NCBI GenBank assembly: GCA_949285665.1
Contig: CASDYC010000001.1
Location: 389,376 to 453,375 of the forward strand
DNA: 64,000 bases
Source of the DNA: an uncultured bacterium
Lineage (GTDB): Bacteria > Bacillota_I > Bacilli_A > RFN20 > CAG-826
Reading direction: 5' to 3'
Position 1 is the first letter of the stretch. Each line of letters begins with the position of its first letter. This document shows positions 1-64,000 of the stretch, piece by piece. The notes under the pieces are model-generated. The model was not told the origin of the DNA. It was given only the letters and a program-made list of their open reading frames with translations, and did not search any database. The translations under genes were made by a program, and so were the position numbers.

Positions 1-549
1 ATAATTTTTTAAAGCATTTATATGATCTTTTGTAAGATAACCTTTATTTTTAATAAATTTATATTCTGGATATTTTTTATCAAGCTCATCCATAATTCTA
101 TCTCTTGTAACTTTTGCAAGAATTGAAGCTGCTGCAATATTTTTAGCTTTTGAATCACCTTTAATAATTGAAATTACTTTCTTATTATTAATATCATCTA
201 AAGGCATTGCATCTGTTAAATATAAATCAGGTATTACATTTAGCATTAAAAAAGCCTCTATCATAGCTTTTTTCGTTGTTTGATAAATATTATTATCTTT
301 ATCAATTTCTTCAACGCTTATTATTATAATAGAAAAGTCAATTGCATTTTTTATGATTAATTCATATGCTTTTTCACGATTTTTAGCAGTTAATTTTTTT
401 GAATCGTTAATTAATTCATTGTTAAAATTTGTTGGTAAAATACAACTTGCAACAACTAAAGGTCCAGCAACTGGTCCTCTTCCTGCTTCATCACATCCGG
501 CAATTAGTAATAAATTATCCTTATAAAATTCTTCTTCAAAAGTCAACAT
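1..549 (-). CDS. rnhB: Ribonuclease HII, C-terminus cut off by the window edge
   Basis: RNase HII removes ribonucleotides from DNA and the RNA strand of RNA-DNA hybrids. The frame is open from an ATG at 547-549 to base 1 (183 codons), so the C-terminus lies outside the window. The N-terminal signature GCDEAGRGPVAGP sits near residues 18-30 and supplies the first acidic pair (D20, E21). A third Asp (about 113) follows in LTDAMP, and the block GDSKAKNIAAASILAK with a downstream Asp is also present. These are the DEDD metal ligands of the type 2 family. The start overlaps the rbgA stop by 14 bp and has no clear Shine-Dalgarno sequence, so translation is probably coupled. The order rplS-rbgA-rnhB is as in Bacillus. 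Confidence 0.96.
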   Translation of the reverse strand, partial: MLTFEEEFYKDNLLLIAGCDEAGRGPVAGPLVVASCILPTNFNNELINDSKKLTAKNREKAYELIIKNAIDFSIIIISVEEIDKDNNIYQTTKKAMIEAFLMLNVIPDLYLTDAMPLDDINNKKVISIIKGDSKAKNIAAASILAKVTRDRIMDELDKKYPEYKFIKNKGYLTKDHINALKNY

Positions 550-1381
550 TATCTAAAAATATTTTACAAATCTTTCCGTTTTTAAAATCATCAATAATTA
601 AATTCTCAGCTTTTTCTAAATCATATTTATTTCCTTTTAATAAAAAGCCTCGTTTTGCACATAAATTTTCTAAAAGTCCTTGCAAATCCTCAATATTTTT
701 ATCTAATTTATAATAATTAAATAATTCTTCTTTTTTATATTTAATAAGATAAGAATATATTTTTTCAACTAATGTAGTTTTAGGTAAAATATCTAATTTT
801 ATACTCCCAATCATTGCAAGATTTAGAGCATATTTTTTATCTTCATAATTACTTGGTAAAATTCCAGGAGTATCTAAAAAATAAAATTTATCTTCAACTC
901 TAATCCATTTTAATCCTTTTGTAAAACCAGGAATATTAGCCACACCAGCAGAATTTTTTCTTGCTAATAAATTAATTAAACTACTTTTACCAACATTTGG
1001 AATACCACATACTAAAATTTTTAAAGGTTGTGCTTTCATTCCTTTTTTAATAAATTTATCGTTAATTTTTAAGTAATATTTATTTAGTATTTTAATTAAT
1101 TCATTATAAAAATTATTTGAAGTAATAGAACATTCAAAAACATTGTCATCATCAGTTAAATTTTCCTCTAATTTATTTTTGTCAGTAATATCAATTTTAT
1201 TTAATAATTTAATAACTGGTTTATTATTGATAATTGATTTTAAATACGGATTTTGAGTTGACAAAAAAGCTCTTGAATCTAAGACTTCAATTACTAAATC
1301 TATAATTTTAATTTTTGCTTGAATTTCATTCAATGCTTTTTTCATGTGGCCAGGAAACCAATGAATGTTTTTATTTTCCAT
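536..1381 (-). CDS. rbgA: Ribosome biogenesis GTPase RbgA (YlqF)
   Basis: Circularly permuted GTPase needed late in 50S subunit assembly. The 281-residue protein carries G4 (NKID, residues 61-64) before G1 (GIPNVGKS, 126-133) and G3 (DTPG, 170-173), the order that defines the YlqF/YawG family. It also has the family's N-terminal WFPGHM motif. Length is normal. It lies downstream of rplS, separated by a hairpin with a T-run. No Shine-Dalgarno is visible. Instead TAAAAT ends 6 nt before the ATG, so a separate leaderless transcript is likely. TGA is the stop codon. Confidence 0.97.
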   Translation of the reverse strand: MENKNIHWFPGHMKKALNEIQAKIKIIDLVIEVLDSRAFLSTQNPYLKSIINNKPVIKLLNKIDITDKNKLEENLTDDDNVFECSITSNNFYNELIKILNKYYLKINDKFIKKGMKAQPLKILVCGIPNVGKSSLINLLARKNSAGVANIPGFTKGLKWIRVEDKFYFLDTPGILPSNYEDKKYALNLAMIGSIKLDILPKTTLVEKIYSYLIKYKKEELFNYYKLDKNIEDLQGLLENLCAKRGFLLKGNKYDLEKAENLIIDDFKNGKICKIFLDNVDF

Positions 1382-1418
1382 ACAAATATTTTATATTTTT
1401 TATAAAAATTTATAAATA

Positions 1419-1444
1419 AAAAGAAGACCAATGTCTTCTTTTTA
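1419..1444 (-). terminator. Rho-independent terminator after rplS
   Basis: A 10-bp perfect stem (1419-1428 with 1433-1442), a 4-nt loop and a following T-rich stretch on the minus strand lie between rplS and rbgA. This separates the L19 transcript from rbgA. Confidence 0.8.
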
Positions 1445-1455
1445 TTGAAATCTTA

Positions 1456-1806
1456 TTATTTAAGAATTTCTTTAATTCTTGCAGATTTACCACTACGTTC
1501 TCTTAAATAATAAATCTTGTTTCTTCTAACTTTACCTTTTTTAACCAATTCAATTTTGGAAATAACTGGAGAGTGAACAGACCAAGTTCTTTCAACACCA
1601 ACGCCACTTGACATCTTTCTAACTGTGAAAGTTTCACTAACGCCGTGTCCTCTTCTTTCCATGACAACGCCTTGGAATACTTGGTTTCTTTCTTTACCGT
1701 TATCAATAATTCTTACATAAACTTTAACGGTATCACCAGATGAAAAAGCAGGAACATCGCTTTTTAATTGATTGGCGGTAATTTCTTTAACTAAATTTGT
1801 ATTCAT
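1456..1806 (-). CDS. rplS: 50S ribosomal protein L19
   Basis: L19 sits at the subunit interface of the ribosome. The 116-residue product has the usual L19 layout: an N-terminal helix, the [13 protein letters not shown] strand, the [10 protein letters not shown] block, [16 protein letters not shown] and the basic [12 protein letters not shown] tail. Length is normal. A good ribosome binding site (AAAGGAGGT) precedes the ATG. A leader hairpin matching the position of the Firmicutes L19 leader and an extended -10 promoter lie upstream. It is divergent from rpsP. Confidence 0.98.
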
Positions 1807-1835
1807 AATTACCTCCTTTTAGTCATATAATTTAA

Positions 1836-1870
1836 TTTTATTCATATGTATTAAACAAAGCGGAATAAAA
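1836..1870 (-). promoter_or_regulatory. Candidate L19 autoregulatory leader (rplS 5' UTR)
   Basis: In the rplS leader, a perfect 8-bp stem (1863-1870 with 1836-1843) closes a 19-nt loop ending in an ATACATAT-like sequence, just upstream of the rplS ribosome binding site. Firmicutes are known to carry an L19 leader element here that is thought to bind L19 and repress its own mRNA. Position and stem-loop form fit. The match to the Rfam model was not tested. Confidence 0.5.
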
Positions 1871-1890
1871 CGAGCTATGCAGCGTTTATT

Positions 1891-1899
1891 ATTATATCA
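1891..1899 (-). promoter_or_regulatory. Extended -10 promoter of rplS
   Basis: TGATATAAT on the minus strand (TG-N-TATAAT). It would start transcription about 7 nt downstream, just before the leader hairpin. No good -35 is seen. The same extended -10 precedes pcrA and tsaE. Confidence 0.55.
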
Positions 1900-1961
1900 A
1901 AATATTAAAAATAATAAAGAAATTTATAAAAATATTTATAAAAATTGTTAAGTATTTTTAC

Positions 1962-1990
1962 TTGACAAACATTATAACATTATATAAAAT
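1962..1990 (+). promoter_or_regulatory. Promoter of rpsP-khpA
   Basis: A perfect TTGACA (1962-1967), a 17-nt spacer and TAAAAT (1985-1990) lie 25 bp before the rpsP ATG. Confidence 0.75.
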
Positions 1991-2015
1991 AATCATGCTT
2001 TAAGGAGGAATTAGT

Positions 2016-2297
2016 ATGGCTGTAAAAATTAGATTAACTCGTATTGGAAGACACGAAGATCCATTTTATAGAGTTGTAGTTGCTGATTCAAGATCTGCAA
2101 GAGATAAAAGATTTATTGAAGAATTAGGTCATTATGATCCAAGTGTAGGAAAACAATCCTTAGTTATAGATGAAGAAAAAGTATTATTTTGGTTATCAAA
2201 AGGCGCAAAACCAAGCGATACTGTTAAATCATTACTTTCTTCAAAAGGCTTAATTCAAAAACACGCAGAAAGTAAATCAAAAGCTGCAAAAAACTAA
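2016..2297 (+). CDS. rpsP: 30S ribosomal protein S16
   Basis: S16 helps fold the 5' domain of 16S rRNA. The 93-residue product has the family start ([24 protein letters not shown]) and the LGHYDP motif near residue 38. The extension after residue 80 is lysine-rich. The ribosome binding site TAAGGAGGA lies 8 nt before the ATG, with a strong promoter just upstream. It heads a four-gene plus-strand block (rpsP-khpA-rimM-trmD). In Bacillus this block is co-oriented with ffh and rplS, but here it is inverted. Confidence 0.98.
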
Positions 2298-2323
2298 ATA
2301 ATTAAGTTTTTAGGAGTAATAAT

Positions 2324-2590
2324 ATGGATTATGAAAAATTAATTCATGCTTTGGTAGATGATTTAATTGTTAACAAAAATGGAATTTTAATCTCTAAACT
2401 TCCAAGTGAAAATGAAAATGATATTTGTTATTTAATTTGTGCTGATAACGATGATATCGCAAGATTAATTGGTCATAAAGGCTCAATTGCTCAAGCATTA
2501 AGAGAAATCGTTTCAATTGCTGGAAAATTAAATAGCCAAAGAGTTCATTTAAAATTTGAATCATTAGAAAAAAAGCCTGAAGAAAAATAA
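2324..2590 (+). CDS. khpA: KH-domain RNA-binding protein KhpA (YlqC)
   Basis: Small single-KH protein of 88 residues. KhpA partners with KhpB in many Firmicutes to bind RNA and affect cell length and division. The KH signature GHKG is at residues 50-53 in the RLIGHKGSIAQALREI segment. The ribosome binding site is TAGGAGT. It lies 26 bp after rpsP, in the conserved position before rimM and trmD. A hairpin with a T-run immediately follows the stop. Confidence 0.93.
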   Translation: MDYEKLIHALVDDLIVNKNGILISKLPSENENDICYLICADNDDIARLIGHKGSIAQALREIVSIAGKLNSQRVHLKFESLEKKPEEK

Positions 2591-2611
2591 GAGCACTGCT
2601 CTTATTTTTTT
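2586..2611 (+). terminator. Terminator or attenuator between khpA and rimM
   Basis: A stem of about 9 bp (AATAAGAGC with GCTCTTATT, 3-nt loop) followed by a run of seven T. The stem starts within the khpA stop codon region. It sits inside a block that is normally one operon, so it may lower rimM-trmD expression relative to rpsP. Confidence 0.7.
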
Positions 2612-2623
2612 AATTAATATATT

Positions 2624-3157
2624 ATGGAAAACGAATATTTACAACTAGGAAAAATTATTAATACTTGCGGATTAAAAGGTGAAGTAAAAGTTTATAGCAC
2701 CACTTTTTTTGCTAAGCAAAGATACAAGAAAAATAATGAGGTTTTGATAGAGTTTTTTGATGAAAATGGTGAAAAATTTCTTAAAAAATTTACTATATCT
2801 TCTTATCGAAACTTTAAGGGTTTTGATTATGTATTATTTAAAGATATTGACACTATTGAAAAAGCAAAACTACTTGTTGGAAAATTTATATTAATTAAAA
2901 AAATTGATGCTAAATTGCCAAAAGGTTATTATTATTTTGATGATTTAAAAAATTGTAAAATTATTGATTATGAAACAAAACAAGAATTGGCGGTTGTATC
3001 TGATGTAAAAGAATTTACTGCTTCTATTACGCTTCAAGTTAGAAAAGAAAATGATAATAAAAATTATTACATACCATTTATCAATCATTTTATTAAAAAA
3101 GTAGATATAGAAAATAAAATCATAGAAATTTTAAATATTAAAGGATTATTAGATTAA
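2624..3157 (+). CDS. rimM: 16S rRNA processing protein RimM
   Basis: RimM binds S19 and assists maturation of the 30S head. The 177-residue product starts with the family motif LGKIINTCGLKGEVKVYS, followed by a C-terminal PRC-barrel half that includes PKGYYYFDDL and YIPFI. Length is normal. It starts only 13 nt after a terminator-like hairpin and has no Shine-Dalgarno sequence (upstream is TTTTTTTAATTAATATATT). Translation may be leaderless or depend on readthrough from khpA. Its TAA stop overlaps the trmD ATG by one base. Confidence 0.95.
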   Translation: MENEYLQLGKIINTCGLKGEVKVYSTTFFAKQRYKKNNEVLIEFFDENGEKFLKKFTISSYRNFKGFDYVLFKDIDTIEKAKLLVGKFILIKKIDAKLPKGYYYFDDLKNCKIIDYETKQELAVVSDVKEFTASITLQVRKENDNKNYYIPFINHFIKKVDIENKIIEILNIKGLLD

Positions 3158-3912
3158 TGAAGATTACCATTTTAACTATATTTCCAAATTTGTTTCAAAC
3201 TCTTACTGAAAATACAATTATCAAACGTGCAATTGCTAATAATTTAGTAGAATTAAATATTGTCAATATTAGAGACTATACAAAAGATAAATATAAAAGA
3301 GTTGATACTCCTCCAATTGGTGGAGGCAGTGGTTTAATAATGAAATGTCAGCCAATTGTTGATGCTTTAAAATCTAATTCAACAAATAAAACACTAAAAA
3401 TTTTATTGTCTCCAAAAGGTAAAACTTATAATCAAAAAGATGCTGTAAGATTATCAAAACAAGATGAAATACTATTAATTTGTGGAAATTATGAAGGAAT
3501 AGATGATAGGATTTCAAACTATGTTGATGAAACAATTTCAATTGGTGATTTTATTTTGACCGGAGGAGAAATTGCAGCAATTGCAATTGCAAATTCTATT
3601 ATTCGATTAATTCCTCATAGCATAAATAATGAATCAATAATTGATGAAACTTTTGAAAATAATTTATTAGAATATCCTCAATATACCGAACCAATAAATT
3701 TTGAAGGACATTTAGTTCCTGAAGTTTTATTATGTGGAAACCACGAAATAATTAATAGATATCGATATAAAATGTCTTTAAAATTAACGAAAAAATATCG
3801 TCCAGATTTATTTAATAAACTAAATCTTACAAAGCACGATTTAGAATTATTAAATGAAGACGATATTTCTGAAATCGAATTAAAAGCTATAAATAATAAT
3901 AAGAAAAAATAA
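3157..3912 (+). CDS. trmD: tRNA (guanine-37-N1)-methyltransferase
   Basis: TrmD makes m1G37 in tRNAs reading CNN codons, preventing +1 frameshifts. The 251-residue protein has the SPOUT trefoil-knot blocks: GGGSGLIMKCQP near residue 57, LLICGNYEGIDDR near 110, and SIGDFILTGGE near 130. The last two form the S-adenosylmethionine site. Family length is normal. Start and stop overlap rimM by one base (TAATG), so translation is coupled. It converges on ffh with only 15 bp between them and no clear hairpin. Confidence 0.97.
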   Translation: MKITILTIFPNLFQTLTENTIIKRAIANNLVELNIVNIRDYTKDKYKRVDTPPIGGGSGLIMKCQPIVDALKSNSTNKTLKILLSPKGKTYNQKDAVRLSKQDEILLICGNYEGIDDRISNYVDETISIGDFILTGGEIAAIAIANSIIRLIPHSINNESIIDETFENNLLEYPQYTEPINFEGHLVPEVLLCGNHEIINRYRYKMSLKLTKKYRPDLFNKLNLTKHDLELLNEDDISEIELKAINNNKKK

Positions 3913-3927
3913 TATTTATTTTTTTAA

Positions 3928-5283
3928 TTATCTTCCACCAAAATTTGGAGGGAATTTGCCACCAAATCCGCCAAATCCCCCAAAACCACCTTTATTTTTA
4001 AATTGTTTCATCATCATTTTGGCTTGATCATAATATTTTAACATTCTATTTATATCAGCAGCGGTTTTGCCACAACCTTTGGCAATTCTCACTTTTCTAG
4101 AATTTTTCAAAATTTCTGGATATGCTCTTTCTTCTAAAGTCATTGAATCCATAATAATTTCAAAATTTTTCATCTCATTTTCGACACGTTGTTTTTGTTC
4201 ATCGTTAATTTTTGGCATACCAGGAAGCATTGATAAAACTCCACCTAAACTTCCAAGTTTTTGGATTTGCTTTAATTGTTTGAGCATGTCATCAAGAGTA
4301 AATTGCCCTTTTAATGCCCTCATGGCTTGTTTTTTAGCTTCTCTTTCATCAATTGTATCTTTTACTTTTTCAACAAAAGAAACAACATCACCCATTCCTA
4401 AAATTCTTGAAGCCATTCTATCTGGATAGAAAATATCTAAATCAGAAATTTTTTCTCCAGTTCCAACAAATTTAATATATAAACCAGTTAATTTTGCAAC
4501 ACTTAATGCGGCACCACCTTTTGTATCACCATCAAGTTTTGACATAATTACACCAGTTAATACGACTTTTTCATTAAATGTAGAAGCAACTTCACTAGCA
4601 TTTTGTCCAGCCATTGCATCAACTAATAATAATGTTTCATCAGGGTTAACTTCTTTTTTAATTTGATTTAATTCATCCATCAATGCTTCATCGATTTGTA
4701 AACGACCAGCAGTATCAATAATTAAAACATCATAATGTTCATTATAAACAACTTCTTTTGCTTTTTTTGCAATATCAACAGCACTTAATCCTTCTTCATG
4801 AATTACTGGAACATTAATTTGTTTTGCTAATACTTTTAATTGCTCAACGGCAGCTGGACGATAAATATCACAAGCCGCAAACATAACTTTTTTATTCAAT
4901 TTATTTTTCATTAAATATGCAAGTTTTGCAGCTGTTGTTGTTTTACCACTACCTTGTAAACCAACAAGCATTATTATTGTTGGTTTATTTTTATTATAAT
5001 TAATTTCTGTTTTATTACTTCCAAGTAATTCAACTATTTCATCATAAACAATTTTAGTAATCATTTGAGAAGGATTAACTTTAGTTAATACTTCTTGACC
5101 AATTGCTTTTTGTTTAACATCGTTTAAAAAGTCTTTTACAACTTTATAATTAACATCTGCTTCAAGTAACGCAACTTTAATTTCATCAAGCATCTCTTGC
5201 ATATTTCTTTCACTTAGAGTACCTTGACCAGTTAATTTTTTAAAGATACGTTGAAATTTTTCAGTTAAATTTTCAAATGCCAT
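3928..5283 (-). CDS. ffh: Signal recognition particle protein Ffh
   Basis: Ffh binds signal peptides and the SRP RNA and, with FtsY, delivers ribosomes to the membrane. The 451-residue product has an N domain, a G domain (P-loop GLQGSGKTT, 108-116; DTAGR; SKLDGD) and a methionine-rich M domain with the RNA-binding stretch around KGCGKTAADINRML. The C-terminus is a Gly-Phe repeat, seen in many Firmicutes Ffh proteins. A ribosome binding site (GAGG) is present. It is last in plsX-rnc-ftsY-ylxM-ffh. The SRP RNA gene itself is not in this window. Confidence 0.98.
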   Translation of the reverse strand: MAFENLTEKFQRIFKKLTGQGTLSERNMQEMLDEIKVALLEADVNYKVVKDFLNDVKQKAIGQEVLTKVNPSQMITKIVYDEIVELLGSNKTEINYNKNKPTIIMLVGLQGSGKTTTAAKLAYLMKNKLNKKVMFAACDIYRPAAVEQLKVLAKQINVPVIHEEGLSAVDIAKKAKEVVYNEHYDVLIIDTAGRLQIDEALMDELNQIKKEVNPDETLLLVDAMAGQNASEVASTFNEKVVLTGVIMSKLDGDTKGGAALSVAKLTGLYIKFVGTGEKISDLDIFYPDRMASRILGMGDVVSFVEKVKDTIDEREAKKQAMRALKGQFTLDDMLKQLKQIQKLGSLGGVLSMLPGMPKINDEQKQRVENEMKNFEIIMDSMTLEERAYPEILKNSRKVRIAKGCGKTAADINRMLKYYDQAKMMMKQFKNKGGFGGFGGFGGKFPPNFGGR

Positions 5284-5286
5284 TTT

Positions 5287-5592
5287 TTATAACCTCTTTT
5301 TTACATTGTTTAATTCTTCTTCGTTTAATTTATTTATTGAATCTAAATATTTTATTATTTCTTTTTGTTTAGAATATAAGTTTAATTTTTTTTCATAATT
5401 TAATAACTTTTGGATACTTTTTTTTATTGAATCAGATACTGCAGCTTTTGAAATTTTATCATTTTCAGATATTTCTGAAACAGATAAATCACACTTTAAA
5501 TACATTTCTAAGTAGTATTTCTGCTTTTTTGTCAATAAATTATAATAAATATCATATAAATTTATTAAATAATCATTCTTTTTTATATCCAT
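5287..5592 (-). CDS. ylxM: YlxM-type helix-turn-helix protein
   Basis: Small protein of 101 residues with a sigma-70 region-4-like helix-turn-helix (LSVSEISENDKISKAAVSDSIKKS, about residues 35-58). In streptococci, YlxM is reported to bind SRP components and modulate Ffh/FtsY GTPase activity. It sits between ftsY and ffh, 3 bp from each, as in other Firmicutes. The ribosome binding site is AAGGAA. Confidence 0.9.
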   Translation of the reverse strand: MDIKKNDYLINLYDIYYNLLTKKQKYYLEMYLKCDLSVSEISENDKISKAAVSDSIKKSIQKLLNYEKKLNLYSKQKEIIKYLDSINKLNEEELNNVKKRL

Positions 5593-5595
5593 AAA

Positions 5596-6702
5596 TTATT
5601 CCTTATTTATACACAATGAATATAAATATTTTTCTAAATCAAATAATTCTAAATCATCAACTTTTTCACCAAGACCAATAAATCTAACTGGGATCCCTAA
5701 TTCATCTCTAATAGATAAAATAATTCCACCTTTTGAAGTTCCATCCATTTTTGTAATAATAATTCCAGTTAAACCAGTTGCTTCATAAAATGATTTTGCT
5801 TGTAAAACACCATTTTGACCAGTTGTAGCATCAATAATTAATAAAGTTTCTTTAATACTATCTGGCGATAATTTATTTATAACTTTAGACATTTTACTTA
5901 ATTCATTCATTAAATTAACTTTATTTTGTAATCTTCCAGCGGTATCAATAATAACTAAATCATAATTTTCATTTTTTGCTTTTTCTAAACCTTTATATAA
6001 AACACTGGCTGGATCTTGATTATTTAAACCTGTAACTATATCGCAATTAATTCTTTTGGCCCAAATTTCAAGTTGGTCAACAGCTGCTGCTCTAAAAGTA
6101 TCAGCTGCAACAATTAAAACTTTCTTATTTTGTTTAATGTATCTATAAGCAAGTTTTGCAATACTTGTTGTCTTTCCAACTCCATTTACTCCAACAATTA
6201 AACAAATTGTTGGATTTTTTGAATCAAATTTTAATTCTAAATTTTTATCTTCATTTTCTTTAACATATTTTAAAAATAAAATATCAATTAATAATTCATT
6301 AATTTCTTCTGGATCTTCTAATTTTTCTTTTCTTGATTTTTCTAATAATTCTTGAATTACATCAAGAGTTAATTTAACACCAACATCGGCTTCAATTAAT
6401 ACTTCTTCAAGATTATCAAAATATTCTTGATTAACTTTTTTATATTTCTTTGATAGACTTTTTAACTTATTTGCAAAAGATTTTCGAGATTTTTCTAATC
6501 CTTTATCATATTTTTCTAAATCAGAATTAGAATCTTTATTATCATTTAACTCTTTTATATCTTCTTCTTTTTTAATACTATTATCTTCTAATTTAGAATC
6601 ATTTTGCTCATTAACTTCAGAAATATTATTTTCTTTTTTATCTAATTCTTTTTCTTCTTTTTTCTTAGAAAATTTTTCTTTTAAAAATTTAATTAAACCC
6701 AT
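5596..6702 (-). CDS. ftsY: SRP receptor FtsY
   Basis: SRP-receptor GTPase. The 368-residue product has an acidic, lysine-rich, low-complexity A domain (residues 1-65) that would contact membrane, then the NG domain with P-loop GVNGVGKTT (171-179), DTAGRLQ, TKMDGTSKGG and the C-terminal FIGLGEKVDDLELF closing motif. The ribosome binding site is GGAG. It directly follows rnc (0 bp gap). The Bacillus neighbour smc, normally between rnc and ftsY, is absent here. Confidence 0.98.
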   Translation of the reverse strand: MGLIKFLKEKFSKKKEEKELDKKENNISEVNEQNDSKLEDNSIKKEEDIKELNDNKDSNSDLEKYDKGLEKSRKSFANKLKSLSKKYKKVNQEYFDNLEEVLIEADVGVKLTLDVIQELLEKSRKEKLEDPEEINELLIDILFLKYVKENEDKNLELKFDSKNPTICLIVGVNGVGKTTSIAKLAYRYIKQNKKVLIVAADTFRAAAVDQLEIWAKRINCDIVTGLNNQDPASVLYKGLEKAKNENYDLVIIDTAGRLQNKVNLMNELSKMSKVINKLSPDSIKETLLIIDATTGQNGVLQAKSFYEATGLTGIIITKMDGTSKGGIILSIRDELGIPVRFIGLGEKVDDLELFDLEKYLYSLCINKE

Positions 6703-7389
6703 CTATAATACAACTCCTTTTTTAAGAGCTTCTTTTGCAGCGTTTTGTTCAGCTTCTTTTTTACTTTTTCCTTTACCTTTTCCCAAAATTATATTTCCAT
6801 AACATGCTTCAACTATAAAAGTCTTATCATGTTGAGGACCTATTTCATCCAAAACTTTATAAGTAACTGTTTGTCTTGTTTCTCCTTGAAGCAATTCTTG
6901 AAGAGTGGATTTATAATCATGAAGTTGCTCAGTAGAAAAATTTTTAACTTCATCAAAAAACAAATTTCTAACAAAATCATATGTTTTGTTTAAACCTTGA
7001 TCAACATACATCGCCCCAATTACTGCTTCAAAGATATCTTCTAATAAATGTGGCATTTTTTCTAAATCTTGATTTTGAAGAGATTTTCCAACTCTAATAT
7101 AATCTTTTAAATTATATTTTTTTGCCAATTTTGTTAATCCTTGTTGTTGTACTAAAGTTGAACGAAGTTTAGTCATTTCACCTTGATCTAAATCACTTCT
7201 TAAATTATATGCTAAATCTGCAACAACAAAATTAATGAAAGAATCGCCCATAAACTCAAGTCTTTCATAATCTTTATGACTTGTTTTAGCATCAAAATTA
7301 AAAGATGAATGAGTAAATGCTATCTCATAAATCGCTTTATTATTTGGTTTTAAATTAAAACCCTTAAAAAAATAATCTAAATCTTTCAT
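6703..7389 (-). CDS. rnc: Ribonuclease III
   Basis: Double-strand-specific endonuclease that processes rRNA precursors. The 228-residue product has the catalytic signature ERLEFMGDS (42-50), the second acidic cluster LLEDIFEAVIGAMYVD, and a C-terminal dsRNA-binding domain (about 155-225) ending in GKGKSKKEAEQNAAKEAL. It begins directly after the plsX stop (TAAATG) without a Shine-Dalgarno, so translation is probably coupled. Likely substrates in this window are the long stems flanking 16S and 23S. Confidence 0.98.
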   Translation of the reverse strand: MKDLDYFFKGFNLKPNNKAIYEIAFTHSSFNFDAKTSHKDYERLEFMGDSFINFVVADLAYNLRSDLDQGEMTKLRSTLVQQQGLTKLAKKYNLKDYIRVGKSLQNQDLEKMPHLLEDIFEAVIGAMYVDQGLNKTYDFVRNLFFDEVKNFSTEQLHDYKSTLQELLQGETRQTVTYKVLDEIGPQHDKTFIVEACYGNIILGKGKGKSKKEAEQNAAKEALKKGVVL

Positions 7390-8373
7390 TTATTTTAAAT
7401 TTAATTCTTGTTTAATCTTTTCATTAATTTCGTTTATTTTCATATTATAAGCAACATTTAAAGCACCAGTAAATCCTTCAAAGTCACTATTTCCATGAGC
7501 TTTTATAACATATCCGTCAATTCCTAAAAGCATTGCTCCACCGGTTGTTTTATAGTTAAATGTATCTTTTATATTATCAATTACACTTTTTGATAATAAA
7601 TATCCAACTTTAGTTTTAATGTTTTTCTTAAATCCCGTTTTTAATAATTTTGAAACAATCCCAAAAACGCCTTCACATGTTTTTAAAAATAAATTACCAG
7701 AAAATCCATCGGTAACTACAACATCAGCTTCGCCACTTAAAACATCACGAGCTTCAATATTACCTTTAAAATTTTCAAAATTTATTTCTCTTAAATATTT
7801 ATTAGTTTCTTGAATTGTTTCAGTACCTTTATGGTCTTCGGTACCATTTGATAATAAATAAGTATTTGGATTTTCAATTTTACATATATATTTGGCATAA
7901 ATTTTGCCCATGTATGCAAATTGAACTAATTCATCTTTAAAATTGACGTTATTAGCACCAATATCAAGTAAAACGACTTGTTTATTTTTAATCATTGTTG
8001 GGAATGGAGTTACTAATCCTGGTCTTTTAATGCCTTTAATTCTTCCAATTAAAAATGTAGAAGCAGTTAAATAAGCACCAGTTGATCCAGCAGATATTAA
8101 TATATCTGCTTTTTCATCTTTATATATTTGAATTGCTTTAATCATAGAAGAATCTTTTCTTTTTATTGCAAGAAGAGGATTATCATCCATTGTAATTACA
8201 TCATCTGCATTAATAAGAGAAAAGTTTTTTCTATTATTAAATTCATTAAATTCATTTACTTTTCCAACAAGATAAAAAATAACATCTTCATGTTTTTTTG
8301 AAAATTCATCAATTGCTTTAATTAAACCATTTGGACCTAAATCAGAGCCCATCATATCAATAACTATTTTCAT
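7390..8373 (-). CDS. plsX: Phosphate acyltransferase PlsX
   Basis: PlsX interconverts acyl-ACP and acyl-phosphate, the donor for PlsY in phospholipid synthesis. I chose the ATG at 8371-8373 (327 residues), which gives the family start MKIVIDMMGSDLGP and has AGGT 7 nt upstream. A longer frame starting at TTG (8391) adds six residues without family support. Conserved blocks are ISAGSTGAYL, VLLDIGANN, SGEADVVVTDGFSGN and the GAMLLGIDG segment. The genes that usually follow it (fabD, fabG, acpP) are missing, and rnc follows directly. Confidence 0.96.
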   Translation of the reverse strand: MKIVIDMMGSDLGPNGLIKAIDEFSKKHEDVIFYLVGKVNEFNEFNNRKNFSLINADDVITMDDNPLLAIKRKDSSMIKAIQIYKDEKADILISAGSTGAYLTASTFLIGRIKGIKRPGLVTPFPTMIKNKQVVLLDIGANNVNFKDELVQFAYMGKIYAKYICKIENPNTYLLSNGTEDHKGTETIQETNKYLREINFENFKGNIEARDVLSGEADVVVTDGFSGNLFLKTCEGVFGIVSKLLKTGFKKNIKTKVGYLLSKSVIDNIKDTFNYKTTGGAMLLGIDGYVIKAHGNSDFEGFTGALNVAYNMKINEINEKIKQELNLK

Positions 8374-8428
8374 GTTAATACCTACAAACAATACCTTAAT
8401 ATTTTATCATATTTCTTAATTTATATGA

Positions 8429-8457
8429 AAAAATAAGAATCGAGGATTCTTATTTTT
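8429..8457 (-). terminator. Terminator after fakA
   Basis: A 13-bp perfect stem (8429-8441 with 8445-8457), GAG-type loop and a T-run on the minus strand. It ends the asp23-fakA transcript ahead of plsX. Confidence 0.85.
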
Positions 8458-8485
8458 CAAAATAATTAAAAAAATTAACTAAACT

Positions 8486-10180
8486 TTATTCTATACCAAT
8501 AATAAATGAATAAACAGGTTGCTTTCCATCTCTTACATCAACTTCAAGCATTTCGTATTTATTCGTTAAATCTTTAGATAATTTTTCTCTTTCTTCTTTT
8601 GTTATATCATTTCCAGTAAAAATTGTAACAATTGAAGAAGATTGATTAATAATTTTATCTAAAGCTTTATATAAAGCATCAAATTTATCTTTTACACAAC
8701 AAATAACTTTTTTATCAACTAATGCAATAAAATCATTTTTAACAATCTTGATTCCGTTCATATTAGTATCTCTTGTTGCATAAGTAATAAGAGAAGTTTT
8801 GACAGTTTTAAGTGATTTTTTCATCTCTTTAGAATTTTCTTGATAATTTGCATCAGGATTCATTGTCATTGCAGCAACTAATCCTTGAGGAATCGTCGTT
8901 GAAGGGATTACCTTTGATCTTTTAATATTTTTAGTAATATCACTAGCTAGAGTTGCTGCCATAATAATATTAGAGTTATTTGGTAAAATGAAGACATTTT
9001 TAGCATTTACTTTTTTAATGGCAGATACAAAATCTTCAGTTGATGGATTCATTGTTTGACCACCTCTTACAATTTCGTCAACACCGATTTCTTTAAACAT
9101 ATCGGCAATACCTTCTCCAGAACAGGTTGCAATTATTCCAAATTCTTTTTCAGGAGCTTTTTGTTCATCTAAATCAATAACTTGAGCTTCTTCTTTTGAT
9201 TCAGTATTTAAGGCTAATTGTTCTTTTTCTTTTTCCATCAACATGAGTTCATTATGTTGTTCAGTCATATTTTCAATTTTTAATTTTTTAAATTCACCAA
9301 ATTGTTGAGAATAATTTAAAACCCAACCAGGAGTCATTGTATGAATGTGAACTTTTACATAATTACCATTTTTAACAAAAACTAATGAATTACCATGCAT
9401 TTGTAAAACGGAGACATATTTATTTTCATTAAAAGCCTTTTTAACGCTATCTGGACCTAATTCCATGATGAGTTCAGTACAATATCCAAATTCTTCATTT
9501 TCTCCGATTTGAGTTGTGGCACTACTTGCAGTTTCTTTTTCATTACCATAAGTCTTTTTTTCAACATAATTTCCATGAACTGCTTCTTTCATACCTTCAA
9601 AAATTTTTAAAAGTCCCGCACCACCAGAGTCGACAACTCCAACTTCTTTTAAAACTGGAAGTAATTCAGGAGTGTGATCTAATGATTTTTTAGCTTCACT
9701 AACAATTAAATCAAAAGCTTCTTCAATGCTAGAACATTGATCAATATGTTCTTTTAAATAATCACTAGTTTCTCGAATAACTGTTAAAATAGTTCCTTCG
9801 ACTGGTTTAATAACAGCTTTATATGCAAATTCTTTTGCACCTTGAAAAGCTAAAACAAGTGTATTTAAGTCAATTTCATTTTTATCTTTTAAATAATGGG
9901 CAAAACCTTTAAAAATTTGTGATGTAATAGCACCACTATTACCTCTAGCGCCCATAAAAGCGCCATCTGAGAAACAACTTGCTAATGTATAAACATCATT
10001 ATCGTTTCTAAATTGAATGTCTTTAACACCACTTGAAAGTGTTGAATTCATATTCAATCCAGTATCTCCATCTGGAACTGGGAAGACATTTAAGGCGTCA
10101 ATTTCAGGATAGTGATTATATAAATTGTTACTAGCCGAAATGAACATCTTTTTTAATAACTGCGCATTAATTGTTTTCAT
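8486..10180 (-). CDS. fakA: Fatty acid kinase catalytic subunit FakA (YloV)
   Basis: FakA phosphorylates fatty acids presented by a FakB carrier to give acyl-phosphate for PlsX/PlsY. The 564-residue protein begins with a DhaL-type ATP-binding domain. NVFPVPDGDTGLNM (DGDTG at residues 37-41) and ARGNSGAITSQI are the nucleotide and metal motifs. The DegV-like C-terminal half carries VRGGQTMNPS. Length is normal for YloV. The ribosome binding site is TAGGAGA. It lies 14 bp after asp23, the usual pairing. With fabD, fabG and acpP absent from the plsX locus, this fits use of exogenous fatty acids. Confidence 0.93.
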   Translation of the reverse strand: MKTINAQLLKKMFISASNNLYNHYPEIDALNVFPVPDGDTGLNMNSTLSSGVKDIQFRNDNDVYTLASCFSDGAFMGARGNSGAITSQIFKGFAHYLKDKNEIDLNTLVLAFQGAKEFAYKAVIKPVEGTILTVIRETSDYLKEHIDQCSSIEEAFDLIVSEAKKSLDHTPELLPVLKEVGVVDSGGAGLLKIFEGMKEAVHGNYVEKKTYGNEKETASSATTQIGENEEFGYCTELIMELGPDSVKKAFNENKYVSVLQMHGNSLVFVKNGNYVKVHIHTMTPGWVLNYSQQFGEFKKLKIENMTEQHNELMLMEKEKEQLALNTESKEEAQVIDLDEQKAPEKEFGIIATCSGEGIADMFKEIGVDEIVRGGQTMNPSTEDFVSAIKKVNAKNVFILPNNSNIIMAATLASDITKNIKRSKVIPSTTIPQGLVAAMTMNPDANYQENSKEMKKSLKTVKTSLITYATRDTNMNGIKIVKNDFIALVDKKVICCVKDKFDALYKALDKIINQSSSIVTIFTGNDITKEEREKLSKDLTNKYEMLEVDVRDGKQPVYSFIIGIE

Positions 10181-10194
10181 GTTTAATCTCCTAA

Positions 10195-10557
10195 TTAATT
10201 ATTCTGATCAATTAAGAGTCCATCGACATAAATATTAATATTTTTGAAAGTAATTTTTAATTTTTTTGAAAGAGCGTATTTAACTCTTTTTTGGACTTCA
10301 TTAATTATCTCAGTAATCTTTAATGGAAAAATTACAGCTATATGAATATCAATAACATAAGAACTTCTTTCTTTTTTAATAATTAAGCCGTTTTTAAAAT
10401 TATCTATATCTAATAGCTTACCTTTATCCTTTGTCGAAATTGAAACAATTCCAGCTACTCCATATGTTGAAGTAACTTCATCACCAACGATTTTTGCAAT
10501 TGCTTCTTTTGTTATTTTTAAACTCCCATAAGGAGTACTTTTATTCAATTTATCCAT
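10195..10557 (-). CDS. Asp23/YloU family protein
   Basis: Alkaline-shock-type protein of 120 residues (GSLKITKEAIAKIVGDEVTSTYGVAGI). Asp23-family proteins are associated with envelope homeostasis; the exact role of YloU is not settled. It is adjacent to fakA as in most Firmicutes. No Shine-Dalgarno is seen. TATAAA ends 7 nt before the ATG, suggesting a leaderless mRNA. Confidence 0.9.
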   Translation of the reverse strand: MDKLNKSTPYGSLKITKEAIAKIVGDEVTSTYGVAGIVSISTKDKGKLLDIDNFKNGLIIKKERSSYVIDIHIAVIFPLKITEIINEVQKRVKYALSKKLKITFKNINIYVDGLLIDQNN

Positions 10558-10670
10558 TTTTTTCTTTATAAGTTTAAAGCTTATAGCACTAATAATATAT
10601 CATAAATTTACATAATTGTAAAGTTTATCAAAATGCCCTAAAATGCCGATAAATAGACGATTTTGAGCGT

Positions 10671-10695
10671 AAAAAAAGCCCAGCAGCTTGCTATT
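10671..10695 (-). terminator. Probable end of the rRNA operon
   Basis: A GC-containing inverted repeat at the 5S 3' end (AGCAAGCTGCT) is followed by TTTTTTT on the minus strand. Confidence 0.5.
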
Positions 10696-10786
10696 CTCGC
10701 CATTACTGACTACCTTCGCCACTACGGTGCTTAACTTCTGTGTTCGGGATGGGAACAGGTGTGACCACCGCGTCATAGCCACCAGA
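10679..10786 (-). rRNA. rrf: 5S ribosomal RNA
   Basis: About 108 nt. It contains the conserved loop CCCATCCCGAACACAGAAGT and GAAGTTAAGC. The 5' TCTGGTGGC pairs with GCTGCTGGG at the 3' end (with G-U pairs) as helix I. A run of seven T follows directly, serving as the operon terminator. Ends are assigned from helix I. Confidence 0.96.
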
Positions 10787-10792
10787 CTTATC

Positions 10793-10842
10793 GAGAGATC
10801 TTGTTCTCTCAAAACTGAATATTATTTTACCACATGTTCTTA
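10793..10842 (-). other. 23S-5S spacer with 3' arm of the 23S processing stem
   Basis: The stretches at 10811-10825 and 10832-10841 are complementary to 13756-13770 and 13743-13752 upstream of 23S. They form an interrupted stem of about 25 bp, the expected RNase III substrate for pre-23S. A short separate hairpin (GAGAGA with TCTCTC) lies at 10793-10810. Confidence 0.7.
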
Positions 10843-10880
10843 AGAATTATATAAATTTTATTTAGAGATTTGATAAAATC

Positions 10881-13658
<2,778 letters not shown>

Positions 13659-13901
13659 GTAAAATTTAATAATTTGCTTTAGTTTAAATGCTTGCAGCTA
13701 TAGACTATCTTAGCAAGCTAAGTAAAATCTACAACTAACAGAAAGAACATGTTATATAATATTCAGTTTTCAAAGAACAAAATTTCATTAGAGAGAAACT
13801 AATCTCTCAAAACTAAATAGATGACTTTTAATTAACATCACTAACCAAGAATATTTTAGGTTAAAATTTTTGGATTTTTCTTCAAATCCCTTATATTCCA
13901 T
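13659..13901 (-). other. 16S-23S spacer, no tRNA
   Basis: This 243-bp spacer has no tRNA gene. It holds the 5' arm of the 23S processing stem (13743-13770), a small hairpin (13792-13809) and the 3' arm of the 16S processing stem (13809-13823), which matches 15450-15464 perfectly over 15 bp. It also carries a TTTGAAAACT box that recurs in the 16S leader. Confidence 0.7.
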
Positions 13902-15390
<1,489 letters not shown>

Positions 15391-15526
15391 GTTTATATTC
15401 TAGTTCATAATAATTATTATCTTAAATAAATTGACGTTAATTAGTTGTACATCTATTTAGTTTTCAAAGATCAGTTAGCACGTTGTTTTTTACACAATTA
15501 AACCATTCAAAATGGCGTGCTGTATA

Positions 15527-15556
15527 ATAATATCATTAAATTGTTATTAAAGTCAA
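15527..15556 (-). promoter_or_regulatory. rRNA operon promoter P2 (proximal)
   Basis: On the minus strand, TTGACT (15551-15556), an 18-nt spacer and TATTAT (15527-15532). Confidence 0.65.
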
Positions 15557-15623
15557 CAATTTAATTAATTATTTTTTATGGCCCACAAATTTAGATATCA
15601 TCCTCATTTGTTAAGCGTTATTT

Positions 15624-15652
15624 ATTATACTACTCAGGTATTTTTATAGCAA
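15624..15652 (-). promoter_or_regulatory. rRNA operon promoter P1 (distal)
   Basis: On the minus strand, TTGCTA (15647-15652), an exact 17-nt spacer and a perfect TATAAT (15624-15629). Tandem promoters are usual for rRNA operons. Confidence 0.7.
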
Positions 15653-15833
15653 GTTTTTTTTAATTTTTTTTGCTATTTTTTGTATACCTTTTTTGTAGCA
15701 CACGATTTAAAATTATAAACTTCACAAATTGATAATGCAATGGTTTCTTATAAAAATTTTTAAAAATTTTTAAAAAATTTATTTAAGAAAAAAGTTTCAC
15801 TATTTATCTTATATATATATAATATATATGCTT

Positions 15834-15910
15834 GCGCCCATAGCTCAATTGGATAGAGTATTTGACTTCGAATCAAGGGGTTGCGGGTTCGATTCCTGCT
15901 GGGCGCGCCA
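15834..15910 (+). tRNA. tRNA-Arg (anticodon TCG)
   Basis: 77-nt cloverleaf: acceptor GCGCCCA with TGGGCGC, anticodon loop CTTCGAA, T-arm GCGGG TTCGATT CCTGC, encoded CCA. The TCG anticodon reads CGN arginine codons. It is transcribed away from the rRNA operon. A TATAAT-like box lies a few bases upstream. Confidence 0.96.
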
Positions 15911-15930
15911 AAAAATTGATTAATAATAAA

Positions 15931-15960
15931 AATAAATTCTCAAATGAGAATTTATTTTTT
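15931..15960. terminator. Bidirectional terminator between tRNA-Arg and the split lipoprotein gene
   Basis: An 11-bp stem (15931-15941 with 15946-15956), 4-nt loop, T-run on the plus strand and A-run before it. It can serve both converging units. Confidence 0.75.
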
Positions 15961-15962
15961 AT

Positions 15963-16949
15963 TTAAATATAATTAAATTTAGAAAATAATATTGAAAAAT
16001 CTTTATTGCCTACAGTTTTATATTTTTGATCTTGATATACAAAATGATTTTTATCGTAGACTTTAATTTCTCCATTATATTGACTTTTTACTAAATAAAA
16101 TTTTTCACCTAATTCAAAATCACATTCTGTAAACATTACTTCATCTACTAAATTTTCTATTTCATCAAGATATTTATAATTAAAATATACTTCATCGTGC
16201 GAAATTGCTGGAGGTAAAAAGCATTTATAAAACTCACCAAATTCAAAATTAACCCTATAATTTCTAATAGAATATCCAGAATATTCATCTACATTAATTA
16301 TGTACGAATTATTTATTAAAATTGATTCTACAGTATCATCTAAAAGGTAAATGTCTAAATATGAAGCATGCCCTCCTGGAGGAGGAAAACCTTTAAAATC
16401 ATCATCTTTAACAGCATAACAATTTTTTAACATTTTTATTAATGTATTAAAATCTGATTTATTATTTGTATATTTGACACTACTTATTTTATCAACAACT
16501 TCAACATAATAATCATTGTAATAAACTTCTTTTATTTAATCTGCTGATAAATCATCAATAAATGGATAAATTTCATTTAATGGAACATGTTTATTTAAAA
16601 CACAAGAAATAACTACATCTTCATCTGGCATTTCAAATACATAATCAATGTAATTTATTCCATTTATACTTTCTTCAAAATATGGAGATAATTTTCTATT
16701 ATTTAAATAAACTTCTTCATCAAGATCATCTTGATCAATTATAGAAAATCTTACTTCACTTCCAACTTTATAAGAATGATTTAAACCACCTTTAACAACA
16801 ACACCGTTTGTTGATTCATCTAAAAATAAAGATCTATACCCTTCTTTTAAACTAATACTACTTGAATTATTATCATCACTTAAATCACAACTTGATAATA
16901 ATAACCCATTTATTAAAATACTTGTCAACAATAATTTTTTTAAATTCAT
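15963..16949 (-). pseudogene. Lipoprotein gene interrupted by one in-frame TAA
   Basis: Two open stretches in the same frame are split by a single TAA at 16536-16538. The first (16949 to 16536, 137 residues from the chosen ATG) has a lipoprotein signal peptide with lipobox LSSC (Cys21). It then has a small beta-repeat-like domain ending in FEMPDEDVVISC, similar in style to the large lipoprotein upstream. The second (190 codons to 15963) reads on immediately after the TAA as IKEVYYNDYYVEVVDK and contains the ATG at 16433. No function is recognised. The simplest reading is a recent nonsense mutation in a gene of about 328 codons. The first part could still make a short lipoprotein. The start has TATAAT 6 nt before the ATG and no Shine-Dalgarno. 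Confidence 0.65.
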
Positions 16950-16999
16950 GTTTTTATTATATAACAATTTAAAAAAAATTAAATATTTATAAAAAAAAT

Positions 17000-17023
17000 G
17001 CTGGTAATTTTGCAATTACCAGC
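17000..17023 (-). terminator. Terminator after the 706-residue lipoprotein gene
   Basis: A 10-bp perfect stem (17000-17009 with 17014-17023), 4-nt loop, then T8 on the minus strand. Confidence 0.85.
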
Positions 17024-17057
17024 CTTAAATCTTTATTATTTAATAATTAACTACTAC

Positions 17058-19178
17058 TTATTCACCAATTACTTCACTTAAAGCAAAATCAACTAAGAAA
17101 TATGAACCGCTTGCTCCAAGAGAAACACTAATGTCTGTTTGCTTTTCATTAATTGTTTCAACTTTATTAAATGTATAGCCATACCATGGATCAAGAGATG
17201 TTAATTCAAAACCATTTTCTGTTAATCCATTAGTAATTAATACTAATAAATCTTCATATTGAGCATCAACATTATCTCCATATTCATCAAGTCTAATTTG
17301 AAGTTGAACTTCATTTGAACTTGAGTCTGCATAAACTCCAACACTTGTTAAATTATTACCTTCAGCTTCATAAGTTTCAAGTTTTGGAAGAGGAATATAA
17401 TTTAATACTCTTGAAGGGAGAATTGCAAGAACACTATCAACGACACTTTGACTTGTAAAATAATCTTCCCATTTTGTTAAAGCTTCTGTTGATGTTGTAA
17501 CGGCTGTATTTGTAACATTTGTACTTCCAATATTACTAAATGTTGTTACTTCATCATTTGTATAACTACTTTCAGATGCTTTTAAATCAAATTTAATTTG
17601 ATTATTATTTGTATCAATTGTTAATTCACCTGCTTCATTTGATGTAAATAAAGAGAATGAACCACTATTTAATCCTGCAAAATATGATGGTAAATCACTT
17701 CTTAAAACATAAGTTCCAGCTGTTTCACCTTCTTCAAATAAGACAGTTGAAATATCAAAACTTGGTAATAAATCATCAACTAATACCATTCCATCGACTA
17801 AACTGCCAAATGAATACCATGTACCTTTAATATTAGTTGCAATTTGAGCATCATAAGCAATACCTCCTGGTGCCCAACTATCTTCTTCAGATAATTGTGT
17901 ATATAAATATTCATCACTTGTAACATTATCAGCAATATCACCAATATAATTTAATTGATGAATATGATCACCACCATCACTAATAGCTTTATAATATGTA
18001 TTATTTATATTTCCATACCAATCTTCTGAAATTTCTTGTGTGATAACTGTAAAATTAGCATCTTTTAATGAATCTAATTTTTCTTTTAAAGCTGGAATTT
18101 CTTCTCCTTCAATTGGTTTTGGAACTTCAACAACATCTACTCCCCTATTTAGAATTTCTCCAGAGAATTTAATTTTTGAAGTGTAGACAAAACCAGTGTA
18201 ATCATAATCTTCAAAATGACCATCATAAGAGACAATTTCACCATCTTTAGTTGTTAAATTTAATTCTTCTACAACATAAACATTTGGTTCACCATAAATA
18301 AAATGAGCTAACATTCTTAAAATTGGTTCATATAAAACATTGCTTGTATCCATATGATAAACAGTTGGATCATTTTCATCAATTGTAAACATATCAGAAG
18401 TCAATAATGAAAATGGATTTTTAAATGTTTCATCCCATTTTAAGGCTTGATTTGTTGTTGAATCAAGAACATTATTATATTTAAGTTTATTATTGGCAGC
18501 TAATTCTACTTGACTTAATTGACCAGCTTCAGGATTTTTTGCAAACGAATAATTATAAGAAACCGTTAATCTATTAGGTTTTAAAACTTCATCTGGATCA
18601 TTTCCATCTTGTGCATAAACTGCACTATATTTAGTTGCTCTTGCAAATCCATCTACCGCTTTTGTATCAACAATTCTTGCATTTCTTGTATTTGATGTAG
18701 TTCCATCATTATATGTCCAGACTTGAGTTTCATCTATTGTTGAACCCATTGAAATGCCTTCTTTTAATTGAGCTAACATTTCATCTAAAACATTAACATC
18801 TGTTCCAACACTACTTGTTGTAACAGTTAATTCAATATTTGAATTTGGCATTGTAAATGTAACTACATTTTCTTTTAAAGTTAATGTTACACTTGAAAGA
18901 CTAGTTGTAACACCACTAATTCTAAGACCTTGTTCAGCAAAAAAAGCTAAAGTAACTAAACTTCCTTCACTATAACCGGCACTATCTAATCCAACAGTTG
19001 TAAATCCACTTCCAGATACACTTACTGTATGTTTTTGTTGAACACTGATTGTAGTTGTTGTTGTTGTAGTTGTTGTTGTAGTTGTTGTTGCACTTGAACT
19101 TGTTTGTGTATCACATGAAGTTAATCCAACTACGAGCGATAATACACCAATAAGCGTTAATGCATTTTTAATTTTCAT
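17058..19178 (-). CDS. Large lipoprotein with poly-Thr linker
   Basis: 706 residues. A signal peptide ends in lipobox GLTSC (Cys22), so the protein is probably anchored outside the membrane by Lgt-added lipid. A Thr/Ser linker (about 28-44) follows. Then comes a domain near 47-121 with the pattern GYSEGSLVTLAFFAEQG...VTFTMPNSNIELTV, resembling the divergent InlB-type beta repeat. The rest has no recognised family. It consists of two parts with similar openings (a leading helix, then a strand such as NFTVITQEI). A related layout is seen in the 606-residue lipoprotein at 61178-62998, so they may be paralogs. The ribosome binding site is GGAGGAAC. A binding or structural role is inference. Confidence 0.8.
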   Translation of the reverse strand: MKIKNALTLIGVLSLVVGLTSCDTQTSSSATTTTTTTTTTTTTISVQQKHTVSVSGSGFTTVGLDSAGYSEGSLVTLAFFAEQGLRISGVTTSLSSVTLTLKENVVTFTMPNSNIELTVTTSSVGTDVNVLDEMLAQLKEGISMGSTIDETQVWTYNDGTTSNTRNARIVDTKAVDGFARATKYSAVYAQDGNDPDEVLKPNRLTVSYNYSFAKNPEAGQLSQVELAANNKLKYNNVLDSTTNQALKWDETFKNPFSLLTSDMFTIDENDPTVYHMDTSNVLYEPILRMLAHFIYGEPNVYVVEELNLTTKDGEIVSYDGHFEDYDYTGFVYTSKIKFSGEILNRGVDVVEVPKPIEGEEIPALKEKLDSLKDANFTVITQEISEDWYGNINNTYYKAISDGGDHIHQLNYIGDIADNVTSDEYLYTQLSEEDSWAPGGIAYDAQIATNIKGTWYSFGSLVDGMVLVDDLLPSFDISTVLFEEGETAGTYVLRSDLPSYFAGLNSGSFSLFTSNEAGELTIDTNNNQIKFDLKASESSYTNDEVTTFSNIGSTNVTNTAVTTSTEALTKWEDYFTSQSVVDSVLAILPSRVLNYIPLPKLETYEAEGNNLTSVGVYADSSSNEVQLQIRLDEYGDNVDAQYEDLLVLITNGLTENGFELTSLDPWYGYTFNKVETINEKQTDISVSLGASGSYFLVDFALSEVIGE
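19051..19090 (-). repeat. 12-bp tandem repeat coding the poly-Thr linker
   Basis: About three copies of an ACA/ACT threonine-codon unit within the lipoprotein coding sequence. Length changes would be multiples of 3 and keep the frame. Confidence 0.7.
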
Positions 19179-19324
19179 AATTGTTCCTCCAAAATTTTAT
19201 GCATTATTTTTAATTTATTTATATTAAAAGTCAATATAAATTTTTTTGATTATACTTACAAAATATTAAAACAACTTATTTAATTCTTATTAAAACTTGT
19301 CAATTTAATTAGAATAATTATATA

Positions 19325-19354
19325 AAGAAAAGACCTTTTTTGAGGTCTTTTCTT
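19325..19354 (-). terminator. Terminator after the Bax-inhibitor-like gene
   Basis: An 11-bp stem (19325-19335 with 19344-19354) and an 8-nt loop. It lies downstream of the 19386-20147 gene on the minus strand. It also precedes the promoter region of the 706-residue lipoprotein gene. That region (19179-19324) holds a TATAAT at 19249-19254 on the minus strand and nothing else notable. Confidence 0.65.
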
Positions 19355-19385
19355 TTCATTTTATTTGACAAAATAAATAATAATT

Positions 19386-20147
19386 TTAACGTCTTGAATT
19401 TGCAAGAATTCTTAAGACAATTGGAAGTAAATATATAAACAATCTAATAAAATCAGTATAAAGAACTAAAGCTAAATATAAAGCTTCATTTCTAGTTTGA
19501 TTGGTATATTGAGCTGTATGTTTAATTAAATTTACATCAATTACAACATAAGCCATTGTAATAATTAAAAGTAAAAAGCTTACAACCCAAAAAATCATCT
19601 CACTTCCTAAAAATAAATTTGTTAAAGCAAGACATAAAGCTCCAATACTTAAAACTCCAACCCCTCCAATAATAAATCCAATTCTTCCTTTAAAAAGTAT
19701 TCCAACAATTCCTAAAAGAATAAACATTCCAGCTGTAATTCCAATTGTAATTAAAACAGCTTGAGCATCATTAAATATTAATATTGGAGATAAAGCTAAT
19801 CCAATTAAAACTGAATAAATTAAATATGGAACAAGAGATACTCCACCTTTTTTAAATACTGTAAACATCAAAACAAATACTTCAATAAATGCTGCAATTG
19901 CACTTACAAAACATGTAATAAAAATTACATTTACTGCTATATCAAAATTAACAGTATTTAAAATAATTAATGGATATAAATAGCCAAACAAAAATGTAAC
20001 TAATATACCTAATCCCATCCAAAGCATTATCTTTCCAAAAAAGACATTGCCTTTTGATTTGATTATATCAGCACTTGTTTGTTTAATAGTTGTATTATTT
20101 TGATCTGTAACAACGCTTTGATCACTATTTATTTGAAATTCTTCCAT
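19386..20147 (-). CDS. Bax inhibitor-1/YccA-like membrane protein
   Basis: 253 residues. A hydrophilic N-terminal tail of about 34 residues is followed by seven hydrophobic segments. The end (YLALVLYTDFIRLFIYLLPIVLRILANSRR) is typical of the bacterial BI-1/YccA (UPF0005) family, some of which are pH-dependent Ca2+ leak channels. Its cellular role here is unknown. The ribosome binding site is TAGGAGGT. It lies 27 bp after tpiA with no terminator between, so it may be the last gene of the gap-pgk-tpiA transcript. Confidence 0.8.
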   Translation of the reverse strand: MEEFQINSDQSVVTDQNNTTIKQTSADIIKSKGNVFFGKIMLWMGLGILVTFLFGYLYPLIILNTVNFDIAVNVIFITCFVSAIAAFIEVFVLMFTVFKKGGVSLVPYLIYSVLIGLALSPILIFNDAQAVLITIGITAGMFILLGIVGILFKGRIGFIIGGVGVLSIGALCLALTNLFLGSEMIFWVVSFLLLIITMAYVVIDVNLIKHTAQYTNQTRNEALYLALVLYTDFIRLFIYLLPIVLRILANSRR

Positions 20148-20173
20148 AGATCAACCTCCTAAAATAATTGAAT

Positions 20174-20929
20174 TTAAATATTATTAATCAATTCCTTATA
20201 AGAGTCAACTTTTAATGAAGCACCACCAACTAAAGCTCCATCAATGTCTTTTTCTTGCATGTATTCTTTAATATTGTTTGGTTTTACAGAACCGCCATAT
20301 AAAATTCTTACTTTTTCTGCTTCTTCTTTATTATATAAATCAACTAATAAAGATCTGATAAATGCACAAACGTTTTCAGCAATTTCTTTAGAAGCATTTT
20401 TACCAGTCCCAATTGACCAAACTGGTTCATAAGCAATAACGATTTTACTTAAATCTTCTAATTTTATATCTTTTAAACCTTCAACAATTTGTTCTTTTAC
20501 AACATCACATGTTCTATTATTTTCAAATTGTTCTAAAGTTTCACCAACACAATATACTGGGGTACAATTATTTTCTAATAATTTTTTAATTTTTAAATTA
20601 CATTTTTGACTTGTTTCATTATCATAAGTTCTTCTTTCAGAATGACCTATAATGCTCCAGTCAATACCTAATTCTTTAAGCATTAAAACTGAAACTTCAC
20701 CAGTATATGCACCACTATCTAAATAGTGACAATTTTGACTAGCTACAATAACGCTACTTGGAACATTATTTTTAATAGTTTCAAGACATAAATAAGTTGG
20801 AGCTATTCCAATGTCAATATCTTTTTCTTTTGCAAGTGATACAAGTTCATTAATATCTTTTAAAAATTCTTTTGTTTCGGAAATTGTTTTATTCATTTTC
20901 CAATTTCCAAGTAATAATTTTTTTCGCAT
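20174..20929 (-). CDS. tpiA: Triosephosphate isomerase
   Basis: Interconverts dihydroxyacetone phosphate and glyceraldehyde 3-phosphate in glycolysis. I chose the ATG at 20927-20929 (251 residues), giving MRKKLLLGNWKMN. The longer frame from TTG at 20941 overlaps pgk and has no support. Catalytic residues are visible: Lys11 in GNWKMN, His96 in IGHSERR, Glu168 in AYEPVWSIGTGK, and the phosphate-binding YGGSV. It starts 4 bp after the pgk stop without a Shine-Dalgarno, so it is probably translationally coupled. Confidence 0.97.
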   Translation of the reverse strand: MRKKLLLGNWKMNKTISETKEFLKDINELVSLAKEKDIDIGIAPTYLCLETIKNNVPSSVIVASQNCHYLDSGAYTGEVSVLMLKELGIDWSIIGHSERRTYDNETSQKCNLKIKKLLENNCTPVYCVGETLEQFENNRTCDVVKEQIVEGLKDIKLEDLSKIVIAYEPVWSIGTGKNASKEIAENVCAFIRSLLVDLYNKEEAEKVRILYGGSVKPNNIKEYMQEKDIDGALVGGASLKVDSYKELINNI

Positions 20930-20933
20930 AAAA

Positions 20934-22139
20934 TTAACCAATTACATCAATTCCTGGTAAATGACCATCATTTTCAATCATTTCAAGTGAAGCGCCACCA
21001 CCAGTTGAAACGTGACTAAATTTATCTTTATAACCAAATTGTTTTGCGGCAGCAGCACTATCACCACCACCAATTACTGAGAAGCAATCTTTATTTTCTG
21101 TAATTGCTTTACAAACTTCAATTGTTCCAGTTTGGAATTCTTTTTGTTCAAAAACACCTGTTGGACCATTCCAGAAAATTAATTTTGCTTTAGCAATTTC
21201 ATTTTTAAATAATTCAATTGTTTTTGGACCAATATCCATACCTTCAAAACCATCTGGAATATCACCTTCAATAGTCTTAATAACTCTGTCGCTACCTTCT
21301 TCAAATTTATCAGTTACAACAGCATCGACTGGTAAGACAATTTTTCCAGTTTCATAACATTTTTTAGCATAATCTAATTGATCTAATTCGCATGGACTTG
21401 TACCAATTCCTTTACCTAATGCTTTTAAGAAAGTATAAGCCATAGCGCCACCAATTAAGATTTTATCGGTCTTTTTAAGTAGTGATTCAATAACTTTAAT
21501 TTTATCTGAAACTTTAAATCCACCAAGAATTGCAATGTATGGATGAACATCTGCTTTAACACATCTTGATAAACTTTTAACTTCTTTTTCAACAAGATAA
21601 CCAACTGCAGTTGGTTTTCCTTCTTTTTTCATTTCTTCTGGAACACCAAATGTTGAAGCATGAGCTCTATGAGCACTACCAAAAGCATCCATTACAAATC
21701 CATCACCTAAACTTGCCCATTCTTTTGAAAGTTCTGGATCATTTTTAGTTTCACCTTTTTCATATCTGGTGTTTTGAACTAATAAAACTTCACCATCTTT
21801 TAAACTATGAACTAAGTTTTTGAGTTCTTCACCTCTTGTTGCTTCAGAGAATTTAACTTCCATATTTAAAAGTTCGCCTAATCTAACAGCAACTGGTTTT
21901 AATGTATTTTTAGCTTTAGCTGCTTTAATTTCTTCTTCTGATTTCTTGAAATCAATTTTTCCAAGGTGAGACATTAAAACAACTTTAGCATGTTCGCCTA
22001 ATAAATATTTAATTGTTGGAAGAGCAGCAACGATTCTATTGTCATCTCTGATTGCTCCATCTTTTAATGGGACATTAAAATCAACTCTTACAATAATAAC
22101 TTTATCACTTAAATTTTTTAATTGTTCAATTGTATTCAT
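20934..22139 (-). CDS. pgk: Phosphoglycerate kinase
   Basis: Transfers phosphate from 1,3-bisphosphoglycerate to ADP. The 401-residue protein is of normal length and has RVDFNVPLKDG near the N-terminus, LLVQNTRYEKGE, the hinge region GGFKVSDKI, GGAMAYTFL, and the C-terminal nucleotide-binding GPTGVFE and GGGDSAAAA. The ribosome binding site is AAGGAGA. A hairpin lies between gap and this gene, so gap is probably made in excess of pgk. Confidence 0.98.
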   Translation of the reverse strand: MNTIEQLKNLSDKVIIVRVDFNVPLKDGAIRDDNRIVAALPTIKYLLGEHAKVVLMSHLGKIDFKKSEEEIKAAKAKNTLKPVAVRLGELLNMEVKFSEATRGEELKNLVHSLKDGEVLLVQNTRYEKGETKNDPELSKEWASLGDGFVMDAFGSAHRAHASTFGVPEEMKKEGKPTAVGYLVEKEVKSLSRCVKADVHPYIAILGGFKVSDKIKVIESLLKKTDKILIGGAMAYTFLKALGKGIGTSPCELDQLDYAKKCYETGKIVLPVDAVVTDKFEEGSDRVIKTIEGDIPDGFEGMDIGPKTIELFKNEIAKAKLIFWNGPTGVFEQKEFQTGTIEVCKAITENKDCFSVIGGGDSAAAAKQFGYKDKFSHVSTGGGASLEMIENDGHLPGIDVIG

Positions 22140-22165
22140 GTTATATCTCCTTAAAAATTATAAAA

Positions 22166-22192
22166 AAAGGAAGGCATGATAAACCTTCCTTT
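22166..22192 (-). terminator. Hairpin between gap and pgk (attenuator or processing site)
   Basis: A 9-bp perfect stem (22166-22174 with 22184-22192), a 9-nt loop and T7 on the minus strand. It looks like a terminator inside the glycolytic run. pgk has its own ribosome binding site 10 bp beyond. Confidence 0.65.
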
Positions 22193-22205
22193 AAATTAAA
22201 CTATA

Positions 22206-23231
22206 TTATTTTAATTCAGCAAAATATTTAATTGTTCTAACCATTTGGCTAGTATATGAATTTTCATTATCATACCAAGCAACAACTTGAACTTGATAAT
22301 GTTTATCATCAATTTTTGTAACCATTGTTTGAGTAGCATCAAATAATGATCCAACTGTAATTCCAATAATATCGCTTGAAACGATTGGTTCATCATTATA
22401 ACCATAAGAAGCACTTACTTGTGATTTCATAAATTCATTAATTCCATCAACTATAACTTCTTTTCCATCTTTTGGAGAAACAACTGCGACTAAGATAGTT
22501 GTTGAACCAGTTGGAACTGGAACTCTTTGTGCAGAACCAATTAATTTACCATTTAATTCTGGAATAACTAAACCGATTGCTTTTGCAGCACCAGTTGAAT
22601 TTGGAACAATGTTAACTGCAGCAGCTCTAGCTCTTCTTAAATCACCTTTTCTGTGTGGTCCATCTAATACCATTTGGTCGCCAGTATAAGCATGAACTGT
22701 TGTCATAATACCAGATAAGATTTCTGCATATTTATTTAAAGCATTTGCCATTGGAGCTAAACAGTTTGTAGTACAACTTGCTGCAGAAATAATTTGATCA
22801 TCTTTAGTTAATGTATTTTCGTTAACACCAAAGACAATTGTTTTTACATCATTTCCAGCTGGAGCAGAAATAACTACTTTTTTAGCACCAGCAACAATGT
22901 GAGCCATTGCTTTTTCTTTCTTTGTATAAAAACCTGTACATTCTAATACGACATCAACATCTAATTCTTTCCATGGAAGTTTTGATGCATCAGGTTCTTT
23001 TAAAATTTCAATTTCTTTTCCATCAACTGTAATTGAAGATTCTCCTGCTTCGACTTTATCTGCTAAAGCATATCTGCCTTGAGCTGAATCATACTTTAAT
23101 AAGTGTGCAAGCATTTTAGGACTTGTTAAATCGTTAATTGCAACAATTTCGTATCCTTCAGCATTGAACATTTGTCTAAATGCAAGACGGCCAATTCTTC
23201 CAAAGCCATTAATAGCAACTCTTACTGACAT
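22206..23231 (-). CDS. gap: Glyceraldehyde-3-phosphate dehydrogenase (type I)
   Basis: NAD-dependent oxidation of glyceraldehyde 3-phosphate. The 341-residue product has the NAD-binding start [13 protein letters not shown], the active-site SAASCTTNC (Cys153) and His180 in [10 protein letters not shown], and the [15 protein letters not shown] ending. The Asp in AINDL (Asp34) favours NAD+. The ribosome binding site is AAGGAGGA. First gene of the gap-pgk-tpiA run. Confidence 0.98.
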
Positions 23232-23275
23232 TATTATGTATCCTCCTTAATCAATAAAACTACTAACGTTATTAT

Positions 23276-23304
23276 TTTATAATATTTTTAATTATAAGTG
23301 TTAA
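23276..23304 (-). promoter_or_regulatory. Promoter of gap
   Basis: On the minus strand, TTAACA (23299-23304), a 17-nt spacer and TATAAA (23276-23281), about 45 bp before the gap ATG. Confidence 0.65.
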
Positions 23305-23367
23305 AAAATATGAAGTTTTAGTTATTTTTTTATAAAAAAATAACAAACAAATAAAAACTAATCTATT

Positions 23368-23586
23368 TTAAAAGTCAGCAAGTAATTCTTTTAATGATAT
23401 TTTTAATCCTTTTGATATTTTTAAAAGAATTTTAAACGTAGGATTTCTTTTTCCTCTTTCTAAATCGCCTAAATAATTTTTATTAATTTCGCATTCAAAA
23501 GCTAAATCTTCAATAGACATATTCTTTTTTTGTCTTAACAAACGAATCCTAATTCCTAATTTTTCATAATCATTTAAATTAATCAT
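23368..23586 (-). CDS. Small XRE-family DNA-binding protein
   Basis: 72 residues forming almost exactly one Cro/C1-type helix-turn-helix (LRQKKNMSIEDLAFECEINKN, LGDLERGKRNPTFKILLKISKGL). No sensor domain. It starts 11 bp after whiA with AGGG as a weak ribosome binding site, so it is probably the last gene of the lgt-HAD-whiA run. Target unknown. Single-domain XRE proteins also occur on mobile elements, but nothing mobile is seen beside it. Confidence 0.85.
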   Translation of the reverse strand: MINLNDYEKLGIRIRLLRQKKNMSIEDLAFECEINKNYLGDLERGKRNPTFKILLKISKGLKISLKELLADF

Positions 23587-23597
23587 AATTAAATCCC

Positions 23598-24554
23598 TTA
23601 ACTTCGATATTTATCAGCAATTGTTTTGATCTTTTTAAATAAATGATAAACATTACTTCTTGACACATTAACCTTTAAATTTTCAGACATTTTTTTTGCT
23701 AATTCATCTAAACTTGCTTCTTTATTATTTAATCTTTGATTACATAGTTCAATTAATTTATCATTTTGTAAATTTTTAATACCAATATTTTTTTCAATTA
23801 TATTAATATCTTCTAGTTGATTTTTAGATGATTTTAAAACTTTGGAATAATTTGCAACATCTAAATTATATAATCTATTTTCATTATTTGAATAATCTCT
23901 TTCTACTCTAATATCTTCAAAATTTAAACAACCCTCAATCGCCCCAATCATTATTAAAAATGACGAAATTAGATCAGATTTTTTAATATAAATAATATAG
24001 TCATTTCTTCTTTTTGAAATTCTAAAATTAAACTCTATATCTTTTATACTATTTACCATTTTTAATAAAGATAAAGCCATATTACTAGATGTTGTTTTAA
24101 TTTCTAAATGATAATTAGATTTTTTTGGAGAATTAACACTACCTGAAGCTAAAAATGCTCCTTTTAAATAACCATATATTAAGTCTTTATTTGTATAAAA
24201 ATAAGGATTTATTCCATCATTAAAAATGTCAATTTTTAGTTTATCTAATATTTCATCAACGTTTTCTACTATATCTATTATATAAAATGAAATTTTATTT
24301 AATTTAGTTGATTTGTTAAAAAATAAATTATTTTTAAAAATAAAATATTTTTTTAATAACTCCAAAATATAAGATGCAATTTTGGCATTTGATATCTTTA
24401 AAACTAATCTAATTTTATTATTTTGAATCTTATAAATACCATTAATTTTTAAAAAAGAGGAAAGAATTGCAAGGTTTTTTAAATCTGAATCTTCAATTTT
24501 ACTTGCTAATTCTTCTTTTATTTTTTTACTAAAAGAAATTTTATTCTCTTCCAT
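23598..24554 (-). CDS. whiA: DNA-binding protein WhiA
   Basis: WhiA combines a degenerate LAGLIDADG endonuclease-like N-terminal domain with a C-terminal helix-turn-helix. In Firmicutes it affects cell division and chromosome segregation. The 318-residue protein shows the YGYLKGAFLASGSVNSP block near residue 129 and the C-terminal NKEASLDELAKKMSENLKVNVSRSNVYHLFKKI, both typical of the family. It overlaps the phosphatase stop by 14 bp. No yvcJ or yvcK homologue accompanies it in this window. Confidence 0.92.
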   Translation of the reverse strand: MEENKISFSKKIKEELASKIEDSDLKNLAILSSFLKINGIYKIQNNKIRLVLKISNAKIASYILELLKKYFIFKNNLFFNKSTKLNKISFYIIDIVENVDEILDKLKIDIFNDGINPYFYTNKDLIYGYLKGAFLASGSVNSPKKSNYHLEIKTTSSNMALSLLKMVNSIKDIEFNFRISKRRNDYIIYIKKSDLISSFLIMIGAIEGCLNFEDIRVERDYSNNENRLYNLDVANYSKVLKSSKNQLEDINIIEKNIGIKNLQNDKLIELCNQRLNNKEASLDELAKKMSENLKVNVSRSNVYHLFKKIKTIADKYRS

Positions 24555-25200
24555 TTATTAAATAATCTCCAAGTTCTTTATAAGATTTAAAACATTTGAT
24601 ATTATCATTTAACATTTTATAATTTCGTTCTAATATTCTCATTATTATACAAGAAACTACACTATTTTTAGCACATAAAATATCATAATCAGTATCTCCA
24701 ACAAATACTAAATTATCTTGCCTGATATTAAAATATTTTAATATTTTGTCAATTCCCTCTTTATCAGGTTTCGGTTTTTTAACATCATCTAATCCAACAA
24801 TAATATCAAAAAGTCCATCAATTCCACATAATTTTAAACTATATCTAATTGAATCGTGAATTTTTGAAGAACAAATCGCAAGTTTAAAACCATGATTTTT
24901 TAAGTCCATTAAAACTTCTTTACAATTTTCAAATGATTTAATGTATTTTGGATAATTAATTAGTGATAATCTTTTATATTCAGAATAACAAAAATCATAT
25001 TTTAAATTTGGAAATTCATTTTTTAGGGTTTGATCAAGAGGAGGCCCTGAAAATGTTTTAAATTTTTCGACATCTATTGGAGAATCTTTTTTATATAAAT
25101 GATATAAGTCAATGTAAGTTTGAATGATTACATCATCAGTATTGACCAGTGTTCCATCTACATCAAAACAAATAACTTTTAATTTATTTCTTTTTATCAT
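24541..25200 (-). CDS. HAD-superfamily phosphatase (PpaX or phosphoglycolate phosphatase-like)
   Basis: 219 residues. HAD motif I is DVDGTLVN (nucleophile Asp13, Asp15), motif II ICSSK near residue 100, motif III at KPKPDKEG, and motif IV VGDTDYDI. The cap is helical. It sits directly after lgt (17-bp overlap), the position of PpaX (pyrophosphatase, also reported to act on P-Ser-HPr) in Bacillus. hprK itself, normally before lgt, is not here. Substrate cannot be read from the sequence. Confidence 0.85.
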   Translation of the reverse strand: MIKRNKLKVICFDVDGTLVNTDDVIIQTYIDLYHLYKKDSPIDVEKFKTFSGPPLDQTLKNEFPNLKYDFCYSEYKRLSLINYPKYIKSFENCKEVLMDLKNHGFKLAICSSKIHDSIRYSLKLCGIDGLFDIIVGLDDVKKPKPDKEGIDKILKYFNIRQDNLVFVGDTDYDILCAKNSVVSCIIMRILERNYKMLNDNIKCFKSYKELGDYLINGRE

Positions 25201-26806
25201 TTTTCTTATTATTATCAGCTAAAAATTCATCATTTATATCATCTAATGAATATGTTTCCTTTACTTTTTTATTTTTGTTTTCATCTTCAATATCAAAATT
25301 AATATTATTATAAATATTACTTCTTTCAGCTTTACTAGTTGAAGAAGATAAATCATTTACTAAAGCAGGTTTATAATCTTTTTCTTTATCATAATATAAT
25401 CTAGCAGATAATTTTGGAAGTTTATCTTTTAATAATTGTTCATAAATTACAAGAATGACAATTAAACCTAAACCTAATCCAATTAAAACCCAAGAACTAT
25501 ATTCACTATTTGCAAAATAATCTTTACTACTTCTTAATGGTTCTAAAATAACTCTTGTAAATCCATACCAAATTAAATAAAGACCGGCACAGCCTCCAAC
25601 CGGGAATGAATTAGCAATTTTTTGTTTTGTTTCATAACTGATTGGTTTAAATAAAGTTGAAATATTATAAGTTAATTGACTAATTCCTTTTGTAATTAAT
25701 TTATTTTCAAATAAATATCTAATTATAAAATAACCTGTTAAATTACTTAAAAATTCTACATAACATAATGGGAGTGCAAAATTAACACCTTGCTCAGTAC
25801 TTAAAACTTCTTGAGTAAATGGATTTGTAATTCCCTCTAAATGTCCTAATTGATTTCTAATGAAACCTGGGAATATCCATGCCCAAGGAGCATTATAATC
25901 AATTACTTGATATCCATAGACTTCTTCATTAAAGAAATTACCCCATCTTCCAATGGCTTGAGCAATTAAAATTGTTGGAACAATCATATCAATAGCATCA
26001 AGAATTTTAATATCTTTTCTTACAAAAATAACCCACAAAACACCAGATATAATTCCAAGTAAAGCACCTCCCATAATAGCAAGGCCGCCATCCCAAATTC
26101 TTAAAACAGCTAAAAAGTCGGTTGCAAATTTATCAAATTCTAAAACATAACAATACCATAATCTTGCCCCAACTATTCCCATTGGAAAAGCAACAAAAAA
26201 GGTTGAAGTTAGCATATCTTTTTTGCCGTATTTTAAGTACATTCTGTGATTTGACATTAAAAATACTAAAACTGCCCCACATAAAATAAAGATTGCATAA
26301 AATTGAATATGGAAGCCTTCTCTAGCTTCACCTGGTTTAGTCCAGTGAATTCCAGTTGAATCAATTGAAAATCCACTAATTAAAGGATAAGATAGTGGAG
26401 AATTTGTTAGCATTATACATAAAAATATAAAATCAAAAACAATTAAGCTATAAAATACAATTGAATTTATTTTTTTAAATAAATCTGACTTAATTTTTTT
26501 ATAATATTTAATAACAAAATTATCAATAAAAAATAATAAACCACTAAAAAATAAAATACTTGCAATACATAATAGAGTTAATTGAAGAGCATTAAATTCA
26601 TAACCTTCATTTGAGCCAAAAATAATTAAAAATGCTCCCAGACCAACTACAAGACATAACACTAATAAAATAAGATAATTAGTTAATTCTTTTTTAAAAT
26701 CTTTATTAATTAATTTTGTCTTAAAACGATCAAATAACCAAAATAAATTTAAACCAGCTCCTGCTAATAAAAATATAACACCAAAAACTATTGCAATCAT
26801 CCCCAT
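25184..26806 (-). CDS. lgt: Prolipoprotein diacylglyceryl transferase with long extensions
   Basis: Lgt adds diacylglycerol to lipobox cysteines, the step needed for the lipoproteins in this window. The core (about 165-455) has IWDGGLAIMGG (237-247), the signature GRWGNFFNEEVYG (286-298; Arg287, Asn290, Glu295) and WYGFTRVILEPLR (Arg418, Glu422). The protein is 540 residues against about 270-300 normally. An N-terminal block of about 150 residues with four extra hydrophobic segments and a charged C-terminal tail of about 80 residues account for the excess. At the position of the E. coli His103 (HGG) this protein has Met246. The ribosome binding site GGAG precedes the ATG. The uvrA stop is 1 bp away. 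Confidence 0.93.
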   Translation of the reverse strand: MGMIAIVFGVIFLLAGAGLNLFWLFDRFKTKLINKDFKKELTNYLILLVLCLVVGLGAFLIIFGSNEGYEFNALQLTLLCIASILFFSGLLFFIDNFVIKYYKKIKSDLFKKINSIVFYSLIVFDFIFLCIMLTNSPLSYPLISGFSIDSTGIHWTKPGEAREGFHIQFYAIFILCGAVLVFLMSNHRMYLKYGKKDMLTSTFFVAFPMGIVGARLWYCYVLEFDKFATDFLAVLRIWDGGLAIMGGALLGIISGVLWVIFVRKDIKILDAIDMIVPTILIAQAIGRWGNFFNEEVYGYQVIDYNAPWAWIFPGFIRNQLGHLEGITNPFTQEVLSTEQGVNFALPLCYVEFLSNLTGYFIIRYLFENKLITKGISQLTYNISTLFKPISYETKQKIANSFPVGGCAGLYLIWYGFTRVILEPLRSSKDYFANSEYSSWVLIGLGLGLIVILVIYEQLLKDKLPKLSARLYYDKEKDYKPALVNDLSSSTSKAERSNIYNNINFDIEDENKNKKVKETYSLDDINDEFLADNNKKNDKKK

Positions 26807-26807
26807 T

Positions 26808-29654
26808 TTATTGGTCTCCTTTTAAATATTTTTTTAAATATATACCAGTATAAGAATTTTCATTTTCCATTATTTCTTCTGGAGTTCCACAAGCAACAAC
26901 TTGACCACCTCTATCTCCACCATCTGGACCTAAATCAATAATGTAATCCGCCATTTTAATAACATCTAAATTGTGCTCAATAACAATTATTGTATCACCA
27001 TTATTTACAATCTCTTGTAAAATATTCAATAATTTTGAAATATCATATGGATGTAAACCAGTTGTTGGTTCATCTAAAATATATAAAGATTTTCCAGTTG
27101 GTCGTTTTTGAAGTTCATTAGCTAATTTAACTCTTTGAGCTTCACCTCCTGATAATGTAGTTGCAGGTTGCCCTAATTTCATATAACCTAATCCAACATC
27201 ATTTAACACTTTTAATTTTCGATAAATATTTTGTCTGTTTTTAAAAAATTCACATGCTTCTTCAATAGTCATTTCTAAAACATCATAAATATTTTTACCT
27301 TTATATTCACATTTTAAAGTTGCTTCGTTATATCTTTTCCCATTACATTCATCACAAGTTATATAAACATCAGGCAAAAAATTCATTGGAACTCTTGTAA
27401 CACCAGCTCCTTGACATTTTTCACATCTTCCTCCACTTACATTAAATGAAAATCTACCTTTAGTAAATCCCATTGCTTTAGCTTCTTTTGTTTCGGCAAA
27501 AAGTTCTCTGATATCATCAAAAACTTTTACATAAGTTGCAGGATTACTTCTTGGAGTTCTTCCAATTGCTTCTTGAGAAACATTTACAACTTTATCAATA
27601 AAATTAACTCCGCTAATTTTAGTGTATGGACCTGGTTCAACTTGAGTTCCATATATTTCTTTTTGAAGAATTTTATAAAGCGTTTCGTTAACTAAACTTG
27701 ATTTTCCACTACCAGAAACTCCTGTTACACAAATAAATAAACCAAGTGGGAAAGTAACATTAATTTTCTTCAAGTTATTTATAGAACAGCCATATAATTT
27801 TAAAAGTCTATTTTTATCAATCTTTTTTCTGACTGTTGGAACTTTTATTTCTCTTCTTTTTGCAAGATAATCTCCAGTTAGAGAATTTTTGGCATTCATT
27901 ATGTCATCAAGTGTCCCACAAGCAACAACTTCTCCCCCATGAACTCCAGCTTTTGGTCCAATATCAACAATGTAATCAGCACTTCTAATTGTATCTTCAT
28001 CGTGTTCAACAACAATTAGTGAATTTCCAATATCAACCATTTCTTTTAGTGTTTTAATTAATTTATCATTATCTTTTTGATGAAGTCCAATACTTGGTTC
28101 ATCTAAAACATACAAAACACCACTTAATTTTGATCCGATTTGAGTAGCTAATCTAATTCTTTGAGCTTCCCCACCAGATAAAGTCATGGCCATTCTTGAT
28201 AATGTTAAATAATCAAGACCAACATCTTTTAAAAATGTTGCTCGATTTAGTATTTCTTTTAAAATTAAATTAGCAATTTCTAATTCGTTTTTATTTAATT
28301 TTGTTTTTAAATTATTAATCCAATTAATTAATTTATCAATTGATAAACATGTAACTTCATAAATATTTAATCCATCAATTTTAACTGCTAATACTTCTTT
28401 TGAAAGTCTTGAACCATGACATGTTGTACAAACATGATCGGTAATAAATTTTTCATAATATTCTCTTAAAAAATCACTACTTGTTTCTTTATAAAGTCTT
28501 TCAATATGAGTTTTAACTCCTTCAATATAATTAAAACGATTTAAAGTATTTCCACTAGATGAAACTATTGTATATTTAATTGGTTGCTTTGAACCATTTA
28601 AAATAATATCCATTTCTTCTTTAGACATATCCTTTAATGGTTTATTTTTATCAATGTTATAAAGTTTTAATAAATAATCAAAATCTTGCCATTCAATATT
28701 TTTACTATTTAAAATTGATTTAAAATAAACAATACCACCTTGATTAATACTTAATTCTTTATTAGGCATTATTAAATCAGGATTTGCTTCTTTTTTAATT
28801 CCTAAACCTAAACAATCTTTACAACAACCAAGTGGGGAATTAAAAGAAAATAATCGAGGTTCTAATTTTGGAACACTAAAACCACAATATTTACAAGTAT
28901 TATGTTCACTTAATAATTTTTCGCTATCACTTGTATAAATAATTACATAACCATGAGAATATTTAAGTGCTAATTCTAAGCTTGATAAAACTCTTTCTCG
29001 AGATTCTGGTTTTAAAATTATTCTATCAACAACTATATCGATAAAATGTCGATTATTTTTTTCTAATTCATTAACTTCGCTTAAAGATTTAAATTCTTTA
29101 TCAATTCTAACTCTTTCAAAACCATCTTTTTTTAGTTCTGCGATTAAATCTTTTTGACTACCTTTTTGATTATTTACAACTGGTGATAAGATTTGAATTT
29201 TACTACCAAGAGGATAAGACATTACAATATCAGCCATTTTTGTTATTGAAAAAGATACAATTGGTTCATTATGAGTTGGACAATATGCAACACCAATTCG
29301 AGCAAACAATAATCTTAAATAATCATAAATTTCAGTTACTGTTCCAACAGTTGATCTTGGATTATGACTTGTTGTTTTTTGTTCAATTGAAATTGCTGGT
29401 GATAAACCTTCAATTGAATCAACATCTGGTTTTTCAACATTACCTAAAAATTGTCTGGCATAGCTTGAAAGAGATTCAACATATCTTCTTTGACCTTCGG
29501 TATATATTGTGTCAAATGCTAAAGTTGATTTACCGCTTCCAGATAAACCAGTAAATACGACTAATTTATTTTTAGGAATACTTAAAGAAATATTTTTTAA
29601 ATTATTTTCTCTAGCGCCTTTTACAATAATATATTTTTTACTATCTGTTTCCAT
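26808..29654 (-). CDS. uvrA: Excinuclease ABC subunit A
   Basis: Damage-recognition ATPase of nucleotide excision repair. The 948-residue protein has two ABC ATPase units: P-loops GLSGSGKST (near 36) and GVSGSGKSS (near 640), with signature LSGGEAQRIRLA and LSGGEAQRVKLA. It also has Cys-x2-Cys zinc modules (CKYCGF...CCKDC and CEKCQGAG...CDECNG). Length is normal. It starts 1 bp after the hlyIII stop, with GGAG 12 nt upstream. uvrB is not in this window. Confidence 0.98.
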   Translation of the reverse strand: METDSKKYIIVKGARENNLKNISLSIPKNKLVVFTGLSGSGKSTLAFDTIYTEGQRRYVESLSSYARQFLGNVEKPDVDSIEGLSPAISIEQKTTSHNPRSTVGTVTEIYDYLRLLFARIGVAYCPTHNEPIVSFSITKMADIVMSYPLGSKIQILSPVVNNQKGSQKDLIAELKKDGFERVRIDKEFKSLSEVNELEKNNRHFIDIVVDRIILKPESRERVLSSLELALKYSHGYVIIYTSDSEKLLSEHNTCKYCGFSVPKLEPRLFSFNSPLGCCKDCLGLGIKKEANPDLIMPNKELSINQGGIVYFKSILNSKNIEWQDFDYLLKLYNIDKNKPLKDMSKEEMDIILNGSKQPIKYTIVSSSGNTLNRFNYIEGVKTHIERLYKETSSDFLREYYEKFITDHVCTTCHGSRLSKEVLAVKIDGLNIYEVTCLSIDKLINWINNLKTKLNKNELEIANLILKEILNRATFLKDVGLDYLTLSRMAMTLSGGEAQRIRLATQIGSKLSGVLYVLDEPSIGLHQKDNDKLIKTLKEMVDIGNSLIVVEHDEDTIRSADYIVDIGPKAGVHGGEVVACGTLDDIMNAKNSLTGDYLAKRREIKVPTVRKKIDKNRLLKLYGCSINNLKKINVTFPLGLFICVTGVSGSGKSSLVNETLYKILQKEIYGTQVEPGPYTKISGVNFIDKVVNVSQEAIGRTPRSNPATYVKVFDDIRELFAETKEAKAMGFTKGRFSFNVSGGRCEKCQGAGVTRVPMNFLPDVYITCDECNGKRYNEATLKCEYKGKNIYDVLEMTIEEACEFFKNRQNIYRKLKVLNDVGLGYMKLGQPATTLSGGEAQRVKLANELQKRPTGKSLYILDEPTTGLHPYDISKLLNILQEIVNNGDTIIVIEHNLDVIKMADYIIDLGPDGGDRGGQVVACGTPEEIMENENSYTGIYLKKYLKGDQ

Positions 29655-29655
29655 A

Positions 29656-30363
29656 TTACAAAATCACTCCATATAAAATTGCAATAAATTGAAATACACT
29701 GGCTGCTAATACATAAAAATGAAACATACAATGAACACCTTTTTTCTTAGCGCCAATTGCATAAAATACTGCTCCAAGAGTATATAAAATTCCTCCAATT
29801 AACAATGCAATAAAAGCTAAAAACCCAAAATTTTTAGCCGTTATTGAATTATAAAAAGGAACTACAAAAATCATTATTGACCAACCTAATGCAATATATA
29901 AAATATTGCTTAAAATATTGTATTTATCGACATTTATTGAATTAAAAACAATTCCTAAAATAGCAAGAGACCACACCAAAATAAATAAAATAATACCTAA
30001 AGATACATTATAAAAATAACTATCAAATAAACTAACAAGACAAAATGGCGTATAAGTTCCAGCAATCAGGAAGAATACCATATCATGATCTAAAATTCTT
30101 AATACCTTTTTTCCATTATTTCGGTTTAATGCATGATAAATACAAGAAATTGTATATAAACAAATAATTGAAATTCCATATATTAAAATTGAAGTTAATT
30201 TTAAATAACTAAAATTTTTATCAATAATTACAAAATACAAGCCAACAATAAAAACGCAAATTCCAAAAATTGCCCCTATTCCATGAGATATTGAATTCCA
30301 TAATTCTTCCTTTAGAGAATATGATGGTAAACTAATTCTTTCTTTTTTTATTGTTTCTTCCAT
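29656..30363 (-). CDS. Hemolysin III/PAQR-family membrane protein
   Basis: 235 residues with seven hydrophobic segments. PAQR/HlyIII motifs are visible: SHGIGA near residue 25, YHALN in helix 2, LDHDMVFFLIAGTYTPF in helix 3, and HFYVLAASVFQF in the last helix. The His/Asp/Ser set suggests a metal-dependent hydrolase-like site. In bacteria the physiological role is unclear, and 'hemolysin' is historical. No Shine-Dalgarno is seen. TAAAAT lies 9 nt before the ATG, so the leader would be 0-3 nt. Confidence 0.88.
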   Translation of the reverse strand: MEETIKKERISLPSYSLKEELWNSISHGIGAIFGICVFIVGLYFVIIDKNFSYLKLTSILIYGISIICLYTISCIYHALNRNNGKKVLRILDHDMVFFLIAGTYTPFCLVSLFDSYFYNVSLGIILFILVWSLAILGIVFNSINVDKYNILSNILYIALGWSIMIFVVPFYNSITAKNFGFLAFIALLIGGILYTLGAVFYAIGAKKKGVHCMFHFYVLAASVFQFIAILYGVIL

Positions 30364-30449
30364 AACTAAAATATTTTACTTTAAAATGATACTTCTTTAA
30401 ATAATTTTGCTATAAAAATATAAATATTTTTATTAGCAAATAATTAAAA

Positions 30450-31229
30450 TTATTTATTACTACTTTCTTTATTCTCTCTAATTAATAAAGAATTTTTACT
30501 TAAATCTTCGTTATATTTTGAAGTAATTGCTAAATAAATTAAATAAATATAAGGCATTCCAAGATTAGTTTCTATTAATGAATTAAGTATTAATGTTTGT
30601 AGACTATTTTCATTAAGTGGTCTAATTCCATTAACTAATAATGCTGCTTCCCAACAAAATTGAACACTAATTCCAATTAATAATAACCATAAAATATTAA
30701 TTAATTTTTTCTTTGTAAATAAAGAGTAAACAATAATTCCAATATATCCAACAAGTAAAATAATTGCCATTGCTCCATGATATTGATTAGTTGTTCTAAA
30801 TGTTTGAATATTATTTGCTCCGCCCATTGCCGTAACACTTGGAATTATTAACCACCAGCCAATTATTAAAATTAACCAATATTTTAAATATTTATCTTTA
30901 CTTAAACATAACCAAATAAAAGCAAAATTAGTTATTCCATAACTTAATGACATCCAAAGTAAAACTAAAGCGGTATATAAATTATCTTGAACAATTCCAT
31001 CAATTGAAACAACTCTTGATCCAGATATTAAATAAAAATAGCCATAATCAACAATAAAATATAAAATCCCTCCAGCCACAGCAAAAATTGTTGTTAAATA
31101 TCGCTTTTTTAATATTAATAACACCAAAAATCCAACAATAAATAAAGAATCTAAAATAATATATAAAAGATTAAAATTTCTAGTTGGAGTTATGTTAGAG
31201 CCTAAATCAGTTAAAAAATTTAAAAACAT
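30450..31229 (-). CDS. Seven-helix membrane protein of unknown function
   Basis: 259 residues, about seven hydrophobic segments with a short charged C-terminal tail. I do not recognise the family with confidence. Notable conserved-looking motifs are VDYGYFYLISG (helix 3), YHGAM (helix 5), QFCWEAALL (helix 6) and ETNLGMPYIYLIY (helix 7). It follows the SDR gene by 5 bp and shares the ribosome binding site AGGAG inside that gene's end. The two are therefore co-translated and possibly act on one small hydrophobic substrate (inference). Confidence 0.6.
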   Translation of the reverse strand: MFLNFLTDLGSNITPTRNFNLLYIILDSLFIVGFLVLLILKKRYLTTIFAVAGGILYFIVDYGYFYLISGSRVVSIDGIVQDNLYTALVLLWMSLSYGITNFAFIWLCLSKDKYLKYWLILIIGWWLIIPSVTAMGGANNIQTFRTTNQYHGAMAIILLVGYIGIIVYSLFTKKKLINILWLLLIGISVQFCWEAALLVNGIRPLNENSLQTLILNSLIETNLGMPYIYLIYLAITSKYNEDLSKNSLLIRENKESSNK

Positions 31230-31234
31230 ATATA

Positions 31235-32011
31235 TTAAGCTCCTGGTTTCATACTTTTAGCACTAACTTTTGTAATTAAACTTCTAGGGAATAATCTTAA
31301 AATAAATATAGTTAATTTATTTTTTACACCAGTTATTAATAATCTTTTGCCCTTAAGAGATGCTTTATAAGCCTTTTTTGCAACAACTTCTGCAGTCATT
31401 GGTTTAATTTTTTTAAAAGTATAATCATTATGAGCAAGTTTTACAAAATTTGATAAAAATGGACCTGGACATAATGTTAAAACTTTAATTCCATATTTTT
31501 TTAATTCATAAGTAATTGATTCACTTAATTGTAAAACAAATCCCTTTGTTGCGTGATACGTACACATATAAGGTCCTGGCATAAATCCAGCAATTGAAGA
31601 TACATTTATAATATGACCAGATTTATTTTTAATCATGTCATCAACTACCATCTTATTTAAAAATAGTAAAGAATTGCAGTTTAATTCAATCATTTTTATT
31701 TGCTTATCAATATCCATATCTTTAAAATCACAACGATCACCAAATCCAGCACAATTAACTAAATTTGTAATATTAAGTTTATTTTCAATTGTAAATTGTT
31801 GTAATTTTTTTAATTCTTCAACTAAAGATAAATCACAAATATACTGCAAAACATCAATATTTTTATTAATTTCTTTAATTTCAGAAATTAAATTTCCAAT
31901 TCCTTCTTTATTGATATCTACTAATAAAAGATTGTTATTATCTTTAGCATATAATTTAGCAAATTCTTTTCCAAGACCACTTGCAGCCCCAGTAATTAAT
32001 GTAATATCCAT
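31235..32011 (-). CDS. Short-chain dehydrogenase/reductase
   Basis: 258 residues with the classical SDR fold. The cofactor motif TGAASGLGKEF is near residue 6, NCAGFGDR near 86, the catalytic Ser in NVSSIAG, Tyr-x3-Lys in YHATKG, and CPGP after it. Acidic residues after strand 2 (LLLVDIN) favour NAD(H). The C-terminus is basic and hydrophobic. It resembles the DltE/YqjQ type of general SDRs; the substrate is unknown. First gene of the run leading into the membrane protein, hlyIII and uvrA. Confidence 0.85.
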   Translation of the reverse strand: MDITLITGAASGLGKEFAKLYAKDNNNLLLVDINKEGIGNLISEIKEINKNIDVLQYICDLSLVEELKKLQQFTIENKLNITNLVNCAGFGDRCDFKDMDIDKQIKMIELNCNSLLFLNKMVVDDMIKNKSGHIINVSSIAGFMPGPYMCTYHATKGFVLQLSESITYELKKYGIKVLTLCPGPFLSNFVKLAHNDYTFKKIKPMTAEVVAKKAYKASLKGKRLLITGVKNKLTIFILRLFPRSLITKVSAKSMKPGA

Positions 32012-32164
32012 AGCAAAACCTCAATATTTTAAATTTCTTCTACAATTATTATAATACAAAAAGATTGCTTACTAAACAGCAATTTTCTTTTTTAATTTTT
32101 TTGTAATTGGATATATTTTAATTGTCTTTAAAAGTGTTGATTTTATTTTAAATATCAATATAAA

Positions 32165-32190
32165 AAGCGTATGAATCACTTCATACGCTT
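32165..32190 (-). terminator. Terminator after the first collagen-like lipoprotein gene
   Basis: A 10-bp perfect GC-containing stem (32165-32174 with 32181-32190) with a 6-nt loop, T5 following on the minus strand. Confidence 0.85.
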
Positions 32191-32226
32191 ATTTTAATTA
32201 ATTAGTTAAACTTTTAAATATTTAAA

Positions 32227-34212
32227 TTAAAGGTTTACACAATCAATAATATTTACAAAGTAAATATTGAATGAATCTTTACCATTTACAATACTTGGAT
32301 TTTTAACTTTTAAAATTAACATTACAATTAATGTTGTAAAGTTTCCACTAATTGTATCTTCACTGCTTGAACCTGAGGCTGCATTCCAATAATAGCTTAA
32401 AACTTCATATTTTTCTTCATTAACTTTAACAGAATAAATTGCATCTGTTGTAGAACCTTCTACTGGAGTTTTTACATAGACAACATCTTCTTGAGTTGGA
32501 AGAATTGAAAGTTCGCTACCTTCATTTACAATGACTAATTCGTTGTTATGGAATTCTTCACTATAAATATTATCAGTTGAATTAAATTCACTTTGAGTAA
32601 ATTTACAATCTTCAAATCTTACTTTGTTATTTGCTGCGCCATTTTGATAACCAATAAATTGAATACCACCATAATCTTCAGCATTATTGGCAATAAGTTC
32701 TGAATTTTTAACTGTTATTGTATTATTTAAGCCACTATCTTCTCCACTTGGGAATTTATAATAACCATCAATTGTAATATTTGAAAATCCATAAACTTTA
32801 TCAGAGACATGGTTAACAGATTCTAAAACTGAATTATCAACAGTAATAACATCGTTATTATCTTTTACATAAATTGCTCCCCAAGCTCTTACATAAGAAT
32901 TTGTAAGATTTAATACAAGTCCATCATTACTTTGTAAATTAAATCCATAATAACCTTTTGCAAGACTACCATCTTCTGTATAACTACAATCAATACTAGA
33001 ATTGTTAATATTTAAGACAACTTTACCTAAATTTCTTGCAATTTGGATACCATAACAACCTTTTCCGCCAGCAATACCATTGCCTTTGAAATCAACATTT
33101 TCAAGAGATACATTAACATCATTATGATCTGTGACATTAATTAATCCATCATATGATTTATTATTGTTGTATGATTCAAAATCAACATTTTCAATAACAA
33201 CATTCATGTTTTCTGGAACAATTTCATCAGCATTATTTAAATTAATAATGTAATTACCACTACCATCAATAGAATTTTCTTTTGAAATAATTGGTTTATT
33301 TTCAGCATCGCTACCTTTTAAAACAAAATTATGAGTATTAATTGAAAGTTGAGAATCAATTTCATAAGTTGTTCCAGCATTTAATGTAACTTCAACACCT
33401 AAAGTTTCTGTTTCAATTAATTTTCTTGCTGCTGCAATATCTTCTTTTGTTTTAGATAGATCAATTTTAAATGCAGCACCTTTTAATTGTTCTGCACTCA
33501 TATCATCGATTGTATCGACCATATTAGGAGCAACAACTAATGGATCTTCTAAGCTACCACTTCCAGACTCAAATTTAACTCCTGCTGAAATTGTACCTTT
33601 ATTTAATACATTTCCATAACCGTCAATTAAAGCATCTGTATATAATTGACCATCTTCAAAGTAATTTGGAGTTAATTTATTATCAAAAGTAGCTCTAATA
33701 ACAAATCCATGTTCTTTCATGACAGTTGTGTAAGTATATTTTCCATTAGCATATGGAACTAAACTTCCATCAACAGCGACATTATCGACAAATAATTTAT
33801 CAAGATAATATCCTTCGTCTGGTGTAATTGTAAAGACAACACTTTCACCAACTAAACCTGTTTTTGTTCCGTCACTTACAAAACCGCCTACACTTGGAAG
33901 AATTGTATTTCCCCAAACGTCTTTTCCATCAACGCCGTCTTCCCCAGCTTCACCAGTTTCACCTTTGTCACCTTTGTCACCAGTTTCACCTTTTTCACCG
34001 TCTTGACCATCTTTTCCAGGTTGACCTTGTGCACCTTGTTCCCCGGTTTCACCTTTTTCACCTTGTTCACCTTTTGGACCAGTGTCACCAGTTTCACCTT
34101 TTGGACCAGTAATTACGGTTGTTTCTTGAGAATCAGATGGATTACAAGCTGTAAGACCTCCAACTAATAAACAAGCAAGTGCCAAGACACTTAAATATTT
34201 TTTATTTTTCAT
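32227..34212 (-). CDS. Collagen-like lipoprotein with beta-helix domain (paralog 1)
   Basis: 661 residues. A signal peptide ends in lipobox LTAC (Cys23). Residues 36-98 are 21 uninterrupted Gly-X-Y triplets (GPKGETGDTG style), a likely trimeric collagen-like stalk. Next is a small beta domain (about 100-180) of the 'GGFVSDGTKTGLVGESVVFTITPDEGYYL' kind, seen in bacterial surface repeats. A long Asn/Asp-rich part (about 280-540) follows, with spaced ILV-x-I-x-N strands typical of a right-handed parallel beta-helix. An adhesin or glycan-binding role is inference. The paralog next door is nearly identical in the N-terminal third and diverges in the last 100 residues. The ribosome binding site is AAAGGAAG. 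Confidence 0.85.
   Translation of the reverse strand: MKNKKYLSVLALACLLVGGLTACNPSDSQETTVITGPKGETGDTGPKGEQGEKGETGEQGAQGQPGKDGQDGEKGETGDKGDKGETGEAGEDGVDGKDVWGNTILPSVGGFVSDGTKTGLVGESVVFTITPDEGYYLDKLFVDNVAVDGSLVPYANGKYTYTTVMKEHGFVIRATFDNKLTPNYFEDGQLYTDALIDGYGNVLNKGTISAGVKFESGSGSLEDPLVVAPNMVDTIDDMSAEQLKGAAFKIDLSKTKEDIAAARKLIETETLGVEVTLNAGTTYEIDSQLSINTHNFVLKGSDAENKPIISKENSIDGSGNYIINLNNADEIVPENMNVVIENVDFESYNNNKSYDGLINVTDHNDVNVSLENVDFKGNGIAGGKGCYGIQIARNLGKVVLNINNSSIDCSYTEDGSLAKGYYGFNLQSNDGLVLNLTNSYVRAWGAIYVKDNNDVITVDNSVLESVNHVSDKVYGFSNITIDGYYKFPSGEDSGLNNTITVKNSELIANNAEDYGGIQFIGYQNGAANNKVRFEDCKFTQSEFNSTDNIYSEEFHNNELVIVNEGSELSILPTQEDVVYVKTPVEGSTTDAIYSVKVNEEKYEVLSYYWNAASGSSSEDTISGNFTTLIVMLILKVKNPSIVNGKDSFNIYFVNIIDCVNL
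33919..34107 (-). repeat. Collagen-like Gly-X-Y coding repeat, copy 1
   Basis: Twenty-one Gly-X-Y codon triplets. The DNA is nearly the same as at 36052-36240, so the pair is a good site for recombination or gene conversion. Open frames on the other strand here are by-products of the 9-bp periodicity. Confidence 0.85.
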
Positions 34213-34288
34213 AAAATCTTCCTTTCAGTTAATTATTTTATCACAAATTAAATATAAATAATACCAAATTCACCAGTAATAAAAGAAA

Positions 34289-34319
34289 AAAGATGTGTGA
34301 TTTAACTTCACACATCTTT
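34289..34319 (-). terminator. Terminator after the second collagen-like lipoprotein gene
   Basis: A 12-bp perfect stem (34289-34300 with 34308-34319), 7-nt loop and a T-rich end on both strands. Confidence 0.85.
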
Positions 34320-34356
34320 AATTTTTTTCTTTAAATTTTTGTTAATTTAGTTTTAA

Positions 34357-36345
34357 TTAAAAGGATAATCCGATATATGCAATTAATGGTATTCCATCAG
34401 TTGTTGTAAGACCAATAAATCCAATATAGCATTGTAATCTACCAGAAACAACTTTTCCTTCAACAGTAAATGCAGTTTCCTTTGTTGATCCGCCTTCTCC
34501 ATTATCTAATGCATAAGTCCATAAAACGTCTACTAAACCAACGCCATCTGGTAAAATCATTCCAACTAATGTACCTGAAGCAATTTCTTCATCAGAATAA
34601 TCTTGAACAACTACTTGGAAATCTTCATGGAAGTTAATTACAGTTTCAACGCCATCTTCAACAACAATAATAGTGTTATCATCTTGAATAAAGTTACCTA
34701 AAGATACGTTATCAGCGTAATTATCTTCGCCATTAATATAAGTATTATTGTCTAATTTAATTGTATTTTTAGTTGCATCATATTGGAATGCAAAATAATT
34801 TAATCCACCATAACCTTTAGTATTAACTAAATTGAAAGTTGTATTACTAACATTTACAGTATTTCCAACACCAGCTGGTTTTTCAATCTCACCAACAATT
34901 GCACCACCATCAAATACAATACTTGAGAATGAATATACTTTATCATTAACATTGTTTACAGTTACAAATTCACAGTTATCAATATTAATGATGTCATTAT
35001 TATCTTTAATATAAACATTACCCCACGCTCTAATATAAGTATTTGTAATATTTGCAACTAATCCGGTATTATTTTGAAGATTTAATCCATAATAACTTCT
35101 CTTTAAGCTTCCATCTTCACTATAAGCTAAATCAATTGAGCTATTATTAATATTAAGTTCAACATCACCAGTATTTCTTAAAATTTGGATACCATAAGCA
35201 CCTACTGTGGATGTTCCTTCATTACCTTTATAACTTACATTTTCTAAATTAATTGTTGCATCTTCTTGATCTGCAATATTAATAAATGCACTAGCAATAC
35301 TATTGTCAAAGTTTTCAAAATCAACATTTGTAATTGTAATATTGATATCTTTTACAACATTTTTAGCATCATTATAGTTAATAATAAATGCAGAGCCAGA
35401 AGTTGATCCTTCTTTTGAAATAACTGGTTTATTATCGGCTTCAGTTCCAGTTAATGTTAAGTTAGAAGTTCTTGACATTAAAGCATCACTAATTTCATAA
35501 GTTGTACCAGCATTTAAGATAACTTCAACACCTAATGTATCTCTTTCAAGTAATGCAAATACAGCATCAACATCTTCTTTTGCTCTTGATAAATCAACTT
35601 TAAATGCTGTGACTTTCATTTGTTCATCACTTAAACCATCTAACATATCAGTTTTTGAAACATCAACAATTAATGGATCTTCTAATGTACCACTACCAGA
35701 TTCAAATTTAATTCCTTGGGTAGCTTCACCTTTATCTAATACATTTCCATAACTATCAATTAATGCATCAGTATATAATTGACCATCTTCATAATAAGTT
35801 GGAGTTAATGTATCATCAAATACAGCTCTTACAACAAATCCATTTTCTTTCATGACTGTTGAATAAGTATAAACTCCATTTTCATATGGGACTAAACTTC
35901 CATCAACTAATTGATTGTCAACATAGAATTTATCAAGGAAATATCCTTCGTCAGGTGTAATTGTAAATGTGATATCTTCTCCAACTAAACCAGTTTTTGT
36001 GCCATCTGTTACAGAACCACCAACACTTGGAATAATTGTATTTCCCCAAACATCTTTTCCATCAACGCCATCTTCCCCAGCTTCACCAGTTTCACCTTTG
36101 TCACCTTTGTCACCAGTGTCACCTTTTTCACCGTCTTGACCATCTTTTCCAGGTTGACCTTGTGCACCTTGTTCCCCGGTTTCACCTTTGTCACCTTGTT
36201 CACCTTTTGCACCAGTGTCACCAGTTTCGCCTTTTGGACCAGTAACCACAGTAGTTTCTTGAGAATCACTTGGACTACAAGACGTAAGTCCAATGACTAA
36301 TAAACAAGCAATGGCTAAAGCTCCAATAAATTTCTTGTTTTTCAT
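34357..36345 (-). CDS. Collagen-like lipoprotein with beta-helix domain (paralog 2)
   Basis: 662 residues, same architecture as the neighbour: signal peptide with lipobox LTSC (Cys23), 21 Gly-X-Y triplets (36-98), a small beta domain (about 100-180) and a beta-helix-like region (about 270-540). Its C-terminal tail (VDVLWTYALDNGEGGSTK...) differs from paralog 1. The ribosome binding site is AAGGAGAA. Each copy has its own terminator, so they are separate transcription units created by tandem duplication. Upstream (36346-36520) is AT-rich and promoter-like but has no feature I can place firmly. Confidence 0.85.
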   Translation of the reverse strand: MKNKKFIGALAIACLLVIGLTSCSPSDSQETTVVTGPKGETGDTGAKGEQGDKGETGEQGAQGQPGKDGQDGEKGDTGDKGDKGETGEAGEDGVDGKDVWGNTIIPSVGGSVTDGTKTGLVGEDITFTITPDEGYFLDKFYVDNQLVDGSLVPYENGVYTYSTVMKENGFVVRAVFDDTLTPTYYEDGQLYTDALIDSYGNVLDKGEATQGIKFESGSGTLEDPLIVDVSKTDMLDGLSDEQMKVTAFKVDLSRAKEDVDAVFALLERDTLGVEVILNAGTTYEISDALMSRTSNLTLTGTEADNKPVISKEGSTSGSAFIINYNDAKNVVKDINITITNVDFENFDNSIASAFINIADQEDATINLENVSYKGNEGTSTVGAYGIQILRNTGDVELNINNSSIDLAYSEDGSLKRSYYGLNLQNNTGLVANITNTYIRAWGNVYIKDNNDIINIDNCEFVTVNNVNDKVYSFSSIVFDGGAIVGEIEKPAGVGNTVNVSNTTFNLVNTKGYGGLNYFAFQYDATKNTIKLDNNTYINGEDNYADNVSLGNFIQDDNTIIVVEDGVETVINFHEDFQVVVQDYSDEEIASGTLVGMILPDGVGLVDVLWTYALDNGEGGSTKETAFTVEGKVVSGRLQCYIGFIGLTTTDGIPLIAYIGLSF
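36052..36240 (-). repeat. Collagen-like Gly-X-Y coding repeat, copy 2
   Basis: Second copy of the 21-triplet block, differing from copy 1 by a few conservative codons such as Pro to Ala and Glu to Asp. Confidence 0.85.
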
Positions 36346-36520
36346 AACTTCTCCTTTTCTTTTATTTTTAAAACAAATAAAAATATATTTATATTATATA
36401 TTTTTCAATTGGAATTAGCATAAAAAATTAGTTAAAACAAAAAATTCTATTCGTTTGATAAATTTTTATTAAATTTTTTCTTTATTTCGCGGTTATTTTA
36501 TATTTTAATAAATAATAACA

Positions 36521-37132
36521 ATGAAAGAAAAAATTAAAAAAATATTAACATTAATTGAAGCATTACTAATTTTAGTTAGTATTGCATTTTTCTATGTATT
36601 TTTTATCACCACTTTAATAAAAGATGGCTCTGAAAATGTTAATTTTCTTCCAGCAATAATTTATTTAACTTTTGGAGGAATGAGTATATTAATTTGTCTT
36701 TCAATGTTTCAACTTTATAAAAAGCACGATAGTGATTTTTTACAATCAGGATATGACTATATATTTAATTGCATTGCCATTTCACAATTAATTTCTTGTA
36801 GTTTTTATTATATTAACATAAATGATTCATATTTTATAAGAATCGAAAACGATCCAAATTATATACTTTCAATTATTGTATTATTAGTCGGTTATATTGT
36901 TTTATATGGTATATTTTTTAAGTATAAATTCTTTAAATTATTTAGATTTGTACCTTATTTAGCATTAATAATTTGTATTGTTTTATTTATCAATATTAAT
37001 TTAGATCCTTATTTAATTTCAAGTTGTGTGTTAATGATTATTTGTATTTTAATTGCAATAATTAAGTCATTTTTAATAACAAAAACAAAAAACAATCAAA
37101 CTAAAGAAGAAAATAATACTAGCGAAAATTAA
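36521..37132 (+). CDS. Small polytopic membrane protein, unknown
   Basis: 203 residues with six hydrophobic segments and a short hydrophilic, Asn/Glu-rich C-terminal tail. No family recognised. It stands alone on the plus strand between minus-strand units. Its stop codon abuts the queH stop with no gap and no terminator. No Shine-Dalgarno is visible (TAATAAATAATAACA before the ATG), so the start is chosen only as the first ATG in frame. Confidence 0.55.
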   Translation: MKEKIKKILTLIEALLILVSIAFFYVFFITTLIKDGSENVNFLPAIIYLTFGGMSILICLSMFQLYKKHDSDFLQSGYDYIFNCIAISQLISCSFYYININDSYFIRIENDPNYILSIIVLLVGYIVLYGIFFKYKFFKLFRFVPYLALIICIVLFININLDPYLISSCVLMIICILIAIIKSFLITKTKNNQTKEENNTSEN

Positions 37133-37756
37133 TTATTTATTATTAATTGAAAATTCGCAACCACAATATTCTTGTAAATATAGACCTAGATCTCTTGCTT
37201 TTTTATAACCTTCTTCACTCCAACCGTGTTTTTTAAAATCACTATAAAAATATTTAATATCTTTAAATTCACTAGATAATTTTTCAGCAATTTTATTTAT
37301 TATTTTTGAACTTTTTTGTCTTGATGAGGTCATTACAGTACAAACATAATCAAAATTATTTTTACTAGCTAAAATAAAAGTTTCTCTTAATCTTTTTTCA
37401 TAACATAAAAAACATCTTTTACCACCTTCTTTTTCATCTTTTAAAGGTAATAAGTCTTTCATATATTCTTGATGGTTATATTGACCTTTTATAACTTCAA
37501 TATTAATTTTTTCGTTTTTTAAGATATTTATATATTCAAGTAAAGTATTATATCTTTTTTCAAATTCAGAATTAGGATAAATATTTGGATTATAAAATAA
37601 AACACTTATTTTAAAAAAATTACTTAAAAATCTTAATGGAAATATACTACAAGGACCACAGCAAACATGAATTAAAAGTTTTGGTTTTTCCTTGCAATTC
37701 TCAACTATTTTTAATAATTCTTTTTCAGATTCTAGTAAATAATTTCTTTCTTTCAT
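37133..37756 (-). CDS. queH: Epoxyqueuosine reductase QueH
   Basis: Reduces epoxyqueuosine to queuosine in tRNA, the last step of the pathway. It is the non-homologous counterpart of QueG (DUF208). I chose the ATG at 37754-37756 (207 residues), just after the queA stop. A longer frame to 37816 would overlap queA by 59 bp. Cysteine motifs typical of QueH are present: HVCCGPC (residues 30-36), GGKRCFLCYEKRL in the middle, and YCGCEFS at the C-terminus. The last serves as metal and [4Fe-4S] ligands together with the first. Fourth gene of queT-tgt-queA-queH. Confidence 0.93.
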   Translation of the reverse strand: MKERNYLLESEKELLKIVENCKEKPKLLIHVCCGPCSIFPLRFLSNFFKISVLFYNPNIYPNSEFEKRYNTLLEYINILKNEKINIEVIKGQYNHQEYMKDLLPLKDEKEGGKRCFLCYEKRLRETFILASKNNFDYVCTVMTSSRQKSSKIINKIAEKLSSEFKDIKYFYSDFKKHGWSEEGYKKARDLGLYLQEYCGCEFSINNK

Positions 37757-37757
37757 A

Positions 37758-38786
37758 TTAATATATAAACATTGCATCACCAAAAGAAAAGAATCTATAT
37801 TTTTCTTCAACCGCATGTTTATAACAAACTAAAGTATAATCAATATCTCCAATAAAAGATGAAACCAACATAATTAAAGTAGACTTTGGAAGATGGAAAT
37901 TTGTAATTAAACAATCAACTGCTTTCCATTTATATCCTGGAGAAATAAATATATCTGTTTCTTCTTTACTAGCTTTAAATTTTCCATATTTTGTAATATT
38001 TGCTTCAAGCGTTCTAACACTTGTTGTTCCAACGGCAATTATTCTTTGATTATTTTCTTTTGCGCTATTTAATTTATTTGCAGCTTCTAGAGATATTTCA
38101 TATTCTTCTTTATGCATAATGTGATCTTTTGTATCACTAACTTTAATTGGTCTAAATGTACCAAGTCCAATATTTAGTGTAATATCAATAATTTCTACAC
38201 CAATTTCTTTAATTTTCTCTAGCAATTCCTCACTAAAATGAAATCCAGCAGTTGGTGCTGCTGCGCTTCCTAAAACTTTGGCATATACTGTTTGATATTC
38301 ATTATTATCTTCGACTTGTTTTTTAATATATGGAGGGAGAGGCATTAAGCCAATTTTATCTAATATTTCTAAAAATATTCCATCATAATAAAATTTAATT
38401 ATTCTTATACCTTCTTGTTTTCTTTCAATACATTCTCCAATTAATAAATCATTTCCAAAAGAAATTTTACTTCCAGTTTTAATTGTTTTTGAATTTCCAA
38501 CCAAACATTCCCATTTATCATCACCTAAATCTTTTAATAATAAAACTTCAACATGGGCACCAGTTTCTTTTTTTATTCCATATAATCTAGCCGGAATTAC
38601 TTTGGTATTGTTTCTAACTAATACATCGCCTTTTTTAAAATACTTTAAAATGTCATAAAAATGTTCATCTTTGAATTCTTTTTTTGTTTTATTTATTGTT
38701 AAAAGTCTGCAGTTCTCACGTTTTTCTAATGGAGATTGTGCAATTAAATTTTCTGGTAAATCAAAATTAAATATATTAACATCCAT
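37758..38786 (-). CDS. queA: S-adenosylmethionine:tRNA ribosyltransferase-isomerase
   Basis: Transfers and isomerises ribose from S-adenosylmethionine onto preQ1-tRNA to give epoxyqueuosine. The 342-residue product has the family start FDLPENLIAQSP near residue 8, RNNTKVIPARLYG, GSAAAPTAGFHF in the centre and VGTTSVRTLE, TDIFISPGY, LITNFHLPKSTL towards the end. Normal length. It starts 2 bp after the tgt stop. Confidence 0.97.
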   Translation of the reverse strand: MDVNIFNFDLPENLIAQSPLEKRENCRLLTINKTKKEFKDEHFYDILKYFKKGDVLVRNNTKVIPARLYGIKKETGAHVEVLLLKDLGDDKWECLVGNSKTIKTGSKISFGNDLLIGECIERKQEGIRIIKFYYDGIFLEILDKIGLMPLPPYIKKQVEDNNEYQTVYAKVLGSAAAPTAGFHFSEELLEKIKEIGVEIIDITLNIGLGTFRPIKVSDTKDHIMHKEEYEISLEAANKLNSAKENNQRIIAVGTTSVRTLEANITKYGKFKASKEETDIFISPGYKWKAVDCLITNFHLPKSTLIMLVSSFIGDIDYTLVCYKHAVEEKYRFFSFGDAMFIY

Positions 38787-38788
38787 AT

Positions 38789-40440
<1,652 letters not shown>

Positions 40441-40450
40441 ATATTTCAAA

Positions 40451-40495
40451 CCTCCTTGTTTTTTAAAAGATGGTTAGGCAAGGACAACATCTTTT
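40451..40495 (-). promoter_or_regulatory. preQ1-I riboswitch controlling queT-tgt-queA-queH
   Basis: On the minus strand, an 8-bp stem AAAAGATG (40488-40495) with CATCTTTT (40465-40472) closes a loop containing CCTTG and ending in CCTAAC. An A-rich tail AAAAAACAAGG follows. The loop CCTTG is complementary to CAAGG in the tail, which forms the H-type pseudoknot of preQ1-I riboswitches. The same CAAGGAGG is the queT ribosome binding site, so ligand binding would block translation. The tail resembles the known Thermoanaerobacter example. Confidence 0.9.
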
Positions 40496-40510
40496 CTTTT
40501 AAACCTTAAT

Positions 40511-40539
40511 ATTATAGTAAGAATTAAATAAAATATTAA
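40511..40539 (-). promoter_or_regulatory. Promoter of the queT operon
   Basis: On the minus strand, TATAAT (40511-40516) with a weak TTAATA (40534-40539) at 17-nt spacing, about 15 bp before the riboswitch. Confidence 0.55.
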
Positions 40540-40673
40540 GTTATTTTATTAAAATGATAAATTTATTAAAATAATGCAACTTTTTTATTGAAAACATCAA
40601 TTTTATAATAAAAAATATGCATAAAATTTTTCAAAATTTAGAATTATTATATCGATTTTATCGGCATTTTATA

Positions 40674-40700
40674 TGAAAGTGTTTTCAGTAACCGTTTACA
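40674..40700 (+). promoter_or_regulatory. Tandem cre-like operators upstream of the 52-codon gene
   Basis: Two 14-bp near-palindromes share one base. TGAAAGTGTTTTCA (40674-40687) and the reverse complement of 40687-40700, TGTAAACGGTTACT, each match 13 of 14 positions of the CcpA cre consensus TGWAANCGNTNWCA. They lie about 30-60 bp before the likely transcription start, upstream of the -10. That placement suits activation as well as repression. Another LacI-family regulator could bind instead. Confidence 0.6.
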
Positions 40701-40726
40701 GAATTTTAATTTTAAAAATAATGTTT

Positions 40727-40763
40727 TAATATATTCTCGAAGTTAAGAAAAAGAATTAACTTC
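40727..40763 (+). promoter_or_regulatory. Promoter -10 and 5'-terminal hairpin of the peptide mRNA
   Basis: A -10-like TAATAT/TATATT (40727-40735) has a weak -35. The predicted start at about 40739-40742 coincides with a perfect 8-bp hairpin, GAAGTTAA (40739-40746) with TTAACTTC (40756-40763). A hairpin at the extreme 5' end commonly stabilises Firmicutes mRNAs. Confidence 0.5.
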
Positions 40764-40785
40764 AAAAATAAGGAGGATTAAATTT

Positions 40786-40944
40786 ATGTTAAACGAAAAA
40801 GAAATTGAAAGAAATCCTAAATATGAAAACGAGGACAGACAATTAGAACAAATGACATTCATGACAACTAATATGTACCTTGCTTCTAGCTCAATTGGTC
40901 TCAATAATCCTTGTGTCATATCCTCAATGGGATTTATTGATTAA
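40786..40944 (+). CDS. 52-residue peptide, possible secreted or modified peptide precursor
   Basis: ATG at 40786 with a near-perfect Shine-Dalgarno (AAGGAGGA, 40770-40777) and TAA at 40942-40944. Residues 1-25 are strongly charged (MLNEKEIERN, then PKYENEDRQL). Residues 26-52 lack charge except a final Asp and are rich in Ser, Thr, Asn and Gly with one Cys (LASSSIGLNNPCVISSMGF). Charged leader plus small-residue tail is the layout of ribosomally made modified-peptide precursors, but no modification enzyme or exporter is adjacent. I do not recognise the family. cre-like operators, a 5' hairpin and a strong terminator suggest high, regulated expression. It could also be a signalling peptide or a small cytosolic protein. 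Confidence 0.65.
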   Translation: MLNEKEIERNPKYENEDRQLEQMTFMTTNMYLASSSIGLNNPCVISSMGFID

Positions 40945-40975
40945 TTTTAAAAATTTATTATAACTACATAAAAAC

Positions 40976-41005
40976 AAACGCTTCACAATTGTGAAGCGTT
41001 TTTTA
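40976..41005 (+). terminator. Strong terminator after the peptide gene
   Basis: Inverted repeat with 13-bp arms (40976-40988 with 40989-41001), in practice a 10-bp GC-containing stem AACGCTTCAC/GTGAAGCGTT with AATT loop, followed by T6. It may also serve the converging hydrolase gene. Confidence 0.9.
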
Positions 41006-41015
41006 TTATATTTAA

Positions 41016-41915
41016 TTATTTATTTAAAAATTTAATTATATCTTTTATAACTTCATCTTTAAAATTTTCATTCAATATCTCGTGTCTTCCTTCATAATAA
41101 ATTGAATTAATTTTATCATGACCACAATTTTTATATATTTTAATTAATTTATTTAATGTTTTAGTATTTTTTGAAACTGGATCATATTTTCCGGCCAATA
41201 TTAAAATATTTAAATTAGGATCTATATTTTTTATTTTATCTTTATTAAATAAATTAGCTAATCCTTTAATTAAATATAAATAAAATCCATTAGAACATTG
41301 ATAATTACAAGCCTTATCAGCTAAATATTTATTAACATTTTCTTTATTAAAACTTAACCAATCAGCTTTTGTTTGTTTATTTTTAATAGCTTTTTCATAT
41401 TGACCAATAGTTAGTGTTTTTAATAATTTAGCTGGTTTATTAAAATTATTTTTATTTACAATTAATCTAGCTAGTAAATATCCAATTTTAGAGCCTAAAA
41501 TTGGTCCACTTGATCCAATTAATATTAATTTATCAGTTGAAAATTTATGTCTTTGAATCATATTTTGACAAATAAATGATCCCATAGAGTGGCTAATTAT
41601 ATAAATTGGAACATCATATTGATTTTTTAGCGTGCAATATAATTCAAATATTGAATCTGACATCTTGTTAAAAAAATCTTTGCAAACTATTCCATAAGAT
41701 TTTTCATCAATTACATTTTCACCTTGTCCATAATGATCTAAACAATAAACTTGATAATAATTTTCATTAAGTTTGTTTGCTAAATAATCATATCTATTAC
41801 AATGTTCTTGCATTCCAGTTACCAAAATAACTATTTTTTTAAAATCATCTTTACTCCAAACTTTCCCTTTTAGTTTATCTCCGTATGAATTTATAAAATT
41901 AAAATTTTGTTTCAT
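41016..41915 (-). CDS. Alpha/beta hydrolase, lysophospholipase/monoglyceride-lipase-like
   Basis: 299 residues of the S33-type 'serine aminopeptidase' hydrolase group. Strand and oxyanion region VTGMQEHCNRY near 33-43 resembles the HG-x-x-EH pattern of monoglyceride lipases. LDHYGQGEN follows, with the nucleophile Ser110 in SHSMGSF, Asp in AGKYDPVSK and His in YYEGRHEILNE. No signal peptide, so probably cytosolic, acting on lipid esters. The ribosome binding site is GAGG. It is divergent from the SDR/EFR1 pair. Confidence 0.85.
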   Translation of the reverse strand: MKQNFNFINSYGDKLKGKVWSKDDFKKIVILVTGMQEHCNRYDYLANKLNENYYQVYCLDHYGQGENVIDEKSYGIVCKDFFNKMSDSIFELYCTLKNQYDVPIYIISHSMGSFICQNMIQRHKFSTDKLILIGSSGPILGSKIGYLLARLIVNKNNFNKPAKLLKTLTIGQYEKAIKNKQTKADWLSFNKENVNKYLADKACNYQCSNGFYLYLIKGLANLFNKDKIKNIDPNLNILILAGKYDPVSKNTKTLNKLIKIYKNCGHDKINSIYYEGRHEILNENFKDEVIKDIIKFLNK

Positions 41916-41975
41916 TTTTTAAACCTCTAATAAAATTATTTTATCATTTTTATTATTTACAAAAAACGAAACATT

Positions 41976-42000
41976 AAATACTTTTAATTTTTAAGTATTT
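41976..42000. promoter_or_regulatory. Palindrome between divergent hydrolase and SDR genes
   Basis: 8-bp arms AAATACTT (41976-41983) and AAGTATTT (41993-42000) with a 9-nt spacer, in the shared upstream region. It could be an operator, but AT-rich chance repeats are common here. Confidence 0.3.
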
Positions 42001-42058
42001 TATGAAACATATCTACACAAATTTTCATATTTTAAACAATAAATACATATAAATTTTA

Positions 42059-42064
42059 TATAAT
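42059..42064 (+). promoter_or_regulatory. -10 box of the SDR-EFR1 pair
   Basis: TATAAT 22 bp before the ATG, followed by the Shine-Dalgarno AGGAAG. No good -35. Confidence 0.45.
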
Positions 42065-42086
42065 AATAAAGTTAGGAAGTTTTATT

Positions 42087-43025
42087 ATGAAAACAAAAGA
42101 TAAATCATGTTTAAAATATATTAATTCAAATATAAAAAATACTAAAAATAAAACAATATTATTAAACGGAGCAACTGGTAGTATTGGATATGAGGTTGTT
42201 AAATTTTTAAGTTACTTAAATAATAATTTAATAATTTTAGTTAGGAATGTTGAAAATGGATTAAAAATTAAACAAGAATTTGAATCATTATATAAAAATA
42301 AAATTGACGTTTTATATTTTGATTATTTAAATAAAGATTCGATCAATGATGTTTTCAATTATTTAAAAAATAATAACATTAATTTAGATATTTTTATTAA
42401 TATTAGTGGAATTTATCATCAAAAATATGAAATTATTGATGAATTAGAAAAAACATATTTAGTTAATTATTTAATGCCAATAAAATTTATTGATAATTTA
42501 TTTAATTTATATAATAATTTAAAAGTAATTATTACTGATAGTGTTACATACCATTTTAACGTTAATAATAAAAAATTATTAAAAATAAATAATAAAGAAG
42601 ATTATATAAGCTACTTAAACTCCATTAAAAATAAAACAAAAAGATACGGGATAACCAAGCGATTATTATTAGAATATTTAACTAATTTAAAATATTTGCA
42701 AAATAAAAATATTATTTTTGCTCATCCTGGAATTTCAGGAACAAACTTATTTAAAGCAAAAAATAAAGCTTTTAATAAAGTATTTTATTTATTTGTTCCA
42801 AGTTTAATGAAGTTAATTTTTATGTCTCCAAATAAAGCTTCTTTATCTTTAATTAAAGCGTGTGATGTTGACGAAATTGAGATTAATAAATGGATTGGAC
42901 CAAGAGCTTTTATTCATTGTTGGGGTTATCCAAAAATTTATAACCTTAGTAAAAAAGCTTATGATAAAAAAATTACAAATAAAGTATTTGAATTAACAAA
43001 TCTATTATGGAAAAAGCAATTTTAA
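42087..43025 (+). CDS. SDR-family oxidoreductase
   Basis: 312 residues. The nucleotide-binding motif NGATGSIG (27-34) has one Gly fewer than classical SDRs. FINISGIYH takes the place of NNAG. The active-site region holds IITDSVTYHF with Ser and YGITK with Tyr-x3-Lys. The C-terminal part (HPGISGTNLF, RAFIHCWGYPK) recalls retinol-dehydrogenase-like or protochlorophyllide-reductase-like SDRs that handle hydrophobic substrates. It overlaps the flavodoxin-ferredoxin gene by 19 bp, so the two are translated together. Substrate unknown. Codon use is extremely AT-rich even for this genome. Confidence 0.8.
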   Translation: MKTKDKSCLKYINSNIKNTKNKTILLNGATGSIGYEVVKFLSYLNNNLIILVRNVENGLKIKQEFESLYKNKIDVLYFDYLNKDSINDVFNYLKNNNINLDIFINISGIYHQKYEIIDELEKTYLVNYLMPIKFIDNLFNLYNNLKVIITDSVTYHFNVNNKKLLKINNKEDYISYLNSIKNKTKRYGITKRLLLEYLTNLKYLQNKNIIFAHPGISGTNLFKAKNKAFNKVFYLFVPSLMKLIFMSPNKASLSLIKACDVDEIEINKWIGPRAFIHCWGYPKIYNLSKKAYDKKITNKVFELTNLLWKKQF

Positions 43026-43897
43026 TATATTTTACCGGAACTGGAAATACAAAATTACTTGCAGAATCTATAAAAAATAGATTTTATTTAGAAAATCTAC
43101 ATGATGTAGATTTATTAGAAATTAATATTGATACTAAAGTAATTGATTTAAAAGATTATGATTTAATAATATTTTCATATCCAATATATGCTTTTAATAC
43201 ACCAATTATTTTTGATAAATATATTAAAAAATTAAAATTATTAAATAAAAAATATTTAATAATTAAACAAAGCGGAGAACCTTTAAAACTTAACGATACC
43301 TCTTCATATAAATTAAGAAAATGGATTAAGAAAAATAATGGTGAATTGCTAGGAGAATATCACTTTTTATATCCTTATAATATTCATTTTAAATATCCAG
43401 ATAATTTAGTTAAAGAATTATATATTTTAAATAATAAATTGATGGATATTTTAATTTATGAATTAAAAAATAATATTAAAAACACAGCAAAACTCAACTA
43501 TTTTTGTATTTTAAACTCTAAATTATTTAAAATACAAAGATTAGGTGGTCCTATTAATTCTTTATTTTATAAAGTTGATAAAAAGAAATGTATTAATTGT
43601 AATTTATGCATTAATAATTGTCCAACTCATAATATTGAATTAAAAAACAATAAAATAAAATTCTATACAAAATGTATTATGTGTATGAGATGTTCATTTT
43701 TTTGTCCAACAGATGCAATAAATATTGGTATGCTTCAATCTTGGAAAGTAAATGGAGCTTATGATTATAATAAAATAATTAAAAATGATAATCTTGATGG
43801 AAAATTTATTGAAAATAATCAAACTAAATTTTATAAATTATTTAATAAAAAAATAAAAAATATTGAAGAATTACACAATTTTTATTTTAAAAAATAA
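43007..43897 (+). CDS. EFR1-type flavodoxin/ferredoxin fusion protein
   Basis: 296 residues. A flavodoxin-like domain (1 to about 150) has the FMN phosphate loop YFTGTGNTK (8-16) and FSYPIYAFNTP. The C-terminal bis-[4Fe-4S] ferredoxin has two C-x2-C-x2-C-x3-CP sets (Cys195/198/201/205 and 223/226/229/233). This is the EFR1 electron-transfer layout common in anaerobic gut Firmicutes. It probably passes electrons to a partner reductase, and the overlapping SDR gene is the obvious candidate (inference). Iron-sulfur content implies anaerobic life. Confidence 0.9.
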   Translation: MEKAILIYFTGTGNTKLLAESIKNRFYLENLHDVDLLEINIDTKVIDLKDYDLIIFSYPIYAFNTPIIFDKYIKKLKLLNKKYLIIKQSGEPLKLNDTSSYKLRKWIKKNNGELLGEYHFLYPYNIHFKYPDNLVKELYILNNKLMDILIYELKNNIKNTAKLNYFCILNSKLFKIQRLGGPINSLFYKVDKKKCINCNLCINNCPTHNIELKNNKIKFYTKCIMCMRCSFFCPTDAINIGMLQSWKVNGAYDYNKIIKNDNLDGKFIENNQTKFYKLFNKKIKNIEELHNFYFKK

Positions 43898-44218
43898 ATT
43901 GGAAATCTATATTGTAATTATATAAGATATTAATTATTTTGATATTAATTCACATATTTGGGATTATTTTACTCATAAACTTCGGATTATTTTACTAATA
44001 AACTTTTTATTTATATTTATTGTATAATTCAAAATTGATAATATCTCATATGAAAAAAGATTATATGTATCATTTATTTTACTGGAATAGTTGACTTTAT
44101 TTAAAAAGAGCTGTTGAAATTTTCAGACGTAAACCGTTCAATTTTAATTTTATTAATTCATCCAAATTTGTTCTATTTTTCTTTCTAAAAAACAAATTTA
44201 ACAAAATTTATTATTTTT
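43898..44218. other. 321-bp intergenic region with short repeats and no gene
   Basis: Between the EFR1 gene and tRNA-Gln. It contains a two-copy 23-bp tandem repeat (43961-44006), a third TTATTTTACT (44074-44083) and a GTAAACCGTT motif (44128-44140) resembling the operator before the 52-codon gene. The longest start-to-stop frame is 14 codons at 44050. No RNA gene recognised. Confidence 0.5.
43961..44006. repeat. Two-copy 23-bp tandem repeat
   Basis: Copies at 43961-43983 and 43984-44006 share GGATTATTTTACT-ATAAACTT, about 21 of 23 identical. Repeated short subterminal motifs of this sort occur at ends of some insertion sequences, but no transposase or inverted partner is present. Confidence 0.6.
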
Positions 44219-44292
44219 TGGCTGCCATGCAAGGATTCGAACCTTGGATCAGTGGTTCAGAGCCACTTGGCTTACCTCTTGCCCACATGGCA
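44219..44292 (-). tRNA. tRNA-Gln (anticodon CTG)
   Basis: 74-nt cloverleaf: acceptor TGCCATG with CATGGCA, anticodon arm AGTGG CTCTGAA CCACT, T-arm CAAGG TTCGAAT CCTTG, encoded CCA. The CTG anticodon reads CAG only, so a TTG isoacceptor must exist elsewhere. GatCAB, encoded 3 kb away, is likely to charge it indirectly. Confidence 0.95.
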
Positions 44293-44305
44293 ATAAATAT
44301 AGAAA

Positions 44306-44776
44306 TTAGTTAATTTCTATATATTCATCAAACATCTTTTTTGTTTCTTCATCAATTAATTCATATTCATCTATTAATCTTTTCATTGCTTCATCATTAA
44401 CAATTCTATCACTACTTCTTGATTTATTTTGCTTATAAATTTTTCCAAGTGGTAAATTAAAATTAACTAGAATATGTTTATCAAAATCTGGAGTATTTTT
44501 AAAATAATATCTTCTAAAATGATTTGTTAAATTTGTTGCATCCATGATAACAGTAACATCATCATATACTTTGGCATAATTATTGGTTCTAGTTAAAAAT
44601 ATATTCCAAACTTTATCTTCTTCTTCAAAGTATTGAACTTTTCCACCTAATTCTTTTCTTATTTCATCACTTGCAACAATAAAGACTTTTTCTTTTGGAT
44701 TATTTAAGATGTAATTATTAGCCCAGGTTGACTTTCCACAACCTGGAATTCCTGACATAATAATAACTTTTTTCAT
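44306..44776 (-). CDS. P-loop kinase of the polynucleotide-kinase/AAA_33 type
   Basis: 156 residues. Walker A GIPGCGKST (9-17), then an Asp-containing strand VIMDATNLT near residue 73 as Walker B, and the lid Arg-rich KSRSSDRIVNDEAM. It resembles the kinase half of T4 polynucleotide kinase, used alone in many bacteria. The substrate (nucleic-acid 5'-OH, nucleoside or other) is unknown. It starts immediately after the galE stop without a ribosome binding site (coupled). Confidence 0.8.
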   Translation of the reverse strand: MKKVIIMSGIPGCGKSTWANNYILNNPKEKVFIVASDEIRKELGGKVQYFEEEDKVWNIFLTRTNNYAKVYDDVTVIMDATNLTNHFRRYYFKNTPDFDKHILVNFNLPLGKIYKQNKSRSSDRIVNDEAMKRLIDEYELIDEETKKMFDEYIEIN

Positions 44777-45796
44777 TTATTTTATTCCATCCTTATTATT
44801 TACTTGAAAGTTCCAAGAATCTCTACAACAATCTTCAATTGTTAAATTTGCTTTCCAATTTAATTCTTTATATGCTTTTTCTGCTCTCAAAAAATTAATT
44901 GCAATATCACCAAATCTTCTTTTGGCAATGACATATGGAATTTTAATATTATTTGCTTTTTCAAAAGCATGAACTAATTCTAAAACACTTGTTCCTCTTC
45001 CAGTTCCAAGATTATAAGCAACACAAGTTATATCTTCGCTAAATTTTTTAAGTGCACTTACATGACCTTTTGCTAAATCAACTACATGAATATAATCTCT
45101 AACTCCCGTTCCATCAATTGTATTATAATCATTTCCAAAAACATTTAAATGATCTAATTTTCCAATTGCAACTTGAGTTATATAAGGCATTAAATTATTT
45201 GGAATTCCTACTGGTTCTTCTCCGATTAATCCTGATTTATGTGCACCAATTGGATTTGCATATCTTAATAAAATTCCTTTAAATGATGGATTTGCTTTAA
45301 CAAAATCTTCAATAATTCTTTCGATAATTATTTTTGTTTCTCCATATGGATTTGTTGCGTGTTTAATTTCTGCATTTTCATATACTGGGACAGAAATTGG
45401 ATCTCCATAAACAGTTGCACTTGATGAAAATATAATATTTTTAACATTATATTTTTTCATTAATTTTAATAAAACTAATGCAGAACCTAAATTATTTTGA
45501 TAATATTCAAGTGGTTTTATAACACTTTCTCCAACTGCTTTTAATCCCGCAAAATGAATTACACTATCAAATTTTTCATTAATAAAAACTTTTTCAAATT
45601 CTTCTTCATTTGTACAATCAATTTTATAAAATATTGGTCTTTTGCCAGTGATTTTTTCAATTCTATCTAAAACTTGAATTTTAGAATTACATAGATTATC
45701 AACAATTATTGGCTCATAACCAGCATTAATTAATTCAACTACACTATGAGAACCAATATAACCAGTTCCTCCTGTTACTAATACTTTATTGTTCAT
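44777..45796 (-). CDS. galE: UDP-glucose 4-epimerase
   Basis: NAD-dependent epimerisation of UDP-glucose and UDP-galactose, feeding galactose use or glycan synthesis. The 339-residue protein has TGGTGYIGSH (8-17), SSSATVYGDP (124-133), and the catalytic Tyr151-x3-Lys155 in NPYGETK, plus RYANPIGAH and VRDYIHVVDLA. Normal length. The ribosome binding site is AAGGAGA. It overlaps the DUF1836 stop by 11 bp. Confidence 0.96.
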   Translation of the reverse strand: MNNKVLVTGGTGYIGSHSVVELINAGYEPIIVDNLCNSKIQVLDRIEKITGKRPIFYKIDCTNEEEFEKVFINEKFDSVIHFAGLKAVGESVIKPLEYYQNNLGSALVLLKLMKKYNVKNIIFSSSATVYGDPISVPVYENAEIKHATNPYGETKIIIERIIEDFVKANPSFKGILLRYANPIGAHKSGLIGEEPVGIPNNLMPYITQVAIGKLDHLNVFGNDYNTIDGTGVRDYIHVVDLAKGHVSALKKFSEDITCVAYNLGTGRGTSVLELVHAFEKANNIKIPYVIAKRRFGDIAINFLRAEKAYKELNWKANLTIEDCCRDSWNFQVNNKDGIK

Positions 45797-46538
45797 TTGT
45801 TTTATCTCCTTTTTTGTTTTTTATTTCTTCTTTTTGTAAATTTGATACATTTACTTTTTTAATCATTTTGGATTGCTGTTTTAATAATTTCTTGTTCGCT
45901 TTTTCAACATTCTTATTACTTTCTAAAATTAATGTAGAATTCATATCATTTGCGACTTCATAAATTAATTTTTCGGCAAATATTTTATTAATTTCTGCTT
46001 TTATGAATAATCTTAAAGCCAAAAATAATAAACCTTGATTATATTTTTCTTTTAACTCATCACTTTCAAATTTCTTTGTATTTTGTTTAACTTTCTTTTG
46101 CATCGTATCAAGAGAGAGTTTGACATATTTTAGTGTTTCAGATAGATTTTCTTCAAATAATTTACAAAAATAATCATATTTTTTTTCTATATAATCATTA
46201 TTTTTATCATTTTCTTTTGAAGCATTAACAACAAGAGAAACATTAGATATACTTGTAACTTTTTTTAAAAATACAATCGCAATTATATAAGCTAATTGAG
46301 TTTTGCTATATTTTTTATCTTTTGGTCGATCAATAATATTTGCTTTAACATAATTATTAATCATAAATGAAGTTATTTCATTTTGTTCTTCAATACCTAA
46401 ACTTTCTAACATATCCTTAATATAGTTGACAATTTGATCCATATATAATGGAACATCAGGCAATTTTTTGTATTTAGGCATTTTAGTGTTTTCGATTTTA
46501 TTTATAAAATCATTTAATGAATTCTTATTTTCTTCCAT
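45786..46538 (-). CDS. DUF1836 family protein
   Basis: 250 residues. The N-terminal segment KYKKLPDVPLYMDQIVNYI and the MINNYVKANIIDRPKDKKYSKTQLAYIIAI block (about 60-95) match the DUF1836 pattern, which looks like a winged-helix or MerR-like DNA-binding unit. The second half is helical and lysine-rich. Function unknown. No Shine-Dalgarno is seen. TAAAAT ends 7 nt before the ATG, suggesting a leaderless message starting between gatB and this gene. Confidence 0.8.
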   Translation of the reverse strand: MEENKNSLNDFINKIENTKMPKYKKLPDVPLYMDQIVNYIKDMLESLGIEEQNEITSFMINNYVKANIIDRPKDKKYSKTQLAYIIAIVFLKKVTSISNVSLVVNASKENDKNNDYIEKKYDYFCKLFEENLSETLKYVKLSLDTMQKKVKQNTKKFESDELKEKYNQGLLFLALRLFIKAEINKIFAEKLIYEVANDMNSTLILESNKNVEKANKKLLKQQSKMIKKVNVSNLQKEEIKNKKGDKTNEQ

Positions 46539-46567
46539 AACTAATATTTTAACCTATTTTATTAATT

Positions 46568-47995
46568 TTATCTTTTATCAATTTCTTGTTTTAATAATTT
46601 ACTTGTTAAACTTGGATTGGCTTTCCCTTGAGTCTTTTTCATAATTTGACCGACTAAAAACCCAATCGCTCTATCTTTTCCATTTTTAAAATCGACAATT
46701 GATTGAGGATTATTATCTAGAGTTTCATTGATTAATTTTAATAATTCACCTTCATCAGAAATTAAATTATTTGATGAATTTTTAATTAAATCAAAAATGA
46801 CTCCATTTTCATTTAAAGCTTTATTAAAAATTTCTTTAGCTTGTTTTGATGATATTTTATTAGATGAAATTGCTTCAATTAAAATTGCAATATCTTTTGG
46901 AGATATTTTAAAATCTTTAATTGATTGATTATTTTTATTTAAATAAGATTGAATATCGACAGTTAACCAGTTACTTGCTAACTTATATTGATTAGTATTT
47001 TTTATTATTTCTTCAAAATATTTACAATTTTCAATATTTGCTAAAATTACTTCAGCATCGTATTTTGATAAATTTAATTCACTTGTATATCTAATTAATT
47101 TTTGATCGTATAATTCTGGACATGTATCAATTGCATCAAAAATAAATTCATCAGATAACAAAATAGGAATAATATTTGGTTCAGTGAAATATTTATAATC
47201 AACAGCATCTGTTTTAACTCTCATTAAAACAGTTTCTTTTTTCATTTCATCATATCTTCGAGTTTCTTGTTGGATTGCTTCACCTTTAAGTAATAAATTT
47301 GATTGTCTTTTAATTTCATAATCAATTGCTTTTTGAATGTTTGAAGTAGAATTTAAATTTTTAATTTCAACTTTAGTACCAAAAACATCGCTTCCACATG
47401 GTCTAATAGAAACATTGACGTCACATCTAAGTGAACCTTCTTCCATTTTTCCATCACTTACTCCACTATAAATGACTATATCTCGAATTTTTTCAACATA
47501 TTTCATGGCTTCAGTTCCGTTTTTAATTTCTGGTTTTGAAACAATTTCGATTAATGGAACCCCAGCTCTATTATAATCAAGTAATGTACAATCTCTTAAA
47601 TGAAGTTGTTTACATGTATCTTCTTCAATGTGTAATCTTTCTATATTAACTTTAATTTTTTCATCATTAACATCTAAAATTACATAACCATTACTTCCAA
47701 TTGGTCGAGCTTGTTGAGTAATTTGAAATCCTTTTGGTAAATCACTATAAAAATAATTTTTTCTATCAAACCAAAGTTCATGATCAATTCTCATATGTAA
47801 AGCATTGCATACTCTAATTGCATTAATAACTGCTTGTTTATTAACAGTTGGCATTGTACCCGGAAATGCAAAATCATATTCTGTTGTATTTGTATTAGGT
47901 TGTTTAGAATATGAATTTAGTGAATGTGAAAACATTTTTGATTTTGTTTTCATTTCAACGTGTATTTCAAGACCTATAACAGCTTCAAAATTCAT
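46568..47995 (-). CDS. gatB: Asp/Glu-tRNA amidotransferase subunit B
   Basis: Kinase-amidase partner that phosphorylates misacylated Glu-tRNA(Gln) or Asp-tRNA(Asn). The 475-residue protein has the family start EAVIGLEIHVEM (4-15), the LPKGFQITQ, DYNRAGVPLIEIV and GSLRCDVNVSIRP blocks, YFTEPNI, and a C-terminal YqeY-like tail domain ending GKANPSLTSKLLKQEI. The ribosome binding site is AAGGAGG. With asnS present in this window, the complex most likely serves Gln-tRNA. Confidence 0.97.
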   Translation of the reverse strand: MNFEAVIGLEIHVEMKTKSKMFSHSLNSYSKQPNTNTTEYDFAFPGTMPTVNKQAVINAIRVCNALHMRIDHELWFDRKNYFYSDLPKGFQITQQARPIGSNGYVILDVNDEKIKVNIERLHIEEDTCKQLHLRDCTLLDYNRAGVPLIEIVSKPEIKNGTEAMKYVEKIRDIVIYSGVSDGKMEEGSLRCDVNVSIRPCGSDVFGTKVEIKNLNSTSNIQKAIDYEIKRQSNLLLKGEAIQQETRRYDEMKKETVLMRVKTDAVDYKYFTEPNIIPILLSDEFIFDAIDTCPELYDQKLIRYTSELNLSKYDAEVILANIENCKYFEEIIKNTNQYKLASNWLTVDIQSYLNKNNQSIKDFKISPKDIAILIEAISSNKISSKQAKEIFNKALNENGVIFDLIKNSSNNLISDEGELLKLINETLDNNPQSIVDFKNGKDRAIGFLVGQIMKKTQGKANPSLTSKLLKQEIDKR

Positions 47996-47996
47996 A

Positions 47997-49484
47997 TTAT
48001 AAAGCCTCCTTTTCTAATTCTTTAAAATTTTTAACAGATAAATTTTTTAAACCAGTAATTTTTTCAATTTCTTTAGCAAAACCTAATAATTTTTCTTCTT
48101 GTAATATATTTGAAGATATATTAATTCCATATGGCATATCTAATTTAAAACCGAGTGGGATTGTAAGACTTGGAATTCCAGAAAAGTTTTCCAAAGCTAA
48201 ATGATTGTCAGCAATTAGGTAATCAAAATTTAATTTATCGCTAGAATCTTTAAATTTAGGAGCAATACTTGGAGATGCAGGAAGTAATAATAAATCATAA
48301 TCTTTCATTACTTCATTTAATCTTTCAACAATTAATCTTCTAGCTTTTTGAGCTCTTAGAAATAATTCGTTTTGATTTTCTTTCATTAATACATAACTTC
48401 CAATAACAAATCTTCTTTTAATTAATTCAGAAAACCCTGCAGTTCTTGAATTAATCATTACTTCTTGATAAGTATTTCCATCAATTCTTTGACCAAATTT
48501 AATCCCATCTAAATTAGCATTATTACTTCCAGCTTCTGCACATGAAATAACAAAGTAAACTGGAAAAATTGCTTCTAATAAATCTTTTCCAAATTCAACA
48601 AATTCTATTTTTGCACCTTTATTTTTTAATTCATTAAGAAGTTTATCAAATTTTAAAACAACATCTTTATCACTCATCGAATCATAAACTTCTTTCAAAA
48701 TTACAATTTTGCAATCTTTTAAATTATAGTTTGATAAATTATTCAAATAATTTTTATTTTCAATATCAAATGAGGTTGAGTCTTTTAAATCTCTTCCTTC
48801 AAGTGCTTGTAAAATTATTGCTGAATCCTCAACATTTCTTGTAAAATATGCAACATGATCTAAACTTGGAGCAAATGGAAATAATCCATAACGAGAAATT
48901 TTTCCCCAAGTTGGCTTAAATCCAACTAATCCATTAAAACTTGCTGGTTTTCTTACAGAGTCTCCAGTATCGCTTCCAATTGAAAATGGAACAATATTAT
49001 TTGCAACACTAACAGCACTTCCACAACTTGATCCACCACATAATCTTTCTTTATTTTCATCATATGGATTATAAGTTATTCCTTTATGACCAGTTGTGCC
49101 GCTTCCTCCCATTGCAAGTTCATCAAGCGTTGTTTTTCCAATTAAAATAGCACCTTTATTTTTTAATTTTTCAACAATAGTCGCATCAAAGACTGGAACA
49201 TAACCATTTAAAATGTTACTAGATGCTGTAGTTGGTATATCTTTTGTAGAATAATTATCTTTTAATGTATATGGAATTCCATATAAATAATTATCTTTAT
49301 TTTCATCTATTTTTGTTAAAGTTTTTGCAAATTCGATTGCCTCTTTTTCGCAAATATATTCAAAAGCATTATGATCATCTTCTTTTGCCCTTTTTAAGGC
49401 TTCTTTTGTTAATTCTAATGGTGTTGTTTTTCGTTCTAATAATGCCTTGTGAATATCAATTATTCCTAAATCTAAATAATTCAT
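47997..49484 (-). CDS. gatA: Asp/Glu-tRNA amidotransferase subunit A
   Basis: Glutaminase subunit that releases ammonia for GatB. The 495-residue protein has the amidase Ser-cisSer-Lys triad: Lys in YTLKDNYS near residue 73, the GGSSCGSAVSVAN segment, and the nucleophile in GSDTGDSVRKPASFNG. In that last segment the family's usual pattern G-S-I or G-T-D-x-G-G-S reads TGDS, so one Gly is replaced by Asp while the Ser is kept. Length is normal. It starts 1 bp after gatC. Confidence 0.97.
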   Translation of the reverse strand: MNYLDLGIIDIHKALLERKTTPLELTKEALKRAKEDDHNAFEYICEKEAIEFAKTLTKIDENKDNYLYGIPYTLKDNYSTKDIPTTASSNILNGYVPVFDATIVEKLKNKGAILIGKTTLDELAMGGSGTTGHKGITYNPYDENKERLCGGSSCGSAVSVANNIVPFSIGSDTGDSVRKPASFNGLVGFKPTWGKISRYGLFPFAPSLDHVAYFTRNVEDSAIILQALEGRDLKDSTSFDIENKNYLNNLSNYNLKDCKIVILKEVYDSMSDKDVVLKFDKLLNELKNKGAKIEFVEFGKDLLEAIFPVYFVISCAEAGSNNANLDGIKFGQRIDGNTYQEVMINSRTAGFSELIKRRFVIGSYVLMKENQNELFLRAQKARRLIVERLNEVMKDYDLLLLPASPSIAPKFKDSSDKLNFDYLIADNHLALENFSGIPSLTIPLGFKLDMPYGINISSNILQEEKLLGFAKEIEKITGLKNLSVKNFKELEKEAL

Positions 49485-49485
49485 C

Positions 49486-51791
<2,306 letters not shown>

Positions 51792-53999
51792 TCACATTAT
51801 TTTTTCAATACTTGGATGATTAGCAATTATTTTTTTAATTCCTTCATTTCCAAAATCAATTGTTAAAATATCGTCTTGAAGTTCAATAACTTTACCAACT
51901 CCAAATTTTTTATGTTGAACTTTATCTCCGACTTTATAATTTAAATCTTTTTTTCGATCATTAATATTTTCGTATAATTTTTTAATACTTTTCTTATAAT
52001 CTTCTAAGTTTTTATTCATATCATTATAAGTGTTTCTTTTTATTTGAGTATTTTGACTTTTTCGTGGTTTATTAATATTTAATCCTGCTTCTTTAAAGAA
52101 AATTGATGGGGTAGAATTTCCACTATTAATAAATGAATAATCAGAATTACAAGTAACAAATAATTTTTTTCTTGCTCTAGTAAAAGCAACATAACATAAT
52201 CTTCTTTCTTCTTCTAAACCTTCTTTTGGTTTTTCTAATAAAGTTTTAACACTTGGAAAAATGTCACTATTACAACAAACTACAAATACATAATCAAACT
52301 CAAGACCTTTTGCAGTATGAATTGTCATTAATTTAACTTTATCTGAATTAGTTAAATCATCTTGAGCTGTTGCAAGAGTTATATTTTCAAGATATTCATC
52401 AAGAGTTGCTGTTTCTGATTCATTAAAATATGTATGTAATTCATCAATTAAATAATTTAAGTTTCCAATTCTTGAATTTGAATCATCATCTTCTTCCATT
52501 GAATTTATATAATCTGTTAATCCAATATCATCTAAATATTTTTTAATTATTCCAGCTTTATTTTTCTTTTCATTCTCAAAATTTTGTTTAGCTTCTTTAA
52601 TTTTTGAATTTAGAGTTTGAAGTGCAATAATGGTATTTGCTTTTAAAGAAGCATCATATTTTTCAATATTATCAATATATTTGAAAATACTTAAGTTATT
52701 TCTTTTAGCTTCTTCTTGAATTAAATTTTGGGTTGTTTCACCAATTTTTCTTCGTGGAACATTAATAATTCTTAAATATGAAATATCATCATCAAAATTG
52801 TTAATTAATCTAATATAAGCTAATGCTAATTTAATTTCTAACCTTTGATAAAATCTAATCCCTCCATAAATTACAAAAGGTATTTTATTCATTGTTAGCC
52901 GATTTTCAAAAATATTAGTTACATAACTTGCACGATATAAAATAGCAACTTGATTATAACTAAAATCATTATTTTCAGCCTTTAATTTAATTATTTGTTT
53001 AATTACATAATCTGCTTCTTCTTGTTTGGTAAACCCTTTAAAACATTCGACTTCAGCACCATTTGAGTTTTCAGTAATTAAATCTTTTTTATATCTCATT
53101 TTATTGTTATCAATTAATTTATTAGCGGTGTCTAATATATTTTTTGTAGAACGATAATTATAATTTAAAACAATACTATTTAATGGATGAAAGTCATTTC
53201 CTAAATCTAAAATAATTTTTTGATTTGCACCTCTCCAAGAATAAATAGTTTGATCAGGATCTCCAACAACAACTAAATTTGTATCATTTCCAACTAATAA
53301 TCTAACCAATTCATATTGAACATCATCTGTATCTTGAAATTCGTCTATTAATATATATTTATACATATTTGACCATTTTTTATAAGTAAACATATTAGTT
53401 TTAAGAATTTGAATTGTTCTTAAAATTAAATCATCAAAATCAAGACAGTATAATTCTGTTTTATTTAACTCGTAATTTTTAAAAATTTCTATTAATTTAG
53501 AAAAATCTTTATCATGATTAAATTTTACATCGGCTGGGTAATGACCTTTTCCTTTTTCATTTCTTATAAAATTAATTGCTTTTTCTACTATCTTGTCGCT
53601 TTTATTTATTTTCATAAAAAAACAAGTTTGTTTAATTAAATTTTTTTGGTCATCTTCATCTAAAATTGTAAAGTTACTAGGAATTCCTAAATTATGATAT
53701 ATTTCTTTCCTTAAAAAATAACTACAAAAGGAATGGAAGGTTTTAATTGTTAAATCTTTACTATTAACATTAATTAATTTGACAATTCTTTCTTTCATTT
53801 CTTTTGCAACTTTATTTGTAAAAGTAATTGCAAGAATTTCAGATGGTTTGACTTGCAAATTATCAATTAAATAGGCAATTTTATATGTTAAAACTCTAGT
53901 TTTACCAGAACCAGCTCCAGCTATAATTCTTAAATATTTATCATTTGAAACAACAGCTTCATATTGTTGCTTATTTAATAAAGTTTCTAAATTTTCCAT
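51792..53999 (-). CDS. pcrA: ATP-dependent DNA helicase PcrA (UvrD/Rep family)
   Basis: 3'-5' superfamily-1 helicase for repair and rolling-circle replication. I chose the ATG at 53997-53999 (735 residues), which gives MENLETLLNKQQYEAV with the Q-motif at the N-terminus. A frame to 54056 adds 19 unsupported residues. Walker A GAGSGKT (28-34), DEFQDTDDVQYELV, VVGDPDQTIYSWRGA, LNYNYRST and MTIHTAKGLEFD follow. The C-terminal KVGDKVQHKKFGVGKV is the PcrA Tudor-like tail. A TGATATAAT lies 7 nt before the ATG, so the mRNA is probably leaderless. Confidence 0.97.
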   Translation of the reverse strand: MENLETLLNKQQYEAVVSNDKYLRIIAGAGSGKTRVLTYKIAYLIDNLQVKPSEILAITFTNKVAKEMKERIVKLINVNSKDLTIKTFHSFCSYFLRKEIYHNLGIPSNFTILDEDDQKNLIKQTCFFMKINKSDKIVEKAINFIRNEKGKGHYPADVKFNHDKDFSKLIEIFKNYELNKTELYCLDFDDLILRTIQILKTNMFTYKKWSNMYKYILIDEFQDTDDVQYELVRLLVGNDTNLVVVGDPDQTIYSWRGANQKIILDLGNDFHPLNSIVLNYNYRSTKNILDTANKLIDNNKMRYKKDLITENSNGAEVECFKGFTKQEEADYVIKQIIKLKAENNDFSYNQVAILYRASYVTNIFENRLTMNKIPFVIYGGIRFYQRLEIKLALAYIRLINNFDDDISYLRIINVPRRKIGETTQNLIQEEAKRNNLSIFKYIDNIEKYDASLKANTIIALQTLNSKIKEAKQNFENEKKNKAGIIKKYLDDIGLTDYINSMEEDDDSNSRIGNLNYLIDELHTYFNESETATLDEYLENITLATAQDDLTNSDKVKLMTIHTAKGLEFDYVFVVCCNSDIFPSVKTLLEKPKEGLEEERRLCYVAFTRARKKLFVTCNSDYSFINSGNSTPSIFFKEAGLNINKPRKSQNTQIKRNTYNDMNKNLEDYKKSIKKLYENINDRKKDLNYKVGDKVQHKKFGVGKVIELQDDILTIDFGNEGIKKIIANHPSIEKIM

Positions 54000-54005
54000 T
54001 GATAA

Positions 54006-54014
54006 AATTATATC
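54006..54014 (-). promoter_or_regulatory. Extended -10 immediately before pcrA
   Basis: TGATATAAT on the minus strand, followed by TTTATCA and the ATG. Transcription would begin at or within a base of the start codon. The divergent membrane-protein gene at 54091 has a similar TGCTAAAAT 9 nt before its ATG. Confidence 0.6.
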
Positions 54015-54090
54015 ATATATACGATTTATATTTATTTTATAAATATAATTTTTCAAAAAAATAAATAATAAATGCTAAAATAATTGAGAT

Positions 54091-54975
54091 ATGAAAAGTA
54101 ATAAATTAACGACTAAAGATATTACATTTATATCTTTTATGATTGCAATTACAATTGTTTTTTCAATTATTTTAAGATTTATTCCATTTTCGTTTATATT
54201 AATCATTATCATCATTCCTTGTATTGCTTCTTTTGTAAGCATAAAAATAAATTTATGGAAATCCTTTATATATTTTATTGTATCAATTTTATTATCTAGT
54301 TTATTTTCAATTAATGATATTGGAAATATTTTATTTTACATGATTCCAGGACTATTTAGTGGTGTTTTGTTGGGATTTTTGATTAAAAAGAAAATGCATT
54401 TATTTGAAATATTGCCTCTTATTTCTTTTACTTCATATCTTATTTTTTTAATTTTAATTCCATTAATTAATTTGATATATGGAATAAACTTTATTGATAT
54501 TTTCTTATCATTATTTAAACTGGAAAATACAAATTTAAATTTAACTATTATTTATCTTATTTTATTTTTATCAAATGTAATAACAACACTATTTTCACTA
54601 CTATTTAATTACTATTTATGTATAAAATTTCAACTAAAAATCAACTTAATTACTACTAAAAAACTACAAAATCCCTGCATTTCCTTAATATTTTTAATTT
54701 TAACTATACTTTTAAATTTTTGTCTGTTTTTGAATATTTATATATTATACGAAATATATTTAATCGGTTTTTATTTTAGTTTAATTCAATTGTTTTATCT
54801 TAATTTTAACAAAAAATATAACATAGTTTTTGTTGCTTTAAATTTTATAATTTTAATTATGTTAAGTTATTATTCCACTCTTATACTTCCATTAAAATAT
54901 TTATCAATTTTATTAACTATTCCTTTTATAATAAATGATATTTATTTAATATCATTTAATAAAATAATATATTAA
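54091..54975 (+). CDS. Polytopic membrane protein (DUF2232/YybS-like or ECF S-component-like)
   Basis: 294 residues with about eight hydrophobic segments. The start (LTTKDITFISFMIAITIVFSIILRFIPF) and the MIPGLFSGVLLGFLIKKK segment recall YybS/DUF2232 and ECF S components. Confident family assignment is not possible by eye. It heads a plus-strand set of three membrane-associated genes. TGCTAAAAT lies 9 nt before the ATG and there is no proper Shine-Dalgarno, so the leader would be very short. Confidence 0.55.
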   Translation: MKSNKLTTKDITFISFMIAITIVFSIILRFIPFSFILIIIIIPCIASFVSIKINLWKSFIYFIVSILLSSLFSINDIGNILFYMIPGLFSGVLLGFLIKKKMHLFEILPLISFTSYLIFLILIPLINLIYGINFIDIFLSLFKLENTNLNLTIIYLILFLSNVITTLFSLLFNYYLCIKFQLKINLITTKKLQNPCISLIFLILTILLNFCLFLNIYILYEIYLIGFYFSLIQLFYLNFNKKYNIVFVALNFIILIMLSYYSTLILPLKYLSILLTIPFIINDIYLISFNKIIY

Positions 54976-54984
54976 AATAATTGT

Positions 54985-55479
54985 ATGAAGTTTTTCAAAA
55001 CTCTTGGTAAATCTTTATTATATTTAATACTTTCACCAATTATTCTTGCGGTATATTTATTGTTTTGTATATATTCTATATTTGTTTTTTTATATAAATT
55101 TTTTGTTTTTGGCTGGAAATTTATTACTGGTAAAAATATCGATTTTAAACTTGATGAAGATTTACAAGCTCAAAAAATTATTGATGATGCAAAAAAATCA
55201 AACACTTCTAACAATAAAGAAGCAATTGATACAAAATCTCCAGTAATTGAAGTTTCAAGCCGGCCAAATCAAGTAATTAATAACTATATTATTGCTAATA
55301 ATATTGAAGATGCTAAAAAATTAGCAGATCAATTGTCTAATAATCAAATGAATGATAAAAATTTAATTGGAAATGATCAAACCATAGAACAGGTAAATCA
55401 AATTGAACATACTAATGATGAAAATAATGATGAAAATAATAATGAAATAAAAGAGGAAGATAATTATGATGAACGTTAA
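54985..55479 (+). CDS. Small membrane-anchored protein with disordered tail
   Basis: 164 residues. A long hydrophobic N-terminal hairpin (about 8-48) is followed by a hydrophilic, Asn/Asp/Glu-rich tail with a central segment NYIIANNIEDAKKLADQL. No family recognised. TAAAAT spans the previous stop codon and ends 6 nt before this ATG, and no Shine-Dalgarno is seen. It overlaps the next gene by 14 bp. Confidence 0.6.
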   Translation: MKFFKTLGKSLLYLILSPIILAVYLLFCIYSIFVFLYKFFVFGWKFITGKNIDFKLDEDLQAQKIIDDAKKSNTSNNKEAIDTKSPVIEVSSRPNQVINNYIIANNIEDAKKLADQLSNNQMNDKNLIGNDQTIEQVNQIEHTNDENNDENNNEIKEEDNYDER

Positions 55480-56203
55480 CTTTCTTTTAAAATTATCTGA
55501 AACTGATAAAAGATTTATAATTGCATTTATATGTATTATTTTAGTAATTTTAGCATTTTTGATTTTTATTGTCTTATTAATTAGTTATATTTCAAAAAAA
55601 CAATCTTATAAAATTGATGCTTTAATGCATGACGTTGTAATAACTGGAGTTATTGATTCAAAGAAAAAATTTATTAAAGTTGCAAGAATAAAAAACGCAA
55701 ACTACTTCTTTAAATCAGCATCTATTCCTTTTGCTTTATTATTAATTTCGTTTATTATTTTATTAATTTATTCTTTATCTTTAAGTATTAGTTTTAGTTC
55801 TTTATTCAGTGATTATAGTGAAAAAGGATATGGATTTGCTACAATTTTATACATTTATGATTTTAATAATATAAAATTTGTTGATACTATTTTTGGCTCA
55901 TTTCCTCAAGAAATTCCATTATTAAATACACCACATTTTTCTTTAAATGCATTACTTCCAATCATATTTATTTTCATAATTATTATTTCCGGAATTTGGT
56001 TTTTAATGACTGTTCAAGCATATCTTGCAAGAACTATTAGAAGTTATAAATTAGCAACTAGTATTTATCAAAAACAACTTGATAATGTAAGATTTGATAA
56101 CTTAATTAACTTTAAATATCAAAACGGAAATGTAACATATACAAAAGTAAATGAAAACAATATTGAAGAAAATACAAATAATCAAAATGTAGAAAATAAA
56201 TAA
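55466..56203 (+). CDS. Membrane protein of unknown function
   Basis: 245 residues. Three clear hydrophobic segments (about 18-40, 87-112, 168-190) flank a probably extracellular loop (113-165), with soluble parts at 41-86 and at the C-terminus. Two Mets open the frame, with AGAGGA upstream. It overlaps the previous gene, so the two likely form a complex (inference). No family recognised. It converges on a 74-residue protein gene. Confidence 0.6.
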   Translation: MMNVNFLLKLSETDKRFIIAFICIILVILAFLIFIVLLISYISKKQSYKIDALMHDVVITGVIDSKKKFIKVARIKNANYFFKSASIPFALLLISFIILLIYSLSLSISFSSLFSDYSEKGYGFATILYIYDFNNIKFVDTIFGSFPQEIPLLNTPHFSLNALLPIIFIFIIIISGIWFLMTVQAYLARTIRSYKLATSIYQKQLDNVRFDNLINFKYQNGNVTYTKVNENNIEENTNNQNVENK

Positions 56204-56217
56204 AATATTAAATTAAG

Positions 56218-56442
56218 TTATAAATGCATTGCAGCCGCAATTATTGCATAAATTATTAAACCTAATAAAATAACTGCAACAATGCATAAGAAAATAAATA
56301 ATCTAAATCTTAGATTAGCTTTTCTTTCTTCGCTAGTTAATGGTTTTTTAGTAACACTTTGATCTATATTTGAATCTTTTGAATTTTGACTAAGATCATT
56401 AGAATTACTATTATTTAAGTTATTATTTAAATTTTCATCCAT
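56218..56442 (-). CDS. 74-residue single-span membrane protein
   Basis: Hydrophilic Asn/Ser-rich N-terminus (1-40), a basic stretch (EERKANLRFR), then one transmembrane segment (about 49-72) reaching the C-terminus. It looks like a tail-anchored small protein. It starts 2 bp after asnS without a Shine-Dalgarno. Function unknown. Confidence 0.55.
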   Translation of the reverse strand: MDENLNNNLNNSNSNDLSQNSKDSNIDQSVTKKPLTSEERKANLRFRLFIFLCIVAVILLGLIIYAIIAAAMHL

Positions 56443-56444
56443 AA

Positions 56445-57821
56445 TTAAAATTTAATTTTTCCAAATGTTCTTGGATATGGTTCACTATCTCTAATATTTG
56501 AAATTCCAGTAATATACATTAATAATCGATCAAAGCCAAGTCCAAAACCACTATGGACACAGCCACCATATCTTCTAGTATCTAAATACCAAGAAAGTGA
56601 ATCATAATTTCCAGCTTTTTTCATTTTTTCGCTTAATATATCAAGGTTTTCTTCTCTTTGAGAACCACCAACTAATTCACCAACTCCTGGAACTAATAAA
56701 TCACAAGCTGCAACTGTCTTTTTATCATCGTTTAATTTCATATAAAAAGCTTTAATTTCAACTGGGTAATCAATTAAAAATAATGGCCCATTTACAATTT
56801 TTTCAGTTAGATATCTTTCATGTTCACTTTGTAAATCCATTCCCCAATAAATATCATTATTTTCAAACTTATGACCTTCACTAACGGCTTTTTTAAGTTT
56901 ATCAATTGCTTTTGTATATGTCATAATTTCAAATTTTTTATCTAATACATGACTAATTCTATTATATAAATCTTTGTCAATAAATGTTGCAAAAAAGTCT
57001 ATTTCTTCTTTATTATTAACTAAAACATAATTAATAATATATTTTAAAAAGTCTTCAATAACTTCCATATTTTTCTTTAAATCTGCAAATGCCATTTCAG
57101 GTTCAACCATCCAAAATTCAGCAGCATGTCTTGTGGTATTTGATTCTTCCGCTCTAAATGTTGGACCAAATGTGTAAACATTTTTAAAAGCAAGAGAAAA
57201 TGGTTCAACATGTAATTGACCACTAACAGTTAAATCAACTGGTACTCCAAAAAAAGAATTTGGATCTTTTTTATTTTTGTCTGTTATTACTTTAAATGTT
57301 TGTCCGGCTCCTTCAGCGTCATTTGTTGTAAAAATTGGAGTATGAACATAAACAAATCCATGTTTATTAAAATATTTATGAATTGCAAAAGCTAGAGTAC
57401 TTCTAACTCTATATAAAGCATTAAAAGTGTTTGTTCTAACTCTAAGATGAGGAATTTCTCTTAAAAATTCAAAGCTGTGTCTCTTTTTTTGTAAAACATA
57501 ACCTTCTTCAACATCACCAAGTAATTTAATTTTAATAACTTTTAATTCAAAAGGTTGTTTATTATTTGGAGTTAATACTAATTTACCAATTACATTTATG
57601 CTAGATCCGGTTGCTAAATGAGATATTTTTTCAAAATCTTCACTATCTTTATCATAAACTAATTGTAAATTTTTAAAAAATGTTCCATCATTTAATTCAA
57701 TAAAACCAAGAGAACCATTGTCTCTATTTGTTTTAATCCAACCATTAATAGTTAATTCTTCTTCATTATATTTTTTAAAACCGTCATCTTTATATAATTC
57801 TTTAATACTAACTTCTTTCAT
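56445..57821 (-). CDS. asnS: Asparaginyl-tRNA synthetase
   Basis: Class IIb synthetase of 458 residues: N-terminal OB fold (INGWIKTNRDNGSLGFIELNDG, near 24-45), motif 2 with TFRAEESNTTRHAAEFWMVEPEMAF, and motif 3 GFGLGFDRLLMYITG. The ending IRDSEPYPRTFGKIKF is diagnostic of AsnRS rather than AspRS. The ribosome binding site is AAGGAGAA. No T-box leader is seen; only 46 bp separate it from tsaD. Confidence 0.97.
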   Translation of the reverse strand: MKEVSIKELYKDDGFKKYNEEELTINGWIKTNRDNGSLGFIELNDGTFFKNLQLVYDKDSEDFEKISHLATGSSINVIGKLVLTPNNKQPFELKVIKIKLLGDVEEGYVLQKKRHSFEFLREIPHLRVRTNTFNALYRVRSTLAFAIHKYFNKHGFVYVHTPIFTTNDAEGAGQTFKVITDKNKKDPNSFFGVPVDLTVSGQLHVEPFSLAFKNVYTFGPTFRAEESNTTRHAAEFWMVEPEMAFADLKKNMEVIEDFLKYIINYVLVNNKEEIDFFATFIDKDLYNRISHVLDKKFEIMTYTKAIDKLKKAVSEGHKFENNDIYWGMDLQSEHERYLTEKIVNGPLFLIDYPVEIKAFYMKLNDDKKTVAACDLLVPGVGELVGGSQREENLDILSEKMKKAGNYDSLSWYLDTRRYGGCVHSGFGLGFDRLLMYITGISNIRDSEPYPRTFGKIKF

Positions 57822-57867
57822 AAAATTCTCCTTTGAATGAATATTATTATATCAATATAAATTTAAA

Positions 57868-58875
57868 TTAAAAATTATTAAAATCTTCTATTTTCCAATT
57901 TGGATCAACTCCAATATTAAGATTTGCAAATACTTTTGCTTTATATAAATGTACTCCAGCTTTTGCAATCATTGCAGCATTATCAGTTGTACACCAAATT
58001 GGAGGTAAGATTAATTTAATATTAGAATTTTCAAAAGCCTTGCTCATTTCTTGTCTTAAATATGAATTAGCACTCACTCCACCTGCTAAACATATCATCT
58101 TAACATTATATTCTTTGGCAGCTTTTTTAGCTTTTTCAACAATTATATCAATTGCAACATCTTGAAAAGATTTTGCTACATCTTCAACTTTATATGCCAT
58201 ATTTTTCATTTTTAATTTATTAACTTCATTAATAACACTTGTTTTTAATCCACTATATGAAAAATTATATCCATCGGCATGAGGTGATTTAAATAAAAAC
58301 TTATGTTCACCTTCTTTAGCTTTTTTGTCAATATAAACTCCACCTGGATATGGTAAATCTAATACTCTTGCAACTTTATCAAAACATTCACCTACAGCAT
58401 CATCTAAAGTTTCACCAATTATATTAAAATCTAGATCTTTATTCATGATAACAAATTCAGTATTTCCACCACTTACAACAATACATAACATTGGAAATTC
58501 AAAATTTGTTATAAATTCATTTGCATAAATATGACCAACTAAATGATGAACTGGAATTAATGGTTTATTATAAAATAAAGCAATTGTTTTTGCAGCTTGT
58601 AGGCCAATATGTAAGGCTCCAATTAATCCTGGACCTCTTGTAAATGCAATTGCATCAATATCTTGTATTTTCATTGAAGCTTTATCTAAAGCTTCTTTTA
58701 AAACAACACCAATATTTTCAAGATGTAATCTTGAAGCAATTTCTGGCATTACTCCACCATATTTTTGATGAACTTCAATTTGACTTGAAATAACATTACA
58801 CAATAATTTATCATCTTTTATTATTGCAACAGCAGTTTCATCACAACTTGATTCAATAGCTAATATACTAAACAT
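57868..58875 (-). CDS. tsaD: tRNA N6-adenosine threonylcarbamoyltransferase TsaD
   Basis: Transfers threonylcarbamoyl to A37 of ANN-reading tRNAs (t6A). I chose the ATG at 58873-58875 (335 residues), with AAGGA 8 nt upstream. The alternative TTG two codons earlier is less likely. It starts SILAIESSCDET. The metal-binding His pair is in HHLVGHIYANE, and CIVVSGGNTE, GGVYIDKKA and CLAGGVSANSYLR follow. Last gene of the tsaE-tsaB-rimI-tsaD cluster. Confidence 0.97.
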   Translation of the reverse strand: MFSILAIESSCDETAVAIIKDDKLLCNVISSQIEVHQKYGGVMPEIASRLHLENIGVVLKEALDKASMKIQDIDAIAFTRGPGLIGALHIGLQAAKTIALFYNKPLIPVHHLVGHIYANEFITNFEFPMLCIVVSGGNTEFVIMNKDLDFNIIGETLDDAVGECFDKVARVLDLPYPGGVYIDKKAKEGEHKFLFKSPHADGYNFSYSGLKTSVINEVNKLKMKNMAYKVEDVAKSFQDVAIDIIVEKAKKAAKEYNVKMICLAGGVSANSYLRQEMSKAFENSNIKLILPPIWCTTDNAAMIAKAGVHLYKAKVFANLNIGVDPNWKIEDFNNF

Positions 58876-58877
58876 AC

Positions 58878-59321
58878 TCAAATTCCTTTTACCATATATA
58901 AGGCATCTTCATTATTTTCATAATAATTCTTTTTAACATTAACAATTTGAAAATTTAACTTCTTATATAAATTAATGGCTTTAATATTTGAAACTCTAAC
59001 TTCTAATGTAATAAAATGAACTTCACTATTTTCATTTTTTAAATTATTAATCATAAATTCTAATAATTTTGTAGCATAACCATTATTTTGATATTCTTTT
59101 AAAACAGCAATTTTAGAAATCGTACTTGATTCAAATGTAATCCAATAATCAATATATCCAATTAATTTATTATCTAAAAATAAACCATAAATAAATGAAA
59201 ATGGATTATCATTTATTTCATAAATAAAATCATCTTTTTTAAATGGACTATCAAAACAATTTTTTTCTAAAAAAACTAAATCATCTAAATTTTCCATAGT
59301 TATTTTTTTAATTTCTAGCAT
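58878..59321 (-). CDS. rimI: GNAT acetyltransferase, RimI-like
   Basis: 147 residues. GNAT fold with acetyl-CoA loop VLKEYQNNGYATKLLEFM (Q-x-x-G-x-A near 75-90) and FITLEVRVSNIKAINLYKKLNFQ (near 104-126), the RimI pattern for protein N-terminal acetylation (S18 in E. coli). Its place between tsaB and tsaD is typical of Firmicutes. TGA stop. Confidence 0.93.
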   Translation of the reverse strand: MLEIKKITMENLDDLVFLEKNCFDSPFKKDDFIYEINDNPFSFIYGLFLDNKLIGYIDYWITFESSTISKIAVLKEYQNNGYATKLLEFMINNLKNENSEVHFITLEVRVSNIKAINLYKKLNFQIVNVKKNYYENNEDALYMVKGI

Positions 59322-59322
59322 T

Positions 59323-59910
59323 TTAGTCTTTTAAATAAACCGCCTTAATCTTTAATACATCTTTAACTGGATCTTTGTGCTTTTTAATATCTAACATGTT
59401 ATTAAAAATATCATATTTACATGATTTTAATCCTAAATATTCAGTCTCTCCACAAATTGAAATATTTTTATATTTATCAATTAATTTTTCAATATTTTTA
59501 TTTTCTAAAACACAATCATTTAATATAACTTCGTTATCTTTATAAATTCCAACATAACTTCGATTACTTCTAGCATTCATCAAACATATTGATAAATTAT
59601 TTTTATTTTTTAATATTTCTAAACTAGATAATAGATATATTTTTACATTTTCATTTAAAACGCCAACAACTTTTGCAATTGTTAAAGAAATTCTAACTCC
59701 AGTATATGAACCTGGGCCATCTGTAACAATTATTTCATTAATTTGGCTTGGTAATATTTTGTTTCGACTTAAAATATTATTAATTTCTTGGATCATAAAT
59801 TCACTTTGTCTTTGCCAAGCATCATAATAAATTTTATCTAATAAAATATCATCTTTTGCAATACCAACAGCTAATTTTGTATTGCTAGAATCAAGTAATA
59901 AACTATACAT
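59323..59910 (-). CDS. tsaB: t6A biosynthesis protein TsaB
   Basis: Non-catalytic partner that bridges TsaD and TsaE. The 195-residue product has the ASKHA-type N-terminus SLLLDSSNTKLAVGI and the diagnostic VTDGPGSYTGVRISLTIAK near residue 63. The C-terminal half is shortened, as in other small genomes. It overlaps the tsaE stop by 8 bp. Confidence 0.95.
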   Translation of the reverse strand: MYSLLLDSSNTKLAVGIAKDDILLDKIYYDAWQRQSEFMIQEINNILSRNKILPSQINEIIVTDGPGSYTGVRISLTIAKVVGVLNENVKIYLLSSLEILKNKNNLSICLMNARSNRSYVGIYKDNEVILNDCVLENKNIEKLIDKYKNISICGETEYLGLKSCKYDIFNNMLDIKKHKDPVKDVLKIKAVYLKD

Positions 59911-60376
59911 ATTTTTTATTTAATTCCTCAAATAAATTTTTATAACTTAAAGAATTACTAGAAATAGTAATTTTTCTTTTATCTCCCAATATTAACTCTA
60001 AATTAACCTTTAAATAAGTATTAGGTTGAATTAATTCTTTAATATAAATTGGCCATTCAATTACACAAGCTCCATCGCCTTCAATAAATTCTTCAAGACC
60101 AATATTATGATCTTGGTCTTTTAATCTATAAGCATCAATATGATATAAATTAATTGGATCATGAAAATAACATTTTAATATATTAAATGTTGGAGAAATT
60201 ACATTTTCACTAATTCCTAAACCTTTTGCTATTCCTTGAGTAAAAGTTGTTTTTCCAGCACCTAAATCACCAGTTAAAAGAATTAAAGAACCCTTAGACA
60301 AAAATTTAGCTATATAACTAGCTAAATTTATTGTGTCTAATTTAGAATTACTAATTAATTTAATTTCAAATTGCAT
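59903..60376 (-). CDS. tsaE: t6A biosynthesis ATPase TsaE
   Basis: 157-residue P-loop ATPase that drives turnover of the TsaB-TsaD complex. Walker A GDLGAGKT (36-43), SPTFNILKCY and YHIDAYRL with the catalytic Asp. VIEWP near residue 108 is typical. No Shine-Dalgarno is present. TGATATAAT ends exactly 6 nt before the ATG, so the tsaE-tsaB-rimI-tsaD operon probably begins with a leaderless message. Confidence 0.96.
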   Translation of the reverse strand: MQFEIKLISNSKLDTINLASYIAKFLSKGSLILLTGDLGAGKTTFTQGIAKGLGISENVISPTFNILKCYFHDPINLYHIDAYRLKDQDHNIGLEEFIEGDGACVIEWPIYIKELIQPNTYLKVNLELILGDKRKITISSNSLSYKNLFEELNKKYV

Positions 60377-60382
60377 ATAAAA

Positions 60383-60391
60383 ATTATATCA
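60383..60391 (-). promoter_or_regulatory. Extended -10 immediately before tsaE
   Basis: TGATATAAT on the minus strand, then TTTTAT and the ATG. Same arrangement as pcrA. Confidence 0.6.
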
Positions 60392-60466
60392 TAATCAATA
60401 AATAATAAATAAAATTTATAGCGAATCTTGACTATTTTTAACTTATTAATATAAATGAGATAAATA

Positions 60467-60493
60467 AAATAAGATAACTTAATTATCTTATTT
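60467..60493. terminator. Terminator between the CvpA-like gene and tsaE
   Basis: 11-bp stem (60467-60477 with 60483-60493), 5-nt loop, T-rich on both sides. It ends the minus-strand cvpA-like gene. Confidence 0.6.
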
Positions 60494-60517
60494 TTTAGTT
60501 AATAATACTGGTTATAT

Positions 60518-61042
60518 TTATTGAATTACTCCTAAAACATAATTAGCAAAATCATTTAAACCACTTGCTAATCCAAATGAATTAGATAAATCATTAATAA
60601 ACCAAGTATTAATATCAGTTGAAACACTTCCTAATAAATTTGTAATGACTAACATTAAACAAACTATAAATAATCCAGAAGCTGCTCCAAAAATGAAACC
60701 TAATATTTTATCTAAAATATCAAATAATTTAACTTTTTCAATTATATTTTTTAATAAACTTCCTAATAATCTAATAATTAATGCAATTATAATTGATAAT
60801 AATATAAATATAACAATAAGCATTATAAAACTAATTGTTTCAAATGATAAACTTCCAACCATTCCATTATAAGCACCAGATTCAGCTATTAAATTATTAA
60901 TTGGTGCTGCAATAAAAAACGCCACAACTAATCCGGCAAGAAAACCTAATTTTTTTGTTAATAACTTAATAAATCCAGTAAATATACCACTTATTGCAAA
61001 TATAATCATTAATATTAATGCAATTATATCAAATACAGACAT
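60518..61042 (-). CDS. CvpA family membrane protein
   Basis: 174 residues with four hydrophobic segments; the N-terminal DIIALILMIIFAISGIFTGFIKLL and the GFIFGAASGLFIVCLML block are typical of the CvpA (colicin V production) family, whose role is probably in envelope stress or division. The name comes from a plasmid phenotype in E. coli. The ribosome binding site is AAGGAGGT. Single-gene unit. Confidence 0.85.
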   Translation of the reverse strand: MSVFDIIALILMIIFAISGIFTGFIKLLTKKLGFLAGLVVAFFIAAPINNLIAESGAYNGMVGSLSFETISFIMLIVIFILLSIIIALIIRLLGSLLKNIIEKVKLFDILDKILGFIFGAASGLFIVCLMLVITNLLGSVSTDINTWFINDLSNSFGLASGLNDFANYVLGVIQ

Positions 61043-61131
61043 ATTTATAATACCTCCTTAAAAATTATTATAATATAAATACGATTTTGAGACTAAAATT
61101 ATTTGAAAAAATAAATAATTATTTAATATAA

Positions 61132-61155
61132 AAAGCTCGTCATAAGACGAGCTTT
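61132..61155 (-). terminator. Terminator after the 606-residue lipoprotein gene
   Basis: A 10-bp perfect GC-containing stem (61132-61141 with 61146-61155), ATAA-type loop and T-run on the minus strand. Confidence 0.85.
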
Positions 61156-61177
61156 ATGTGATTATTAATTTACTTAA

Positions 61178-62998
61178 TTATTGAGCTTGATCAATGCCTT
61201 CTAAATAACCACTAATATCAGGCATTTGAGCTGTTCCAATTTGATCGATTGTAACAATTGTTATAGCAACTTGGTTAGCAATGTCGTCACATTCTGGGAA
61301 TGAAGAACCATAGTTAACCATCATTACACTCATGCTGCTATCACTTAACAAGATAGTAACACTACTATATTCAGCTAATATAGTCTCTCCGATTGACCAT
61401 ACTGCAATTAGTGGCCAAGAAACTTGTGGAGCAAGTCTTAATAAGCTATAGCCTAGTTTACCACTTGCACTGTATGTATTTGTCTTTTCATCAAAACTTT
61501 CAAACATTGTATCTTCAGCGTATGTTTCTTCAGTAATTTGATTTATGAAATAGAAAGGAGATAACAATACTTGACCAGCTGAAGTAACAGTATCTGCTCC
61601 TAAAGATGCGTCCCAAATATCATTTGATGTTGTATCATATTTGCTTGGTTCACTACTATCTGAGAATAAATAGATAGCACCATTATGTACTGTAGCACCA
61701 GAAATATCTTTTGTTTCACCTTGACTATCATAATTATTTTCGGTTTTGATATATTCATCATAGAATGAAGTTTCACTCATATAAACTGTTTCTTTATCAT
61801 TAAAGAAATGAGCTGAATTATTCCAAGTAAATAATGAATCTTGATCAGTTACTGGTGTTGTTCCATCAGATTCATAAATTGTTGTACTTGCAGTAACTCT
61901 ATAATTTTTAGCTTCTGCAGCCTTATCAGTAAATGCTTTAATTTCAGTATAATCAATTGGTTCTGGTACGTAATTTGGATCAGTTAATGTTGCATCAACT
62001 TTTGCAACACTTGTAGTTCCAATATCACCCATATAATAATCACCAGCAAGCATTAAGTCTCCAACTTCCCAACCATATTGTTCATTGCCTTCAATAACTA
62101 GTAATAATCCTCTAAAGAAAGCACCAGTACCATCTGTGTCAAGACCTAAAAATTCAAGATAAAATTCAAAATTTTCTTTATATCCAATATAACTAGTATA
62201 TCTTAAGAAATCAGCACTTGTTGTTGGATCAAGTAACATACCTTCATATTCAAATGTTTCACCTGATGCTTGATATTCTAAAACAGTGTTTTTAAACAAT
62301 AATGAAACATCAGCAGGAGCTGTTCCAAATATATAATTAGTCCAATTGAATTGTTGTCCATAAACAATATTTGCAAATTCTAAATCAGCAGTCCCAAAAT
62401 ATGATTTTCCATCATGTAATGACTTTGCAGCTATTTCAAAAGAAACCATATTTCCATAATTATCAGTTGTTGGGAATACTACATATTTATCTTTTGCATT
62501 ATATGTGATTCCTGTATATTGGAAAGCTCCAGTACTAGAAATTTGACCATCATACCATGTATAATTAGTTAAACCAGTTTCTCCGTTAAATAAATTGTAT
62601 AAAGCAATATTTGCTTGTTCATATGCAGTGGTTCTTAAATTACCAGTTACTGATGCAGTAAGAGTTGAAACAATTCTAACGGTAATATCACCAGCTGCTT
62701 TAATATTTACAGTATATCCATCTTCAGCTATTTCAACATTATTTGATCTAGCTTCTGCTGTAAATGCTGTATGGCTTGTGGTATTATCACTATTATAAAT
62801 AGTAACTATTTCTTGTAAGTTAATTGAATCACCTACAACTAATAAATCTTCAATTGCATCAATTTCGATTCTTGTAGCACTTAATCCAACTTCTGTAGTA
62901 TTAGTAGTATTAGTAGTTGAATCAGTAGTGTCTGTATTACAACTTGTTATACCAAAGATTAACGCAGTTGCTAATAGACATAACGCTTTTTTATTCAT
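61178..62998 (-). CDS. Large lipoprotein, unknown function
   Basis: 606 residues. Signal peptide with lipobox GITSC (Cys20), then a Thr/Asn-rich linker (21-36). Next is an Ig-like segment (about 40-112) with the pattern IEIDAIEDLLVVGDSINL...AGDITVRIVS, resembling bacterial Ig-like (Big_2) domains. Two larger parts follow; the second begins near residue 355 (KAFTDKAAEAKNYRVTASTTIYES). The general plan parallels the 706-residue lipoprotein at 17058-19178, so both may belong to one expanded family. The ribosome binding site is AAAGGAGG. Surface or solute-binding role is inference. Confidence 0.78.
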   Translation of the reverse strand: MNKKALCLLATALIFGITSCNTDTTDSTTNTTNTTEVGLSATRIEIDAIEDLLVVGDSINLQEIVTIYNSDNTTSHTAFTAEARSNNVEIAEDGYTVNIKAAGDITVRIVSTLTASVTGNLRTTAYEQANIALYNLFNGETGLTNYTWYDGQISSTGAFQYTGITYNAKDKYVVFPTTDNYGNMVSFEIAAKSLHDGKSYFGTADLEFANIVYGQQFNWTNYIFGTAPADVSLLFKNTVLEYQASGETFEYEGMLLDPTTSADFLRYTSYIGYKENFEFYLEFLGLDTDGTGAFFRGLLLVIEGNEQYGWEVGDLMLAGDYYMGDIGTTSVAKVDATLTDPNYVPEPIDYTEIKAFTDKAAEAKNYRVTASTTIYESDGTTPVTDQDSLFTWNNSAHFFNDKETVYMSETSFYDEYIKTENNYDSQGETKDISGATVHNGAIYLFSDSSEPSKYDTTSNDIWDASLGADTVTSAGQVLLSPFYFINQITEETYAEDTMFESFDEKTNTYSASGKLGYSLLRLAPQVSWPLIAVWSIGETILAEYSSVTILLSDSSMSVMMVNYGSSFPECDDIANQVAITIVTIDQIGTAQMPDISGYLEGIDQAQ

Positions 62999-63108
62999 AA
63001 TTCCCTCCTTTTAATTTATTTTATGTTTAGACATAAAATATTTTTTTAATTATATACTTTTATAAATATAAATCAATCTATTTTTTTAATAAAAAAAATA
63101 ATTTTTTA

Positions 63109-63138
63109 TTGAAATAAATATTCGATATAAAGTATAAT
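63109..63138 (+). promoter_or_regulatory. Promoter of tRNA-Ala
   Basis: TTGAAA (63109-63114), 18-nt spacer, perfect TATAAT (63133-63138), 19 bp before the tRNA. Confidence 0.7.
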
Positions 63139-63156
63139 ATTAAAGCACGAATAATT

Positions 63157-63230
63157 GGGGCCATAGTTAAACGGTATAACGTTAGCTTTGCAAGCTTAAA
63201 TTCGGGGTTCGATTCCCCGTGGCTCCACCA
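63157..63230 (+). tRNA. tRNA-Ala (anticodon TGC)
   Basis: 74-nt cloverleaf: acceptor GGGGCCA with TGGCTCC (one G-U pair), anticodon loop TTTGCAA, T-arm CGGGG TTCGATT CCCCG, encoded CCA. The anticodon stem has one T-T mismatch. A single-gene unit with its own promoter and terminator. Confidence 0.94.
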
Positions 63231-63243
63231 GTAGAAAATTATT

Positions 63244-63268
63244 AGAAGCATAGTTGCTTCTTTTTTTA
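63244..63268 (+). terminator. Terminator after tRNA-Ala
   Basis: A 7-bp stem AGAAGCA (63244-63250) with TGCTTCT (63255-63261), then a T-run. Confidence 0.75.
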
Positions 63269-63281
63269 TTTAATTAAATAT

Positions 63282-63314
63282 AAAAAAGGTTATTCTATCC
63301 GAATAACCTTTTTT
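63282..63314 (-). terminator. Terminator after the M6-like protein gene
   Basis: A 14-bp perfect stem (63282-63295 with 63301-63314) with a 5-nt loop, usable in both directions. Confidence 0.85.
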
Positions 63315-63328
63315 CAATAAGATTAATA

Positions 63329-64000
63329 TTATAAAGAATTAATAGTAATTAATGCTTTATAACCATATTCATCATCAGTAGTGATTTTTTCAACTCTTAA
63401 ATTAATGTTCATTGTCATTGATTCATCAATTTCATAAGTTTGTTTTTCACCAGTTAACTTAGTAATAGTTTTTGCTTTATTCCATAAATTTGAACCACTT
63501 GGTAAATATTTTGATGAAATAGCATTAACTTGATCATTGATGATAAATCTTGAATTTTCTACATATAATGAATCATTAGTTGCAGAATAATTTGCAGTAT
63601 TTAAACCATTTTTATCTGGTGTATTTGCGTCAATAATACTAATTAAACTAAATGATGTACCTTCACTAGAATTTTGTTCAGTTGGCCAGAAATCTCCATC
63701 AATTCCAATACCGCCTCTTCCTCTATGAGAATTTTCAACTCTGAATCCAACACCATCTTCAGGATTTTCTACTAAATAAGTTGACCAATCATTACTATAT
63801 ACTCTTGCATCAATATGAGTAATTCTAATTCCAGGTTGAGAATATCCAGCTTGTCCTTCATAACCAGTTTGATAATCTTTTTGAGCATTTCCAACTGGAG
63901 CCATTAATTCAACCATAAAATATTCATCAAATGCAGTTCCATTATAATTTGGTGATGGAATAATAAAACAATCACCAGTTGTAGCAGTTGGTCTCAAAAC
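63329..64000 (-). CDS. C-terminus of a secreted M6-metalloprotease-like protein (partial)
   Basis: The frame is open to the window edge, so only the last 223 residues are seen and the true start lies outside. DEYFMVELMAP followed by PGIRITHIDARVYSNDW matches the pattern 'EYFLxE ... PGxGxxIxHID' found after the catalytic domain of M6 (immune-inhibitor-A-like) peptidases. An Asn-rich beta-structured tail ends it. The zinc motif HExxH would be upstream and cannot be checked. Given the neighbours it is probably another exported or lipid-anchored protein. Confidence 0.5.
   Translation of the reverse strand, partial: VLRPTATTGDCFIIPSPNYNGTAFDEYFMVELMAPVGNAQKDYQTGYEGQAGYSQPGIRITHIDARVYSNDWSTYLVENPEDGVGFRVENSHRGRGGIGIDGDFWPTEQNSSEGTSFSLISIIDANTPDKNGLNTANYSATNDSLYVENSRFIINDQVNAISSKYLPSGSNLWNKAKTITKLTGEKQTYEIDESMTMNINLRVEKITTDDEYGYKALITINSL

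Follow-up and report, generated by a model that had tools for sequence, protein, structure and literature searches.

Sites of the cre type are bound in Firmicutes by CcpA and by other LacI-family regulators, and in Escherichia coli the SgrS/SgrT system consists of a small transcript of the sugar-stress response and a small protein that acts on a sugar transporter. In Bacillus subtilis, SR1 base-pairs with ahrC and kinA mRNA, and SR1P binds GapA. The SR1 RNA of Bacillus subtilis, as described in a review (PMC8464778), is 205 nt long, encodes the 39-aa protein SR1P and is under carbon control, mainly by CcpN and to a smaller extent by CcpA, with the CcpN sites at the promoter and a cre site ~260 bp upstream. 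The same text confines the SR1 homologues to Bacillales and gives RosA as a CcpA-controlled RNA (PMC8464778).

Here we analyzed a short unit at 40674-41004 (+) of a 64,000-nucleotide stretch of DNA from an uncultured bacterium (the whole stretch is called the window hereafter), in which a pair of cre-like sites, a promoter, a hairpin, a Shine-Dalgarno sequence, a 52-codon frame and a terminator were read directly from the sequence. Our reading, which we put forward tentatively, is that the unit is a lineage-restricted small-protein gene under a LacI/CcpA-type repressor and that its product would act as a helical adaptor. As in SR1/SR1P, a short standalone transcript, a small protein and carbon-type control come together, but the cre-like pair lies on the -35 here whereas the cre site of SR1 lies further upstream; this likeness is an analogy at the level of the layout and not a claim of membership. 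SgrS/SgrT resembles the unit by description, as a small sugar-related transcript with a small protein, and its regulator is of another type. With the cre sites of CcpA and other LacI-family regulators the locus shares 14-bp near-palindromes, one of them over the -35, although each site here carries one mismatch and the candidate regulator is only CcpA-like. None of the papers returned by a literature search describes such a gene in its title or the opening of its abstract.

Layout of the unit and its paired cre-like sites

The unit begins with site 1 (TGAAAGTGTTTTCA, 40674-40687, +) and site 2 (AGTAACCGTTTACA, 40687-40700, +), which share one base and each match 13/14 positions of the cre consensus TGWNANCGNTNWCA. 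Both of the overlapping 14-bp sites proposed by the initial annotation, each at 13/14, were found in place. Site 2 overlaps the -35 (TTTACA, 40695-40700), which is followed after a 16-nt spacer by the -10 that had also been claimed (AATAAT, 40717-40722). This promoter (+) reaches 10/12 in a consensus scan, a level that is not above chance by itself, and the window shows no surplus of promoter-like sites as a class (20 found vs 20.4 expected). The position of the -35 inside site 2 is the arrangement of a repressor site.

A lone 13/14 match means nothing, and the operator rests on the pairing and the position of the sites, because sites of 13/14 or better are not enriched genome-wide (120 vs 164 for the pattern read backwards). 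At least one 13/14 site occurred in 0.58% of simulated 120-bp stretches, and two such sites within 14 nt occurred in 0/20,000 simulated 120-bp upstream stretches of intergenic composition and in 0/200 simulated 64-kb sequences that follow the dinucleotide pattern of the window. All other close sets of sites in the real window (33966-33988 and 36099-36130) are within two collagen-like genes, into which 8 of its 16 cre-like 13/14 matches fall. These genes, of 661 and 662 aa, are large, lie next to each other at 32227-36345 (-), and both match Pfam Collagen at residues 36-93. A third 13/14 match, absent from the list of the initial annotation, is located within the 52-codon frame (40824-40837, +), where its function is doubtful.

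Judging from the position of the -10, transcription would start near 40729, and the predicted length of the transcription unit is ~280 nt. A hairpin of 8 pairs with a loop of 9 follows (stem 40739-40746/40756-40763, +), with a folding energy of -7.0 kcal/mol (z -2.3; 5/200 shuffles as good). This hairpin (40739-40763) had been placed at the very 5' end of the mRNA; it is present, but would be near that end and not at it, because its stem begins ~10 nt after the start implied by the -10. The Shine-Dalgarno sequence AAGGAGG (40770-40776, +), near-perfect as had been noted, lies 9 nt 5' of the ATG of the 52-codon frame (40786-40944, +; ATG 40786, stop TAA 40942-40944), which would encode an orphan small protein. 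The unit is closed by an intrinsic terminator (+) with an 11-bp stem (40976-41001) and a T run to 41004, 31 nt past the stop. Frame and strong terminator are both as the initial annotation had them.

The terminator was detected on both strands by the scan and exists as a single copy in the window; being palindromic, it possibly stops transcription of the convergent gene as well, whose end is at 41016. An inverted-repeat match around it (80% over 69 bp) was rejected as a separate element, since it is the palindromic terminator with its AT-rich flanks. Because the downstream neighbour (41016-41915) is convergent and queT (39907-40449) is divergent from the small-protein gene, the unit is a standalone one, and the convergent neighbour speaks against a leader peptide for any + strand gene further on.

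Upstream of queT, at 40450-40483 (-), we also observed a hairpin resembling a translational preQ1-I riboswitch, whose loop could pair, by eye, with CAAGGA of the Shine-Dalgarno sequence; the Rfam PreQ1 model gives this hairpin 13.1 bits (E 1.2), below the gathering score of 39.

Candidate regulators and related operators in the genome

Four LacI-family proteins were found in the genome. The initial annotation had called the gene sugar-regulated, and both the LacI/CcpA-type operator and these four regulators agree with it, but the protein nearest to CcpA (L010) reaches 153.9 bits on TIGR01481, whose cut-off of 442 lies far higher; the other three score best on the RbsR model, likewise below its cut-off. 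HPr kinase was unmatched in the genome, an absence that means little because the same search gave a match in only 3 of the 14 control genomes and failed to detect the kinase in Bacillus subtilis. Sugar regulation of the small-protein gene is plausible on indirect grounds, and the regulatory step, in which a LacI/CcpA-type repressor would gate a short mRNA, is moderately supported. In such a step, a LacI-family repressor, most likely the CcpA-like one, would bind the pair of sites, which covers the -35 and the stretch just before it, and would block RNA polymerase, and through this proposed block the gene would be switched by the carbon source.

The genome also holds cleaner operators of this type before other genes. 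Site 1, which carries T in place of the C of the central CG, is one base (this central C) away from the palindrome TGAAAGCGTTTTCA, the operator before the SBP_bac_8 gene at locus L005 of the same genome. Exact matches to TGWAARCGNTNWCA were found 8 times over both strands, at five places, vs once for the backwards pattern. Four of the five places are just upstream of genes, namely before an SBP family 5 lipoprotein gene (L001), before the LacI regulator of L013 when its ATG and not the upstream GTG is taken as the start (L002), before a flavodiiron-type protein gene (L003), and before the gene of the SBP_bac_8 solute-binding protein mentioned above (L005); the fifth is inside a gene (L004). 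The cre-like site at L003 (TGAAAGCGGTTTCA, 1501-1514) is ~80 bp before the flavodiiron-type gene, which one would not expect a sugar regulator to control.

A second type of operator, TGAYAACGTTATCA, was seen in the interval that separates a LacI gene from a PfkB-type kinase gene (L012, 1702-1788) and also at G000:C1:67515-67528 and 76205-76218. One of the latter two copies is just before the SBP family 5 gene that also has the cre-like site of L001. These sites probably belong to another LacI regulon.

Coding content of the frame and folding of the transcript

The frame has a codon score of +0.107 bits per codon, against values from -0.40 to -0.77 in the five alternative frames. Among 303 pieces of real genes (mean +0.52, sd 0.24), 4.0% score as low as the frame, and among 49 shadow ORFs (mean -0.60, sd 0.43), 4 score as high. 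The coding content of the frame is coding-like but weak. A piece of the Shine-Dalgarno sequence of at least five bases stands before 19/49 training genes and 0/49 shadow ORFs, and a piece of four bases before 2/49 shadow ORFs; 21/49 training genes have no piece recognised by the list that was used. The frame is probably a coding gene, though an atypical one. Operator, Shine-Dalgarno sequence and codon score agree with the compact, regulated and probably translated gene of the initial annotation, while its further word "abundant" had been drawn from the strong signals only.

The same layout could also belong to a transcript whose main work is that of a regulatory RNA acting by base pairing, either by itself or in a dual function, with the peptide in a minor or secondary part. 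We consider this unlikely. A standalone transcript of ~280 nt with its own promoter, its own terminator and a carbon-type operator is comparable to SR1 and RosA as the review presents them (PMC8464778); moreover, the whole transcript folds with a z of -3.9 (0/200 shuffles as good), and the frame folds better than 293/300 permutations of synonymous codons. However, the stretch that opens with the start codon and stops just short of the terminator has a z of -1.3, with 23/200 shuffles as good, and 33/300 permutations of the codon order fold as well as the frame does, so that RNA structure inside the frame is not convincing. A full Shine-Dalgarno sequence and 52 open codons would also be needless for an RNA, and no Rfam family reaches its gathering score in 39900-42100; the three matches below gathering in this region (E up to 1) are two over the terminator region and one in queT. 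The folding results neither show nor exclude a regulatory RNA. A new dual-function carbon-control RNA, in which the one transcript of ~280 nt would regulate by base pairing and also serve as mRNA for a new small protein, having arisen independently of SR1 and SgrS in a bacterium with a small genome (1.03 Mb), seems to us improbable.

The small protein, its relatives and its proposed role

The encoded peptide has two unlike halves. The head (residues 1-22) has a GRAVY of -2.17 and a charge of -3, and the tail (residues 23-52) a GRAVY of +0.63 and a charge of -1. No transmembrane helix is expected because the highest 19-residue hydropathy mean is 0.9. A single-sequence AlphaFold2 model predicts one helix at residues 11-34 (mean pLDDT 70.6, pTM 0.37). 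An amphipathic helix was considered and rejected, the predicted helix being no more amphipathic than shuffles, and for this reason it offers no docking face.

One feature of the tail calls up a different origin, in which the frame would be the remnant of a larger gene, possibly one for a nitroreductase-fold protein, of which the promoter, ribosome site and terminator were kept. This origin, which we regard as quite unlikely, fits the weak codon score and a resemblance of residues 16-40 to the central helix of nitroreductases: the segment scores 5.0 bits on a 31-protein profile (31/20,000 shuffles as good) and 4.9 bits on a 33-row profile (40/20,000), and decoy profiles of QueT and Tgt gave unremarkable results (7717 and 10677 per 20,000 shuffles as good). 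The nitroreductases in the profile come from this genome and its family, its rows being the frames of 33 of the 34 loci L015-L048, 31 of them distinct, with L023 under the length limit. But the nitroreductase family was picked by eye after the peptide had been seen, and across the ~25,000 Pfam families a match with a chance of 0.0016 should turn up many times. Furthermore, a profile of the nitroreductase N terminus (26 of the 31 distinct proteins) was matched by 1909/20,000 shuffles, and the best pairwise alignment with a nitroreductase lies elsewhere in the fold, with 55/1000 shuffles as good. Nitroreductase is absent from the Pfam, NCBIfam and solved-structure results; for PF00881 there was no Pfam match at a limit of E 10, a search in which the HMMER filters drop most weak matches. 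The apparent nitroreductase resemblance of the tail is a lead only.

In the same genome, near-identical starts of a nitroreductase gene lie near contig ends at two loci (L014, 1480-1635; L016, 1441-1926). Compared by eye, the L016 copy is ~15 residues shorter than the L014 copy, in frame, near the N terminus, and this difference may be an assembly effect.

Searches for relatives of the peptide returned none. Protein searches covered 56, 196 and 279 whole genomes; the sets overlap, its own genome is in them, and none of the 56 is listed as the same genus. They gave the gene itself and three weak matches. Two of these overlap a frame on the other strand, of 70 aa for L007 (G009, E 0.036) and of 333 aa for L009 (G093, E 0.034), and were taken as chance; the third, L008 (G054, E 0.28), is broken by two stops. 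Scans of genome and viral contigs would see close relatives only, because they require an exact eight-residue word, and records very near the genome of the window were possibly omitted from them; the 84,980-species collection gave 223 and 67 word matches in two word phases, and the viral collections 42 and 17 in two scans, with zero relatives in either. Plasmid and phage scans for the peptide gave nothing. The peptide had no match in Pfam, NCBIfam, the solved structures or PADLOC, and its sole match in PHROGs, phrog_22414 (E 0.25), was set aside.

The position beside queT was also compared. This gene was found in 43 of the 56 genomes, and loci were returned for 30 including our own, leaving 29 relatives, in which ATG frames of at least 30 aa with a Shine-Dalgarno piece and without overlap by a larger frame were sought in the ~0.5-1.6 kb available upstream of queT. 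No comparable gene was found upstream of queT in these 29 relatives. Three of the loci (L057, L063 and L064) have a small frame upstream of queT and on its strand, unlike the peptide (alignment scores of 23-27 vs 269 for the peptide with itself), and at two others (L058 and L069) the frame taken as queT is doubtful. The initial annotation had suggested an undescribed family; the peptide is indeed an orphan to which no homologue was found, but one sequence is no family.

An orphan frame with a weak codon score might also have arisen by chance on a non-functional or unrelated transcript, and in simulation 52 stop-free codons from a given ATG have a chance of 1.3%. What makes such a chance frame distinctly unlikely is the joint presence of the paired operators, a terminator just past the stop, and AAGGAGG at the right distance, a motif whose simulated chance within 20 nt is 0.04%.

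The neighbourhood was scanned with Pfam over all 23 ORFs of at least 150 aa between 29656 and 56203. The neighbours include a queuosine set (QueH, QueA, TGT and QueT), an alpha/beta hydrolase of the serine-hydrolase type, a short-chain dehydrogenase, a flavodoxin/ferredoxin protein, GatAB, DNA ligase and a UvrD helicase, and five of the 23 have no Pfam match (30450-31229, 36521-37132, 54091-54975, 54985-55479 and 55466-56203). This fits the earlier remark that no processing gene lies alongside. The modified or secreted peptide that had been suggested, of which the small protein would be the precursor, is highly improbable, because against the charged head, the Ser/Thr/Asn/Gly-rich tail and the one Cys of the sequence stand the lack by eye of a Gly-Gly leader and of a signal peptide, the low hydropathy maximum given above, the failure to recognise any maturase or peptide exporter among the 18 Pfam-matched of the 23 flanking genes, and a genome-wide search for LanC, the sole maturase family so sought, that found no LanC-like protein (its control gave a match in 1/14).

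We therefore return to the lineage-restricted small-protein gene. The unit of ~280 nt would carry one gene, whose product would be a cytosolic small protein of 52 residues found in this lineage only. Small and helical, this protein may act as an adaptor: on a change in the sugar state it would bind a partner, an enzyme or a transporter, and adjust its activity, like SR1P or SgrT; this biochemical role is suggested by analogy. We infer that the unit is transcribed and translated, and likewise the regulator that binds it, the direction of the control and the partner. At present it is a single orphan sequence, and it seems to add one further member to a known general kind, the lineage-specific genes for small proteins. 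Annotation easily overlooks genes of this size, and here the control signals are unusually complete, in a genome of 1.03 Mb. Should the gene be expressed, it would make a clean test case for small proteins that are specific to a lineage and tied into carbon control.
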